A stretch of DNA of 64,000 nt from Polytrichum commune (Eukaryota; Streptophyta; Polytrichopsida; Polytrichales; Polytrichaceae). This document shows positions 1 through 64,000 of this stretch, piece after piece. The notes beneath the pieces were generated by a model, which worked only from the letters and a program-made list of their open reading frames with translations, had not been told where the DNA came from and made no database searches. Within the stretch, counting starts at the first letter, position 1; each line of letters opens with the position of its first letter. Location of the stretch: NCBI GenBank assembly GCA_950295325.1, contig OX485803.1, forward strand, positions 16,802,001 to 16,866,000, read 5' to 3'. The position numbers and the translations under genes were made by a program.

Positions 1-1504
1 GATGTCTCAAAGGTTTAAAAAAGAAAGGTTAAGTAAAACAAGTAGGTGACCGCCGATCGACTTCGCTCTGGTCCTCGCGACGAAAGACATCGACACAAAA
101 CTTGCTGCAGGAATGCACAATATTGCTCAAGCACAACAAGAACCGTCTCACAGAAAATGCACTAAAGCTCTTATTTTCAGACTCGACATGAGCTGAAGTG
201 GGGAAACTTCGCAACTTCTAACTTCCTTCCGCGATAAGAACGTTCTACGGGTAACATCCAGCACGAAGCCCGAAAGGACAACATACCCAAAGTGAAAGTA
301 GATAATCCCCTAAGCCGGCCCGTCGGACAGCATTGGGTTACCTCAAAACACTGCTGTGCGTACCAAACAATTGCGGCACTTAACATCATCACCGCTTTCA
401 ACTGGTATATGATGGCCCACAAAGGCTGCCTGCAAGCTTGCAACGTCCGTTTTTTTGCGACTCGACATCATCGCGTGTCACTCCTGCGAAGTATTGGGTC
501 ACGGGAACTTGGAGTGCTTGAGAAACTTAGCGGAGGTTCCAACGACTAGCGGAAACACTGGAAACCTCGACGCAAGCATTCGACATGGAGAAGGCGCCCA
601 TCGGTAGAGACAGCTACTCGACCACCACCATTACCTCATCTACGGAGTCGTGGAGAAAGTAGAGCTCGCGGCAAGACGCGAGAACCCCATATAATAACAC
701 GAGGCAAAAACATCCAGCAACTGCTATGACGCCTTAACAGAAAAATTACAACAGACACGTGCATTTGTTTTCGAATTTTTCTGAGTGCAAACCAAGCAAA
801 CACAGCTAACGAAAAGGAACAACGAGTTCGAGCGCAGGACTCAGGAGGATCTCTGCATGGCCCCATTTCTTCGGACTCCACTGAGCCCACACACAAAGCT
901 AACAACAGCAAGAGACAGGAAGAAACTGAACGACGCGAGTCTAACTGGCAGTTCATCAGCTGCTTAGTTCCCAATGCATCATCATCATCATCGTGCGGAC
1001 CTCTAATGGCTCCCAACTTCCAAGAGCTGGTTATAAAAGCCACCAAATGAGTATCATCTCCAGGCCAAGAAACAACGACTCAGTTTCTTCAGGAAGCAAC
1101 GAAGGAGCAACAAATACAACCCAATTTAACAAAGTGACAAAGACAAAGTGACCAAACCTTCAAGGTGCGATTAGAAAACTAACAATAAGCAAACAAAACA
1201 CAGTGATCGTCAGCAGAGTCGGGTCCCAACAGGTCGAGTGACAACAATATCATCATGGCAGACGTGGCCCTCCAGAGCAGTCATCGCGCATCCATACCTG
1301 AGGCAGCAACAGGTGGATCGATATGTGTGTGTAAGTAAGCACAGCTCGACTTGGAAAACGGGAATGGCGGGCGCCGAAACTGCGAGCAACTCGAATGAAA
1401 GAGGTGGTAAGGCAAGGAAATCGAAACTGCTCCCCCACCTCAGGCGGAATGGGAGAGGAGTGAGAAAGTGTAGCTATTTATGAACAAAGATGCGATGGAA
1501 CTCG

Positions 1505-1548
<44 letters not shown>

Positions 1549-1734
1549 TTGAGCGAATGAATGAATTTCTCGAGAGTCGGTGGCCACCTCGACCTGCGCC
1601 TGGTCAATGCCTCGAAAGTCTGAACGCTCCTCATCTGCTTCCTTTTCACCCCAAATGATGATGATGTGGCAAGTCGACGTGTAATAGTTTGGCGCCACGT
1701 CATCTTGAGGTGGGGTGGGGACGAATAGGACTGC
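1..1734 (-). promoter_or_regulatory. Probable promoter, leader exon and intron start of a gene running off the left edge
   Basis: This stretch is less A+T-rich than the next 50 kb and lacks its repeats. Read on the minus strand it has a CT microsatellite (1510-1544), a TATA-like CATAAATAGC (complement of about 1472-1481), a pyrimidine-rich leader, and a good splice-donor context CTCAG/GTATGG with the exon ending at 1298. A gene transcribed leftward with a non-coding first exon would explain these. Open frames here (for example 636-1046, minus) have no family resemblance that I recognise. A plus-strand TATAAAAG near 1031 is an alternative reading. No coding exon could be supported. Confidence 0.35.
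1510..1544. repeat. (GA)n microsatellite
   Basis: About 17 uninterrupted GA units. Read on the minus strand it is a CT tract just upstream of the TATA-like sequence proposed for the left-edge gene, a common setting in plant promoters. Confidence 0.95.
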
Positions 1735-2599
1735 ACCATTCATGGTATTTAGTGTCACATGCATAATAGTGTCACTTACCCTATTTGAGGCGTATGCTAG
1801 GCTACATTGTTTTTTCAACAACTTCATCACTAGTGTCACCTCATCACACATGACGTTCAAGTGTGTTCATTAATATCTTCCTCTTGCATACTAAAATGTA
1901 AACATATGACACTTGCCATTAGTTTTGTTATGTAATATCTTTCTCTTGCATACTAAAGCTTAAAACTATCATATCAAGTATCCCAATGTGCTACGTTGAA
2001 TGTCATAATGCAAATAATTTTTCACTTTGAAAACTTAAACATGTACACCATCTATGGTATTTAGTGTCACGCACACTACTTACCAAGGGCCTAAATTAGA
2101 TGTCTAGAGGTCTCAAAGTGTCACGTGTGTCGATTGCCAATTTGATGCTATTCGTTAACATAAGTAATTTTTTAAGCAAAAAATTATCTGCATGATGACA
2201 ATTAGTGTAGCACATTGGATACTTGAGATGATAATTTGCATTCAATGAACTTTCAATATGCAAGAGGATAATATTACTAAGCATACTAATGTCAAGTGTC
2301 ATGTGTTAACATTTTAGTATGCAAGAGGAAGATATTCTTGAGCATACTAATGCCAAGTGTCTTTTTTACTACACTTCAGTGAACTTGTAGACCATCATCT
2401 AACTTAGACATACACTTCATAACACTATTGAACATATTACGCACGACAACATATTAGCAAGTGCACTTGAATGCCGATTGTCATCAGGTGACACTAAATG
2501 ATGAAGTTGTTGATCACTAATATAACCTAGTATACGCATGCCTCAAAATAGGGAGTGAGTGACACTATCACGCACGTGATGCTAAATACCATAAATGGT
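1735..2599. repeat. Composite TIR element with ends CACCATTYATGGTATTTAGTG
   Basis: The left end (CACCATTCATGGTATTTAG) and the right end (complement of CTAAATACCATAAATGG) form an inverted repeat that continues with differences for about 85 bases, through the AGTGTCACTTACCCTATTTGAGGC region. A third copy of the same end lies inside at about 2044 in direct orientation with the left end, so this is an overlapping or nested pair. A simpler copy is at 7154-7629. No coding capacity seen. Confidence 0.7.
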
Positions 2600-2610
2600 A
2601 TACACCTTTC

Positions 2611-2770
2611 CACTTATTATTGTGGTCTACCATTTGGAGTTATTGATAGTATTTGTTTTACCATGGTAACAAAAATAGATAATATGCACATCAATGAACA
2701 TAGCATAACTTGCATGGTTGATAACTCTTAGCAATATGTAACTCCAAATAATAAACCGTAATAATAGGTG
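2611..2770. mobile_element. Short MITE, ATTTGGAGTTA family
   Basis: Inverted ends CACTTATTATTG...CCATTTGGAGTTA and TAACTCCAAATAAT...AATAGGTG bound 160 bases without coding capacity. At least seven related copies of about 160-230 bases are in the window; most share the terminal phrase TTTGGAGTTA and several an internal TTGTTTGGACATTATAGAACA phrase. Confidence 0.65.
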
Positions 2771-3232
2771 TGAGAAGTATAGCAGTTGTGTACACCACAA
2801 GTCACTTTTGTTTTATGATGCTTAAGCTCTTATAGTGTAAGTATGGTAGGTAACCTTTTTACTAATACTATATCATTTATGGTATTTGGTGTGAATTATT
2901 GGTTGGAGTTATGCAATGTTATAATTTTTTACCACACAAAGATGTTTACTATGTTGTATGATGTCCAAACAACCTATTTGACCTTTGTGAAGTTTTATTG
3001 TTTTATATATATATAAAACATGACACACATATTAAAGAATTATGACACCCGGTAAATTTAAATAGTAAGTGTCATGAATTAGTGTAGCACATGGTGTAAG
3101 AAAGAAGTTTGACCAAAAGAATTCCTCAAGGACTCATGGTAGGTGCCCACCTCACCCTAGTGGTAGTGAATGCCTCGCTAAGAGAAATTCAAATGATGCA
3201 CCACATGTATCATATTATTCACTACACCAAAT

Positions 3233-3421
3233 AGTCTTATTAGTGTGGGTGCCATTTGGAGTTACATGATGCTATAACTTTTTTTACTGAAATTACTTAC
3301 TTTTTGTACTTATGTAAAACAAGCAACAAGAACACATGAAATAACTTGGTAGGAAATGATGTTCTTGGGAGAAGTTTATAGCAATGTTTATCTCCAAATG
3401 GTAAGTCACACTAATAGGACT
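3233..3421. mobile_element. Short MITE, ATTTGGAGTTA family
   Basis: The left end AGTCTTATTAGTGTGGGTGCC is mirrored by the right end GGTAAGTCACACTAATAGGAC. The inner TIR phrase CATTTGGAGTTACATGATGCTATAA is typical of the family. Its right edge touches the target site of the next element (3428-3675). Confidence 0.7.
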
Positions 3422-3427
3422 TAGACT

Positions 3428-3675
3428 CTCGGGGGGTTCACTGGCGAAAATTGTAGAACAACGTGCGATAAAAAATAGGGTCCAATATATTCATTGTAGA
3501 TAAATTTTGCAAAAATGTACATGTAAAATAGGGGATTTAAAAATAGTGAAACATGTTTACATGTAAAATACCATCACCTTATAATCTTTTCTGCAAGGTA
3601 AATAACCCCCCCCCCCAATAAATAGGTCCCGAACGCACGTGTATGCAAAATATAAGAGGGAGTGAACCCCCCGAG
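3428..3675. mobile_element. hAT-like MITE with perfect 15-bp TIR and 8-bp TSD
   Basis: The ends CTCGGGGGGTTCACT and AGTGAACCCCCCGAG are perfect inverse complements. They are flanked by the same octamer CTTAGACT at 3420-3427 and 3676-3683. An 8-bp target duplication is the hAT-superfamily signature. At 248 bases it has no coding capacity. A longer relative is at 38895-39764, sharing GGTCACTGGCGAAAAT-type ends and AAACATGTTTACATGTAAAATA. Confidence 0.88.
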
Positions 3676-3683
3676 CTTAGACT

Positions 3684-3985
3684 TAGGACTTAGTGTACTG
3701 AATCCTTGACTTGAATCACCCAAACCATGGCATGTGAAATTGCAAACAGTTTTGTGCAACATGGCACTTTCGCTTCATAGTGAATGTTGAGACCGTCATG
3801 TTGAAAATTATGATAGGCAAATTTTTTACTTATATTGGCACATGGTGTACATGGAAACGTCACCTAATACCATGCCCACACTAGGGTTAGTCGGTGCTCT
3901 TTGATAGTATGAGGTTTCCTCTTCAAAGGGATTAGTACTCTCATTGAATGTAATGTAATGCAGTCTCACCAATGCATACTAGAGA
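3684..3985. other. Intergenic, nothing recognised
   Basis: A+T-rich single-copy-looking sequence; no gene, RNA or repeat end could be supported. Confidence 0.5.
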
Positions 3986-3989
3986 AAAC

Positions 3990-4650
3990 TCCCAAGAGTG
4001 GACTCCTCATATCATGTACAAACTAGCGCTGGTGTAAGAAGGGGTATTAGTTGTATTTTGAGGCATTATCGTACATAATATACATGAGGGAGGGGCATTA
4101 TTTTTCTCTGTGGTACATCCAAAAAGGCTAGTATTATTTTTGAAGTAGAGGTAGATGTAGCAAAAAGGACCTTAAGGTTTAGATAATAGATAATGCTAAT
4201 AATAAATGTATTAGCTTAATCCAATTCGCGTTTTCATCCATTACTATCATATGGTCATAGTCGTAGTGACTACCATGTTTGTTCTTGTTAGGGTTTGCAT
4301 TTGGGTTTTAGGTTTATACAAACCAAAGGCTTTTGGAGCACTCATTAGCTTCCTTGAAATTTTCTCCCTAGATTGTGGCTATGTTATTGTGCTCTTGTTT
4401 TTGTGTATTTGATACAATTGTAAAGTTACATCCTATGGATGAGAAAATGCTCGATGACTTTCTCATTGAAAATTGAAAGTGGAATTTATAGGTTAAAAAG
4501 TCAATTTGGTTCATGATTTATAGTTTGTATATGTAGTCGAAGCATTTATCACATTAATATGAAAAGCTTAGTATAAGTACATGAGTTCATTTTCTAGCAT
4601 GTTATTAGAACGTACACATTTGTTTTCCTCTATTTTAGATCCTAAAATAC
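3990..4650 (+). mobile_element. Mutator-like non-autonomous element, truncated copy
   Basis: Shares a long colinear sequence with 6614-7815 and 47004-47945 (GTGGACTCYTCATA..., GGAGAGGCATTATTTTTCTCT, GTTAGGGTTTGCATTTGGGTT). The left end is near 3990. The matching right end (ATGAAGAGTC...) is missing, so this copy is 3'-truncated. No target duplication can be read. Confidence 0.7.
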
Positions 4651-6604
4651 TCTCAAAGTTTGAGAGGAGGAAAAGGGATGTCTCAAAAGTTTCACCCAAC
4701 TTTCAAAATAGGTTTCAAAACAAGACAAGTTGATGAGCTCTTGATAGAAAGTTTTCTCAAAGAAGGATCAAACCCAGGGTTTCGTCCATCTCTTAGGGAC
4801 CACCGTAGGTTGATAGCCGGTCTAACATAGTTGTGTTGGATAATTATTTAAAGTGCTAAAAGTCGGTCTGGCACTTCAAATAATGATTTTGAAATTTTCA
4901 ACACTTTTCTACGATTTATACACATTTCCAATCAGTTCACAAATATCCAATCAATAAATATAAGGTGCTCACATTACACATCACATTAGTAGTATGTTAG
5001 AGTACACTTTACCATGAGGTGTCCACAATCCATGTGCGATATGTAAACTTGAGAGATGAAGCCTCGGTTGTCCTCTTGTAGGTATTTGTATGTATCTTTT
5101 GTATAACAACTTCAAATTGCACTGTTTGTTTTGTGTTGTTGGAGGTGGAACTATGTTTGATTGTCTAAGTTTTTTTAGTTTAACACAACTCCCAAAAAGA
5201 AATTCTTCTTAGCACAATCAAGCTTTGAAAATCTGTTCACATTTTCTCTTCAAACCTCCTCACTTCTTGAAAATGTTTGCTACATTTCGCTCATATCCTT
5301 TGCACAAAATTTTTAAATCACAAAGCTATTCTTGGACGTAGTGCATTGTTTTATGTACCAACTTTCTCCAATTGGACACAATTCCAAATAAGTGCATGTT
5401 CTCAATGGAATTGAGGTCCCAAATTTTATTAAGGACATAGACAAAGTTCTTAGTACATAGTCTTGCAATTTCATGCTAACCCATATTCATTGCGATAAGT
5501 AAGGATGACTTGGAATACAATGCAAACCCCTCCTCCATGGAATGACTTGAAGTGGATAATTAACACTAAATAAGCTTTTGTAGAGTGAGAATTTACCATT
5601 TGGCAAAAGTGTGAGGTGAATTTAGGTAGTTTTAACAAATTTTGTCCATCATTTTCAAAAAAAATAAATTTGGAATTATTTTTACCTAGGCCGGCTATCA
5701 ACCTATGGGGTGTGGATAACTCCATTAGGGTCTAGCCGCAATGCCTAGTTAAGAGAATTAGCTAACTTACAAATTAATGAGGATTAGCTAACCAAAATTC
5801 TAGGTAACGGAAATCATGGCCGCATCACCTACCTAGGAGAATTAGCTAACAATTTGAGTTAGTGATATCAATTGTTATAGAGGGCTCTCTATTCCCACAC
5901 AAAACAATTATTTTCCCTCAAAATTTGTCACATTGATGCTCACATTCAACACGACCCACTTTTATTCCATGTGGAAACTGCAATCCAACACATGTAAAGA
6001 TGGAATAGGGAGCCCTCTATAGTTTCTCATATGTGAGCTAATTGATTGCACAGTTGCACATCCCAATTAGCACTAACCAAAGGTTGACCGATTTAAGAGA
6101 GAGGTTAAGGCTCACCAACCAAAGTTTTGCGCAACTTGCCCAAGTTTTGAACATGACACTAAATATGATACATTGTAATTATGTCGCCCACACCATTTAT
6201 GTTTCATTATGATTCAAATAGATTCATATATTATAATTATAATTACATAATATTATTTAATCTAGATCTAAACATCAAAACTCATATTAAAATATAATTT
6301 TATATTTTTATGCTAATTTAGGATGATGTAAGAAATATTTTGGTCCACCTCGTAGTGGAACGGAGAAGAGATGGGGAAAATGAAGGCGGGCATTCAAGAC
6401 AAAAACTTGGGTTGCTCATTTGCAGAAGTTAGTTAGCATTAAGGATATGGATGAGTTAAGATTTCTTCATAAAATCAAAAAGTTAATTAACTTCTATTTT
6501 GATAACTTTTATTTAAACCTTAATATTGACTAGGTAGTGCGGCCATGAGATAGATTAGCTCTCACATAGGTTAGCTACCTCATATGTTAGCTACTCTCTT
6601 AACT
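4651..6604. other. A+T-rich intergenic DNA
   Basis: No gene found. Contains short phrases repeated elsewhere in the window (for example TTAGCTAAC-type runs at 5755-5850 and 6560-6600) but no element ends I can delimit. The minus-strand open frame at 5471-5725 has no recognisable domain. Confidence 0.5.
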
Positions 6605-6613
6605 GGGCAGTGC

Positions 6614-7815
6614 GCCCACATGTTGGACTCTTCATACGACGTATGAACTAACATGCATGTAAGAAGGGGTATTATCTGAAGAATTAGCATACATAGTGCA
6701 CATAAGGGAGAGGCGTTATTTTTCTCTAGTACGTACATTTAAAAAAGGTTGTTAAAAATGTTAAAGTAGGTAGACGTAAAAAAGGGGCCTTAGGGTATAG
6801 AGAAAAAATTGACAATAGATGTGTTAATTCCATCCAATTCCCGTTTTCCTCCATTGTTGTCATAAGCTAATAGTCCTCAATGACCACCTAGTTCATTCTT
6901 ATTGGAGTTTGCATTTGGGTTCTAGGTTTTTACAAACGAGAGGCTCATGAAGCGGTCATGGGCTCCCTTGAGTTTTGCTCTCCTGATTATGGCTAACTTA
7001 TTGGGCTCTCTCGTCTTTGTTTGCTTGATGCAATCGTCTGAGTTACATGCTATGGATGAAAATTTGTTCAATGACTTTCTTATTGGAAAGTGAAAGTGGA
7101 TTTTATATGTAATGAATGCTTATTTAATTTGAGATTTATATTTTGTACATGAACACCATTTACAATATTTAGTGTCACATGCGTAATAGTGTCACTTACC
7201 ATATTTTGAGGCATATGCTACGTTACACTGATGATTAACAACTTCACCATAAGTGTCATCTCATGACACTTGGCGTTCAAGTGCACATACTAATATCTTG
7301 GCATAAGTATGTTCAATAGTGTCATGAGGTGGATGTCTATGTTCCGCAATGATCTACAAAGTTGACTAAAGTGTACACAAATGACATGTGCCATTAGTGT
7401 GCTCAAGAATATTTTCCTCTTGCATACTAATATGTAAAACATGACACTTGCCATTGGTATGGTCAAAAATATCTTCTCCTTGCATACTAAAACGCAAGGG
7501 GAAGATATTTACTTATGTTGATGGATGGACTCATATTGGCAATTAGCAAGCATGACACTTTGAGACCTCTAGACACCTAGCATAGGCCCTTTGCAAATAG
7601 TGTATGTGGCACTAAATACCATAACGGTGTAGTGGAGGCATTTATTACATTACATTAAAAAACTTAGTGTAAGTACATGAGCCCATTTTGCAGCCTACAA
7701 TTTGTACGTATACATTTGTTTTTTCTTTAAAAACTTCTTGTATATAGGGAGTTTAATCTTATAAATAACCCATACACATCACTTACTTTTCCGATGAAGA
7801 GAGTCCACCCCTCTA
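6614..7815 (+). mobile_element. Mutator-like non-autonomous element with 9-bp TSD, carrying a nested MITE
   Basis: The nonamer GGGCAGTGC occurs at 6605-6613 and again at 7816-7824, directly flanking a sequence colinear with 47004-47945. The ends are inverted repeats around TGGACTCTTCAT and ATGAAGAGAGTCCACCCC. A 9-bp duplication is typical of Mutator-like elements. The copy is longer than its relative because a TA-type MITE sits inside at 7154-7629. No transposase coding seen. Confidence 0.82.
7154..7629. mobile_element. MITE nested in the Mutator-like element, TA target
   Basis: The ends CACCATTTACAATATTTAGTG and CACTAAATACCATAACGGTG are imperfect inverted repeats. The two other copies of the host element (about 4528 and 47504) read straight through this point as ATGTAGTCG/ATGTAGTGG, giving an empty site. 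Flanks here are AA on the left and TA on the right, best read as a TA duplication with one change. Non-coding, 476 bases. Confidence 0.82.
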
Positions 7816-7824
7816 GGGCAGTGC

Positions 7825-8749
7825 ATGCACAATATAACTAATTTGAGTGGTTACTTACTCTAATTGGAGCCCTAACCACGATGTATGATTGGACCCTTAC
7901 TGAGGTTAAGGACCCACAAAGAATATTTTGTGAGCCCTTTGAATTTGTTGTGCGGCATATGGGGAAAGAGAAGTTGGCTTTAAAGTTGAGCAATGCCATG
8001 AGGTCTTATTTGGTAGATAGAATAGAGTTGACACCTTGTATGCAAACATAAGCATGATGATGTGATGATTGTCTCTTTGACATATACCTATAAGAAACAA
8101 GCAATCTCAAACATTTTGGGACTAATCCTTATGAGATTCCGTCACACACCGAGATGGGCGTCACAATATGCATGCATTTTGATGTAACACATGAACTATA
8201 AGGAGTAATGACATACAAACTAAAGTACATACAAAACTACTTGTATGATAATTTTGACCTACTTGGTTGGTTGGAATGAGAGGATTTTCCAATTAGGGCT
8301 CTAATTTGGTCAACAATTTCAGCACACAATGAGGTTATTGAAATTTACCCGATGGCACATAAGAGCCCTCAAATATTTTAAACAATAGCATCACGTACAA
8401 CTTGTATCTGAAACATGTTCTTTGAATGAATGAATTCTACTTGTTTGACACTCAATATCATTTGACGCTTATTTGGTTTCAAATCATTGGTGTGAAAGTA
8501 TTGATGCAGGTTGAAGTATATGATGATTGGCGTGACTTAGAGGTGGATTGTTCCGAAGATGGATATTCTATATCCATTGAAAGGAGAGGACAAGACTCAT
8601 AGCGACTTGCAAGGGAACTGCAAAAAACAAGGTAAAGTTGAATGTGGAGTCATGAATCGAACAATTTTCATGTATTGGATTTAGAATGGAATAGAATGTT
8701 ATAACTATGCTTATAAGAATAAGCTTGACGACGAGAGAGGATTTTTTGG
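7825..8749. other. Intergenic, nothing recognised
   Basis: No gene or delimited repeat. The minus-strand frame 7906-8100 shows no known domain. Confidence 0.45.
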
Positions 8750-8757
8750 TCTCTCTC

Positions 8758-9096
8758 CTCGGGGGGGGGGGGGGGAGTGTGTTAAAAAGTTAAGGATATA
8801 GGTGCGAACAACCACTATTTTATAGGGGGGTATTACTTTCAATTCTCTTTTTTTTTTCACATGCTATCATTATGCAAATTTCTACTTTGGGTTAATAGAA
8901 AAATGACTTGCATTACTTATAATTCCAAATTACCTATTATTCCATACCCTATTGTACTTTAAAGATGTCCAATGTCATTTTTGATACCCTATATTACTCT
9001 GAAGTCCAATTATAAATTTTTGCCCCCATGTTTTTAAAATACCCTATCATTTGTTCGCACGTATATTGCTACTCCAACCAATGACTACCCCCTGAG
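8758..9096. mobile_element. hAT-like MITE, copy A, poly-G end, 8-bp TSD
   Basis: Starts CTC followed by a long G run and ends CCCCCTGAG. The octamer TCTCTCTC flanks it at 8750-8757 and 9097-9104. The interior is about 95% identical by eye to the copy at 42250-42594, so both are recent. It carries an inner inverted pair GTGCGAACAA / TTGTTCGCAC. No coding capacity. Confidence 0.9.
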
Positions 9097-9457
9097 TCTC
9101 TCTCCCATGTTCGGGTGGATCGTGCTTTTGATTATCATGGTTGTTGCTAAGTTGTGGCGCTATTTCTAATGCATTGAGATTTGAAAGCTCACAACCCTTG
9201 TGTCTTGTTTAGAGATGAAAGTCAAATTTAAGGATGTGTGGGCTAAAACTAGTTACCAAAGAACTCCACATGAAACGGACTTTACAACACCTTTCTAGAG
9301 GACATAGTCGATGTGAGTGTAAAGTAAACACTAGGCTAGACGGTAGATATGAGAAGTTGCTATAGTCTAATATTATGAGATTGAAATGGCCATCAAACTT
9401 GGCACAACCACTTTTGGCTAACTATAGATTCACTTATCTCTCCACAACATTATTCAA

Positions 9458-9684
9458 CAATACCATTTATGGTACTTAGTGTCACTTACTATTTGGCTTA
9501 CATTGTGCCATAACTTTTTACAATAGACTTCATTCTCTTACCAATAGAGATGAAATTGGTTGTTTGGACATTATAGAACAATAACATTTCCACTTGATAA
9601 AAAATTTGCAATACAATAAGTGTTATAGCAATGTAGAATTCCGAATAGTAAGTGATATTAAATATCTTACACGATGTAGTATTG
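9458..9684. mobile_element. Short MITE, TTTAGTGTCACTTACTATT family
   Basis: Inverted ends CAATACCATTTATGGTACTTAG and CTTACACGATGTAGTATTG. The inner TIR is AGTGTCACTTACTATTTGG and its complement. It carries the family's internal GGTTGTTTGGACATTATAGA phrase. Non-coding. Confidence 0.7.
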
Positions 9685-9978
9685 TGTGCTAGGTGAGGCC
9701 GGGAATAAGCCGGACTTTATTTAGAACTATACCCTACTTATCATCTCTTATTAGCAAATACAGCTGAATAAACTTGGTTGAAGCATTATCATTGATATTA
9801 TTAGAATGGAACAGTTGACAACAACTGAATAATGTTATGTCTCATATTTTATATCATCAATAATTTTAGCTAGAGAGAGGATCAATGAGTGTTGACTCCT
9901 TTATTCACCTCGTCTATTTTCAATTTGCAAGTATAGAGGCTATTATATGGATTGGTTCAATTGATGCTCTAATCTTAA

Positions 9979-10234
9979 AGCAAGGCCACTCCAACCTTAA
10001 TTCCAAATCCTCAATATTTGTTGACAATATAGGTTGAGGTTGGACATATATCCACCCCAACCTCAAAACCACAATAAGGTTGAGGTAAGTCTTCAATTTT
10101 CCCCTTTGGAATTCAATACAAAGCAGTCTATTATAGACTCTAAGATTGGCATGTGACCCTTTCTCATCCTGTGTTGTCATTCAATATTGAAATATTGGGA
10201 TTAGGGTTGAGGTTGAGGTTTGAGTGGCCTTGCT
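9979..10234. mobile_element. 256-bp TIR element flanked by TTAA
   Basis: The ends AGCAAGGCCACTC and GAGTGGCCTTGCT are perfect inverse complements and continue imperfectly (CAACCTTAATTCC / AACCTCAACCTCA on the facing strand). TTAA abuts both ends at 9975-9978 and 10235-10238. TTAA is the piggyBac target; a Harbinger TWA target with slipped ends is the alternative. Only one copy is in the window. Confidence 0.7.
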
Positions 10235-10238
10235 TTAA

Positions 10239-10843
10239 GCTTCAAGGAAGATGACTATGGTGTTGCCACTGACATGAATTATGTTGCTTCATCTTCAAGT
10301 TGGTCTAAGTCTATATGTAATCCTGAAACTGGCACCTCGAAAATTAATGGGCTCCCAAAAACATATGCCTCTCCTTCATCGCACGTACCTTATATTCTAA
10401 TCCCTCAGAGGAACCCATCCCCTAGTAAGCTTGTTTGAAATGTGGAGTCAAATTTGGCTATAATGTACATTAAGTGAGTCAAGTGGAGATTAGAAGTTTA
10501 ATTTACTTTTGTCTTTGCTTGGGTAAAGTTATTGTAAATTCAATCCTCCACTTGAATGTGAGTTACACTGCTAACATACAAGTTGCATAGCACATGTCTT
10601 GCAAACTTGATAAATTTGCAAACATGCCATTGTAAAAGATCTACATGTTTCTTAGTTGCACATGACATGTAATTTAAAGATTGTATGCATATAGTGCTAA
10701 TATCTGCATAAGTGGTATTGTTTCCCAATTAAAAGTTGGTTTGGAACGATCCAAAAGTAGTGTGGAATTGGAGCAATTAAAGTAAAAAAAAGTTTTCTTA
10801 CTTTCCTGCCTGGGAAATGGCTATGATCCTTGAGGCGATGAAT
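10239..10843. other. Intergenic
   Basis: The plus-strand open frame reaching 10438 starts inside the TIR element above and has no recognisable domain. Nothing else supported. Confidence 0.45.
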
Positions 10844-11055
10844 GGGGAGAACCAACCACTAGTTACAGATGAACTGGTTGAGTTTGTGAACTAACCGATT
10901 GACTATAAGACTTCAAAAAATATATCGATCAATTTGAAGGAATCTTTGCAATATATCTCAAATTAATAAAGAAAACCCCGAAAGATCACAATATGTAACC
11001 GGTTGGACTTGGAAACACTCGGATCTTTACCAATTATGCCCAAAAATCTCCCCCC
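10844..11055 (+). repeat. 220-bp GGGGAGAACC repeat, copy 1
   Basis: Begins GGGGAGAACC, carries GTAACCGGTTGGACTTGGAA near the far end and ends CCAAAAATCTCCCC. The ends are weakly inverted (GGGGAG / CTCCCC). About ten copies in both orientations are in the window; copies 1-3 are head-to-tail in 800 bases. Non-coding. Confidence 0.75.
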
Positions 11056-11203
11056 ACATTACTGTGAGGCATTTTTTCATGAGGCAGTTAGTTGTTTCAC
11101 GACTCTTGTTGCCTTGTCCGACAAAAGCCAGGTCAATTTTGAGGCTGAAATCGAGTTGACGTCGAAGACGCTGCTATGAGAAAAGTGATACTAACCAATG
11201 AAT

Positions 11204-11413
11204 GGGGAGAACCGAGTGCTAGTTACAGTTGAACTGGATGAGTTTAAGAAACAACCGGTTGACTTCAAGACTTCTTTGAAAGTTACCGATCATTTGAGAG
11301 GAATTTCTGGAATACAACTCAAATTGATAAAGAAAAACTGAAAGATCACAACATGTAACCGGTTAGACTTGAAAACACTAAGAATTTGACCAATTATGCC
11401 CAAAAACCTCCCT
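11204..11413 (+). repeat. 220-bp GGGGAGAACC repeat, copy 2
   Basis: Same order of motifs as copy 1 (AACTGGATGAGTTTAAGAAA, TAACCGGTTAGACTTG, ending CAAAAACCTCCC). The upstream flank AATGAATGGGGAGAACC also matches copy 1, so the unit of duplication may be larger than the repeat. Confidence 0.75.
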
Positions 11414-11430
11414 GGACAACAACAGCCCTC

Positions 11431-11638
11431 AGGGAGAACCAGCGGTTAGTTACAATGAACCCGGTTGAAGTTGGAGACTTCGGGAGAATTAGCGATCATT
11501 TTCAAGGAATCTATACAAGAATATACCCCAAATGAATGAAAGCAAAACCGGAAGATGATGTCAACATGCAACTGGCTGGATTTAGAATCACATGGATCTT
11601 GACCGACTATATATTATGCTCTAAAACTTCCCGGGCCA
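11431..11638 (+). repeat. 220-bp GGGGAGAACC repeat, copy 3
   Basis: Begins AGGGAGAACCAGCGGTTAG and ends AAAACTTCCCGGG. The flank CTGGACAACA occurs on both sides (about 11412 and 11642), consistent with a short tandem segmental duplication together with copy 2. Confidence 0.72.
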
Positions 11639-11639
11639 C

Positions 11640-12038
11640 TGGACAACAGTACACTGGCAGTGGTATAGGCTAGGGTTTAATCTGTATGTTGATTCTCTTC
11701 TTTCTTCCTCTAGATTTCCAACTAATTAACGATATGATTGATCTACTTCATAATTGCAACTGACTGACTCAATTTGTAACTGTCTACCTCATCAAACAAA
11801 TCAGGTAGATGCTCTTTCCTGTTCTAGGTTTCCTAGAAAGTGATTGAACGATTGATCCTGGTCACTTCATAACTACGATTCTGTATCAGAGTCAAGAGAG
11901 ACCCATCAAAGTTGGATCTATGTACTGACTTTGAAGTATTTTGTGGTTCGACACAGAATAAAATTCTTTGGAAGAGTTTTGGTGGCACGTGTCGTATCCA
12001 TATCGATCGAGGCCCATGCTTGATCCAATGAGGGAACT
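11640..12038. other. Intergenic, nothing recognised
   Basis: No gene seen; overlapping short frames on both strands have no domain resemblance. Confidence 0.4.
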
Positions 12039-12253
12039 TACACAAAACATGATATCTAGTGTCACTTGCTGTTTAGAATTACGCAACGCTGTATCTATTC
12101 ACTGTATATCTCATGTTTTGCCCAGAAATGTTCGGATTGGTTGTTTGGACATCATAAAACATGAACAAATTTACTTCGTATTGTCAATAGTGAAAAGATA
12201 TAGCATTGTGCAAATCTGAATAGTAAGTGACACTAAAGATCATATTTAGTGTA
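12039..12253. mobile_element. Short MITE, TTTAGTGTCACTTACTATT family
   Basis: Ends TACACAAAACATGATATCTAG and CTAAAGATCATATTTAGTGTA. The inner TIR is AGTGTCACTTGC / AGTAAGTGACACT, with internal GGTTGTTTGGACATCATAAA. Non-coding. Confidence 0.68.
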
Positions 12254-12637
12254 GCTTTCGGCAACCAAAGTGTTCAGTATCACCAGACATCACTCACCGC
12301 TCGATCTAAGAGATGTGATTGATCCTAGTCACTACATCAATGCAGTTTTGTAATTGTCTACCTCATTTACAATATCAGAGTTTGATCTGTGTACTGTAAT
12401 GTGTTAGAGTGTTGTCCGGTTTAGCAAAATGAGTTTTGTTGGAAGAATCTTGCCACATGTCATATCCAGAATGGTGAAGATTGATTGCACTGGTATTCGA
12501 CATGGAAATTAGTTCTTTGGCACTCAAACGTGTTGAATTAGACATCACTTGATATTGGGTGTGCTCTTTCTTCTTTTTGATTTTTCAAGGAATCGAATGA
12601 TCTTGGTCACTATATATCTGCTTTCCTATAACTTCAC

Positions 12638-13143
12638 ATGCCACTTCACACACGAGCCAAGAGCCGTGACCATGAAATTGTGAGAGCCCAAAAGAAAGTG
12701 TCCAAAGGCCATCTCAAGACCACCTCCAAACTCATGTAGTGTGGTCATGGACCCTCAAGTGTAGTTTGAAGCCATATGTGACCGGACCCTTGACTAAATG
12801 CTAGTTCAATAAATGCCTATTCATGCGGGTCCTCGCGCATGATAAAATAGAATAAATCAACGGTTGTGAGCATTCGGAGTGCCATGGCCTCCCAGAGGTT
12901 GTGTGTTAGACCTACCTCCAAGAGGTGGTTTTTGAAAATAGTCCAAGTGACCATGAAACATGATCCATTTGATGCCATGTAGGAATCCATGTAGACGTTA
13001 CATCCATCTTGTTTTCACATACTCCGTTGGTCCCTCAAGCCTAGTGTGAAGTAGCGAACTTGGACCGGCTCCGCCATTTTCACCAATGAGAGTGCTTGAA
13101 CTGCAATGGTCACAGGCTCTCAGTCTCGTGTGTGAAGTGGCCC
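12638..13143 (-). mobile_element. Tourist-like MITE family A, copy 1
   Basis: About 506 bases, reverse orientation relative to the copy at 24032. The right end is GAAGTGGCCC followed by TTA; the left end CCACTTCACACACGAGCC has lost its first Gs. Internal landmarks shared with all copies: CCAAGTGACCATGAAACATG and CACATACTCCGTTGGTCCCT. Non-coding. Confidence 0.82.
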
Positions 13144-13146
13144 TTA

Positions 13147-14211
13147 CTTCCTATAGTAACCTATACTGTCTAAATCACTTCCTTGAAAAGACTGGCAGAT
13201 TTAACAGGGGACCATCTCTGCTTGATTAGGTCTAAGTTAGTTATTTAGTACCATGTGTTGATTAAATTCTGCTTCCTTGATACCAACAACATGAAATGAC
13301 AGGCATGAATCTCACAGTCAGTGTGTTGTTCGAGGTTGAGTCTGTGCGTACATGAAATCGTGATTTGAAAGATCGATTATTACGGAAAGCAATGGAGGTT
13401 AGAAAAGAGGAGTGGGTGGAATTCCCACTTTACCTTTTGGCATCTCTGGGTCACCCCAACAATTATGGAGACCTAGAATTATTGTATGAGTGTATTTCTC
13501 ATCCATTCAACACAAACACTTACTTGACCCTCGATATGTTTGTTGACGATTCATTTCAAATGATTTCAAATGGTCTAATTCAGGGTTTTTAAAGTTATGT
13601 TGGTATTGAATAGACTAAAATTAGTAACCTCTTCAGGGTTACATATTATTTTAGGGCTTTCGTGTTGGATGAATGAGAGGTACGCTCGTATACGATAGTT
13701 TTCTTTTTTCAACGTTTACGAGGGGTCCATCGAAGGTTCACATTAGGATAGACTTCAAATCCAAGCAACTTGGGGCCCAAATTTAACATTGGACCCAAGC
13801 TTCAAGATTGGTTTCTCAAACAAGTAGGAATGTATTCTTTGGTGGGGCCCACCAATGTTTAGTGAAAAAGTGCCGCCACATTAGCGTTGCTTCATTTTGT
13901 CATTCCTTAGACCTAGACCTACACTACTTGGGCCCAAAAAAATCTTCGTGACTTATACGATCACTTGATTTTGGAGATTTGTGGTCTAGGGCCCTAGTAA
14001 ATTTTACCCTGAAATAATCTAGTTTTGAATTGTCACATGACTTTCCTAGTGTGTAGGTTGACATGGTCTTTGTCAATATATAAAATCGTGGTGAGGTTAC
14101 TCTTTATAAGGTATTGAGAACTATGTGCAAAATGGTTTAAGGTGGAAGAAAATCCAAACAAGTAAACTTATAAATAAATAAAAATTACATTATATTGTTC
14201 TCTCTCTTTAG
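13147..14211. other. Intergenic with one unassigned open frame
   Basis: The plus-strand frame 13365-13592 (75 codons) begins with a non-ATG codon and matches nothing I know. The stretch GTTGGATGAATGAGAGGTAC near 13663 recurs at 34110, so part of this region is an undelimited dispersed repeat. Confidence 0.4.
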
Positions 14212-14415
14212 TATGACACGTTTGGGAAACACAAAAAAAGTCTTATTATTGAGGTGTCGTGTTCTCATTAATGTGACAAATGGCATAAAGTTGTAATACT
14301 GTTGAGGAAATACGAAACCATGAGTAATATGAGCTTAAAGATATATACACCGAGTTATAAGCAATATAGATGGTATGAAATAATAACTTATAACTCCAAA
14401 CAAATACAAATATTC

Positions 14416-15910
14416 TCAAGAACTTTTGAAATAGGAGTCCAAAGATCTATGATATTGCCTACCCAAGTTAGCAACTGTCATCTTATCTAAATTTCCTACT
14501 AACTTTTGAAAATTAATAATTTCATTAACACCAAAATATGAAGAGTTCTCTAATAAGAAACTACACAACAATGATGCATGACGTTTAGCATCACTAAGCT
14601 TTATTATAGGTGGAGCAACATCATCCACATCTATTGAATCTAGATCAACATCAACTTCAAAGTCTTGTGCATAATTGATTCCCAAAGTAGCATCCACAAA
14701 CTCATCAGTACTCAAATCTAGCTCCGTAACTCTTCCCCTTCCATTTGAATGTATGTATGGATTGACATCTCATCATTACCCAATTGCATCTTTGAAATCA
14801 AAGCACCAAGTTCATTTCATTCTTTTTGCATTCTATTCTTCTCCCTTTCATCAACCAGGGAAAAATCAACATTCCATGTTGTAGGTAATGTACGCACCAT
14901 CCTCCAACAAAATCTAAGTATTTATGCATCTAGCTTACTCTATACTTCATAACTCCACATGATAGCTTGTCTGATCTTGGGCACCACCTTCCTTAACTCC
15001 TTCAATGTAGCATGATCATATTGTGATAAAATCCACTGCAAAAATTTCTTCTTGTACTGAATTTTGAAAGATGTTCTTATACCTTGTTTTAAAGGTTGAA
15101 CTACATTTGTAACATTGGGAGGTATGAATACCAAAGTCATGTTACTCAATTCCAAGGTTACAACATCTGAAGATGCACTATCCAAAATCATAATCACCTT
15201 TTGATTTTCGCTTTTGAACTGATTGTCGAGCTGCAAAATCCAAGCTTCAAATATACCCCCCTTCATCTAAGTTGGTTTATTTGAGTGCCACTAAACATAC
15301 TCATGAGGTTGCCACCTTCCAAAACATCGTGGTTCCTTAGACATATAAATCACAAGCAACTTCAACTTATCAGTCCCAATTGAATTGACAACAAGAGCAA
15401 GTGTTACACGCTCCTTCTGTAACTTCCGACCCTTTACATTCCCTTAAGCTAATATTTCATTGGGATGTGCTCTGAAATACAATCCAATCTCATCCATATT
15501 TTCAACATCTTCAGGCACATAATCATACAAAAAATAGGATGTTGACTCATTGTTTGGACAACTCCATCAGCATCAACATCACCACTTTCACTGTGTAGAT
15601 ACACTTTGCAGAATAATGTGAGGATAAATCAATACAATAGTATCAAGGCATGACCAATAGTTAGTCTAGCCTTCTAGAGATAAGATACGGACTTACCTTA
15701 TCAGTGATAGAAATGAAACATATACAAAGTTTGCCTTGCAATAGTGGTCATTTTCTTGAATTTCTCCAACCAACCATTTGAAATCTTGAAGTTTTTGTAC
15801 TTTTCAACCTTGATTGGATCATTTGCAAGCTTTGCTATAAAAGAAACCCGAGGAATTACAGCCTTTCGCATGAGTATTTCATTAGTCAATGTCCCATCTT
15901 TACTTCCCAC
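14416..15910 (-). pseudogene. pogo/Tigger-type transposase (CENP-B-like HTH plus DDE), disrupted
   Basis: Minus-strand relic of a cut-and-paste transposase. From the N-terminal side: Tc5/CENP-B-type DNA-binding segment (15910-15701: NEILMRKA, FKISNGWLEKFKKM); the first catalytic block ENMDEIGLYFRAHPNE (about 15500); the second block MILDSASSD, where the usual DN is DS; then PPNVTNVVQPLKQG, where the usual third catalytic Asp of QPLDQG is Lys; and a C-terminal tail with DAKRHASLLCSFLLEN (14715-14416). In-frame stops occur in the middle part (after PNEILA, and before MKGGIFEAWI). It cannot make an active enzyme. Family assignment is firm. Confidence 0.88.
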
Positions 15911-16219
15911 TAGTTTACAAATTAAAAAGACAAAAAGTTCTTGAAATCAATACAAATCCTTTATTATTTTAATGTTTATGCAATCAATTGAAGAAAAAAG
16001 AATAAAATCATTAGCAAGCACATTCAAATTGCAATGAACTTCTCACATGCTTGAACCATGTCATCAAGGCATTTTCAAGTTTGGGGTACTTGGGTCTCTA
16101 ACTCTCTGGACATCTTTGGTAGCCTCACTTTGAGTACCCACAATTTTGATAGAAAAGTTGAGGACCTAAGAAATTGGGTTCGTCTTCACCTCTTTACAAA
16201 ATGTATTGTTAAACTAAGG

Positions 16220-16462
16220 AGACTAGAAACTGTGGTGACTACTATGGAGTCTATGCTGACTAAAAACTGTGGTGATTAGTCTGGAGACTGTGGTGATTGT
16301 GTGTAGGCTGACAAAACGAAATTAGAGTCTATAATGACTAGAAACTATGGTGAGTAGTTTGGAGTATGTGGTAATTGTGTATAGGCTGACAAAACAAGAT
16401 TGGAGTATGTGGTGACTAGTCTAGAGTTTGTAGTGACTGTGTGCAGGCTGACAGAAAATGGA
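16220..16462 (+). repeat. Imperfect tandem repeat, about 60-80 bp
   Basis: Three copies of a unit containing GTGGTGATTGTGTGTAGGCT and its variants start at 16290, 16368 and 16430, interleaved with shorter GTCTGGAG / AACTGTGGTGA repeats. Low-complexity expansion near the 5' side of the transposase relic. Confidence 0.65.
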
Positions 16463-17092
16463 GACTGCAAGAATGCAAGAGAGTGCACAAGATACTAGTG
16501 ATACTATATGACCATGAGTACAAGGCAACATACTAAGTAGGAGGCCACTATAACCCTAACCATGTCCATTTTACACTAGTAACCTTAATACTCATTGAGT
16601 TCCCAATAATAAGTGAAGTTCTCAAGTAGCTCCCAAGTGAAATTAGATGTATTATAGATGTAGATAACATAGATGGGAGGAATTTTAGCATTAGCTACCT
16701 CTTTAATATGACAAAACATAGATTCTAAATGTCGCGCTATCGAGTGTCATAGTCGTATAAAAGAGGGAGTTTGGAACCAAAAAGTTTGGTCTCACAAAAA
16801 TATGTCATAATATCAAGGGTGTCTTTCAAACACGTGTCTTATTAACGAGCTTAGACTGTATAGTGTGAGAAGGAATATGAAGAAGATCGGATTGCACTTA
16901 CCAATCTTCTTGTGCCTCTCGCTTCCCCATCTAAATGATACCTCCGTGGCCATTATCCTTGTCTCGGCCATCTTCTTTTGTCTTGTGGTTGCTCTGCTCT
17001 TTTCCTCACATGCTGTTTAGATCTAGTTTTGATACCCACAGGGTGGAGCTCCACTTCATGCTCTTGCTTGGGCTTCTCAATATACACACCTT

Positions 17093-17960
17093 GACATGAG
17101 GATGGGCCTTGGGTCTAAGTGGACTGATCTCGTTCAGATCTTTGAGACTCCCTCTTCGAATCTCACATCTTCCCGAGTCTCACAACTCTAAAACTTAATT
17201 ACAGCTTCAAATCTCACAAGCCTTTTGGAACAGCTGCAGTGCACCTAATCCGGGTTTGATCAAATCTCACAAGTCTTTTGGAACGGCTGCACTGCACCTA
17301 ATCCAGGTTTGATCCGCAGCTCTTCCATATTTGATTTCAAAATTCACATCTAACATTCCACTTTGAAACCCACAGCTAGCTAGCGTCCTCAACTTCGAAA
17401 CTCATTATTAGACATGAGGATGAATCTTGGATCTTGCAAGTGAAGTGATCTCGTTCAGATCTTTGAGACTTCCTCTTTGGAGCTTAGAGCTTCCGGGTCT
17501 CACAACTTCAATACTCTCAACGAGCATTCCAACTTTGAAAATCCCAACTAGCTTCTCACCTTCAAAACTCATTGATGTGAGTCTTGGGTTTTGCAAGTGG
17601 AGTGATCTAGTTTAGATCTCCGAAAAATCCCTCTTCAAAACCCACAACTTCGGTTCTCACAAACTTCAGAGCTCACAAGTCCTCCGGATTGCACTCCAGC
17701 TCTTCTGGATCGGATTTCGAAATTCACCCCTCGATCTGCACACAGTTTGTATCTGTTGATTCACAAAGAGGACCGATGTCTCTGATCTGCTCTTTCCATG
17801 CTTCGATCTGTTCTTACCAAGCTTTGCTTATCTCTCTTGAACTTCAATCTACTTTTGCTAAGCTTCGATCTAGCTACTTTCATCAAGCTCAATCTGCTCT
17901 CACTAAGCTTTGATCTCTGTGGCCTCCTGCAATGCTCTAATCATGCATCCTCCTGTTGTG
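17093..17960 (+). repeat. Region of diverged tandem duplications
   Basis: A block starting near GACATGAGGATG and containing GATCTCGTTCAGATCTTTGAG occurs at 17093 and 17413, with a weaker third copy at about 17573. Inside the first block a 53-base unit is duplicated exactly head to tail (17208-17260 and 17261-17313). The 3' part (17790-17920) is a run of short AAGCTTYGATCT-like repeats. No gene. Confidence 0.7.
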
Positions 17961-18159
17961 GTCTCTCTCGCTTCACTCCCTTAATGATGAACATACTATC
18001 AAAATCCTTTCGTATGCAAAAGTTATGAGGGTTCAAAGTTTCATTGATGACTAATCTACAACCAACATAGGAGCCTCATGTTAAGGTCTAAACATTCAAT
18101 TACAAGTAACAATAAGACCTATGACACATCAAACAATGTCAAAAAAATTAAGTACATCC

Positions 18160-18800
18160 TTATAAGTAAAATATGGTGTTTATTTCCAAATCCATGAGAG
18201 TCCGTTGCCACTCAAGTCTACCATAGTTAAGTAAAGAATCCCACACAACTTGGTATGTTTTCTCCACCGGCAATTGAAGAGCATTAAAAACTAGATCATT
18301 CCATTGACGCCAAATAATTCACGAGTGACCACTCCTCAAAAAGAATCAAATACAACTAAAAGGTTTCAGTGATTTGCTAAGAGGTTGATCAAAGAGGCAT
18401 TGCATCATTGAATGCCAAGGTTACCTCTTTTAGCAAAGAGTTGCCCAAATGATGTTAGCCGCATAGCGTCACACTTGTTGAGCCAAAGGGCCACTAAAGA
18501 ATCTATGCTCCACCAACTTCACAACTAGCAAGCCACAATGGGGGCAACTCTTATCAAATTTTGCCGAGATTTGAGCACACCATTTGTTCTCCACCACTGC
18601 CCTATGAATGAGTGACCAAAGGAAGGTTGCCTCCCTCTATGCCTTGCGCTTATGCCAAATGATCCTCCAATTCAAGATGGCGGAAGGAGGACTTTGGTTC
18701 CATCATTTGTCGGAGATTAGCTTTTTAAGAGTCTCTTGAGAAGTTATCCACTTCCAAACTTGGAAGAATATGCCAGGATGGGAGTAATCTCATGTCACCA
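18160..18800 (-). pseudogene. LINE (L1-type) zinc-binding region of reverse transcriptase, relic
   Basis: On the minus strand, with several stops, the translation reads ATFLWSLIHRAVVENKWCAQ, then SCPHCGLLVVKLVEHRFF, then LAQQV and RYAANIIWATL, and further on IIWRQWNDLVFNALQLP. This matches the zf-RVT region that follows the reverse transcriptase in plant L1 LINEs (PCxxC...EHxF...W). It is a dead fragment; upstream reverse-transcriptase motifs were not recognised. Confidence 0.82.
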
Positions 18801-19580
18801 CCACCTCACTGGGTCAAAGAAAAATTGATCTCATTTATTAAAGAATAGATTGAATTAGGTTTGAGTATTGCCAAGTGAAAGTTTGTCCACCCTAACTCAT
18901 GACATTCAACCCGAGAATGCTATGGGAGGTTCCAGATCCCTAGCATACAATTTAACTTCATTAAGGGTAAAGTATTGTGATCCAACAATGGATTTAGGGA
19001 AAGTACTCTTAAACACAATATTAAATTGGACTAGGCCAAAATTAAAATAAGTAACTTGCATTAACCACCCATTCCGTTAATTCTTCCTCTTGCTTTCTGT
19101 ACAATTGTATGAGAAGACGTTCCCAAAGACATCCCTAAACACATTCTCAAGTATGTTTCCAAGTGAAATTATGTCCCACTTCACTAACATTTATGCACAA
19201 AATTAACTCGGACATACCTTGAGTAAAGGTAGAATTCGACCGTTTCACCAGTTCATTGTTGATAGTAACAAAAGACATGTAGTGAAGTGGGTGTTGGAAA
19301 AAAAAAACGTGTTTTGTTGTACTTAAACCAACCCATTCTTGTGAAGTGGGATGCGTTTCATGTTGGCTAATCATCCTATCACATAACAAACCATAGTGTT
19401 CCAGTAATTTGACCCAAAAACCGTAATAAACATTTGCAAACCCCAAACTAGCCCAAACCGCAATTAAATACCAAAAGGATGACATCAATACTTGATTCAC
19501 AATAAACATCATGCCAACAAGTGATAGGTGTATGGAGCTCCAGTACTTGAGTCCAAAAATTGGTCAACAAATATTATCAA
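18801..19580. other. Possible decayed LINE sequence
   Basis: Continues upstream of the LINE relic. On the minus strand, 18880-19040 gives FPKSIVGSQYFTLNEVKLY and ARDLEPPIAF without a stop, which I cannot place. The 121-codon minus frame at 19147-19512 has no domain I recognise. It could be the rest of the same LINE. Confidence 0.35.
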
Positions 19581-20560
19581 GCCTTAGTTGTGTCGCGCAC
19601 ATGTCCATGAGGAGTGCCTGAAACACCATGGGCACAAGCGGGACCCCCGAGTGACACCCAGGACTTGTGGCACCGTTGGTGAGAGGGCCCAAGTGATCCT
19701 ACAATGGGCGAGGGCCCCGGGCTCTGGGAACGCCTCCCACCCACAAAGACTACGAGTCACAAGGGTAAGGCCATCAGCTATGCGTAGCTTATGACGTGCA
19801 AATTCTAGAATGCTCAAGAACACCTCAATCGGAGGGGTGAGCTAGGAGATATGACAATTTGAGTGGGGCGATGTCCCGAGACAGAGCCCTGGTACATCAG
19901 TGGCTTGGGAGTGGCTGCCGGGATTGCCAAGGTTTGGACATGCATAACTTCCTCAACAATTACCCCCGAATGGGGCAAAAAATGAGTTCATCGGTATCTA
20001 CATACAACGTAGATGACAATGCAGTGGTTGCAAGTGAGCATCAAAGATCATCTAAGGAAGTTATGATGTTTTGAAGCTGCTAGGGATTTCGAGCCCCATC
20101 GGCTAAGGGAAATTGCCTACTTGGCCCCAACTCTTGGTAGAAAAACAAAAGGTTTCTTGACGGCAACGTAGGGGCCCTGCCAAAAACCCTAGAGGCTTAT
20201 ATGGGTGAGGCGGTGTGGCCTTCATGGGCATTGGCCCAATGTGGGGGCATAGTTGTCTAGTATGGTTCGGGTTGTTGTAATGTTGCTCCGGCAACGCGAT
20301 GATCAACTAAAAATTAGACGTCCAATGATGGAAGTCCACATCTAAGCATTGGTTACCGATAAAGGGGAGAGTCCCAAATGCAAGTGAGGAGGGTTGGCCC
20401 CCCTCCAATGAACTAAAAGGTCAGCGGTATGGGCAGCTAACCATTCGCATGGCGGAATGCGAAGGGTTAGCGCTCGTAACCCTTGCTAGAAATGAAAATG
20501 GTCAAGATTGTTAAGGGACTAGCAAGGGTTGCGACAAGTTGCTAGCATGTATATGAAGAT
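19581..20560. other. G+C-richer block, no gene assigned
   Basis: Base composition rises well above the surroundings (GAGGGCCCCGGGCTCTGGG-like runs near 19705). The neighbouring gypsy relic suggests it may be retrotransposon leader or gag sequence, but no gag motif was seen. Confidence 0.3.
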
Positions 20561-20794
20561 TTGAAGGTCTCTCCTTTGCATGCACAATCTACTTGCAAAT
20601 ATGCTAGTCATCTCAACTAAAGAGTAACAACTCCCAAATCCCCGTATTTATTTTCTATCCAACAATCATTTCATGTAGATCTATGGTTGCCCAAACACGA
20701 TTGAATGGTCTTTGCATGACCAACTATTATTCCTTATAACACCCTAAGTTTCTTGATAATCATGGCGAACCTCCCCCCCCCCCCCAACACACAC

Positions 20795-21090
20795 ACATGC
20801 ACCCATTTCTTGTAAAAAAGAAGGATGGAGATTTAAGATTATGTATTGATTGAACTATGGTATGTATAAATTGACGATAATAAAATACTTCTGTTTTTTG
20901 TTTTTTTACCAAGGATATATAGATGATTTGTTATGATCACATGAGCGGTGCTAGGAAATTTCCAAAGATTGATATCACCAAATTTGAGTTAAAGAAAGTG
21001 GTATGTCAAAGACTTATTTTGTCAAAGACTCAATCACAAAGTAAAATATCACGGACTTATTTTGTCCAAAGATGGCATCTCCATTGATCA
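20795..21090 (+). pseudogene. Ty3/gypsy reverse transcriptase fragment
   Basis: Plus-strand translation gives HPFLVKKKDGDLRLCID, then a stop, then MSGARKFPKIDITKFELKKV, and in another frame HGLILSKDGISIDQ. These correspond to the gypsy reverse-transcriptase blocks KKDGxxRLCIDYR, GAxxFSKIDLxxGY and GHxxSxxGIxxD, in the right order. Spacing losses, frameshifts and stops show a dead copy. Confidence 0.8.
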
Positions 21091-22481
21091 ATGAATCTTT
21101 AATAGTTGTTGATTGTAGCAGTATTGGTACTGAATCCTTTATTTGCAATATATGGTCAAGGTCGCAAATCATTCTCAACTTCTACCTCAAAGATTGATAC
21201 TATAAGCCAAATGCTTTAGGACATGCATCATGTGATTAGAATTATTCAAGCAAAGCATGTGTAAGTTTCAGGACGGGTCCAAAAAGTGGCTCATAATGTG
21301 TTTCAAAATAGTGACCCTATGAGATTGACATTAAGGAAGTTCAGAAACTATCCCTTCGACTTTGTGATCTATTAGAGTTATGCCCCCTTCCCACATGACT
21401 TTATCAAATAACCAAAGTCTTTCTTAAAAATCGGGTAAAGCTTTCTCGATTATGGCAAAGGCATTCAACTATCCCAATGCATCTGCAAGAACTTGCTCTG
21501 GAGATTTTCGAGTAGGTTTTAGTTAAGTAGTTTTCACACATGTTCATTGTTTTATCTACCAAGCAATGACATGTTGGATAGTTTTTGTCCCGTCCCCAAA
21601 TGCCTTTCTATTTATCTATCTTACCATCGGTTTGTGTTAATGAAGCTCCTCGTGTCCTCAAAGCTAAGACTAAAAGCAACCAATGACAAGGGTGGGAGGT
21701 GACACTTTTAAAGGTCCTGCATTCTTGCCTCATGTCAAGGTACCAATGGGAGGGTCGGTGCTCGAGGCTTAAAACCTCCACTTTAAACCATTCCACATCA
21801 TTTGCCAACTAGGCTCGGCACTAGATAGTGTCGATGGTGTGAAGGCCGTGATTTTAGAACAAACTTTTAGGCTTAGCTAAAGTCAAGTGAGAAGGGGGCA
21901 TAAGTTTTTCAAAATCAACATAAAATCATGCAAGTTGTCTTAATGCTTAATGATCAAACACAAAGAGTGATGTCATGATCTCTAAAATCAGCTTTCTTGC
22001 TTGTCCTATTAGAATGGGTGGGCCAAGCTCGCCTTGCGTAGGCCAATCTAGGATTTAGTACAACGGATCCCATGCACATACCCTATTTTAAATCTTAAAA
22101 TTATCTCAAATTTTAATAGATGAAAAAAACAGGTTCCAAAATTTCACCCAAATTTCAAAATAGGCTCCAATACACAACAAAGCTCTTAATAATAATAAAA
22201 AGTTTCTCAAAGAAGGATCATACCCACAGTGTTGTCCCTCTTTGAGAGACAATATGCATAACTCTATTCGCTCCATATTTCTAAGAGGCTTGGTGTTGCT
22301 TGGAATTAACTTCCCAAGTTCAATGCTTGGGTGCCAACTCTCTGTATTATCACATGTGTATGTTTTGGTTTAAGTCATTCTAGGGTAACAATCACATATG
22401 TCAAATGCTTATATGTTACATTTGTTTATAAGCCTTAGAGAGAAGAGGAACAAAGAGGACAAAACTCAAAGTGACTGCAGT
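21091..22481. other. Intergenic, possibly further decayed gypsy sequence
   Basis: Lies directly downstream of the gypsy relic. No RNase H, integrase or LTR end could be identified; the minus frame 21608-21808 is unassigned. Confidence 0.35.
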
Positions 22482-22669
22482 AATTATCCCAATTAGTGTG
22501 TGTTATTATTTGGAGTTACGGAGTGCAATAATTTCTTACTCAAGAGCTCATATTTTACTAACGAAAGTTCAATAAGTTGTTTGAACATTATAGAACATAA
22601 GTACATTCTCATTAAATAATTGTAGCAGTGCATAATTCCGAATACAAACACGTACTAATTGGGATAGTC
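22482..22669. mobile_element. Short MITE, ATTTGGAGTTA family
   Basis: Ends AATTATCCCAATTAGTGTG and its imperfect inverse CGTACTAATTGGGATAGT. The inner TIR is TATTTGGAGTTACGGAGTGCAA, with the internal TTGTTTGAACATTATAGAACA phrase. Non-coding. Confidence 0.75.
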
Positions 22670-22797
22670 AATATAGCAATGAAATGGCAATTACCAAAAT
22701 AAAACTAAAGATGCAACTATGTGTGACTCTAACTTTGTTGTATGTCTATTGTAGAAATGATAATTATGCTATAAGAATATTAAGTTAAGTGGTTGAA

Positions 22798-23133
22798 GGG
22801 GAGGCCACGCACATTTGGAAACATCCGATTTGAAACGGAGTTTGGTAAGCCAAGGTACAAGAATGTTGGCCTTGACATAAACCTAACTTCGAGGACCTAG
22901 GTTTCGAGGTTGGCCCCACTTTTATTTGTTAGAACCATCCATTTTCAACTCCGATAAAAAAAACCGCCATCTTCGATTGGAATTGAAAACATACGATTTT
23001 ACTCATTAAAAGAGGGACCGACCTCAAAACCCAGCTTCTCAAAATTAAGCACACATCATGGCCATCATTCTTTTACCTTGGCTTACCAAACTCCGTAACA
23101 AAACCAGTGTTTTCGAACGTGTGTGACCTCCCC
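22798..23133. mobile_element. 336-bp MITE with about 70-bp TIR (GGGGAGGYCAC)
   Basis: The left arm has GGGGAGGCCACGCAC and ACGGAGTTTGGTAAGCCAAG. The right arm is the inverse complement with CTTGGCTTACCAAACTCCGT and GTGTGACCTCCCC. The terminal bases resemble those of the hAT-like family (GGGAGGTCAC), but the flanking octamers do not match, so no target duplication is claimed. Confidence 0.75.
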
Positions 23134-23336
23134 TTGTGAGAGGGGTTTTTTGGTTTTTTTCCTTGTAATCGAGAGTATTTTGAAGTTATGACAAGCCATG
23201 ACATTGTTGCTAGGTTTAGAGGTTGTTTCCTATGCAATGAGATTGAAAGATCACAACACTTGTGTCTTGTGTAGACTTATCATTGTACTTAGCAATTAAT
23301 GTGATGGGTGTGTGACACTTGTGGGATGAAGATCAC

Positions 23337-23715
23337 TACACTAAATATTGTTTTTAGTGTCACCAATTCTATTTGTCTTGCTAAATACTAATTGTAAACG
23401 GCCCATATAATGTCACCAACACTAAATGTAAACTAACATTATTTTTCTCATTCCTCGCAGAAAACAAATTACATTGTACATCTATAATATTGCAATTACT
23501 ATCACATACTAAGTGATTTTTCATTCGAATTTCATTCATCCATGACAATAACTCATTCCAGAAATGTTAGAATGCAAACTATACCAAAAGTAGATGAACT
23601 ATAAGTAAATTGAGATGACATACTTGTAAAACTTATTCAAAAGAAGTGTCATTAGAAAAGTTACCACGGTGCAATATTAAAACACTTTATGTCACTAAAT
23701 ACGATCTTTAGTGTA
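23337..23715. mobile_element. MITE with ends TACACTAAA...TTTAGTGTA
   Basis: Ends TACACTAAATATTGTTTTTAG and CTAAATACGATCTTTAGTGTA form an imperfect inverted repeat around 379 non-coding bases. The ends resemble those of the element at 12039-12253, but the interior is different and longer. Confidence 0.65.
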
Positions 23716-24031
23716 CTCCTTTCTAGACTCTCTTGAAGGGTTGTTAGTAGATAACTTGATGGACCATGACTTCACAAACAATTATGTAAAGCTTTGAAAA
23801 TTCATGGAAATTGAGATGAAATTTGAAATATAAAAATCTTTGGATTTGAGATCAAGCAACCAGTGTTAAAGAGCGGATGTAGGATGTTGGGACCATGTTA
23901 TGGATGTTGTGGTATATTCAATGTGGGTCTAGACACTTTCAACAAACCTCCAATATAGGTAACAAATCGCCTTGATACTAATATTGAAATCCTTGATTTA
24001 ATGTCCATTTTGTCAGTTCAATGCTGTATAA

Positions 24032-24533
24032 GGGCCACTTCACACACGAGACTGAGAGCCCATGACCATTACACTTCATGCACTCTCATTGGTGGAAAAG
24101 GTGGAGCTGGTCCAAGTTCGCTTCCTACTAGTACGCTTGAGGGACCAATGGAGTATGTGAATGCAAGATGGATGTAAAGTCTACATGGATTCCTATATGG
24201 CATCAAATGGATCATGTTTCATGGTCACTTTGATTATTTTTTAAAACAATCTTTTGGAGGTAGGCCTAGGACAAAACCGGAAGACTATGGCATTCCAAAT
24301 GCTCATAACCGTTGATTTATTCTACTTTATAATGCGTGGGGACCTGCATGGATAGAAATTCATTGAAATAGCATTTGGTTGAGGGCCCGGTCACATATGA
24401 CTTCACACTGCACTTGAGGGCATGTGACCACACTACATGGTTTTGGAAGTGTCTTGGGACGGCCTTTGGATACTTTCTTTTGGACTCTCACAATTTCATG
24501 ATCGCAGCTCTTGGCTCCTGTGTGAAGTCGGTT
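24032..24533 (+). mobile_element. Tourist-like MITE family A, copy 2, altered right end
   Basis: The left end is GGGCCACTTCACACACGAG after TAA. The interior contains GGAGTATGTGAATGCAAGATG and CATCAAATGGATCATGTTTC. The right end should be GAAGTGGCCC-TAA but reads GAAGTCGGTTTACACTAA: the last bases are replaced by a duplicate of the adjacent element's end (24542 onward). Confidence 0.85.
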
Positions 24534-24726
24534 TACACTAAGGGCCGGTTTACACTACAGTGGAGAAGTCCACCGGTCATGAAAAAAAGGGCGTTTCTCA
24601 ATTGTGATTGGTCGAAAATGCAACTCTTGACCGGTGGGTGTTTACACTAGGTGAAGAAAACAATGGTGGTGAACTTTTCTCATGGATGATCAAATGACAT
24701 GGCCACCTACATGGCGGCACTTTTTG

Positions 24727-24810
24727 GAGTTGGGCTTCTCCGGAGGAGGAGTTTCTTGTCCGGCCTCAAGAGGCCGGACAAGAAACTCGTCCTCCAGAGA
24801 AGCCCAACTC
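24727..24810. repeat. 84-base near-perfect hairpin
   Basis: Arms 24727-24767 and 24770-24810 are inverse complements at 39 of 41 positions, with a two-base AA loop. The arms begin GAGTTGGGCTTCTC and end at the loop with CCGGCCTC/GAGGCCGG. It lies inside element B but is not at its ends. Confidence 0.95.
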
Positions 24811-24893
24811 AATAAAAAATTAATTTTCAAAAACAAATTTGGACCGTAGATTTCAGATCTGGTTTTTTTCAAAACCTAAGGTGTTGGCAAGCT

Positions 24894-24917
24894 TCTCTCT
24901 CTCTCTCTCTCTCTCTT
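24894..24917. repeat. (CT)n microsatellite
   Basis: Short CT run inside element B. Confidence 0.9.
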
Positions 24918-25756
24918 TGTTGTAGTAGCTCCTTAGCGATTTTTTTTGTGCAATTTTTTTTCGCAATGGCATTATATGATCCAAGAAGAAATTGTGACAC
25001 ATATCCACTTGGCCGGTCAAATTTCCACACCACCCTCTCCTTGCTCCCAAACAAAAAATATGCCATCATCATAATTGAAGCATTATGGTGATACATGATG
25101 GTTTTTTGTATCACCATAGTTGAAATGATAAAATACTTCAAAACCAAGATCATAAGAGAGCACAAAATCTCTCTTCTTCGATTATCCATGATTGAAGATC
25201 AAAGATAAGAAGAGAGAAATTGATGAGGATGATTAAGAGGAGAGCATGTCTTAAATAATACCAAAGAGTAGTGCTTTGTCCAATGTGTATGGGTTTTCCC
25301 CTCTTCATTCTTAAACACCCAAGGAGACATTTATTTCCTACATGGGCCAAACTTGACAATTGGCAATCTGGCAATTTTCATTATCTTTTGAATAGAATTG
25401 AACATTATATTACACAATTCTTATGAACACAATTCTTGTTGAAATTTTTTGATACAATGTGAATGTAGAGAAGTATGGTTTTTTATCACAAAAAATCTTC
25501 ACCATTAGGTGAACTTCTCTTCACCGGTGGACTTCTCCGGTGGACTTCTCCGCTAAACTTCTCCTCTAGGTGTTTAGACTTCAACCGGTCAAGACTCCTT
25601 AAGAAATATTTTATTGCCTTTAATTCTTCTCCGGCACATCCACCATTTGCCTCATATAGCCATGTCTTGGCCAAACATTCTTGACCGACCGGAGGCCTTC
25701 TCCACCGTAGTGTAAACCGGCCCTAAGTAAGGGGGCAAAAGAATCACAAATTTGAG

Positions 25757-25800
25757 GATTATTATTATTATTATTAAAAGAAGAAAAAGAAGAAGAAGAA
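25757..25800. repeat. (ATT)n then (GAA)n microsatellites
   Basis: An ATT run followed by a GAA-rich run just 5' of the retroelement fragment that follows. A simple repeat of this kind could mark an insertion edge, but no target duplication was found. Confidence 0.85.
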
Positions 25801-25907
25801 ACTAATGGGATCCCTTCCCATCCCTCACCCTAGTCAAGGCTTATTTAATTAATGCAAACTTTTACATTGTTGGTCTCGAATTGGCAACCCAACTGCAATC
25901 AGGTAAA

Positions 25908-26545
25908 TATAACAAAACCCAACTAAAACAATTTATCCCTCCCCCTTCACAAACCGACATAATAAAGCAGTCTGGAAAATCCGTAAACTCCTCGTTTCAA
26001 ATAAAATAACCAGGCACTATATACTTATGAATGCAGGCATATACAACGATTCTCCACAAGAAAACATAGTACCCACATGGCTACTCCCATGCACATGTGA
26101 CACCCAAAGATGTCAATGCAATGCTAGGCTCAAACCCGACATACTATGCGTCATTGGCCACCCATACAATTCCCCGCCCCCGGAAGCACCCACACCAAAA
26201 ATCACTATACAATTTATAGAATTTACATACTGTAATGACAGGTTCTCTGCCGAAACAAGAGAAAGGAAAATCACAAAATATCAACCACTCATTAACAACC
26301 TCATTGCAAGAGGCTGGAATGCAGCTCCACTCATAGTATTAGCATCAGGTGTCAGAGCCACAACTCACATCCCCTCGATGAAAGCACTAGAAACAAAGCT
26401 TAAACTTCCTACATCACAAATTAGGAACACATTCAAACAAATCAACATAATCGCCATACAATATGCACACTCAATTCTTATCCACAAAAGAAGGATAGAA
26501 AACAAACAACCTATCAATAATCTACAAAACCATACTCAATCCTAA
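25908..26545 (+). pseudogene. C-terminal part of a non-LTR retrotransposon ORF with restriction-like endonuclease
   Basis: An open plus-strand frame of about 212 codons follows the stop ending at 25907; the first ATG is at 26027. In order it shows HNKAVWKIRKLL...RHYILMNAGIYND, a Cys-rich segment LLPCTCDTQRCQC, then a PD-(D/E)xK-like core: LKPDILCVIG, IQFIEFTYCNDRF, ERKITKYQPLINNL, GWNAAPLIVLASGVRATTH. Asp of KPD, Glu of FIEFT and Lys of TKYQ fit the RLE catalytic set. The order zinc-like Cys cluster then RLE is that of the C-terminus of R2/Dualen/RandI-type elements, as I remember them. No reverse transcriptase precedes it (stops upstream of 25908), so this is a 5'-truncated copy. The frame is intact through the endonuclease. 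The match to plant and algal elements is from memory. Confidence 0.7.
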
Positions 26546-27882
26546 GGACCCAACACACCCCCTCCCAAAGCCCACGTCACCGGTTAAACCGGTAAAAGTT
26601 AATAATTACTAAACATAGTGTCTACTCCTTGAAAAGGGTGAAGTAGTATCACACCCAAAGCCATTACCTTGGGGTATGCCTAAGGATGTCCTACAAACAG
26701 ACACTCTATTCACTCCGGCCCCCAAAGGGGGCTGGAGTTCTTCTTCTTCTTCTTCTTCTTCTTCTTCCCTCCCCCTCCCCCTCTCCCCACTACCTTTATC
26801 CCTTGCCCTATATACATTGTGTTCATGCAAGGAGCAATGAGAACCAAGGAATATTAGAACAAATTACTACTATATCACGATGATTATGGTTTATACTTTG
26901 GAGCACACTATTAACGAGATAATCCATGCTAAATTAAACATTGAGGATGATACTGTAAATATCAACTCACACTATATAACATCATAGCAAGAAACAAAAT
27001 TTGACATCTTCTTTAGTGATTGTTTGTTTTTTACAAACAAATAATCTCTCTTGTAGAATTTGTTGTGCTCTTTCCATAAACACTAAGATCGCCTTGGAAC
27101 TATTAGGCAGTTGAACGCAGTGACCATCCAAAGTTCAACTACATCTACCTCCAAGAAACAGTTTTATGTCAACATTTGATGTTTTCTCCCTCAATACTTG
27201 GACTCAAGAAGTGAGATAAAGCTATTTGGATTCGTAATCTCAAATGCTTTCAATCAATACCTTACATGCAACTAGGAGTGTAAGAGATGAGAACAGAGTG
27301 AGTGGTAAAAGATACAAGTACGTGTAAATACCATTGCAAGCTATGTTCATGCATGATGTTGTATAGTGTGGGTCACACTACAGGGATGCAAAGGGTAAGC
27401 CACACTATACGCATGCCCACATTATTCAACATAAATGATGTAGATATCATAAGAAACACTCTTGATTAGAGTTATCAACACCTCCACTCTTAAGGGTATT
27501 GTATTTGCAACAACCACATGAAATGTACTAACTTCCAATAACCTTTCACCTCTACTCTCTAAAAATGTGATACACAAAGAATGATTTACCCTCTAAATCC
27601 TCCCCTTGGCGGTTGGCCATTTTGTATTAAAAACGTCATTATTTATAGTACCTTCAACTACCCAATTACCCAACATTGAACATGAAACACATGTTTGGAG
27701 TGACACGTGTGGTTTTCATGATTCTTTGTAAATCCAATCTTTGGGTAAAAAATCATTCTTCACCCCAAAGGCTAGCATGCACTCTCGTGTGTGGATTCAT
27801 TCTTGTTGGATGATATACACATGGTTATTTTTGTTGCTTTGCACTAAAGGACCTTAGTACTTAATTTGTGTAGCTAGGTATC
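26546..27882. other. Intergenic with a C-rich simple repeat
   Basis: Possibly contains the 3' tail of the retroelement just upstream. A TTC tract followed by C-rich sequence is at 26738-26788; the poly-Glu frame opposite it (26609-26830, minus) is an artefact of this repeat. No gene supported. Confidence 0.5.
26738..26788. repeat. (TTC)n and CCCCCTn simple repeat
   Basis: About ten TTC units followed by CCCTCCCCCT-type sequence. Confidence 0.9.
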
Positions 27883-27885
27883 TTA

Positions 27886-28717
27886 GGGCCATTTTACACA
27901 TGTGACCAATGACCACAAGAAAGAATGATTTATAAATTATCGTGCTCATGGTTGATAGTCCGAAGACCATGAGCAAATGAAATCTACATCATAATTTTTA
28001 AGTGCCTTGGTCACGCATCATAATGTAAAGTGGACTAATATGATTACTCATATTAGACAATCGTTCAAATAGAATTTGCTAAAGTAGAATTTCATCCAAC
28101 ATGGTATCCCTCATTTTCCTATGTGACAACCTCTTTGGGTTCTCTCATCTCAAAATCCGGGTGACCACCAAACATCATTTCTAGGCATACAAGGCTCCAT
28201 GTCACTTCCATCTCATTATCTCATCCATTTTCTGACATGCTCACCCATGGTCACTTCTATTTTAGGTCACCTTGTGTAAAACGAAGTGGGACTGCCACTC
28301 ATTTCTCAACCAATGAGTTTTAGAAAGTGGTGGTCATGGTCACTGCAATGATAATCCCCCAATTAGTGAGAGAGGACTAATAATGTGTGTGGGAAATCAC
28401 TGAAAGTGATACTAGATTTCTTTACGGTAGAAAATTAATGCCACCAAAATATCTAGAAGAAATTGTTCATCTCAACATTATTCACCGTACGCATTGGCAC
28501 TATTCATTGAGAAGGATGTGTTTGCATATAAATTCTTCTATCACTTTACAAACACCTTACAACACGCACTAATTTCTTGAAACGTATCGTAACTGAGCAT
28601 GTAGTCATGAATCGAGTATCACTCCATCAAATTTCAACCCTCATCAATTTTGGGACTTGGCAAAACAATGCGTGTTTTGGGAATTCGTACCACACCCAAT
28701 TTAGTGTAAACCGACCC
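27886..28717. mobile_element. Tourist-like element family D, 832 bp
   Basis: Ends GGGCCATTTTACAC and GTGTAAACCGACCC are inverted repeats (11 of 14). TTA flanks both sides (27883-27885 and 28718-28720). The terminal pattern GGGYC...TTTACAC is shared with family B. Non-coding; short internal frames have no domain. Confidence 0.72.
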
Positions 28718-28739
28718 TTATGCCTACTCAACCTTCTAA

Positions 28740-29240
28740 GGGCCGCTTCACACTATGGCCGAAGGTCAAGAGGCCATTGATTTCCACCAATCACATTGCA
28801 AGAAACAAAGAATTCGGCCTCTCAACCCTTCACACTAAAGGCCAAAGTCCAAAGGCCGTCACAATTGAAAATGCCTACATGGCAATATTTTCTATCAAGG
28901 CGACGGACTCTCGAAGGAAGTCTAGATCGGATGGGAATGGAAACCCAAACTATGGTTGACAGGACATTGATTTTTTTCATTAAAACAAAAACAAACATTG
29001 ACAAGATCTTGGCCGTTAGACTAGAGGGGTTGTTTTGGGCAAGGAATAAAGTGGGATGTTGCTCCTTCTTTCTTTGGACTTTGGGCTTGGCCTTTGGAAG
29101 CTTTACATTATGCTCGGCCAAAGGCTCCAATTCCTATATTTTATTGACTATTTCCAGCCCATTTCTTCGGGCTCTCAACAGAGTGTGGCCATTCAATCCC
29201 ACATGCTCTCGACTTGGACAACCATAGTGCGAAGCGGTCC
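28740..29240. mobile_element. Tourist-like MITE family C, copy 1
   Basis: Ends GGGCCGCTTCACACTATGGCC and CAACCATAGTGCGAAGCGGTCC are inverted repeats, flanked by TAA at 28737-28739 and 29241-29243. Read on the minus strand it is colinear with 52023-52628. Overlapping open frames here arise from this repeat and are not genes. Confidence 0.87.
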
Positions 29241-29243
29241 TAA

Positions 29244-29858
29244 GTAACAGACAAAAGATAATCAAAATCCATGTTGGCAACCATGACAATGAACCATATA
29301 TATATGTGTGTGTGTGTGTGTGTATAGTAATATATCCTACAAAAACTCTACAAAGGTTATACAAAAACATTGACATGTGTTTTGTTACTTATGTAAACAA
29401 CAACATGATGCTTCCACAATATCGTATCTAGCCAAGGAGTTGATCCATCTACCGACGAGGACAAGTGCATCATGTGATTGATCACAAACGTACACTAAAC
29501 AGTCCTGCTAGTGTGGGTGGGAAAGTAGTGTGCCAGAAGTAATCTATGGCAGCCTCTCTAATCATCTAGTCAGGCCGGAAGTAATGTGGGGGCTCCAAGA
29601 CCCCGGGTCTTCCCATCAGTCTTCCTGGAGACTTCCAACCGACACCTTACAACACACCATTAAAATAGCCACCCATCTCAATTTCCTAGGAAAAAAACAA
29701 AAACAAGTAATGCAGCTCACACTAATTTAAGCTAGAGAGATTTGATTTGATGTGGGGTTTAGAGAATCAATGTGGTCCACACCAATAAGACTAGTTAATT
29801 AAGGTAAGCGAGTCTTGAGAACATATTCTTTCATTCTGCACCCATTTTTTGGGGATGT
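29244..29858. other. Intergenic
   Basis: A (TG)n run lies at 29305-29322. No gene or delimited repeat. Confidence 0.5.
29305..29322. repeat. (TG)n microsatellite
   Basis: Nine TG units preceded by a short TA run. Confidence 0.9.
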
Positions 29859-29859
29859 G

Positions 29860-30150
29860 AAATGCACAATCGATGTGAGAAGATTAGCAAATCCATATTG
29901 AGTCTATAGCAAATTCTCTCTTAGGTTTTATAGCTACTACGAATATCCTATTCACCGTCAAAGTGGAGATTCTCAAAGGTCATTGTATGGGCATCAATAT
30001 AGTCCCCCCGCCTGTGGTATGTCGACTATTGCATCTGGAATGGTTATGGATATTTTGAGCGCACAGTCCAATCTCTTCTCAATACATGTCCTTGTGGGTG
30101 TCTGTTCTTATATCCACACCTGGCCATTCACCACTCACACATAGGTGTCC
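29860..30150 (+). repeat. Dispersed repeat H, diverged copy
   Basis: Shares the order TGAAATGCACAAT...AGATTAGCAAATCC...TATTCACCGTCAAAGTGGAGA...ATTTTGAGCGCACAGTCCAA with copies at 31185, 45890 and 51425. Boundaries and type of element unknown. Confidence 0.5.
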
Positions 30151-30230
30151 TTTAAAGGTGAGGCACCCAATCAGCCACATCTACCAGACATCTACACTTA
30201 GTGTACCTAGCTAAGTGGCAAGACAAAAGG

Positions 30231-30446
30231 ACACTAACCATCCCAAATAGTGTGTGCTACTATTCGGAGTTACGTGGTGCTCTAGCTATTTCAAAAGAAT
30301 GTATTATTTTACCAAGCAAAACCATTCATGTTCTATAATATTTGAACAACCTATTGACCTTTCATTACGTAAAAATTGAACTCCGGAATAAGATGTTGTA
30401 ACTCCAAATAGTAACACACACACACACTAATTGGGGAAACGCAATA
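30231..30446. mobile_element. Short MITE, ATTTGGAGTTA family
   Basis: Left end CATCCCAAATAGTGTGTGCT mirrored by TAGTAACACACACACACACT. The inner TIR is ACTATTCGGAGTTACG / GTAACTCCAAATAGT. Non-coding. Confidence 0.72.
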
Positions 30447-31184
30447 AGTGTTTGCTTCATCAAAATGATGATTAGTGTGTTACTTAGCCAAAGTGGCTTC
30501 CTTCAACATGAAGCCGACTTGTTGAGGAAAGGTTAGCATTAAATCACTACTACGGGTGTGACCGATGAGTACTAATCTCCTTGATGAGCCGAACTTGTAA
30601 TTAATAAGTTCGTGAACTCCAAGAGTAGCTCCATCTCCTCAATGGTACAATTTGCATGCAGATTTTTTGAGCTTTTCCTTTTCGACATTGACGGAGTGAG
30701 GCCGCACTATTATGAGGAGGTCGTCTATCTCTCAAATCCACACAAGCTAAGCTTAATCAATTGCTATTTCGGACACACAAAATCCTCCACACGATTCCGG
30801 GTACAACTAGTACTTGTGAGCTTCGGCTAAACATGATGGTATTTGCCGATCGTGGATTTGAGCCCAAGCTAGCTTTAAAAGTCGCATTAACTTTTATTCG
30901 TAGGTGTGATTCAATAATCCCCTCTAATTAATATATCCTAACCCTAATCGACGCGTAATTAACCTCACCCAAACATACATAAGTTAAGAGAGCTACATAC
31001 AATGCACCTACGACGACTATGACCACCACTTAACTTACCCCCTACAACTTGATAGACTATATGATGTCCCACTATTAAGATGAGGTGAGCGGGTGTTTAA
31101 ATGGTCACATTAAGGTTTGCACCACTTCTCGTATAGTAGACGTGTGTTATTCGGTTACTATTTCCTCTCATCACTCACTTCTCG
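30447..31184. other. Intergenic, nothing recognised
   Basis: The plus-strand frame 30612-30830 has no recognisable domain. No other feature. Confidence 0.45.
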
Positions 31185-31535
31185 TAGGATATAAAACACG
31201 TGATAAGTGCAAGATGATTGGCAAATTTTGAATCGTGTACGTAGCCGTTTGCCTTGTGTTTTTGGAGCTCATCTGAATATCTTATTCATTATCCAAGTGA
31301 AGATTCATGTCCTCGTTTATTAAGTGGTCTTATAGGTCTCCCCCCAAAATAATAATAAGAAGGAGAAGAAGAAGAAGAAGAATATCATGCTGATTATTGA
31401 ATCTAGAATGGTTAGCGGGTGGGTGGTTAGCATATTTTGAACATGAAGTCCAATCCCTTTTAGACACGTGTCTTTTGTAGTGTCCATTCTTAGATCCACA
31501 CCCAACCACGTATCACTCTCAAGTATAGGTGTCTA
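31185..31535 (+). repeat. Dispersed repeat H
   Basis: Phrases in order: GTGCAAGATGATTGGCAAAT, TGGAGCTCATCTGAATATCT, ATTAAGTGGTCTTATAGGTC, ATATTTTGAACATGAAGTCC, CACACCCAACCACG. The same order is at 45500, 45890 and 51425. A GAA microsatellite (31349-31382) has expanded inside this copy. Confidence 0.68.
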
Positions 31536-31557
31536 AGTAATTGTTGTGTTGGAATTA

Positions 31558-32062
31558 GGGCCACTTCACACACGAGCCAAGAGCCATGACCATGAAATTG
31601 TGAGAGCCCAAAAGAAAGTGTCCAAAGGCCATCCCAAGACACCTTCAAAAACATGTAGTGTGGACACGGACCCTCAAGTGTAGTGTGAGGTCATATGTGA
31701 CCGGGCCCTCAACCAAATGCTATTTCAATGAATTTCTATTCAGGCGGGTCCTCACACATGACAAAATAGAATAAATCAACAGTTGTGAACATTCGAAGTG
31801 CCATGGTCGCCCAGTGGTTTTGTGGTAGGCCTACCTCCAAGAGGTGGTTTTTGAAAATAGTCCAAGTGACCATGAAACATGATCCATTTGATGCCATGTA
31901 GGAATCCATGTGGACTTTACATCCATCTTGCATTCACATACTCCGTTGGTCCCTCAAGCGTAGTGTGAAGTAGCGAACTTGGACCGGCTCTGCATTTTCC
32001 ACCAATGAGAGTGCATGAAGTGTAATGGTCACGGGCTCTCAGTCTCGTGTGTGAAGTGGCCC
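31558..32062 (-). mobile_element. Tourist-like MITE family A, copy 3 (intact ends)
   Basis: 505 bases. Ends GGGCCACTTCACACACGAGCC and CTCGTGTGTGAAGTGGCCC, flanked by TTA at 31555-31557 and 32063-32065. Same orientation as copy 1 (12638), reverse of copies 2 and 4. The best-preserved member for defining the family. Confidence 0.9.
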
Positions 32063-32412
32063 TTAGTGCGCGTCTACATCATGTTGCAGAGCAAACATAT
32101 TTCCTGTCAGATGATTGTCAATTCCAAATCATGTCCATAGTGACTTGCCCCATAAATTTCGGAGCTCATACAACTATCTTATTCATTGTCAAAGTTGAAA
32201 CTTGATTCTTGGTGCGATAAAATGGTCATATTGGTCCTTCCCAATGGTGTTGACCATTTAACTTCGAATGATTGTCAAATTTTGAGCATGTAGACATGTG
32301 CAATATACATCACATGTGACACATTTCATATGACATGTCACGCGGCGTTTTCAAATACAAATGACAATTACATTGTATTCCAAAATGTTGCCTCAATTTG
32401 GGTTACTAGATT

Positions 32413-32613
32413 GATTATCCCAATTGTTTTGTGTTACTATTCGGACAACAACGACGTACTCTGGAATTCAATGTTTACCAACAAAATTTCAATAGGTTGT
32501 TTGGACATTATAGAGCATACATAACTTCTTAGTTGGGTAGAATATTACATAGTCATTACAAAGTTACAGCATTGCATAACTCTAAATAATGACACGCGTG
32601 AATTGGGAGAATC
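32413..32613. mobile_element. Short MITE, ATTTGGAGTTA family
   Basis: Ends GATTATCCCAATTG and CGTGAATTGGGAGAATC. The inner TIR is GTGTTACTATTCGGA / CTAAATAATGACAC, with internal GGTTGTTTGGACATTATAGA. Non-coding. Confidence 0.7.
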
Positions 32614-34132
32614 AGTGTACTAATACGTGTCACTCGATGTGTGATTTTTGTTTCCTTCACAAGCCATATTACGTACCAAATTCTAAATTATGCGTGTCAA
32701 TTGATGTGGATTTTTGTTCGTGCATTCTTTTGCGTGTCAAGTGTCAAAAACTTGCAAAAACTTTGTCAAAAATACGTGCACCATGCACGGGGAGGTCACT
32801 TCATTGTCAAGTTGACACCACGTGCGGACAAAGTTTGCTACCCCTATATTACATGCCATATATAATTTTGAAATTTATGATATTTTTGCTACATATACAT
32901 AACCATTGATAGTATCTTTTGTATATTTTTTTGAAATTTTTAGTCATTTTTTTAATGAATGTTTTAGTTCAATTTTGTGTCATTCTAGTTAGAAACGGTA
33001 TGTTTTATGAAAAAAAACAAATCATCAAATTTAGTTACCATTTTTACCTATGTCATAGGTATTGTGTATATCTACTCATGAAAAAAATTTGATAAAATTT
33101 TGACCCATTTTGGTGGTGCAACTTACCAAAAGAAGATTTTTTTTGGTCGCACGTGGTGTTCAACTTGACAATGGAGTGATCTACCCGTGGCACCATGTAG
33201 TCCGATTTGTCAGTTTTTTAACACATACCTTTGTTGGACTATGTGTCCTTGCATTCACGCCTAACAACACACCACTCAAATATAGTTATCTTATTTAAAA
33301 GGAAAAAAAATACCATGAAAGGCCCCACTTACCTCAAATAATATATGGCCATAGCTAATGACATTCATAACATTATTTTGCTATTATCAACCGTTTCATT
33401 TTGATAATATTTGGTAACAAGACTCCGCCTGAATTTATCATGTTAAATCTGCTAGTAAGAAAATAACTATGGCAAAGTTCCTGAATACTATCCAACTTAT
33501 TCATGGCCCCACCCACCCTCCATACTCAACTCGATAATGTTATGTCAATTGACATATCAAAGAATTATCTGATGTAAGTAAGTGTACGGGGCTAGTTGAA
33601 CTCCATGAAATAGTGGAGACCGAAGATCACATCGACTCTAAAGAACCTGTAGTAATTGCCACCTTTAAATACAATATGGACCGCAATATCCACAATCTTC
33701 ATCATCTAAGAATTTGAAGTGGGTCGCTCCGTTCCTTCTCACCTTCAAATTAGCATGCTTAATCAACCATTTTGACTTAGAAATATGGAATCACAATCAT
33801 GATTTGTGATGCTCCAAGCCAATGAATGTGGCCTACCAAGATTTTTGTTTTCCATTTACTCTTTATTTTACATTTAGCTTTAATGTGCAATTCATATTTC
33901 ATCCTTGCTAATCGGAGGGAGGGAATTGTCGTATGCGACCGTAGATACCATATATCCAACATAAAAAGCCCCGAAGTAGTATGTAACTTGGAGATTATTT
34001 TTTTGAGTTGATTTGACACCGGAATTAGTTCTACTAATCTCGAAATAGTCTATTCAAAGTCATTTGAGATGAATAGACAACAAACCTACAGGGGTTAAGT
34101 TCTTATGTTGGATGGATGAGAGGTACGTTCGT

Positions 34133-34135
<3 letters not shown>
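32614..34135. other. Intergenic
   Basis: The segment 32695-32790 (TGCGTGTCAAGTGTCAAAAA) recurs inverted at about 60215-60300, an undelimited dispersed repeat. No gene; the open frames at 32589-32909 and 33110-33298 match nothing. Confidence 0.5.

Positions 34136-34187
<52 letters not shown>
34136..34187. repeat. (CT)26 microsatellite
   Basis: 52 uninterrupted bases of CT, the longest simple repeat in the window. Confidence 0.97.
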
Positions 34188-34188
<1 letters not shown>

Positions 34189-34649
34189 GTGTAGTGAAAG
34201 TAAAACCGTATGAATGTTGAATTTTAAGGTTGATTTGTTACTAGATTTGCCTTTGAAGGACCCCAAATGTGTCCAGTGGAACTTAACTGGGGAACAACCT
34301 ATGGCTCAAGCTATGGGCCAAGCTGTTATCTCAATGTTTAAGAAAAAAAGGCGAGGATTTGACCACTTCAACATTACAATCCAAGATCAACAAGGACAAT
34401 AATCACTTAAATATCTTCTTGCATATATGACATGACTCAAACATTGTGGTGTTCCACCCTTCATGTCGGACAGTATGCAAGGATCATTCCCCACGTTATG
34501 TTGGGCCACCCTTGAAAAATGAATAATACTAAGCCCGAATAAACAATGTGGTAGAGGGACACCATGAAAGACTGGAGAGGGGGGAATACGACTGGCCAAG
34601 GGGGGGGGTCACTCTGCAAGAGTGAACAACCAAATGTGCCAGATCAGTG
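34188..34649. other. Intergenic with an unassigned open frame
   Basis: The plus frame 34214-34402 (62 codons; MAQAMGQAVISMFKKK) has amino-acid composition unlike the repeat shadows but matches no family that I recognise. Could be an exon relic. Confidence 0.3.
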
Positions 34650-34868
34650 CCCGGGAAGTTTTTGGACATATATAGTCGGTCAAGATCCTAGTGATTCTAA
34701 ATCCAACCGATTACATGTTAGACATCTTCCGATTTTGCTTTCATTCATTTAAGGTGTATTCTATAGATTCCTCTAAAACAATCGGTAAATCTCCTTATGT
34801 CTTCAACTTCAACTGGTTATTTCTCAAACTCAACCAATTCATCTGTAACTAACCGCCGGTTCTCCCCA
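34650..34868 (-). repeat. 220-bp GGGGAGAACC repeat, copy 4
   Basis: Inverse orientation: begins CCGGGAAGTTTTTGGACAT, ends CTAACCGCCGGTTCTCCCC. Shares TAGTCGGTCAAGATCC with the minus copies at 43855 and 44076. Confidence 0.78.
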
Positions 34869-35083
34869 AGCATACTAGTGCCGGACCCAAGAGCACAAAC
34901 CCTATATTTATTAATAAATAAATAAATCAGTCATAGCCACCACTGCCAGCCCCCTGCTAGTCGGCCTCACCATTGTCAGTGGAAAGAGCCCGGTCACTGT
35001 TGGTGTATCAAAGAAAATCTATCCGAATGTTATTTGCAAATGTTATATCAGCCATCTCCATTAAGAGAAAAGGGACCGTATCA

Positions 35084-35586
35084 GGGCCACTTCACACACG
35101 AGACTGAGAGCCCGTGACCGTTACACTTCAAGCACTCTCATTGGTGGAAAAGGCGGGGCCGGTCCAAGTTCGCCTCCCACTACGCTTGAGGGACCAACGG
35201 AGTATGTGAATGCAAGATGGATGTAAAGTCTACATGGATTCCTACATGGCATCAAATGGATCATGTTTCATGGTCACGTGGGCTATTTTTAAAAACCACC
35301 TCTTGGAGGTAGGCCGAACACAAAACCATTGGGAGATCATGGCACTCTGAACGCTCACAACCGTTGGTTTATTTTATTTTATCATGCGTGAGGACCCGCA
35401 TGAATAGAAATTTATTGAAACAACATTTGGCTAAGGGGCCCAGTCACATATGGCTTCACACTACACTTGAGGGTCCATGACCATACTCCACAATTTTGGA
35501 GGTGTCTTGGGACGGCCTTTGGACACTATCTTTTCGGCTCTCACAATTTCATGGTCACGGCTTTTGGCTTGTGTGTGAAGTGGCCC
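35084..35586 (+). mobile_element. Tourist-like MITE family A, copy 4
   Basis: 503 bases with both ends (GGGCCACTTCACACACGAG, TGTGTGAAGTGGCCC). Flanks TCA and TCG differ by one base, so the target duplication is decayed or absent. Only about 330 bases from copy 5 and in the same orientation. Confidence 0.87.
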
Positions 35587-35913
35587 TCGTGTAACCAAAG
35601 TGATGTTATGTGAGTCCGACACCTAAACCGATGGTAAGTTGCATTATGATGGAATATCGACCCCACCATCAACCACAATCATAACAAATTGCAAACTACA
35701 AGTCATGTGAATGAAATAAGCCACACTTAAGGTTGGTGGTGGCACTATTACCTTTGTAATGTGAACATGAAGGACCCTCCAAAGCATTTTCTACCGGATG
35801 TAGGAAATATAGTATACAAGAATGCCTCTCATTCATCCAAATGAAAGCCCTTGAAATAGTATACAACACGAAAATTACGTTGTTCAACTAATTTGACATC
35901 AAAATCCATGTTA
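35587..35913. other. Intergenic spacer between two family-A copies
   Basis: No feature seen; the minus frame 35696-35887 is unassigned. Confidence 0.4.
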
Positions 35914-36333
35914 AAGTTCGCTTCACGCTACGCTCGAGGGACCAACGGAGTATGTGAATGCAAGGTGGATGTAACGTCTACATGGATCCTTACACAACAT
36001 CGAATGTATTATGTTTCATGGTCACTTGGACTATTTTCAAAAACCACCTCATGAGGGTAGGCCTAACACAAAACCACTGGGAGACCATGGCACTCTGAAC
36101 GCTCGCAACAATTGGTTTATTTTATTTTATGATGTGTGAGGACCCGCATAAATAAACATTCATTGAAAGAGCATTTGGTTGAGGGTCCGGTCACATATGA
36201 CTTCACACTACACTTGAGGGTCCGTGACCACACTACATGATTTTGGAGGTGTGTTGGGATGGCCTTCGGACACTCTCTTTTGGGCTCTCACAATTCCATG
36301 GTCACGGCTCTTGGCTCGTGTGTGAAGTGGCCC
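35914..36333 (+). mobile_element. Tourist-like MITE family A, copy 5, left-truncated
   Basis: Begins inside the family sequence at AAGTTCGCTTCACGCTACGC and runs to an intact right end GAAGTGGCCC followed by TTA. About 80 bases of the left end are missing. The open frame at 36237-36527 partly overlaps it and is not a gene. Confidence 0.82.
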
Positions 36334-36336
36334 TTA

Positions 36337-37010
36337 GATCCTGGTTATGGATTCCCAATATGCTCATGATTTCAACTAGATTGAACTTATTTGTTATCCA
36401 TCAAAGGCTTGCATTGAGGGGAGAAACATGGCCTAATTTTAACCATAGAGTTCGGTTCTTTGGTTTGTTGGTTGCTTGCTTGCGTCTCCGAGTGAGTAAG
36501 TTCCCAAGCTCAAAATGGAGTTTTTAAGATGTCCAAACAAGTGCAAAGATGAGGGTTTTGTTTCCCAATGCTTACAATTGGGGATGCAATAAAATCTATG
36601 TTCTTATAGGATTGTGGTTGATTTATGCAAAATTAATTATGGTAGAAAAGTTTGGGATCTCTGACCCCGATTTAGGTGTTCATTTGGCTTTCAATAGCAA
36701 TCACATTTAAGCATTTAGTCAACTCCGCCAACACCATGAATTTCAAAGTATCATTCTAACATAGCAACACACGTCCCATGACTTGTATTGTGGACATGTA
36801 GGGCTCTTGATTGCGTACTTTATGCCTTGGGGGTTTGAATATTATAATCTATTTTAGTCCATGTGGAAATCGGGTTGGGATTAAGGTGAGTGGGTGTCTC
36901 AAGCTTTTGTGCCTTGTAGGTCGCGAAACACGCAATTAGTGTGGGATTGTTGGCGATTCTATATCGTGTATGTGGCCATTTACCTCATACCTTTTAGATG
37001 TCTTATGATA
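36337..37010. other. Intergenic, nothing recognised
   Basis: No gene or delimited repeat; minor phrases of repeat H near 36905-36970. Confidence 0.45.
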
Positions 37011-37011
37011 T

Positions 37012-37965
37012 GAAACGAAATTGATTTTTAAAGTCTTAGAAGTCGAAAAGGTTAGTGATATTGAAAGCACATCAGGAGGGTGTCAAACTAGCTAATTTCT
37101 CTAGAGTGGCGGAGTTCGTTAGCTTCCGTGAGATAGAGGCTAATGTCAGTCTTGGTGGTCCAATTGAAAGAAAGACTTGAGGCTCCCTAGGACTACATTC
37201 TCAAAGAGTGTTGGAAACGTATCTCTAATGGACTTATATAGGGGACATTCCAACATGAAATGTGCCTCATTTTCAATTACATTATAGGAACAAAAGTGGC
37301 ATAGTCTAGTATCTCTATAGGTAGGGAAAGGTGACCATAGCCTAGTTTCACCGGCTAGTCCACGATTCAAGGTGGGGTAAGTTGCAATGATCTTGCATTG
37401 TGGTCGTGTCAATGGTTGCTTTCAATACAATTTACATTTGTATTTGAGAAAATCCTTCGGGTGGAAGTTTAATAGTTTCTTCCCTAACAGATGGAAAGAG
37501 TTCCACTCTTTATCAAGAATAGCCTCCTTGGTATCATCATATGCTTGATGTGGTTGGGTTGTCATGGGTGTCCTAGTGAGATAGACCCCATGATATCTTC
37601 CACATGGTTGTAAATTTGTGCTAGGTGTTAAATCCATTTTCGGCCAAGTGTTGGGAAAGTGAGGCTACTTTACTGACCAACCAAGAGTGGGATAGGTGGG
37701 CGAGCCATTGTTGAAAGCCTATAGTGAGCTTGAGAGTGTGGAATTCTATGGGAAGTTCTCCAAATTTGTCCCACAAAATAAGATAGGTAACCTAAGAACA
37801 CACTTTGACGTGAGACATCATATGCAACATCATGCCCTTCAATGAGAGTTTCCAAAGTCGCCTCCCCAAATTTCACTTCCATATGTGAAAGTTGGAAGCA
37901 CCAAAGCCTTGAATAGATATGATTTAAGTTCCCAACATGTGGCTTTGAACACCTACCATAGGGGA
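37012..37965 (-). pseudogene. LINE relic: end of reverse transcriptase and C-terminal zinc-binding domain
   Basis: On the minus strand, upstream part (about 37960-37880): LFKALVLPTFTYGSEIWGGD, a segment typical of the reverse-transcriptase C-terminal side in many LINEs, followed by stops and a frameshift. Downstream part (37412-37146): CHFCSYNVIENEAHF, MLECPLYKSIRDTFPTLF, a C-x2-C...H...C zinc-binding domain, in one open frame. The 3' sequence down to about 37012 is also shared with the copy at 58565-58838 (about 80% identical by eye). The 5' part is missing beyond 37965, where an opposite-strand endonuclease relic begins. Confidence 0.82.
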
Positions 37966-37974
37966 GAGTGGGGT

Positions 37975-38430
37975 GTGATAAAAACCTACCCTCTGTATGT
38001 TTTTTTATTGCACACAAGATCATGCCAATGCCTTGCCATACTCAAATCCGACATCCTAATCATCACCTCCCTAGAGAAAACCACACACTATACCACCGTA
38101 TACCACCAAAAACTCCAACCTTCAATTATTTGAACTTACCTTCTACCGAGACTGCAAACCCACCACTGCAACTCAATGGGATATATATATACAAATACAC
38201 ACACTCAAATACCAAACATAGGTGGATAGTCTAGAAGATGTTGGATGGTATGTCACTCACCATCCTCATAGTAAGCATCTGAGGAGGCGTCCACATGAAC
38301 AATATCATCAATTTATTTGAACAATACTACATCCCCTAATGCCTATCCATGCATGCATGTAACAAATTCACTTAAAAAACCATTGTATCCTACCATACTC
38401 ATGCTCAACAAACAAAACTATAAAACCACC
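37975..38430 (+). pseudogene. Second, broken copy of the restriction-like-endonuclease retroelement
   Basis: Plus-strand pieces align in order with the 25908-26545 frame: HTRSCQCLAILKSDIL (for CDTQRCQCNARLKPDIL), then after a frameshift QLFELTFYRDC...HTLKYQT (for QFIEFTYCNDR...ITKYQP), then GW, then in another frame ILIVSI and GGVHMNNIINLF (for LIVLASGVRATTHIPSM) and KTIVSYHTHAQQTK. Catalytic Asp, Glu and Lys equivalents are still visible. At least two frameshifts and three stops. The match is at peptide and partly nucleotide level (TGTCAATGCAATGC / CATGCCAATGCC). Confidence 0.65.
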
Positions 38431-38455
38431 AACAACTAGTAAGTTGCACATAACC

Positions 38456-38744
38456 AACCACCAAAACCCCGTTAATAAATCCTGAAATAGGATGCCTTCT
38501 TAATTAGCTCAAGTAAACAAATAGCCAACCTTGGGATTATGATAACTTTTTCTTCAACTAATCACACAAGTCAGTCTTCCTAATTGTGTTTCCTATTGAA
38601 CCCAAAATGATTTTGAAAATAAGAGGAAGTCTTGTCACATGATTCCAAATCTCTAGGACATATCTCACATTTATGACACCATTGTACAAGATGAGGAGAC
38701 CGAAAGTGTCATTTTTGAGGCCCACATGCATGCCTTAGCTCCTT
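38456..38744. other. Intergenic, nothing recognised
   Basis: Short A+T-rich spacer after the endonuclease relic. Confidence 0.4.
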
Positions 38745-38894
38745 AGTGATTAAGAGGTTTGATTTGGACCTCTCCACCGATGTTAAAAAAAACATCCATT
38801 TGAGCTACACACCGCAATTTTAGTCAATTGTGTGAAAATTAATCTTATTTACGATCATTTTATGATCAATTGCATTTTTCAAATTGGTTGAATG
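38745..38894 (-). repeat. Dispersed repeat J, left part of interrupted copy
   Basis: Colinear with the inverse complement of about 42640-42815 (shared GATTTGGACCTCTCCAC, TTTAGTCAATTGT, GAAAATTAATC, TTTTTCAAATTG). It resumes at 39765-39830 after the 870-bp MITE. A third, uninterrupted partial copy is near 59337-59400. Confidence 0.72.
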
Positions 38895-39764
38895 CACAGG
38901 GAGGTCACTGGCGAAAATCGTAGAAACAACATGCGATAAAAATTAGGGTCTAATATTTTCATTGTAGGTAAATTTTGCAAAATACGTACATATAATGTAG
39001 GGGGTTTAAAAATAATGAAACATGTTTACATGTAAAATAACATCACATATAATGGCCTCTTTTATCTAGTCACTACATGTAAAATAACGTGGAAACAATT
39101 ACTAGGGTAGGGTCTGTGCTAGTGGATGAAAAAAGGCAATTTTTTGTTGAAAATGTTTGGATAGATGACTTTGCATGCTAGCTTGCTTGAACGTTATTGA
39201 ACTAGCAATTCCAATATGGAGTTAATGGTCTCATCCCACGTGCTGGGAGGGAAAATTTTGGCAATTTTTTTGACTTTATTTCATAGTCTAGGACAATGCT
39301 TCAGTTGCATGCCTTTGCCTTAAGTTTATTATTTTGATTTAGTTCATGTGAGTTCAGCATTGTGGCTAAACTTCAAAATTCATGATTGTAAAAAGAGAAA
39401 TGTCCTTCATGAAAAAAAATGTCGCTTACAAAACCCAAAAAAAAAATGGGGTGTACAAAATTAAATGCGGTTTAAGAAAAGAATGGACAGCAATTGGGCT
39501 CCAAGAAAAAAAACTGGGGTAAAGTCAAAAAAATTGGTTACATGGAATATAAGGAAAAAAATGAAGTATTAATAAGTTAGGGTATTTTTAAATGATTCCA
39601 CCCAAAAAAAAATGAATGATATGGTGTATGAAAATACAAGCATTTACCTTTATTTTGAAAAATACCATACCATATAATCTTTTCTGCAAGGTAAATAGCC
39701 CCCTGATAAATAAGTCTTGAGCACACGTGTATGCATTAATTAAAGAGGGAGTAACCTCCCCATG
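38895..39764. mobile_element. hAT-like element, 870 bp, 8-bp TSD (one mismatch)
   Basis: Left end CACAGGGAGGTCACTGGCG, right end GAGTAACCTCCCCATG (inverted). Flanked by GTTGAATG at 38887-38894 and GTTAAATG at 39765-39772. It contains the whole theme of the 248-bp element at 3428 (ACATGTTTACATGTAAAATA; CTTTTCTGCAAGGTAAATA) plus about 600 extra bases. No transposase recognised. Repeat J provides its empty site. Confidence 0.83.
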
Positions 39765-39830
39765 GTTAAATGCCTTAATGTTGTTGAAGATTTGGGTTCA
39801 AGACTCAAGTACACAATATGGGTGGTCATT

Positions 39831-40600
39831 GGATGCAAATATATGCTTGATATATTGATCATGTAAGTCACATATGAGTTTATTGTTGTTTGTTCCTTTA
39901 AATAAGATAATGTGCTTAGAGTTCAAACTCGTAAATACAGTTTAAAATTTGATGAGGTTTGTAGATATTATATGTATAGGTTACATATTTGGGCCCCTTT
40001 ATCCTTTAAGGGTCGAGAGCCTTAGGCATTGATGTCGAGGTCACCTTCAAACCCTTAGCAACTTAGACGGTGTAACCCGCTGCTGACCGGTTTACATGGA
40101 CACTACACTTATCTAAATTATCTTTTGAAGGTGTTTCCTCTTGGATAAATCTCTAAGGAGAAAGTAGCCTAAGCTTTCAAGCTTATGTTCCCCAAAATCC
40201 TAATGTCGAGGTTAAGTGTTATGAATGAAGAGAGTGTTCTTTTGTAATCAATAACAACATTTTTCCATTCATTTATAAATCCTCAACCAAAGTTCACAAT
40301 CACATTACTTTGAGAGTTTTCATTTAACAATTCATTGCAATGCCTTCAAAGTGGAAGTTGACTACTTGATGGTCTTTAATTTCTTCTTTTCTCGAATGAT
40401 GGCTTTGAAATCCTCTTAATGTCTTCATTCTTCTAAAGTTCTTTTTTGTCTGGTTTTCCTTTGTATTCTCTACTCATGAGAGTTTAGTTCTTCATTCTTG
40501 AATATCTCTAAATTCCTAGGAAGGATCTTCTCTAATCTTCCTATTCTCTTGAGTGCTTCGGTCTTGGATTCCTTACGCAATCTTCTTTGTCTTCACGATG
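39831..40600. other. Intergenic, possibly LTR body
   Basis: No gene. May be the 3' part of the GAAGAC-rich transcript-like region described next. Confidence 0.35.
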
Positions 40601-41600
40601 AGCTTCGGATTTTGTCAATCTCTTAGCATCTTCACTTTTGATATCTTGACATCTCCTTAGACCCAAAAGGTATCTTAGATCTTGGTTAGAAAGTTCGTTT
40701 AAACCTTTAGTCCTCAAAAGGGCTTCAAACTTGCGGTCTTGGTCTCGGGCTTGCGGTCCTTTGGTCCCGAGGACCCTCAGTCTCCAAATCTTTGAAGAAA
40801 GCTTTTAATGTCTTCAAGTCTTTTCTTGTAGTCCTTGATTTCGTAATCTCTTGAAAAGACCTTCAAATCCTAAAGTCTTCTTGGTCCTCCAGTCTCATGG
40901 GCCCTCAGTCTTGTGGCCCCTTTAGCTTTCCATATTCTCCCGGTCTTCAAAAGTCTTCAATCAAGTTTTCCAATACTTCACAGGTCTTTAGTCTTCGCTC
41001 CTATGGTCTCGTGGTCTCTCAGTACCTCGGGCCCTCAATCTTCAAGGTACACCCAAAAGGGATCTTCAAATCTCCAAGTCTTCGGATTCGTTATGAATCA
41101 ATCTTCAAGTCTCGTAACTCGTCGTCCGGTTCCGCGGTCCTCCAGTCGCGGTCTCCAGTCCGCGGGCCTTCAGTATCGCGGGCTCTCAGTCTAAATTCAG
41201 TCTTCAAACTCGAAGGCGTTCGTCTTCGAGTATCTTCAAATGTCGCTAAATCTTCGGTCTTCGTCTTCACGCCTCGCGGCCTCGTGGTCCCTCAGCCTTG
41301 GGCCTTCAGTCGTCTTCAAGTTCGAGGATAATATTTCAATCCTTTAAGTCTTCAAGCTCGAGGATATATTTCAATCCTTTAAGTCTTCAAGCTCGAAAAG
41401 ATCTTCGATTCCTCGAGTAAAATCGCGAAGCTCCGATTGTCTTCAAATTGCTCCCGATAATGCTCCAAATAGGTCTTCGTTAAAACGCTCCCGATAATGC
41501 TCCTCTTGACGCTCACGTTGGATTGTTGAAATGAATAATGAGGTGGTATAGGGGTCTGTAGTGCCCCTTTATATAGGTTTTGAAATCTTATAATTGGTTG
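40600..41600 (-). repeat. GAAGAC-rich low-complexity region behind a TATA box, possible retrotransposon LTR
   Basis: Read on the minus strand, a clear TATA box CCTATATAAAGGGGC (about 41562-41576) is followed by about 900 bases dominated by degenerate TTGAAGAC / GAGGACC repeats, including a 35-base tandem duplication near 41323-41397 (ATTTCAATCCTTTAAGTC on plus). A promoter feeding a repetitive leader suggests the R-U5 part of an LTR, but TG...CA ends, a primer-binding site and coding domains were not found. The plus-strand frames here (for example 40897-41331) mirror the repeat and are not proteins. Confidence 0.4.
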
Positions 41601-42241
41601 AATTAGCGGTTAGGTGTGGCCCCTAATGCCAAATGTCTAATTAGGCTAATTTTAGTCTGAATTAAGGCTGTAGTCTAAATTTAGGTCTGCTGGATCTATT
41701 TACAGTAACCGCACGTGTTAAATATAGATGTTCTTGTGAGGTGGATTGTTTAAAGTTCTTCTTACTTCCTAGATGTGCCTAGGTGTGTTCGGTTACCATC
41801 CATGAGTCATTCATTCACAATTTCATCCTTCATTGCTAGATGGTTAAGGCGGTTAATGTCATCCAAGGGATTTTCATCCCTTGGCTTGGTCCTTCATCCA
41901 CATCCTCTAATGAGATCATTGATAGTAACTACGTGTTCACTAAAACAACTAGGTTGCTAACTCTAGTTACTAATGTACTTCACTTATCATCCAAAATGGC
42001 AACTAGGTACTCACTAATTCCTCCTACCTACTAATCCGGCCGTTCCCTAAGTACTAGGACGCGTTCCCGCCGGCATCCCATCCGTTCCCGCCGGTCTTCA
42101 GTTTGTTCCTGGGACGTTCCCGGTGACGCTCTCCGTTCCCAGCCTCTTGGCCGTTCCCGGTGTGCTCCCGGTGACACTCTCCGTTCCTAACACCACCGCC
42201 GGTGCGGTGCGGTGCGGTGCACTCGTCAATGGCTACACAAT
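41600..42241. other. Intergenic with a G+C-rich GTTCCCGG-repeat block
   Basis: 42050-42190 is a run of GTTCCCGGYGGC-like units and 42201-42220 is (GGTGC)4. On the minus strand this would lie upstream of the TATA box above. Confidence 0.6.
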
Positions 42242-42249
42242 TGAGAACC

Positions 42250-42594
42250 CTCGGGGGGGGGGGGGGCAGTGTGTTAAAAAGTTAAGCATATAGGTGCGAA
42301 CAACCACTATTTTATAGGGGGGTATTACTTTCAATTCTCTTCTTTTTTTCACATGCTATCATTATGTAAATTTCTACTTTGGGTTAATAAAAAAATGGCT
42401 TGCATTACTTATAACTCCAAATTACCTATTATTCCATACCCTATAGTACTTTAAAGATGTCCAGTGCCATTTTTGATACCCTATATTACTCTTAAGTCCA
42501 TTTATAATTTTTAGCCCCCATGTTTTTAAAATACCCTATCATTTGTTCGCACGTATATTGCTACTCCAACCAATGACTACCCCCCCCCCCCGAG
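42250..42594. mobile_element. hAT-like MITE, copy B, poly-G end, 8-bp TSD
   Basis: Starts CTC plus a G run, ends with a C run plus GAG. The octamer TGAGAACC flanks it exactly at 42242-42249 and 42595-42602. 345 bases, about 95% identical by eye to 8758-9096, same orientation. Confidence 0.92.
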
Positions 42595-42602
42595 TGAGAA
42601 CC

Positions 42603-42830
42603 TCAAAGACACTTATTGTGTACTCAAGTCTCTAACCCAAATCTTCAACAACATTAACGTATTTAATCAATTTGAAAAGTGTAATTGATTATGGAAGTAT
42701 TGTAGATAGGATTAATTTTCATACAATTGACTAAAATGGAAGTATTAGCTCAAATAGATTTATTCTATTCTATTTTTACTCCGTGGAGAGGTCCAAATCG
42801 AATCTCTTAGACACTTAGGGCCTATGTCAC
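42603..42830 (+). repeat. Dispersed repeat J, uninterrupted copy
   Basis: Inverse complement of 38745-38894 joined to 39765-39830. Reads without interruption across the point where the 870-bp element sits in the other copy (ATTAACGTATTTAATCAATT), giving the empty site. A hAT-like MITE abuts its left edge. Confidence 0.72.
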
Positions 42831-42924
42831 CACCCAACAAGGATTTGTAGGTTGAACACTCCCATCACCAAGGAGTTATGAAGTGACAAAACATGCATAT
42901 GGTAGACATGCTTAATTCCAATAC

Positions 42925-43110
42925 AACACTAATGTGGACACCTACATTTGAGTAGTATGTGGTTAGGTGTGGATCTAAGAACGGACACCAAAAAGAGATT
43001 GGAGTACGTGCACAAAATATGCTCTCCATGCAAGCTCAATAGTCAACATGATCGGAGGAATCTATTTGCCCAAACCAATTGCCCCCCAAAAATGGGGAAT
43101 CTCATAGTTA
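42925..43110 (-). repeat. Dispersed repeat H, inverse copy
   Basis: Inverse complement of the second half of repeat H (GTGGTTAGGTGTGGATCTAAG, ATTGGAGTACGTGCACAAAAT). Partial. Confidence 0.5.
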
Positions 43111-43279
43111 AAGAAGAATTATGCTCATGTGAAACCTAGTTCCTCAGGGTCTAAACACAACCAAGAAGTTGTGTAATGTTATGAGAGAACGAACGACATC
43201 TAAATAATACAAGCCTCTCAAACTATGTGTCTACTTGTCAATGACAATGAAACCAACAACATAGCTCCAAAGCAATGTC

Positions 43280-43798
43280 CGGGGAGAACCGGCGGTTAGT
43301 TACAGATGAACTGGTTGAGTTTGAGAGATAACCAGTTGAAGTTGGAGACTTAAGGAGAACTACCGATCATTTTAGAGGAATCTATAGAAGAATATACCTC
43401 AAATGAACAAGTCCTGCTTGATTCGATATGCTTACTAGCATATCGAATCAAGGGCTTATAGTTTAATTGGTTCAAATGCTTTTCTGAACCTTTGGCTAAA
43501 AGACACAATGCTCGGCCCCGGCCCCATATTCCAGCTTATTTCCGCGATATATCTGCGTTTTACTTATCGAATTGAACCATAGGAAAAAAATCTACAGGGC
43601 TATCACCTTCTTTGGCAAGATTTTTCAACACAAAAATGGTTGAAAACCAATTGAGGCTAAAAACACCCACGCCATGGCACGAGGCACACCATTGCAAGCA
43701 TAAGGAAAGATCAGGATAACAAACATCAACATGTAACCGGTTGGACTTGCAAACACCACTAAGGTCTCAACTGATTGTGAGTGCCCAAAAATCTCCCC
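43280..43798 (+). repeat. 220-bp GGGGAGAACC repeat, copy 5, split by a 290-base insertion
   Basis: Outer parts match the other copies (GGGGAGAACCGGCGGTTAG at the start, ATGTAACCGGTTGGACTTG and CAAAAATCTCCCC at the end). Between about 43409 and 43700 is sequence absent from every other copy. See the insert entry. Confidence 0.78.
43409..43700 (+). other. Unidentified insert with a perfect 15-bp hairpin and an organelle-tRNA-like segment
   Basis: Begins with a perfect inverted repeat (43417-43431 and 43438-43452, CTTGATTCGATATGC, 6-base loop). GGGCTTATAGTTTAATTGG follows from 43452; this matches my memory of the 5' end of plant organelle tRNA-Ile(CAU) and includes a box A-like TAGTTTAATTGG, but the match stops after about 25 bases and no anticodon or T arm follows. 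It could be an organelle DNA fragment, a SINE head, or coincidence. Confidence 0.4.
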
Positions 43799-43854
43799 AA
43801 TCACTAGTGTGGAGGTGATTGTAAGTCTAAGATTTGATGGACCTTTGAAACAGT

Positions 43855-43998
43855 GCCCGGGAAGGTTTTTGGAGCATATTAGTCGGTCAAGATCCCAGTG
43901 GTTCTAAATCCAACCCCATCTTCCCGTTTTGCTTTATGCATTTGAGGAGGTATATTCTCCTATAGATTCCTCTCAAATGATCGGTAATTCTCAATGTT
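43855..43998 (-). repeat. 220-bp repeat, copy 6, partial
   Basis: CAGTGCCCGGGAAGGTTTTTG, TAGTCGGTCAAGATCCCAG and TTCCTCTCAAATGATCGG in the inverse orientation. The distal third is missing. Another short start (GCCCGGGAAGTTGTTGGGCA) follows at 44076-44117. Confidence 0.7.
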
Positions 43999-44117
43999 TT
44001 GTTGTTTTGTTGGATTAGAGAGAGGCAGACAAACGTTACATAAAGATTGCCATGCTTGTGATTGACACTCAATGCCCGGGAAGTTGTTGGGCATATATAG
44101 TCGGTCAAGATCCGAGC

Positions 44118-44769
44118 AGAGTTCGGGAAGTTTTTGAAGCCTTAGTGGCCAATTGCCGGTAGTTGCTACAAAGGGTCGGATTTTTTCCAATTTACATCGG
44201 CAACAGCCGGTCTTTTGTAAAATCAATCAGCCAATTGCTTATATTTTCATATTTTCATTGGCCAATATCCGATTAAATGGAATTCATATCGGCACTAATT
44301 GTTTAGAAAATGTATGAAAAGTTATTAGAAATCATTTCTTGGTACAAAATCTTGAATAAGTGAAAAGAAAGGCATGTTCTAAACTTTAAATTTGAAGAGT
44401 TAATATCCTTGGCAGGAATTGAACTTAGCAATGCCTTCACCGCTTGAAGGCCAAGGGTCCCCCAATTCTTCATAGAAGCAATTGGATTTGGTCATGGAAA
44501 GGTTGCATAATTCAAAAAGTTTAAGGTTTAGGGTACTTCCTCAAGTGCATCATCAAATGCCCCATACAAATAACGCTCTGGATGCTTCCGGCTGAAATCC
44601 AGCAACTCACAAGAAGAATCGGTTACATTTCCGGGACATTTTCTGGTCCATCGGCTAATTACCGGAGGATTTAAATTACAGTCGGATTGCCATCCAATGG
44701 TTGGAAATTTGGGCCGGCCATGAGGGGAAATCCATCGGCTGATAATGAACTAGCCGTCGGTTTTCCCCG
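44118..44769. other. Intergenic, no gene
   Basis: Rich in CCGGT/ATCGGC phrases (44130-44240, 44620-44765) that echo the 220-bp repeats but cannot be aligned as a full copy. Confidence 0.4.
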
Positions 44770-44945
44770 AACATAGGATCCGAGTGATTCTAACTCTAGC
44801 CGGTGACATGTTGACATCTTTTCCTTTACTAAATTGGGGTGTAACTATTCTTCTATAAATTCCTCTAAAACCATCGGTAATTCTCTTGCAGTCTTGAACT
44901 ACTTCAACCGGTTCATCTGTAACTAAGTTAACTGCCGCTTCTCCC
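44770..44945 (-). repeat. 220-bp repeat, copy 7
   Basis: GATCCGAGTGATTCTAACTC, TTCCTCTAAAACCATCGG, CCGGTTCATCTGTAACTAAG, ending CTTCTCCCCG. Inverse orientation, somewhat shortened. Confidence 0.72.
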
Positions 44946-45236
44946 CGATCATTCATAGCTCCACACTTGTGGGTGAGATCCAACGTACTGCCAACATGGG
45001 AATGCTTATGTTTGTAAATTATGAGACTCATTGATTCTCAGTTGCCTTAATTTTCTCTCAATCATGATCTCCACAAATTTACACTCGCAAATCTAAGTAG
45101 TCTGCACAGAACGTCCTACTATACTATCCATGTCGTCTAGTCTAGTCTAGTCTAGTCTTTCATAGATCTAAACTGTAGATTCGAGTCTGTATAGAATCTA
45201 ACGCACATAGATTTTAAATGGCTAACCCACAGTGAC

Positions 45237-45462
45237 CAGGGAGATTCTGGGCATGTGTAATCGGTCAGAATCCGAGTGAGTGTTTCCAAGTCCAACCTGC
45301 AGTCACATGCTGCGGTCTTTTGGTGTTTCTTCATTAATTTGTGGTATATTCCATTAGATTCCCCTAAATTGATCAGTGATTTTGTTGAAGTCTCAATCGA
45401 TCTTCAACTTGTGGTTTGTCAAAGTTAATCAGTTCATCGATACCCAGCAGTTGGTCCTCTTC
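45237..45462 (-). repeat. 220-bp repeat, copy 8, diverged
   Basis: Starts CAGGGAGATTCTGGGCATG and carries TCGGTCAGAATCCGAGTG, ATTCCCCTAAATTGATC and AATCAGTTCATCGATACC. More diverged than the others; the end is uncertain. Confidence 0.6.
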
Positions 45463-45499
45463 GTTCCTTGCGAACCTGCTTCTCCAAAGATATATGTAA

Positions 45500-45750
45500 C
45501 ATGCAATGAGAACGAGATGGTTAGCAACTTCGAATTGAGGTCATAGTCATTATCTCCATGATTTTCAGAGCTCGTATGATTGTCTTATTCATTATCAAGT
45601 GACGATTCCCATGCTCATTGAATGGTCATATAGGTCTCCCCTTTTCAATTATGTCGACAATCAAGTTTCAAATGGTTATCATATTTTGAGCGTCTAGTCC
45701 AATCTCTTTAGAATGCATGTCTTCTTGGTACCTGTTCTTGGCACCACACC
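45500..45750 (+). repeat. Dispersed repeat H
   Basis: GAGATGGTTAGCAACTTCGA, CAGAGCTCGTATGATTGTCT, TGAATGGTCATATAGGTCTC and TATTTTGAGCGTCTAGTCC, in family order. Confidence 0.65.
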
Positions 45751-45889
45751 TTACTTTATCCACTAAGAAAGTAAATTTCCAATTAAGATAAGGAACAAAA
45801 ATGAGCACATTTACTTTAACTAACTCCAACTTTCAAGCCTATGCGTGCACAACGCTTGGGAATGTTCATGATCTGAAAAGTACCTTGGA

Positions 45890-46135
45890 CCTTAAGTAAA
45901 TATTGATAGCTCTAGACCTGCACTCACTTCTCAAAGGATATGAAACTTGCAATTAGTGCAAGATGATTAGCAAATCCAAATTATGCCCGCAATCGTTTTT
46001 CCTCATAGTTCTCAAACCTCATATGAGTATCTTATTCATTATCTAAATGGAGGTTCTCTTTCTTATTCAATGGTCATATTTTATGTCCCTTAATTATGTG
46101 GATAATTAGACCTAGAATGGGTAACGAACTTCATT
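45890..46135 (+). repeat. Dispersed repeat H
   Basis: Second copy in tandem with the one at 45500: GTGCAAGATGATTAGCAAAT, CATATGAGTATCTTATTCAT, CAATGGTCATATTTTATGTC. The 3' third is lost. Confidence 0.65.
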
Positions 46136-46210
46136 GGAACTCTAAATGTCGTGCGTGACTATAAATGAATCTCCCTATGTATGAAGAAATTAATAGAGAG
46201 AAACAATGGT

Positions 46211-46601
46211 ATAAGGTAGGGGTGGCTATTTCCGTCCAAATTTTAGATGTGCCTAGTTGGGATGCTGAAATTATTTTTTTATAAATTTTGAGCGCTCCGC
46301 AAAGCTAGTGCAAGAGCAACTATGAAAAAATCAAAAAAATTCGGCATGTTTATGATTTCCTACAAATTTTTAAAGGAAACCTTGTAGAGTGACCAACACT
46401 CGCACATAGGGTACGTGGTATATCCACCGGGTGGATTTCTAAAACCGACCGTTGGCAGCCAATGAAATGCTGGCAGCGTTGTGAACGGTAAAAGCACCTT
46501 GATAGGTGCTTTTGTAAACCCAGGTAAAAGCACCTAGAAATGTGCTTCCGACATAGAGGTCGACTTTAGGACCCGCACGGAAATTGCCACCCCTACCTTA
46601 T
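46211..46601. mobile_element. TIR element ATAAGGTAGGGGTGGC, about 390 bp
   Basis: Left ATAAGGTAGGGGTGGCTATT and right AATTGCCACCCCTACCTTAT are inverted repeats over at least 20 bases with one difference, continuing TTCCGT / ACGGAA. It contains a perfect inner hairpin AAAAGCACCT/AGGTGCTTTT at 46492-46515. No target duplication could be read. Non-coding, only copy in the window. Confidence 0.75.
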
Positions 46602-46994
46602 GTACTAATGCTACACCAAATAATAGACTATACTAAGAATTTCAATTTAATGTGACATGTACTTTCACTGCATCCCGATAGTATAAATGATGGCATAATC
46701 GCCTTAACATTATGTATAAAATCCACTTTACTTTTCTTGGACAAAGCTAAAGAAGATTTTCTTTTCTCCAACCATAGCATGTAAATCATAATAATCTAAC
46801 CCACAACATACATCTATTGTCAAATTTTCCTCTAAACTTTGGGAACCCCTTCTGTACATTTACCTCTACTTCAAAATTTCTTTGTAGCCCTTTTTACACT
46901 ATACACACTGTAGCTTCCCCTTATGTATACTATGTATGTTAGTGCCTCAACTAGTACACCTTTTCACACTCTTGTTAGTTTGTATGTGGTCTAA
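46602..46994. other. Intergenic, nothing recognised
   Basis: Short A+T-rich spacer. Confidence 0.4.
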
Positions 46995-47003
46995 GTGGAA
47001 TCC

Positions 47004-47945
47004 CCTAGGGGTGGACTCTTCATACATCGTACAAGCTAACGTGAGTGTACAAAGGGGTATTATGTGATGCATTAGCGTATATAATATACATAAGGGAGAG
47101 GCATTATTTTTCTCTAGGGTGTACATTGAGAAAGGCTATTAAATTTTTTGAAGTAAATGTAAATGTTAAAAGGGGGGCCTCAAGGTTTAAATCAACAAAT
47201 TGATAATAGATGTGCTAGTTTCGTCCAATAGTCCTCAATGACTACCCTGTCCATTCTTGTTAGGGTTTGCGTTTGGGTTCTAGATTTTACAAAACAGAGA
47301 ATCTTGGATAGCTCATGGGATCCCTTCAATTTTTCTCTTTGGATTGTGGCTAAGATTTTGTGCTCTTGTCTTTGTTTGTTTGACGCAATCGTAGAGTTAC
47401 ATGCTATGGATGGAAAAATATTCAATCACTTTCTTGTTGGAAACTAAAAGTAGATTTTATAAGTAATAAACGCATGTTTAAATTCATGATTTTTATATTG
47501 TATATGTAGTGGAGGCATTTGATCACATTAAGTTGAAAAGCTTGGTATAAATACATGAGTCCATTTTCTAGCCTACCTTTAGTACATATACATTTGTTTC
47601 TCTTTGTAAACTTCTCATGTATAGGGGGTTTGATTTCATTGTGGCCCACACAATGTATCACTATATTCGTTAATCGGAGATTTTTTTCATGATTTTGAGA
47701 CTATTTAAGAACGTGGTTCTCAAATAAAGAACAAGAAAAACACAAAATATATATTCAATGTGACTTAACAAAGTGATTTGCATGGGCGGCCCTAACAAAC
47801 TTGGCACAAATACATGTCATCATAATAAGAAATTGAACTAGATATTAAACCATTTGCATTTCTTTTGAGACATTCCAAAGTCTCTAATTAACGAATATAA
47901 TGATACTTGTCATTTAGGTATCCAATGAAGAGTCAACCCCCTAGG
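47004..47945 (+). mobile_element. Mutator-like non-autonomous element with exact 9-bp TSD
   Basis: The nonamer GTGGAATCC flanks the element at 46995-47003 and 47946-47954. TIRs are CCTAGGGGTGGACTCTTCAT and the inverse of ATGAAGAGTCAACCCCCTAGG (one change and one gap). 942 bases, colinear with 6614-7815 (without its nested MITE) and 3990-4650. No transposase domain in its short open frames. Confidence 0.88.
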
Positions 47946-47954
47946 GTGGAATCC

Positions 47955-48327
47955 TTGGGGATCCACACCCATGCATACACCTCTCAGCTATAGGTGTCCA
48001 TTTGAGATGAGTAACCAATGTAAATCCGTTTACCTTATATTGGTGAGCTATTGTTTCATGTATTCCATGAAACAACGAATTGACTTCATATGCCATAAAC
48101 TTGCATTATGGTGTTGCTTTGTTTTTGAGTTGGCTTATTGTATATATAATTCCAAACAAGTTTCAAGAAAATTAGAAGAACCTTGAAAAGAATTCCCTCC
48201 TTTCAAAGACAAACACCAAGCTTCAACGAGCACAAAGAAATCAACCTCCACCTATATTCCATGAGGGCGAAACCCCAAGTTCCCACTCTAGTTGGTTGAA
48301 AATATCCAGTATGATTGGATGGACCAC
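47955..48327. other. Intergenic, nothing recognised
   Basis: The plus frame 47971-48186 is unassigned. Confidence 0.4.
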
Positions 48328-48475
48328 CATAACATTATTCATATCCATAACAATTTTCTGTGGGATTGATAATATTCCACAAAATAATTCCCACATTTAG
48401 TCTAAATGTGGGGAAATGTTTTGTGGAATAATGTCAGGCCCACATAACATTGTTATGGATCTGAATGATGTTATG
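48328..48475. repeat. 148-bp foldback element (long hairpin)
   Basis: Almost entirely self-complementary: CATAACATTATTCATATCC pairs with the far end GGATCTGAATGATGTTATG, and ATTCCACAAAATAATTCCC pairs with GGGGAAATGTTTTGTGGAAT around a central ATTTAGTCTAAAT. A few mismatches and bulges. Could be a Stowaway-like foldback transposon or a hairpin-RNA precursor. Confidence 0.88.
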
Positions 48476-49254
48476 ACAATCGTAGGGTGCACCAAATTAT
48501 CAAGTGTTGGGAAAGGCCCCGTAAGTGGATTAACCTCAAGTCCCATGGGATCTTGGTTGATGCCTTAGGTTTAAGCCACTTTTCCATCGTGCATGTAAAA
48601 CAAAAACAATTTGATCTCCATTTACATTGGATTGAATGAGAGATTTCAAAAGATGTGGTGGCTTTTAGGTGCCTACACAAGTTGAACATGATCATTAAGT
48701 CCAAGGGATGTAGGATCGCTAAGTGAAAATCTACAAGAATCATGTCTACAAGCTATTCAATAATCAAACCTAAAGAATGTAAATTGAGCTTGACTATCCG
48801 TGAATGTGGATGGAGAAGTCAAGTTCAATCATAGAGAGATATTGACCCCCCCCCCTCCCCCGATTATGTTGACTATTGAATCGACAATAGTTAATAAAAT
48901 TCAAGCACATAGTCCAATCTCTACTAACGCACATTCTTAAAGCCACATCTAACCACGCATCATTCCAATATAGGTGTTCATATAAGATAAGTAGCCGAAT
49001 TAGACCCGCTTATCTTATACATGACATATTGAAATAAATATCACAACATAATACATATATATACTTGAAGGTATATCTCCATATCTCATATGTCCTTTCA
49101 AATCTTAAGGTGAATGGTTGCTTGGATATGGTTTGGAATTGGTAATTATCTCACACTAATTATGTGTTTCACAACCTAGGAAAAGTGGGTGCAAAGCTTG
49201 AAGTGACCATCTACCACCCGCTCACATTACCTTTGGTTGTTTGAGTAAATGAAT
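48476..49254. other. Intergenic
   Basis: 48870-49010 carries the second half of repeat H (TTATGTTGACTATTGAATCG, AGCACATAGTCCAATCTC). No gene; the minus frame 48471-48743 is unassigned. Confidence 0.45.
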
Positions 49255-49436
49255 AGGGAGAACCAACCGCTACTTAAAAATGAACCGCATGAGTTTGAGA
49301 AATAATTGGTTGAAGCTCAAGACTTCAAAAAATTACCAATTAATCTATGGAACGTATTGCAAATTTGAAAAAAAAACAGGAGCAATCACAACGTGTAACT
49401 AGCTGGACTTGGAAACACTATGATTTTGACCAGCTA
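49255..49436 (+). repeat. 220-bp repeat, copy 9
   Basis: AGGGAGAACCAACCGCTAC, GAGTTTGAGAAATAATTGG, GTAACTAGCTGGACTTGG. The final CTCCCC end is lost. Confidence 0.7.
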
Positions 49437-49884
49437 AGGTAGAAATACCATAGACCATGAAAATAAGGTGGTTCACATTGAAGATATGGTCTTAAAATCA
49501 AGATAATATTCCAAGATAGAAGAGAAGGATTCATGAAGAATGCAAGTTGTTTCATATTTTTATTCCCTATCCGACCATTCTCTTGTCTTCTCTTGTCTTC
49601 ATCTTCTCTTCCCCTATCATTGTTTTGTTAAAAATGTATTATAACAACATCTCTATCATGGGCCCTCGCCATTTCCTACCAGAGCACATTTTTCGCCTCT
49701 CCCACTGCAAAACCCGTTGGACCATGTCAGTGGATAATGTAGGCCTTAAAATATGTCTTTTAGGAACCTCAAACTCCACGATCACTCTAGCATTCTTTTT
49801 TTCCCTCGGTGTAAACCGAAGTGGTCCCAGGACAAGCTCAACAACCAATCACATATTCTAACAAGGCCATGGGTACAGTGATCA
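49437..49884. other. Intergenic with an unassigned open frame
   Basis: The plus frame 49547-49861 (104 codons) has no recognisable domain and may be spurious. Confidence 0.35.
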
Positions 49885-50094
49885 TGGAGATTTTTGGGCA
49901 TAACCGGTTGAGATCCTAGTGTTTGCAAGTCCAACCGGTTTACATGTTGACATCCTCCAGTTTTACTACATTCATTTGACGTATATTCCATAAATTCCTC
50001 TAACATGATCAGTAATTCTCCTGAAGTCTCCAACTTCCACCGGTTATTTCTCAAACCCAACCGGTTCATTTGCAACTAACCGCCGGTTCTCCCC
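49885..50094 (-). repeat. 220-bp repeat, copy 10
   Basis: GGAGATTTTTGGGCATAACC, GTCCAACCGGTTTACATG, CCGGTTATTTCTCAAACCC, ending CGCCGGTTCTCCCC. A good inverse-orientation copy, useful with copy 1 for a consensus. Confidence 0.78.
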
Positions 50095-51424
50095 AATCAT
50101 AGCTTGGAACGACTTCATGGTCCATGGTGTAAATAAACCAACCCCTTGGGTCCATAATCCCTGACACTTAATTCTAGTAGGCACATGAGGGTCCTAAAAT
50201 GCCTTGCACAGTACAAGACAATTAGAAAATGAATGACCGCTTAGAATCTAGAGATGCATGGAGTTATAGCGACTTGGAGGACGACAGTTGGAGAATGGAC
50301 GGTCCAGATTCCTCCGACTACATCCTCATGTATTGAGAGTACCTTCCCACAATCGCTAGTTATAGCGACTTGTGAGTTGATTGTCAGTGTTGTTCAGACA
50401 CGAAGTGAACATGTGCGATCTTGTCATTTCGTGCATTTAAGGTAAGCTAGATGGTGCCAAACGTGTCACTTTGAGCATTGAGTATGTGTGTGTGTCTCTC
50501 TCTCTATATATATAATGCTAATATTAGTAGATCGATAAGATAAGTTTTAGATGTTTCTACACATCTAGAAATTGAAAAGGGGATTCATCTAACACACCAA
50601 AGTATGTTTTGTTTGGATTATGTATGCAATAGTTATGAAGGTTTCAAAGTTGTATTGGCAGATGAGTTAAGATCGACACGGGAGTTCGATGTTAAGGTGG
50701 TGGACATCATCAAAACCAAGATGTATTTGCAGTGCGAGATACTAAGGTGTTGGTTTTGGGTGGGTTGTTGGTTTCAGCACCATGTAATGGTAATAAATGA
50801 ATCTCAAGCTATCCTACACATGCAACTTATTGTTGGGCCAAAATGCAGCGAAGGTGTGTGGCCATATTGTGGGCAGTTCGACCTCCACACGATAATTATG
50901 ACTGTTGGATTGGTTTGAGAAATTTCCTCTCGTTCGGTTATTGATTGTGAACGATGAAGATTGTCATTCAAGTTCTAGACTTGGCAAGTAGGGTTGCAGA
51001 AAATGTAAGAGCCCAAAGTGAACATTCTCTTTGTGATTAGACAAACACATAAGCGAACCATCCCAATTGTGTTTATTGTTGAACCTACAATGGTTTGCAT
51101 CTATTTGGTGCACATGGTCCAATCTTGTGGTAACGAGTGTCCTTTGGTGCCCACTCTTTACTACAAGCCTTGCCATGAACATGTTGTTTGAGTACTAAAA
51201 TGAAAGAGTGACCACATAAGACCCGTATACGCCACTAGAATCTAGAGCCCCTTTCTATCATTTCAAAACCTAGATGCATGATATGTGGACCACATTGTCA
51301 ATGATTTTCTTCTTAAATTTCTAAGAAAGTTGCATGAGCTATCGTTTTTTGAGTAGGGAAACCTAAAGATAAAATAATAAGTAGCATGTAAATTCTAGGG
51401 TTTATGGGTTTATGGGTTTATGGT
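50095..51424. other. Intergenic
   Basis: No gene. The plus frame 50604-50918 (104 codons) has no known domain. 51399-51423 is three near-telomeric GGGTTTAT units. Confidence 0.4.
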
Positions 51425-51725
51425 CTACAAAGAGGTGAAACACGCAATTAATGCAAGATGATCAGCAAATCCAAATCATGCATGTAAATATTGGCCTCAT
51501 AATTTTTGGAGCTCTCATAGATACCTTATTCATAATCGAAGTGAAAGGTTCCCGTGCGCATTAAGTGGTCATATAGGTCCCCTTAACTATGTTCACTACA
51601 TTGACTACTATTGAACCTAGGATACTTGACATATTTTGAGCACATAGTCCAGTCTTTTTTGTTCACATTATGCCCATTCTTGGATCCACACCTAACCATT
51701 TGAACACTTACATATAAGTGTTCAA
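51425..51725 (+). repeat. Dispersed repeat H, best-preserved copy
   Basis: AATGCAAGATGATCAGCAAA, TTTTTGGAGCTCTCATAGAT, TTAAGTGGTCATATAGGTCC, TATTTTGAGCACATAGTCC, GGATCCACACCTAACCA, then a small hairpin TGAACACTTACATATAAGTG. Element type unknown. Confidence 0.68.
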
Positions 51726-52022
51726 ATCATTGCCAAGTTGGAACTGAGCACACCTCCCTTACTCTATTTACTTGCAATAAGCTTTACAATACAATATGCC
51801 ACTCAAATACAAGCATCTTTGAAGCCTCGGGAAGGCCTATAAGCTCCCACAACTTCTCTTTCCAATTTCATCACGAATTTACCATGCGTATCCTCTTCTT
51901 GTGCGGCCGTTGGAATGTCACTTGGGGGCAATCCTCGTGGTTTAATTCCCAATGCAATCACCTACTAACCCACAATGCATGGAAGTATTCAATGTTGCTA
52001 CAAGCTAATGTTTGTTATCTAA

Positions 52023-52628
52023 GGGCCACTCCACACTATGGCCGTCCAAGTCGAGAGGCCGAGGGATTGAATGGCCAAACTTTGTTGAGAGTCCAAAGAA
52101 ATGGGCTGAAAATATATAGCCAATAAAAATATAGGAATTGGAGCCTTCGGTTGGGCATAGTGTGAAGCCTCCAAAGGCCCAACCCAGAGTCCAAACGTTT
52201 GGCCATGAATTCCCAACGTTTGGCCTCTCGACTTGGACAACCATAGTGTGAAGCTTCCAAAGGCCAAGCCTAGAGTCCAAATCTATCCCATGAAAAAGGA
52301 GCATCCCACTTTATTCCCTTCCCAAAACAACCACTCCAATCTAACGGCCAAGATCTTATCAGTTTTTTTATTTTTATTTTTTAATGGAAAAACAATCAAC
52401 GGCCACTCAACCCTAATTTGGGTTTCCATTCTTGCTCAACCCAAACTTCCTTCAAGAGTCCATCACCTTGGTCAAAAAGGTATTGCCATGTAGGCATTTA
52501 AAAAAACGATGGCCTTTGGACTTTGGCCTCTGGTGTGAAGGGTCGAGAGGCTGAATCATTGGTTCTTTACAATGTGATTGGTGGAAATCGACGGCCTCTC
52601 AACCTTCAGCCATAGTGTGAAGCGGCCC
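52023..52628. mobile_element. Tourist-like MITE family C, copy 2, with internal duplication
   Basis: Ends GGGCCACTCCACACTATGGCC and GCCATAGTGTGAAGCGGCCC, flanked by TAA at 52020-52022 and 52629-52631. Colinear with the inverse of 28740-29240, but about 100 bases longer because the left part (TCTCGACTTGGACAACCATA...AAGCTTCCAAAGGCC) occurs a second time inverted or duplicated inside. The three overlapping minus frames at 52005-52304 are shadows of this repeat. Confidence 0.87.
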
Positions 52629-52631
52629 TAA

Positions 52632-55600
52632 TGTTTGTTAGGTCGCAATCTCGATGCCCACATGGCATAAAATGTGTGCCATGATTAGGGCAATATAATG
52701 CAGTTGTTTCCAAGTTTTAGAATACAAACTAAGCCTGCCATTGCAGGCATCTAGTAAAAAGTTCAATAAGTCATTGAAATCGGCACCCATTATACCACTG
52801 AAGATCACTAAAACGCAGTTGTAGAGACCTTTGTAAGGGTTTGTGCCATTGTGAACATAACTAAAATAGAACTACATGGAGCTAAGTTTACTCCCAATTT
52901 AGAGACAAAGTCTTTGAGAAGTTATAAAAGAGAAGTGGAGGAGCAAGAGAGATTATCTCCATATTCTTGGTGTTGGGATTTTCGACTCAACCTTTCTAAT
53001 AGCTCATGAACCGGTTCATGCTTTAGGGAGCAATCACGGTCAATTATACGGAAAAAATGACTGATGTACTCGAACCATAATTTCTTTGGTCAAACGTCTA
53101 AAAATAATAGCAAAGTGTTGTTTTAAATTAGGATTTCTTTTATCATGTTGCCCCCTATTGTTGTGTTAGGTACTCCAATACAAAATATCAAGATGAGATC
53201 TTCAAACTTATAATGAAAAGTGTTGCTCCAAAGGTAATGACTAAAGATGGATTTGGACGTAGAATTCATGACCTTAAATATTTTGAAGTTGGAATTTTAT
53301 TCATATTCCTTGAATTCGTTATGAACTTGAGGGCATCGTTACACAAATTTGTAGAAAAAAAATCTAAATTCAATGTTATCTAATCTTGTTATAACAAATC
53401 TTAGACAATTACATGTTCAATATACCTACTTGCACACCACTTGTACCATCTTCTAAAATATCTAAACTTTCCTTGAAATTATTTTTGTCAACATATATTG
53501 CTTGGCTTTGTCAATAAATGTGTTTATCAAATGTTTATGATTTCAACCTTCACAAAATTCAAAGCTAGTGTATAGATTTCAATCGCTTTCACTTAAACCT
53601 ATGCAGGGTAATGGAGTTGTGTACTTACCGTGCTTGTGCCAGCTAGATAAAACTTTAAATTACAAATGTATGTACAAAGAAACTTAATGAATGTGAGAAC
53701 TCCCTTTGAAGAGTATAACATACCGACAAGATTAGAGGCAAATTCAAAATCCACAAGGTCAAGAGAGGGTCCCTACCTACATAGATGCAACCTCCTAGTA
53801 CACACAAATTGTAGCCTAGGCAACAAAACAATAATACCACATTGACGTAACACAATGAATTGAAGGAGGGCAATTGGGAAAGCAGCATTGCCAAACCAAA
53901 GAAAATGAACTCATAAAGTTGTGTCTTGCCCATGGGATTGTATATTTTGTATATAAGGTAGCAACATCTTAAGCCAAGTTCAAGTATTTTAGCATGCATG
54001 TGGTAGTTGTATGAACCCAAATAAATAAATAAATGGAAAAAAATCCAAGTAGAAAAAAAAATGTACTAGAGATCCCTTCTTAATATTGAAATAAATACAA
54101 ATTTTTGAAGTGAAAATTATGTTGTCACCCTTAGTTGTGATATAGTATGCCTTATTACTGATAACTAGAGCATTATATATTGATATTGAAAGTATCCAAT
54201 TGCAAGGTTTTATAAAATAAATAAATAATATTCCGGCCCACTTTGGTTGGTGGGATAATTTCTAGATCTTGGTTTTGGAGGTTATCTTGGTTTAAGGTGC
54301 TCCTACTTTAAAAAATGCAATCGTGTAGAATAAACATACCCATTTCTTAATACATAGAGTCCCCTAAAGTCGTGAAGCTCCACACATGTAGCCATTATTT
54401 TCTAACTTGAAGAAAAAAGTCATGAAGAATCACACATGTAGCCTTCACATTTGGCTTGATGGAAAATAACACGGGTTTGGGTTCCTTGAAAATGGCACTA
54501 ATTGTACTCAAGTTTTTGTCTCCCGATTATCAGAAATAGATTGACCTATGTTGTGAATATGGATGGGGAGAGAATCTCGCCTTTGAAAATTTACAATAAT
54601 TTCAAAACTTAGAAATAAATTATGACTTTTCTTGTTAAACATTGTGATGTCATTTTCCAAACCTTTGGAAAATTACCGTAGTATCACACATGTACTTCAC
54701 TTATGTGGAATTGCTTAAGATAACAAAAATAGGTTTGTCTACTCTATCAATCATCATAACATTCTACAATAAGGCAGGGTTGTTTAGTTTCTAAAATGGC
54801 AAATAGGAAGCAAGGAGGCTCAAATTTGAGCACCCTTGACGCACTTGTCCCTGGGATCCACTGAACAAACAGGAGCTGCTCAGAATATCTCATGATATCT
54901 TTGAACACTAAACACGAATTTCATGCACCATGAAACACCAAATCTATTGGACATTTTCTGCATCATTTCAAGAATCCTATTGCCTCCATAGTCGAAAAAG
55001 AAAAATAAATGACTCTCCCAAAACATTTAACTTACTCCTATTCATCTAAAAGTGACTTACACCACTGATGCAGATCAAGTGATGAGAGCAACTTGTTTAA
55101 TTTTGTTCATAAGGGTGCCTAGAGAGGACCCCAACTGATAAATTTTCGCTGCATGCTTGGAGGTAGAGTGAAGGTTTGAATAAAGAACGTTCCATATTGG
55201 TTCAGAGAGGGTCAAACTCATTTGGGCATGCAAACACCTGCTAAAAACGAGTTTGGCCAGGAATGAGCCAAAATAGGTTGCTCATAAATCAGATTCAAAC
55301 ACTAACACCGACCATGCACCACAAGTGAAAAGAAACTATTGATTTGTATGCAAAAAATATAATGAAGAATCATGGGGGACCAAATTGCAACAAAGTGCCA
55401 AAATCAAAGTGTAGTGACCAAAAGAACTTATGATTTCTCAACAGTACATGTTCATCACACTTCAGATGGCCTGCAACTTCACAAAATGGGGCTCAGAGGG
55501 AACTATATAATGCATTGGTATTCATGGTAGGTGACACCCTGAGCTGAAAATGAGGATAGTTTTCTTGTAGAGTGCTTTGCCTACATATGATACTCTATTC

Positions 55601-55957
55601 GATTAGAACTACATAGTGAAGCTACTCATTTCGAATTGTCAAAAACATGCTTCAAGATGCATCACAGGTCAGATACAAATTAAGCAACAAACATCCGTTG
55701 TGGAATGTTTGCACTCGATTCTGCACACATGCTACATGTTGCTCCACACAAATTCTATACGACTTCCACAGATTCATGTTTGTAAGGGATACGTTCTGAT
55801 CAAACTAAATGACCACAATATTCGGGATCCAAAGGAACAAGAATAGAAGTTAACATACTCAATTAGCATGATCTTTGGGAATAGAACGCAATGCACCAGG
55901 TCTCAATGAAAACACATTCTATCTTCTTGAAAGAAGTGAGGTGAAAGAGCTTAAATT
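52632..55957. other. Intergenic and probable 3' flank of uL15m
   Basis: No gene, RNA or delimited repeat found. 55500-55957 may be 3' untranslated sequence of uL15m. The minus frame 53655-54020 and the plus frame 55616-55846 have no domain resemblance. Confidence 0.45.
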
Positions 55958-58226
55958 CTACGCAGGGTCAACTGATGTGGAGGCAACTGGTTCGGGAGCA
56001 GGAGAGACACTTGTTGGGGCTGGTATTTGACCAGTGCCGTCAACCCTAGCACGAAGCCTTGGGGCTGGTCGAGCAGGCTTTGGTAGCATCCGACCCTTCT
56101 TTTCAAACCATTCTGGAGTAAGTAAAGCTCGAAGGCCTAATTCATTGTAGTGTACTGTTTTCACACTTCCCCCTGCAGCTTCAACTGCTGCTTTTGCACG
56201 CTCAGATACCCTGCTCACCTGATACCATGCACCAAATTACATCAATACCTTCACAAATCCAAAAGTAGCTAAGCCAACACAAGTCAGATTTTTTTTAGAC
56301 AGTGAATATACTTGTCAAGACCAGTTGGGATTGCAGAAAATTGTAATGCAGGATCCAAAACATAATCCTAAATACCTCTCCAGAACTCTCATGAGGAAAT
56401 CATATGCAGTAGACTCCATTACATTAGGCAAGCCGTATGTGTAGCATGACTCAACTTACGCTGACCCCAGCAACCAATGGCCATTTTGAAATGTACTTCT
56501 TAATGAAGTCATGATAGTTACTGATGAAACAATTTGCAGCAGTCAATGCAAGATGTAATCTCCCATCTTTCCTGAACTTGTGAAGTGACTTCCAGTGAGA
56601 AAGGTTGATACTAAAGTAATGAAGCAAAACCGGATTGAAGATATCATTACCTCAATTTGGAGAGGAAGGGAAAAGTTTCCAGATCCTTGTCCTAGTAGTT
56701 TCACTCCATCTTTCAACTTCTTCCCTAGAGCACCTGCATCCTGCACAAAGACACAAATTCCTTCACGCTTCAATTTTAAGGAGAAAGCAGGTGAACCTTT
56801 TCCCGAACCTACCACAGCATTAGTGTGATAATTGTTTGAAAATTACTCCAAGAGACAACTAAAGTTTCTCTCAATCTATTATTCACATAATCATACTCAG
56901 GTTGACGATGATAAAAAGTGGGATTAATCATCTCTTCACTTCACCATAACCTCATGAAAGTTGCTGCAACCTGGTAAATGGACTAAGACTAGAGTGCGTA
57001 CATGTCAAACAATTGTGAAGGAATTAAACCAGCCTTCCTATATCATATTGGATAAAATTCTGGTGGGGCAGCTAGACAAATGCACTCTAGCTTTCTTACT
57101 GTTATATTCAGAACATTTCCAATCCTTGCCTGCAGCGGAGATTTTCTTCCTTCTATGCACCCACTTTGCGGATGTCAGGATGTCCTTACCTTTAATGTTT
57201 TCATAGTGATAAGCTGAGAAGTGTCGATGCGGCCCTCCCTTGCTAAAGCTGCTATTTTATTCAGGTTGACTTCCTGGAAAAGTCAATCAACATCTTTTTT
57301 CCTCAGTGGATCGTGAGAATCCAATTCATGTGACATTCATTCATTCATTCACAACCAACTAGCTAGAGAATGGACGATTATGAATATGTTGATGGATGAT
57401 GTATATGTCCACCGGAAAGCATCGGATAGCATTATCCGGAAACATTTCTTCATTATCTTCTCCAGAACCACTTTCTCTCGCTGATCTGCCACTACCTATC
57501 GTGATGCCAACATAAGTAATCTTCTCCAGGTAACTTGAGTTGAATGTAAAACCATAATGCAAAGTGAGGCATCTGGTGCACGAGAACCGAACATATATAC
57601 TGCTTCTAAGTCGCTTTGAAACTCCAATCCCCTTATAGGATTATGCCCTACTAGCCTACCCCCCTCTCACTTCGGGGGATCTATAAGGAATGGCACAACT
57701 TTCGTCACATTTTCCAATCCAAGCATATCAAAAAATTAAGGCTTAAAATTCAATTCCTGCGCGATGTGTGAACCATGAAACCATCGAATATTCAATCAAA
57801 TGCTTAGCATACCTGAAAGGAATTACCAAACACATTTGTAAATCCTCTTTTCGGGATCCTTAAACGCAAGGGTGTCTGCCCACCCTCAAACCCTAATCGA
57901 GGGCCTCGACCATTCCGCGCCTTCTGACCCTTATGACCACGCCCCGCGGTCTTCCCCTTGCCAGAGCCGATCCCTCGACCCAACCTCGTCTTCTGGTGCC
58001 GCGAACCAGGATTATCGTGAAGTGTGTTGAGTGCAAGAAATCCTCCCGGGGGCACTACTCGCGGCTTTACGCGCTCCTTCGCTGGTGACACTGCCTTCTC
58101 CCCCACAATAAGAGATCCTGCGCCTCCCAGAGATCCATCCGATGTCATACTACTGTATCGAGCTCCATTTTGCCCAATTATCCTACGTAATGCTTCGGCC
58201 ACGTTGAAGCCCTTAAGGCGATACAT
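55958..58226 (-). CDS. uL15m: Mitochondrial large-subunit ribosomal protein uL15 (L15), four exons
   Basis: Nuclear gene for protein L15 of the mitochondrial large ribosomal subunit, where the family binds 23S-type rRNA during assembly. I read four exons on the minus strand, all phase 0: 58226-57813, 57273-57190, 56740-56651 and 56218-55958 (stop included). Each donor is GT and each acceptor is AG, for example CAG/GTATGC and TTTTCCAG/GAA. The joined product is 282 residues. Residues 1-26 are basic and end in ARYSS, which suits a mitochondrial presequence. Residues 67-110 are the Gly/Arg/Lys-rich N-terminal part of L15 ([26 protein letters not shown]), then [18 protein letters not shown] (112-129). 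Exons 2-3 give [11 protein letters not shown] and GVKLLGQG; exon 4 gives [14 protein letters not shown] and [12 protein letters not shown]. The open frame extends upstream to a TTG at 58277; I chose the ATG at 58226 because the presequence follows directly. The family is clear; mitochondrial rather than plastid targeting is inferred. Confidence 0.95.
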
Positions 58227-58421
58227 CCCTAACCAAGGTGATGTATGTCGTCCACGCTGATTAGTAATATCGGCCAAAAAATACGCAGGTTCACGTCAAT
58301 TGTTCCATGGTGAGGTGTTCGTGCATTATACTCGGATGGCCATTGCCATAACCAGACAATCGAATGCAGCAAGGTAGAGTAAACGCATCGTCTTCGATTC
58401 GCATCCAAAACACTGAGCGCT

Positions 58422-58430
58422 AAACCCTAA
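58422..58430 (+). promoter_or_regulatory. Telo-box AAACCCTAA upstream of uL15m
   Basis: The sequence AAACCCTAA lies about 200 bases upstream of the uL15m start codon, inside CTAAACCCTAAACCCC. Telo-boxes are a known element of plant promoters for ribosomal and other translation genes and act in either orientation. I did not see a clear TGGGCC-type site II partner beside it. The motif is plain; its function here is inferred from position. Confidence 0.6.
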
Positions 58431-58564
58431 ACCCCAGATGTTGTCGTCCACGACTCATTTTCGTTCGTCCGTCTATCTGTCCGTTCGATGGGTATTTTCG
58501 TCCAACGATCCCACTTCGTCGGAGGGGTTTCATTTCTTCCGCCGGAGAATCTTCGGCCGTCAAT

Positions 58565-58838
58565 AAATGCAGTTGAAAATGAGGTAGATTTCGTATTGGA
58601 ATGTCCCTTATATAACCCCATTAGAAATAAGTTTTTATCACTATTTGAGAACATAGTTCCAGGGAGCCTTAGGTCTTTCTTTCAATTAGAGCATCAAGTT
58701 GACATTAGCTTCTATCTCACGAAGACTACCACACTCTGCCACTGTAGAGAATTAACTAGTTTGACACCACCTTAATGTACTTTCAGTCCCAGTAGCCTTT
58801 TCAGCCACCCGGACTATTAAATCAATCTTATTTCATAG
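58565..58838 (+). pseudogene. 5'-truncated LINE end (zinc-binding domain and 3' tail)
   Basis: Plus-strand ENEVDFVLECPLYNPIRNKF and LFENIVPGSLRSFFQLEHQ match the C-terminal domain of the LINE at 37146-37412 on the other strand. The zinc-binding His of ENEAHF is Asp here. Nucleotide similarity starts at about 58565 and continues past the stop to about 58838 (TTTGACACC, AGCCTTTTC, TTATTTCATA). It sits 340 bases upstream of the uL15m start, pointing away from it. Confidence 0.82.
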
Positions 58839-61800
58839 AATCTTACTCTACGTTCAATTTTACCAATAATATCAACAATCTTATAGAATTCTAAGACACA
58901 CTACTAAGATATGTGAGTCTTATGTGGTTACTACTCTTCTTAATCAAGCATTTACATTTTAGTGGTATATGGCAAGGCTCATAGTAAGAATGAACACCAA
59001 AATGACATGGGTTACAATAAAATTGGATTGTATACTCACAATGTGTTAATCATTCTTGGTTCAAAAATTGTTAACATAATTCGGAAGGGAACTCTATGTG
59101 ATCACTTAATCCTCAAAGGACATAGGGTCTCAATATATGGCCAAATACACAACTTACACATGCCTCATCAAGTGCATAAATCATATGTTATGTATCTATG
59201 GCTTTGGAACCTTAATTTACACATTGACTTATGTCAAGGAGAAGATCAATATATCTATACATATTTGACATCAGCGATCCAAATACAACATGTGTATTTG
59301 CATCCAAGGGGCATCCAAGCTACACATTTTAACTACAATCTTCAATAACATCAAGGTATTCAATCGCTTTGAAAAGTGCAGTCAAAGAACAAGTTAATTT
59401 TAGATAAGGTCACTTTTGACACAATGATCCGAACAAGTTGCTCATGGTTCACATTCCCATGGGAGATAATCAAACTCTCTTTGAAAATCTTTTAGAGATT
59501 CATATATGTATCCTCCATATCCAAGTGGGCAGTTGCCACATGTCATTGTTTGGCCTACCCAAGCATCCAAGTAGGTCTTGCCCATTTCCATGCCAATTTT
59601 TGCGGGAGTGTTGCATCTCTCGGGGTCAAGGAGATTACACTCAAAATTGAAAGTTAAGTATATTTGGACCAACAACTTGTCCAGAAAGCACAAGGGATAT
59701 GCAATTGTGGGGACAAAACATCAAACAACAACACAACAAGCACAACTTGGGCTGTTTGTATTTCATGTTCGCCAACCACCATATTTGTGTAGTTTTACAA
59801 TCTAGTGTACGTCATACTAGCAGTTGGAATTGTCTGAAATTCATGCATAAATCCAAGTATACTTAAACCCTAGTTTTAAGGTAAGTTGGGCTTAAACTGT
59901 CCCTTTGGCCTATTAAGGCTATATATGGAAATGTTACAAAAAAGTTGCTTGTACGTGAGGCCAAATAATGCTTCACTTTAACCGAAGGATCAGATAATAA
60001 AGAAGGCAATAACGGGGAATAAAATAGAAATTTCCGAAGCTAGATTCTCTAGCTTTCCAACTCCATCATTCAGGGGGGACCTTGGGCCACCTTGTATGCA
60101 TAATGGACCAACTTATAGTGAACCTTGGCTCAATCATCACTTGCCTACATTCATATACAACCAAAGGTGAAGGCTACCCTTTTCTAATCCTCTCATGCTC
60201 CTCGCTAGCTGCATGTCTTTTTGACAAAAAGTTTTTGCAAGTTTTTGACATTTGACACGCAAAAACTTGCACAAAACAAAAACGCACATCAATTGACACA
60301 CATTACTAGGTATATTGGGATTCAATTATATATGTGAATTAATTAATTAAGTCATGGAGTTAGTCTAACTCTTTCAAGTGCGCTAGCCCTAGACTAGCCA
60401 ACTTCTAGGCTTTGAGAAGCCTTGTTTCTATATGGGTGTAAGCATGGTAAAGTGGATAGCTCCTAATCTCTGCCTAGTGTTAAGTGAAAGTGTTTCAAAA
60501 CTATACACTAACTTGAATTTTGTGGTGAAAAAAAATCATAGACATTTTAGAAAACATATTGATCCACATAGGCCCTCCCACTTGTATTCACTACTGAACT
60601 CAGAATGGTGTGTATATTTTGTGTACATAGTCCAATCCCATGTAACATGTGTCTTTTTTAGTATCCTGGCTCTGTAAATAAAATATCAGGTTTTTGTTTG
60701 TTATGTGAGGTTATTCTAGTGCGGGGATGGGCATATTCACTTGTAAATGATGTTGTGACGACGGATGGGAAAAAGTATGCACTCTATGCATGACTTCGTC
60801 TATGAGAACAAGAGTTCCAGCACTGGAGGATATGATACATCTATTAGAGAAAGAACATCATGAGAGCAAATGCTTGTTTGTGAGCAGATGTTCATTTTCA
60901 GAATGTACCATGTTTAAGAAACCCCTCTGCTTGAGCCTCTTCAGAAATCACACCATTAGCTGTCATTCAGATCAGTTCAAGACGTTTACATTTGACCACA
61001 ACATAAATTCACAATGAACAACACAGATAGGTATAAGATTCTGCAGGATTCTGACGGAGAAGACCATTTCTTGATGAATCGTGAGAAGAGCAGCATCTGA
61101 GATATGTGTTGTCTCACACATCTCCCAGCGTCCACACAATCTGGAGAAGCATCTTCATACAGAATGGATGTCACTATAGAAACTTCAGGGACTCTATTGG
61201 ATGGTTACCAGGTGTCAGTTCCCTACAGCTGAGGTTGACGAGGGAAATAATAACTTCATAATCGTTTCCAAGTGATGAAGATGTGAGTATTGCAGTGAAG
61301 GTCTATCAAACCTGATGCATGGAACCTCCAAAGCAACTCAAGGCATGAGCAACAACAACAGTAAGGTCACTCTGTACTGGTTAGAGTTAACCTAGAGGTT
61401 GTAGGGGCCCAAAAGAATGACTAGCAAATACCACAAGGTAGGAGCAACTAACAAGTTTATTATGAATCGGGACTCGTTTTGCTACACCTAGTAGTAGCCT
61501 TGGGCCAAGGACTGAGGGACAAGAGCGGACAACCAAAGTGGATGGTTAGGGAATGGCCCAGCAAACAAGAAGTAACAACAATTCAAATCCTACCAACAAA
61601 ACACAAGCAGAAACAGAAAGGAAAGGCCGCAGACAACAAAACATCAAGCAAAAAAATAGAAACAGAAAGTCAGTGTACAATGGTCATTATGTTCAGTTGT
61701 GGTGCACTGACGCATATTGTGCATTAGAAAATCAGGGGGTGTAGAGGGGGCAGGCAGCAGTGTTAACAACCCCAAATCTGAGACATCATGATCACATACT

Positions 61801-62893
61801 GTTTGAAACAAACAAAAATCTTGAAACATATCATCAATTTAATAACCACAAATGGTGCTCCAAAGGCTGTAATGGCCTGTTTGAAATCAAAATGTAATCT
61901 GAAGTAGTACAACCATGTTGTTTCTGAGTGCCAGGTCAGCAGTTTATACGTGTCACAAGGACCGAAGTCTCTATAAAGGAACACCCAAGAGCATGGAAAA
62001 TTCAAATGAACCTCAAAGTGTCTGAATACCAAAACGAATCCAGGCTGTCTACAAGACCCCAGCAGCAGCAAACACTACTTGATTTACAGGTAGAAGAAAC
62101 CAGAGCGTAATGCTGCCAGGAAGTAGATTCCCATAGTTACATTACAAAATCCGAATCCAACAAGCCAAACCTGAGCAGACGTACCCCCAGAATCTAGCAG
62201 AGGTTTTCCATGATTCCATCAATGCTGCATACAAGGCATGTTGGTCCTTGCTGCAACTCCACACATGTAATCATCAATTTAATTAGGAAATACTTTTTAC
62301 CAGTCAGGCTGCAGCAACACTGCAACTGCAATAAATAGAAGCTCCTTTGAAAAATTTCAGCTGAAAAAGCTCTTGCCTCTGTGCACCTACAGACATAGAA
62401 GGTGAAGAACTCCCATCAGTCACTGACTGTCAAGTTCAGAATGGATTCAAGGTAGGTTAGTACAAAGCCATTCCATCACCGAATATGAATAGATGCAAGA
62501 AGACTCAACCGGTTCAAAGACTCCTAGTGTGTAGAATGTTATACATTCTATCGCAGTCTGCCATGTCACATACAGGGACTTGTGTGCAAGAGATCACTTA
62601 AATCACATATACATTATAATAACAAGTTGCAATGACAGCACCTAAACATGTGCAAAGCCACAACAATGTTACTTGAAGCACCCTTGAGAAGTTCACTGTC
62701 CACAGCAAGCATACCTTCACAAACATGGGAAGGAGTTGAATAGATTTGTATTCCCACAAACCCAATATGCTGCGGTTATCTGGCAAGCTATGAGTATGTT
62801 TGTTTTCAGTGACGCTGAGTTCTACCAGCATCAAGCGACATCCTTCGGGCATGGCCATGGAACTGGACACAACCTATTTGGTGGGCCACAAAG
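58839..62893. other. Intergenic and probable 3' flank of the F-box gene
   Basis: Contains a partial repeat J (about 59337-59400) and an inverse copy of the 32.7-kb dispersed segment (about 60215-60300). The 128-codon plus frame at 58962-59348 starts with GTG and matches nothing. 62100-62893 probably includes 3' untranslated sequence of the F-box gene. No RNA gene seen. Confidence 0.45.
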
Positions 62894-64000
62894 TCACGTC
62901 AATACATCCAGTCTGGGCTCAAATGGCAACACATGATCATAATGATGGCCAGGGCCATTAGGGAGCCACTGCCACACTTGCTGTGATAGATCATACATAA
63001 GAGCCCGTGAACTGAGAAAGTAAATCACGTTCCCTAGGCCTCGGCACCGAAAATGTGTCGGCCGTTTCCACTCTTTGCAGAACTCCTCCAGCAGAGCGGG
63101 TGGCATGGTCACCACATCTTCCCACACTCCACCTCCATCCTTCTCCCGAAGCTCCCACAATTTGATTGCTTTGGGTTTTGCAAAGTGACTGTCTTCAGAT
63201 ATTCTTCCAACAATCAGAAGAGATCCTTGGCACTCAACAAGAGAAGGCGGAGCTTGGAAATTGAGTAACATGGCTGATCGAATCTCCTCCCTCCAAACTG
63301 CCAGTTCGATATCATAGGCATGAAGAATCAATGTTACAGGCCAGCCCCGAGTGGCAGATAGATTGTAAAACAACCCATTGCAATAAACCAGGCGATGGCT
63401 TGTGAAGGATCCCAGTGCCCTGCCTGTAATCTCCCAAGTCTTGGTTGCAGAATCATAAACCTCAGTGTTGGACACTAGGTCCTGCCTTGACTGAGTTCCA
63501 ACCACAACAATCTTGTAGGTCTTTGTAATTCTGTCAACCACCATTCCCAGGAGATGCACGCGCTTTATGTACAACATACTAGGAAGATCTCTCCATTCAG
63601 TAGTCAAGGGATTGCAAACACATACAACAGCAAGGCGATTCGGATATGCAGCAGAGCATAGCAGCCCCCCAGCTGATGCTAAAGTATACATCTTGGACGG
63701 ATACTGAGGCACTGGTACATTGTGCCAGATGCCAAGTGAGGGATTGTATGCCATGGCCAGCATCTCAGTCCCTGTCTGAACATGGATGGAAAATAGCCAA
63801 AGTTGCTGGGAGGACACTGTGGACCACAACTCCAAAAACGAATTTGATTCCAACAGATTCTTCCAGCGCTTGCATACAGTTCGGAATCGGAAGAAACTTG
63901 GGACTGGCAGACATGCAAGAGTTCTGTCAATCAAGTCCTCTGGCAATCCGCTCCATATCCGGTCTTGCATTGGCATCATAACCAAACGCTCTTCCTCCCG
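62894..64000 (-). CDS. F-box/kelch-type protein, 5' end beyond the window
   Basis: Probable substrate receptor of an SCF (Skp1-Cullin-F-box) E3 ubiquitin ligase. The frame is uninterrupted from the window edge to a TGA at 62894-62896. The first ATG in the window is at 63979 and would give 361 residues, but seven codons upstream (REEERLV) are also open, so the true start probably lies further right. Counting from that ATG, the F-box spans about residues 6-50 (IWSGLPEDLIDRTLACLP, FFRFRTVCKRWKNLL). The rest is a beta-propeller-like region with kelch/FBA-style phrases: CNPLTTEWRDLPSM, TEVYDSATKTWEITG, LYDLSQQ-type blades near the C-terminus and a final QVWQWLPNGPG. The overall pattern recalls the Arabidopsis At5g15710/At3g61590 type, from memory only. 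No intron is needed. The substrate cannot be told from sequence. Confidence 0.88.
   Translation of the reverse strand, partial: REEERLVMMPMQDRIWSGLPEDLIDRTLACLPVPSFFRFRTVCKRWKNLLESNSFLELWSTVSSQQLWLFSIHVQTGTEMLAMAYNPSLGIWHNVPVPQYPSKMYTLASAGGLLCSAAYPNRLAVVCVCNPLTTEWRDLPSMLYIKRVHLLGMVVDRITKTYKIVVVGTQSRQDLVSNTEVYDSATKTWEITGRALGSFTSHRLVYCNGLFYNLSATRGWPVTLILHAYDIELAVWREEIRSAMLLNFQAPPSLVECQGSLLIVGRISEDSHFAKPKAIKLWELREKDGGGVWEDVVTMPPALLEEFCKEWKRPTHFRCRGLGNVIYFLSSRALMYDLSQQVWQWLPNGPGHHYDHVLPFEPRLDVLT

Follow-up and report, generated by a model that had tools for sequence, protein, structure and literature searches.

The endonuclease (EN) of plant L1 and RTE elements is an N-terminal APE. The R2 group of LINEs (R2, HERO, R4/Dong, NeSL/Utopia and CRE) carries a restriction-like endonuclease (RLE) at the C-terminus. 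According to PMC5678591, three features mark a LINE RLE: helix 1 opens with H and K (RH in R2Bm); the catalytic lysine has moved into the second helix, where it is the first K of KX2KY; and GXW comes after strand 4, a feature that LINE RLEs have in common with Prp8.

Utopia is placed in animals, amoebae and oomycetes (PMC4640811), CRE and Dualen in cryptophytes (PMC12747079), and Dualen in Chlamydomonas and its relatives (PMC8226300). A 2022 review gives the LINEs of land plants as L1 and RTE only (PMC9033089); in flowering plants nearly all are L1, RTE occurring in several species (PMC3747384). In PMC9033089, plant L1 and RTE elements are described with EN, reverse transcriptase (RT) and in many cases RNase H, and with tails of (A)n or (GTT)n. 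The excerpts of PMC5348765, PMC7650587 and PMC9477723 add no plant RLE LINE, and none from a land plant is named among the literature matches listed; as Repbase and most subscription literature lie outside this scope, that silence is not proof of absence.

The window analysed here, a whole stretch of 64 kb, contains an open frame that we read, with a probability of roughly 0.87, as the end of such an element: the 5′-truncated 3′ part of a LINE with a C-terminal RLE, in a land-plant chromosome. The frame and its assigned motifs are as follows.

25913-26545, + strand: open frame of 210 codons, putative C-terminal RLE of a LINE protein (by motif core and block score)
25955-25966, + strand: RHNK, putative start of RLE helix 1 (RHN is invariant in the three solved R2 domains compared)
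26090-26119, + strand: Cys cluster CTCDTQRCQC (CxCx4CxC), part of a stretch of about 25 residues that R2 lacks
26132-26140, + strand: KPD, putative first catalytic motif (by motif)
26216-26227, + strand: IEFT, putative second catalytic acid, corresponding to VDVT of R2 (by motif and spacing)
26267-26281, + strand: KITKY, an instance of KX2KY with the putative displaced catalytic lysine of LINE RLEs (by motif)

The frame runs from stop to stop, the 5′ stop being a TAA at 25910-25912. A preliminary description of this DNA had recognized the frame, but began it at 25908, 5 nt early, and gave it about 212 codons. Resemblance to R2 begins near 25949, and at least 198 codons of the frame are unbroken. 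None of 2000 local dinucleotide shuffles reached 210 codons (the longest had 206), while two of 60 whole-window shuffles held an open run of at least that length; the frame is unusually long for its local sequence and less so for the whole 64-kb window, that is, only partly unusual. It is the motif set, rather than frame length, that bears the weight of the RLE call. The two window-wide shuffles favour reading the frame and its motifs as an accident of A/C-rich sequence poor in stops, a reading on which the motif controls below also bear.

The order of motifs in the frame is RHNK, CTCDTQRCQC, KPD, IEFT and KITKY. The R2 group, as represented by three R2 proteins, likewise has RH(N), KPD, a hydrophobic-acid-hydrophobic-Thr motif and KX2KY. 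All but the first of the frame's five motifs had been picked out in the preliminary description and are indeed present; its term PD-(D/E)xK-like is apt for the core, except that its lysine occupies the displaced position of LINE RLEs and does not form a classical ExK. Two of the published marks, the helix-1 RH and KX2KY, are in the frame, and the third is not: unlike the R2 group it has no GXW beyond strand 4, where SGVRATT stands instead (26345-26365). The D of YND (26042-26050) is a candidate for the D/E at the end of strand 1, the strand assignment coming from low-confidence models.

Two inserts set the frame apart from the three R2 proteins compared. From RHN to KPD there are 59 residues, as against 33-34 in R2, so that helix 1 and KPD are separated by about 25 additional residues, CxCx4CxC among them. 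The two catalytic acids have 26 residues between them as against 12, or 14 extra. The Cys cluster had been placed before the PD-(D/E)xK-like core; its position is within the RLE itself, after helix 1 and ahead of KPD. This is not the LINE CCHC knuckle, whose form is CX2-3CX7-8HX4C and whose place is upstream of the RLE (PMC5678591). The frame contains no match to the knuckle form, whose expected region lies outside this truncated copy. The cluster may be a small metal-binding insert, possibly a zinc-binding one.

Core pattern. The motif core was written as [RK]PD-x10-30-[DE]-x12-20-KX2KY and sought in the window and in simulated 64-kb sequences, of which 300 had the composition of the window and 300 the local composition. 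It matches once in the window, at the frame, and in none of the 600. When the pattern was loosened by dropping the leading R/K it matched 8 times in these simulations, and by dropping the second lysine, 10 times. The spacing had been widened to cover the frame's 26 residues (12 in R2), so the pattern is not fully blind.

Block score. The R2 comparison set was the RLE stretches of three solved structures, 9nl3, 9nl2 and 8gh6, the last of which we take to be the R2 of Bombyx. Five conserved blocks, picked by eye from the R2 alignment after the frame had been seen, were scored with free gaps of up to 60 residues. The frame scores 60.7, a value reached by none of 3000 shuffles (mean 20.7, maximum 52.3) and by none of 2000 permutations of the R2 columns (maximum 50.0). 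It ranks first among the 80 ORFs of at least 80 aa (next 26.3) and first among 1139 window pieces (next 49.3), and the result holds when any one block is omitted (worst case 3/500). The third block falls on EAPTPKITIQ and not on IEFT; we assign IEFT as second acid because of its form (I-E-F-T against V-D-V-T) and its distance to the lysine, which is 16 in the frame and 17 and 19 in R2.

Homology searches. Standard searches gave nothing significant: phmmer of the frame against PDB had no match at E 10, BLASTP paired it with R2Tg at E 8.5, a three-sequence R2 HMM (HMMER) ranked it 13th among 692 window ORFs at E 8.4, and HHalign against R2 gave E 0.16, with KITKY on KVRKY and the remaining C-terminus in register. 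Pfam returned for the frame only a sub-threshold L_protein_N match (E 0.076), which we attribute to chance. AlphaFold2, run twice without an alignment, produced models of too low confidence to use (pLDDT 36.5 and 35.6). Gap-penalised searches may fail because the frame has two inserts relative to R2. This failure, like the whole-window shuffles, is what a chance product would lead one to expect; against chance stand the motif core and the two types of block-score control, none of which was matched at random, and we consider it extremely unlikely. The frame is best read as an RLE, its motifs standing in the order described for LINE RLEs, and the preliminary description of a truncated retroelement end with an RLE of LINE type gains support from that order and from the block score.

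The splicing factor Prp8 bears a related RLE, of the same fold family and likewise with a displaced lysine (PMC5678591), and a pseudogene fragment of Prp8 would account for these features. Prp8 lacks the second lysine of KX2KY (PMC5678591), which the frame has, and there is no sequence match: the phmmer search covered PDB, for which PMC5678591 names Prp8 entries. That search rules out only a close Prp8 copy, because it misses R2 too. We regard a Prp8 origin as so improbable as to be negligible.

On the 5′ side, there is neither an ATG nor an AG splice acceptor in frame before RHNK, the only in-frame ATGs being at 26027 and 26378, so the frame is probably no self-standing gene. We scanned 29 stop-free frames of at least 38 aa on the + strand from 21500 to 25930; none matched an RT family of Pfam, as expected for 5′ truncation. 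Weak Pfam matches to T4_Cef (E 0.013) and Hema_HEFG (E 0.041), in one frame each, are to unrelated families and were taken as chance. The copy differs from the R2 group in that no RT is present in it, and in its land-plant host. Since it has no start or acceptor before RHNK and no RT attached, it is probably dead.

The 3′ side and the flanks hold the following features.

25936-25946, + strand: candidate left copy of a target-site duplication, 11 nt, TCCCTCCCCCT (direct repeat)
26546-26737, + strand: probable 3′ untranslated region (UTR) of the element, 192 nt after the stop (fold with tail, z -2.4)
26712-26738, + strand: terminal predicted hairpin of 12 bp with one G-U pair, ACTCCGGCCCCC/AAA/GGGGGCTGGAGT, adjoining the tail
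26738-26767, + strand: (TTC)10, element tail or target microsatellite (repeat)
26766-26776, + strand: candidate right copy of the target-site duplication, 11 nt, TCCCTCCCCCT, directly at the tail

Of 200 shuffles, 197 fold less well than the 3′ stretch and tail together. Stem-loops of at least 11 bp are no rarity in the window, which has 38 such entries when overlapping ones are included. One at 43417-43452 has a perfect 16-bp stem and a 4-nt loop.

The 11-nt repeat occurs in the window at these two places only. Shuffles of the left zone shared at least 11 nt with the right flank in 37 of 5000 cases, as did 4 of 793 window zones, a figure that includes the zone(s) of the candidate itself, and a pyrimidine-rich flanking repeat of this length could be chance. 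Taken at face value, the repeat delimits an inserted piece of 25947-26767. A (GAA)n tract at 25778-25800, inverted relative to (TTC)10, lies about 145 nt left of the candidate 5′ junction. We dropped this tract as an inverted 5′ end of the element, the sole further similarity being 73% over 22 nt. A DNA-transposon-like unit at 24537-25728 ends about 185 nt left of the retroelement frame; it has 42-nt inverted ends (90% complementary) 1108 nt apart and an internal inverted repeat at 24721-24816 with 47-nt arms, 91% complementary.

An intact frame would also suit an exon of a domesticated host gene that uses an RLE, and the stretch of at least 198 unbroken codons speaks for it. The missing ATG and AG acceptor before RHNK argue the other way, as do the element-like 3′ UTR with hairpin and TTC repeats that follows the frame and the second, broken copy that probably lies 12 kb away. 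We judge a host exon very unlikely and retain the truncated LINE end.

An origin of that copy can be proposed as follows. A full-length element would use its RLE to nick the target DNA; the element RNA would be held via its structured 3′ end, with the hairpin adjoining UUC repeats, and a reverse transcriptase encoded upstream would start at the nick and copy this RNA, the process of target-primed reverse transcription. Were copying to halt early, only the last ~200 codons and the 3′ UTR would be inserted, and a short duplicated pyrimidine stretch would flank the insert. A truncated insert with a hairpin, TTC repeats and a flanking repeat is the residue that such an early halt of target-primed reverse transcription would be expected to leave.

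Copies of plant L1 and RTE LINEs are also found 5′-truncated in plant genomes, as is this one; it has an RLE-like domain and a (TTC)10 tail, and so falls outside L1 and RTE.

Two kinds of parent may be considered. One is an element of Dualen/RandI type with both APE and RLE, derived from green algal ancestors or relatives. Dualen and RandI of Chlamydomonas and its relatives are RLE-bearing LINEs of the green lineage, likened here by their description (PMC8226300, PMC3747384; architecture from PMC3636483 and PMC4640811); the region that could show their APE, RNase H or RT is missing from this truncated copy. Dualen is reported in all the Chlamydomonas relatives of PMC8226300, so that LINEs with an RLE have precedent in the green lineage, and the RandI elements of Chlamydomonas have partner SINEs (PMC3747384); on the other side, nothing in the window bears on an APE or an RT. 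We hold such a parent possible, at a little under even odds.

The other is a single-ORF parent of the R2 group (HERO, R4, NeSL or a new clade) favouring pyrimidine or TTC microsatellites as targets. Some HERO families insert into microsatellites, as do DongAg and DongBg (PMC4640811, PMC3636483), and in this copy the final (TTC)10 adjoins a pyrimidine run. A repeated tail might also come from template slippage, as for UnaL2 (PMC3747384), and the tail is visible in one copy only. This parent too we put forward tentatively, giving it somewhat less than an even chance.

A probable relative of the truncated LINE end lies to its right in the window.

38005-38483, + strand: probable second RLE copy, decayed and frameshifted, firm only over about 38021-38058

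BLASTN of 25800-26800 against the window gave microsatellite matches and 38022-38058 (E 0.015); with TBLASTN the frame matched 38014-38064 of the window (E 0.22), ahead of a match at E 1.2. The match there sets TRSCQCLAILKSDILII against TQRCQCNARLKPDILCV. A gapped DNA alignment joins ~26110-26544 to ~38022-38484 with a score of 80, while the next unrelated place among 274 windows scores 47 and none of 2000 shuffles exceeds 76; without the seed, the rest of the alignment is not significant (117/2000 shuffles). To the right of 38470 a search for a copy of the 3′ UTR was negative (it scored 36, and the best of 200 shuffles 37). By these alignments the match near 38.0 kb is a probable older, broken copy in the same orientation. 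The frame is the more intact of the two, in keeping with the intact, low-decay copy first described. Under a decay model of an unconstrained frame, with an assumed one indel per 10 substitutions, the chance of an intact 198-codon frame is ~0.12 at 3% change and ~0.03 at 5%; the intact frame favours a young copy, in this model only.

Relatives were also sought in collections of prokaryotes and viruses. Among viral contigs, a homology search found no relative and the 3′ hairpin-tail pattern had no match; degenerate peptide patterns of the frame gave none, 1 and 5 loci there in separate searches, and 21 loci in genome contigs. These 27 pattern loci were rejected as relatives, the best TBLASTN E with the frame being 0.62. 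TBLASTN of the frame gave three records among plasmids (best E 4) and five among phages (best E 1). No relative was found in these collections, which, being prokaryotic and viral, says little about plants.

The copy may represent a land-plant lineage of RLE LINEs of its own outside L1 and RTE, marked by a Cys-rich endonuclease module and an end of hairpin plus TTC repeats, algal-derived or horizontally acquired, and recently active; we regard this fuller account as rather more doubtful than likely. An RLE-bearing land-plant LINE, if true, would extend the oldest LINE type to further hosts, have a bearing on the timing of the replacement of RLE by APE in the green lineage, and supply a plant relative for the R2 class, which is described as under development for gene insertion. 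It would not change the accepted working of such elements.

Rfam at gathering thresholds found nothing in the window, and ARAGORN found no tRNA there. The region had been called otherwise decayed, which is too simple, the window having a long F-box/Kelch frame and a split gene.

55961-58295, - strand: split nuclear gene (at least two pieces) encoding the mitochondrial ribosomal protein uL15m (protein matches)

The piece at 57807-58235 (- strand) has many uL15 matches, bacterial ones first (2.8e-23) and 6xyw third (9.6e-23), among the 60 of 65 listed. That at 55961-56236 (- strand) has six: 6xyw (3.7e-27), 9evs (4.8e-27) and four others from 7.2e-10 to 6.7e-9. We take 6xyw and 9evs to be the Arabidopsis and cauliflower mitoribosomes, and 8a22 and 7pkt to be green algal structures. 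By its uL15m gene the window most probably belongs to a land plant. A 368-aa frame at 62894-64000 (- strand), which runs off the right end of the window, has F-box, Kelch and KIB1-4 beta-propeller matches and is probably a host gene.

Remains of other elements occur as well. A Tc5/pogo-like transposase relic lies in pieces at 14943-15946 (- strand), with DDE_1 (E 2.7e-15) and HTH_Tnp_Tc5 (E 6e-5) matches. Frames at 37149-37421 (- strand) and 58431-58772 (+ strand) are related (65% identical over 46 aa), the former with a weak zf-RVT match (E 0.12), and are probably C-terminal relics of another LINE family.
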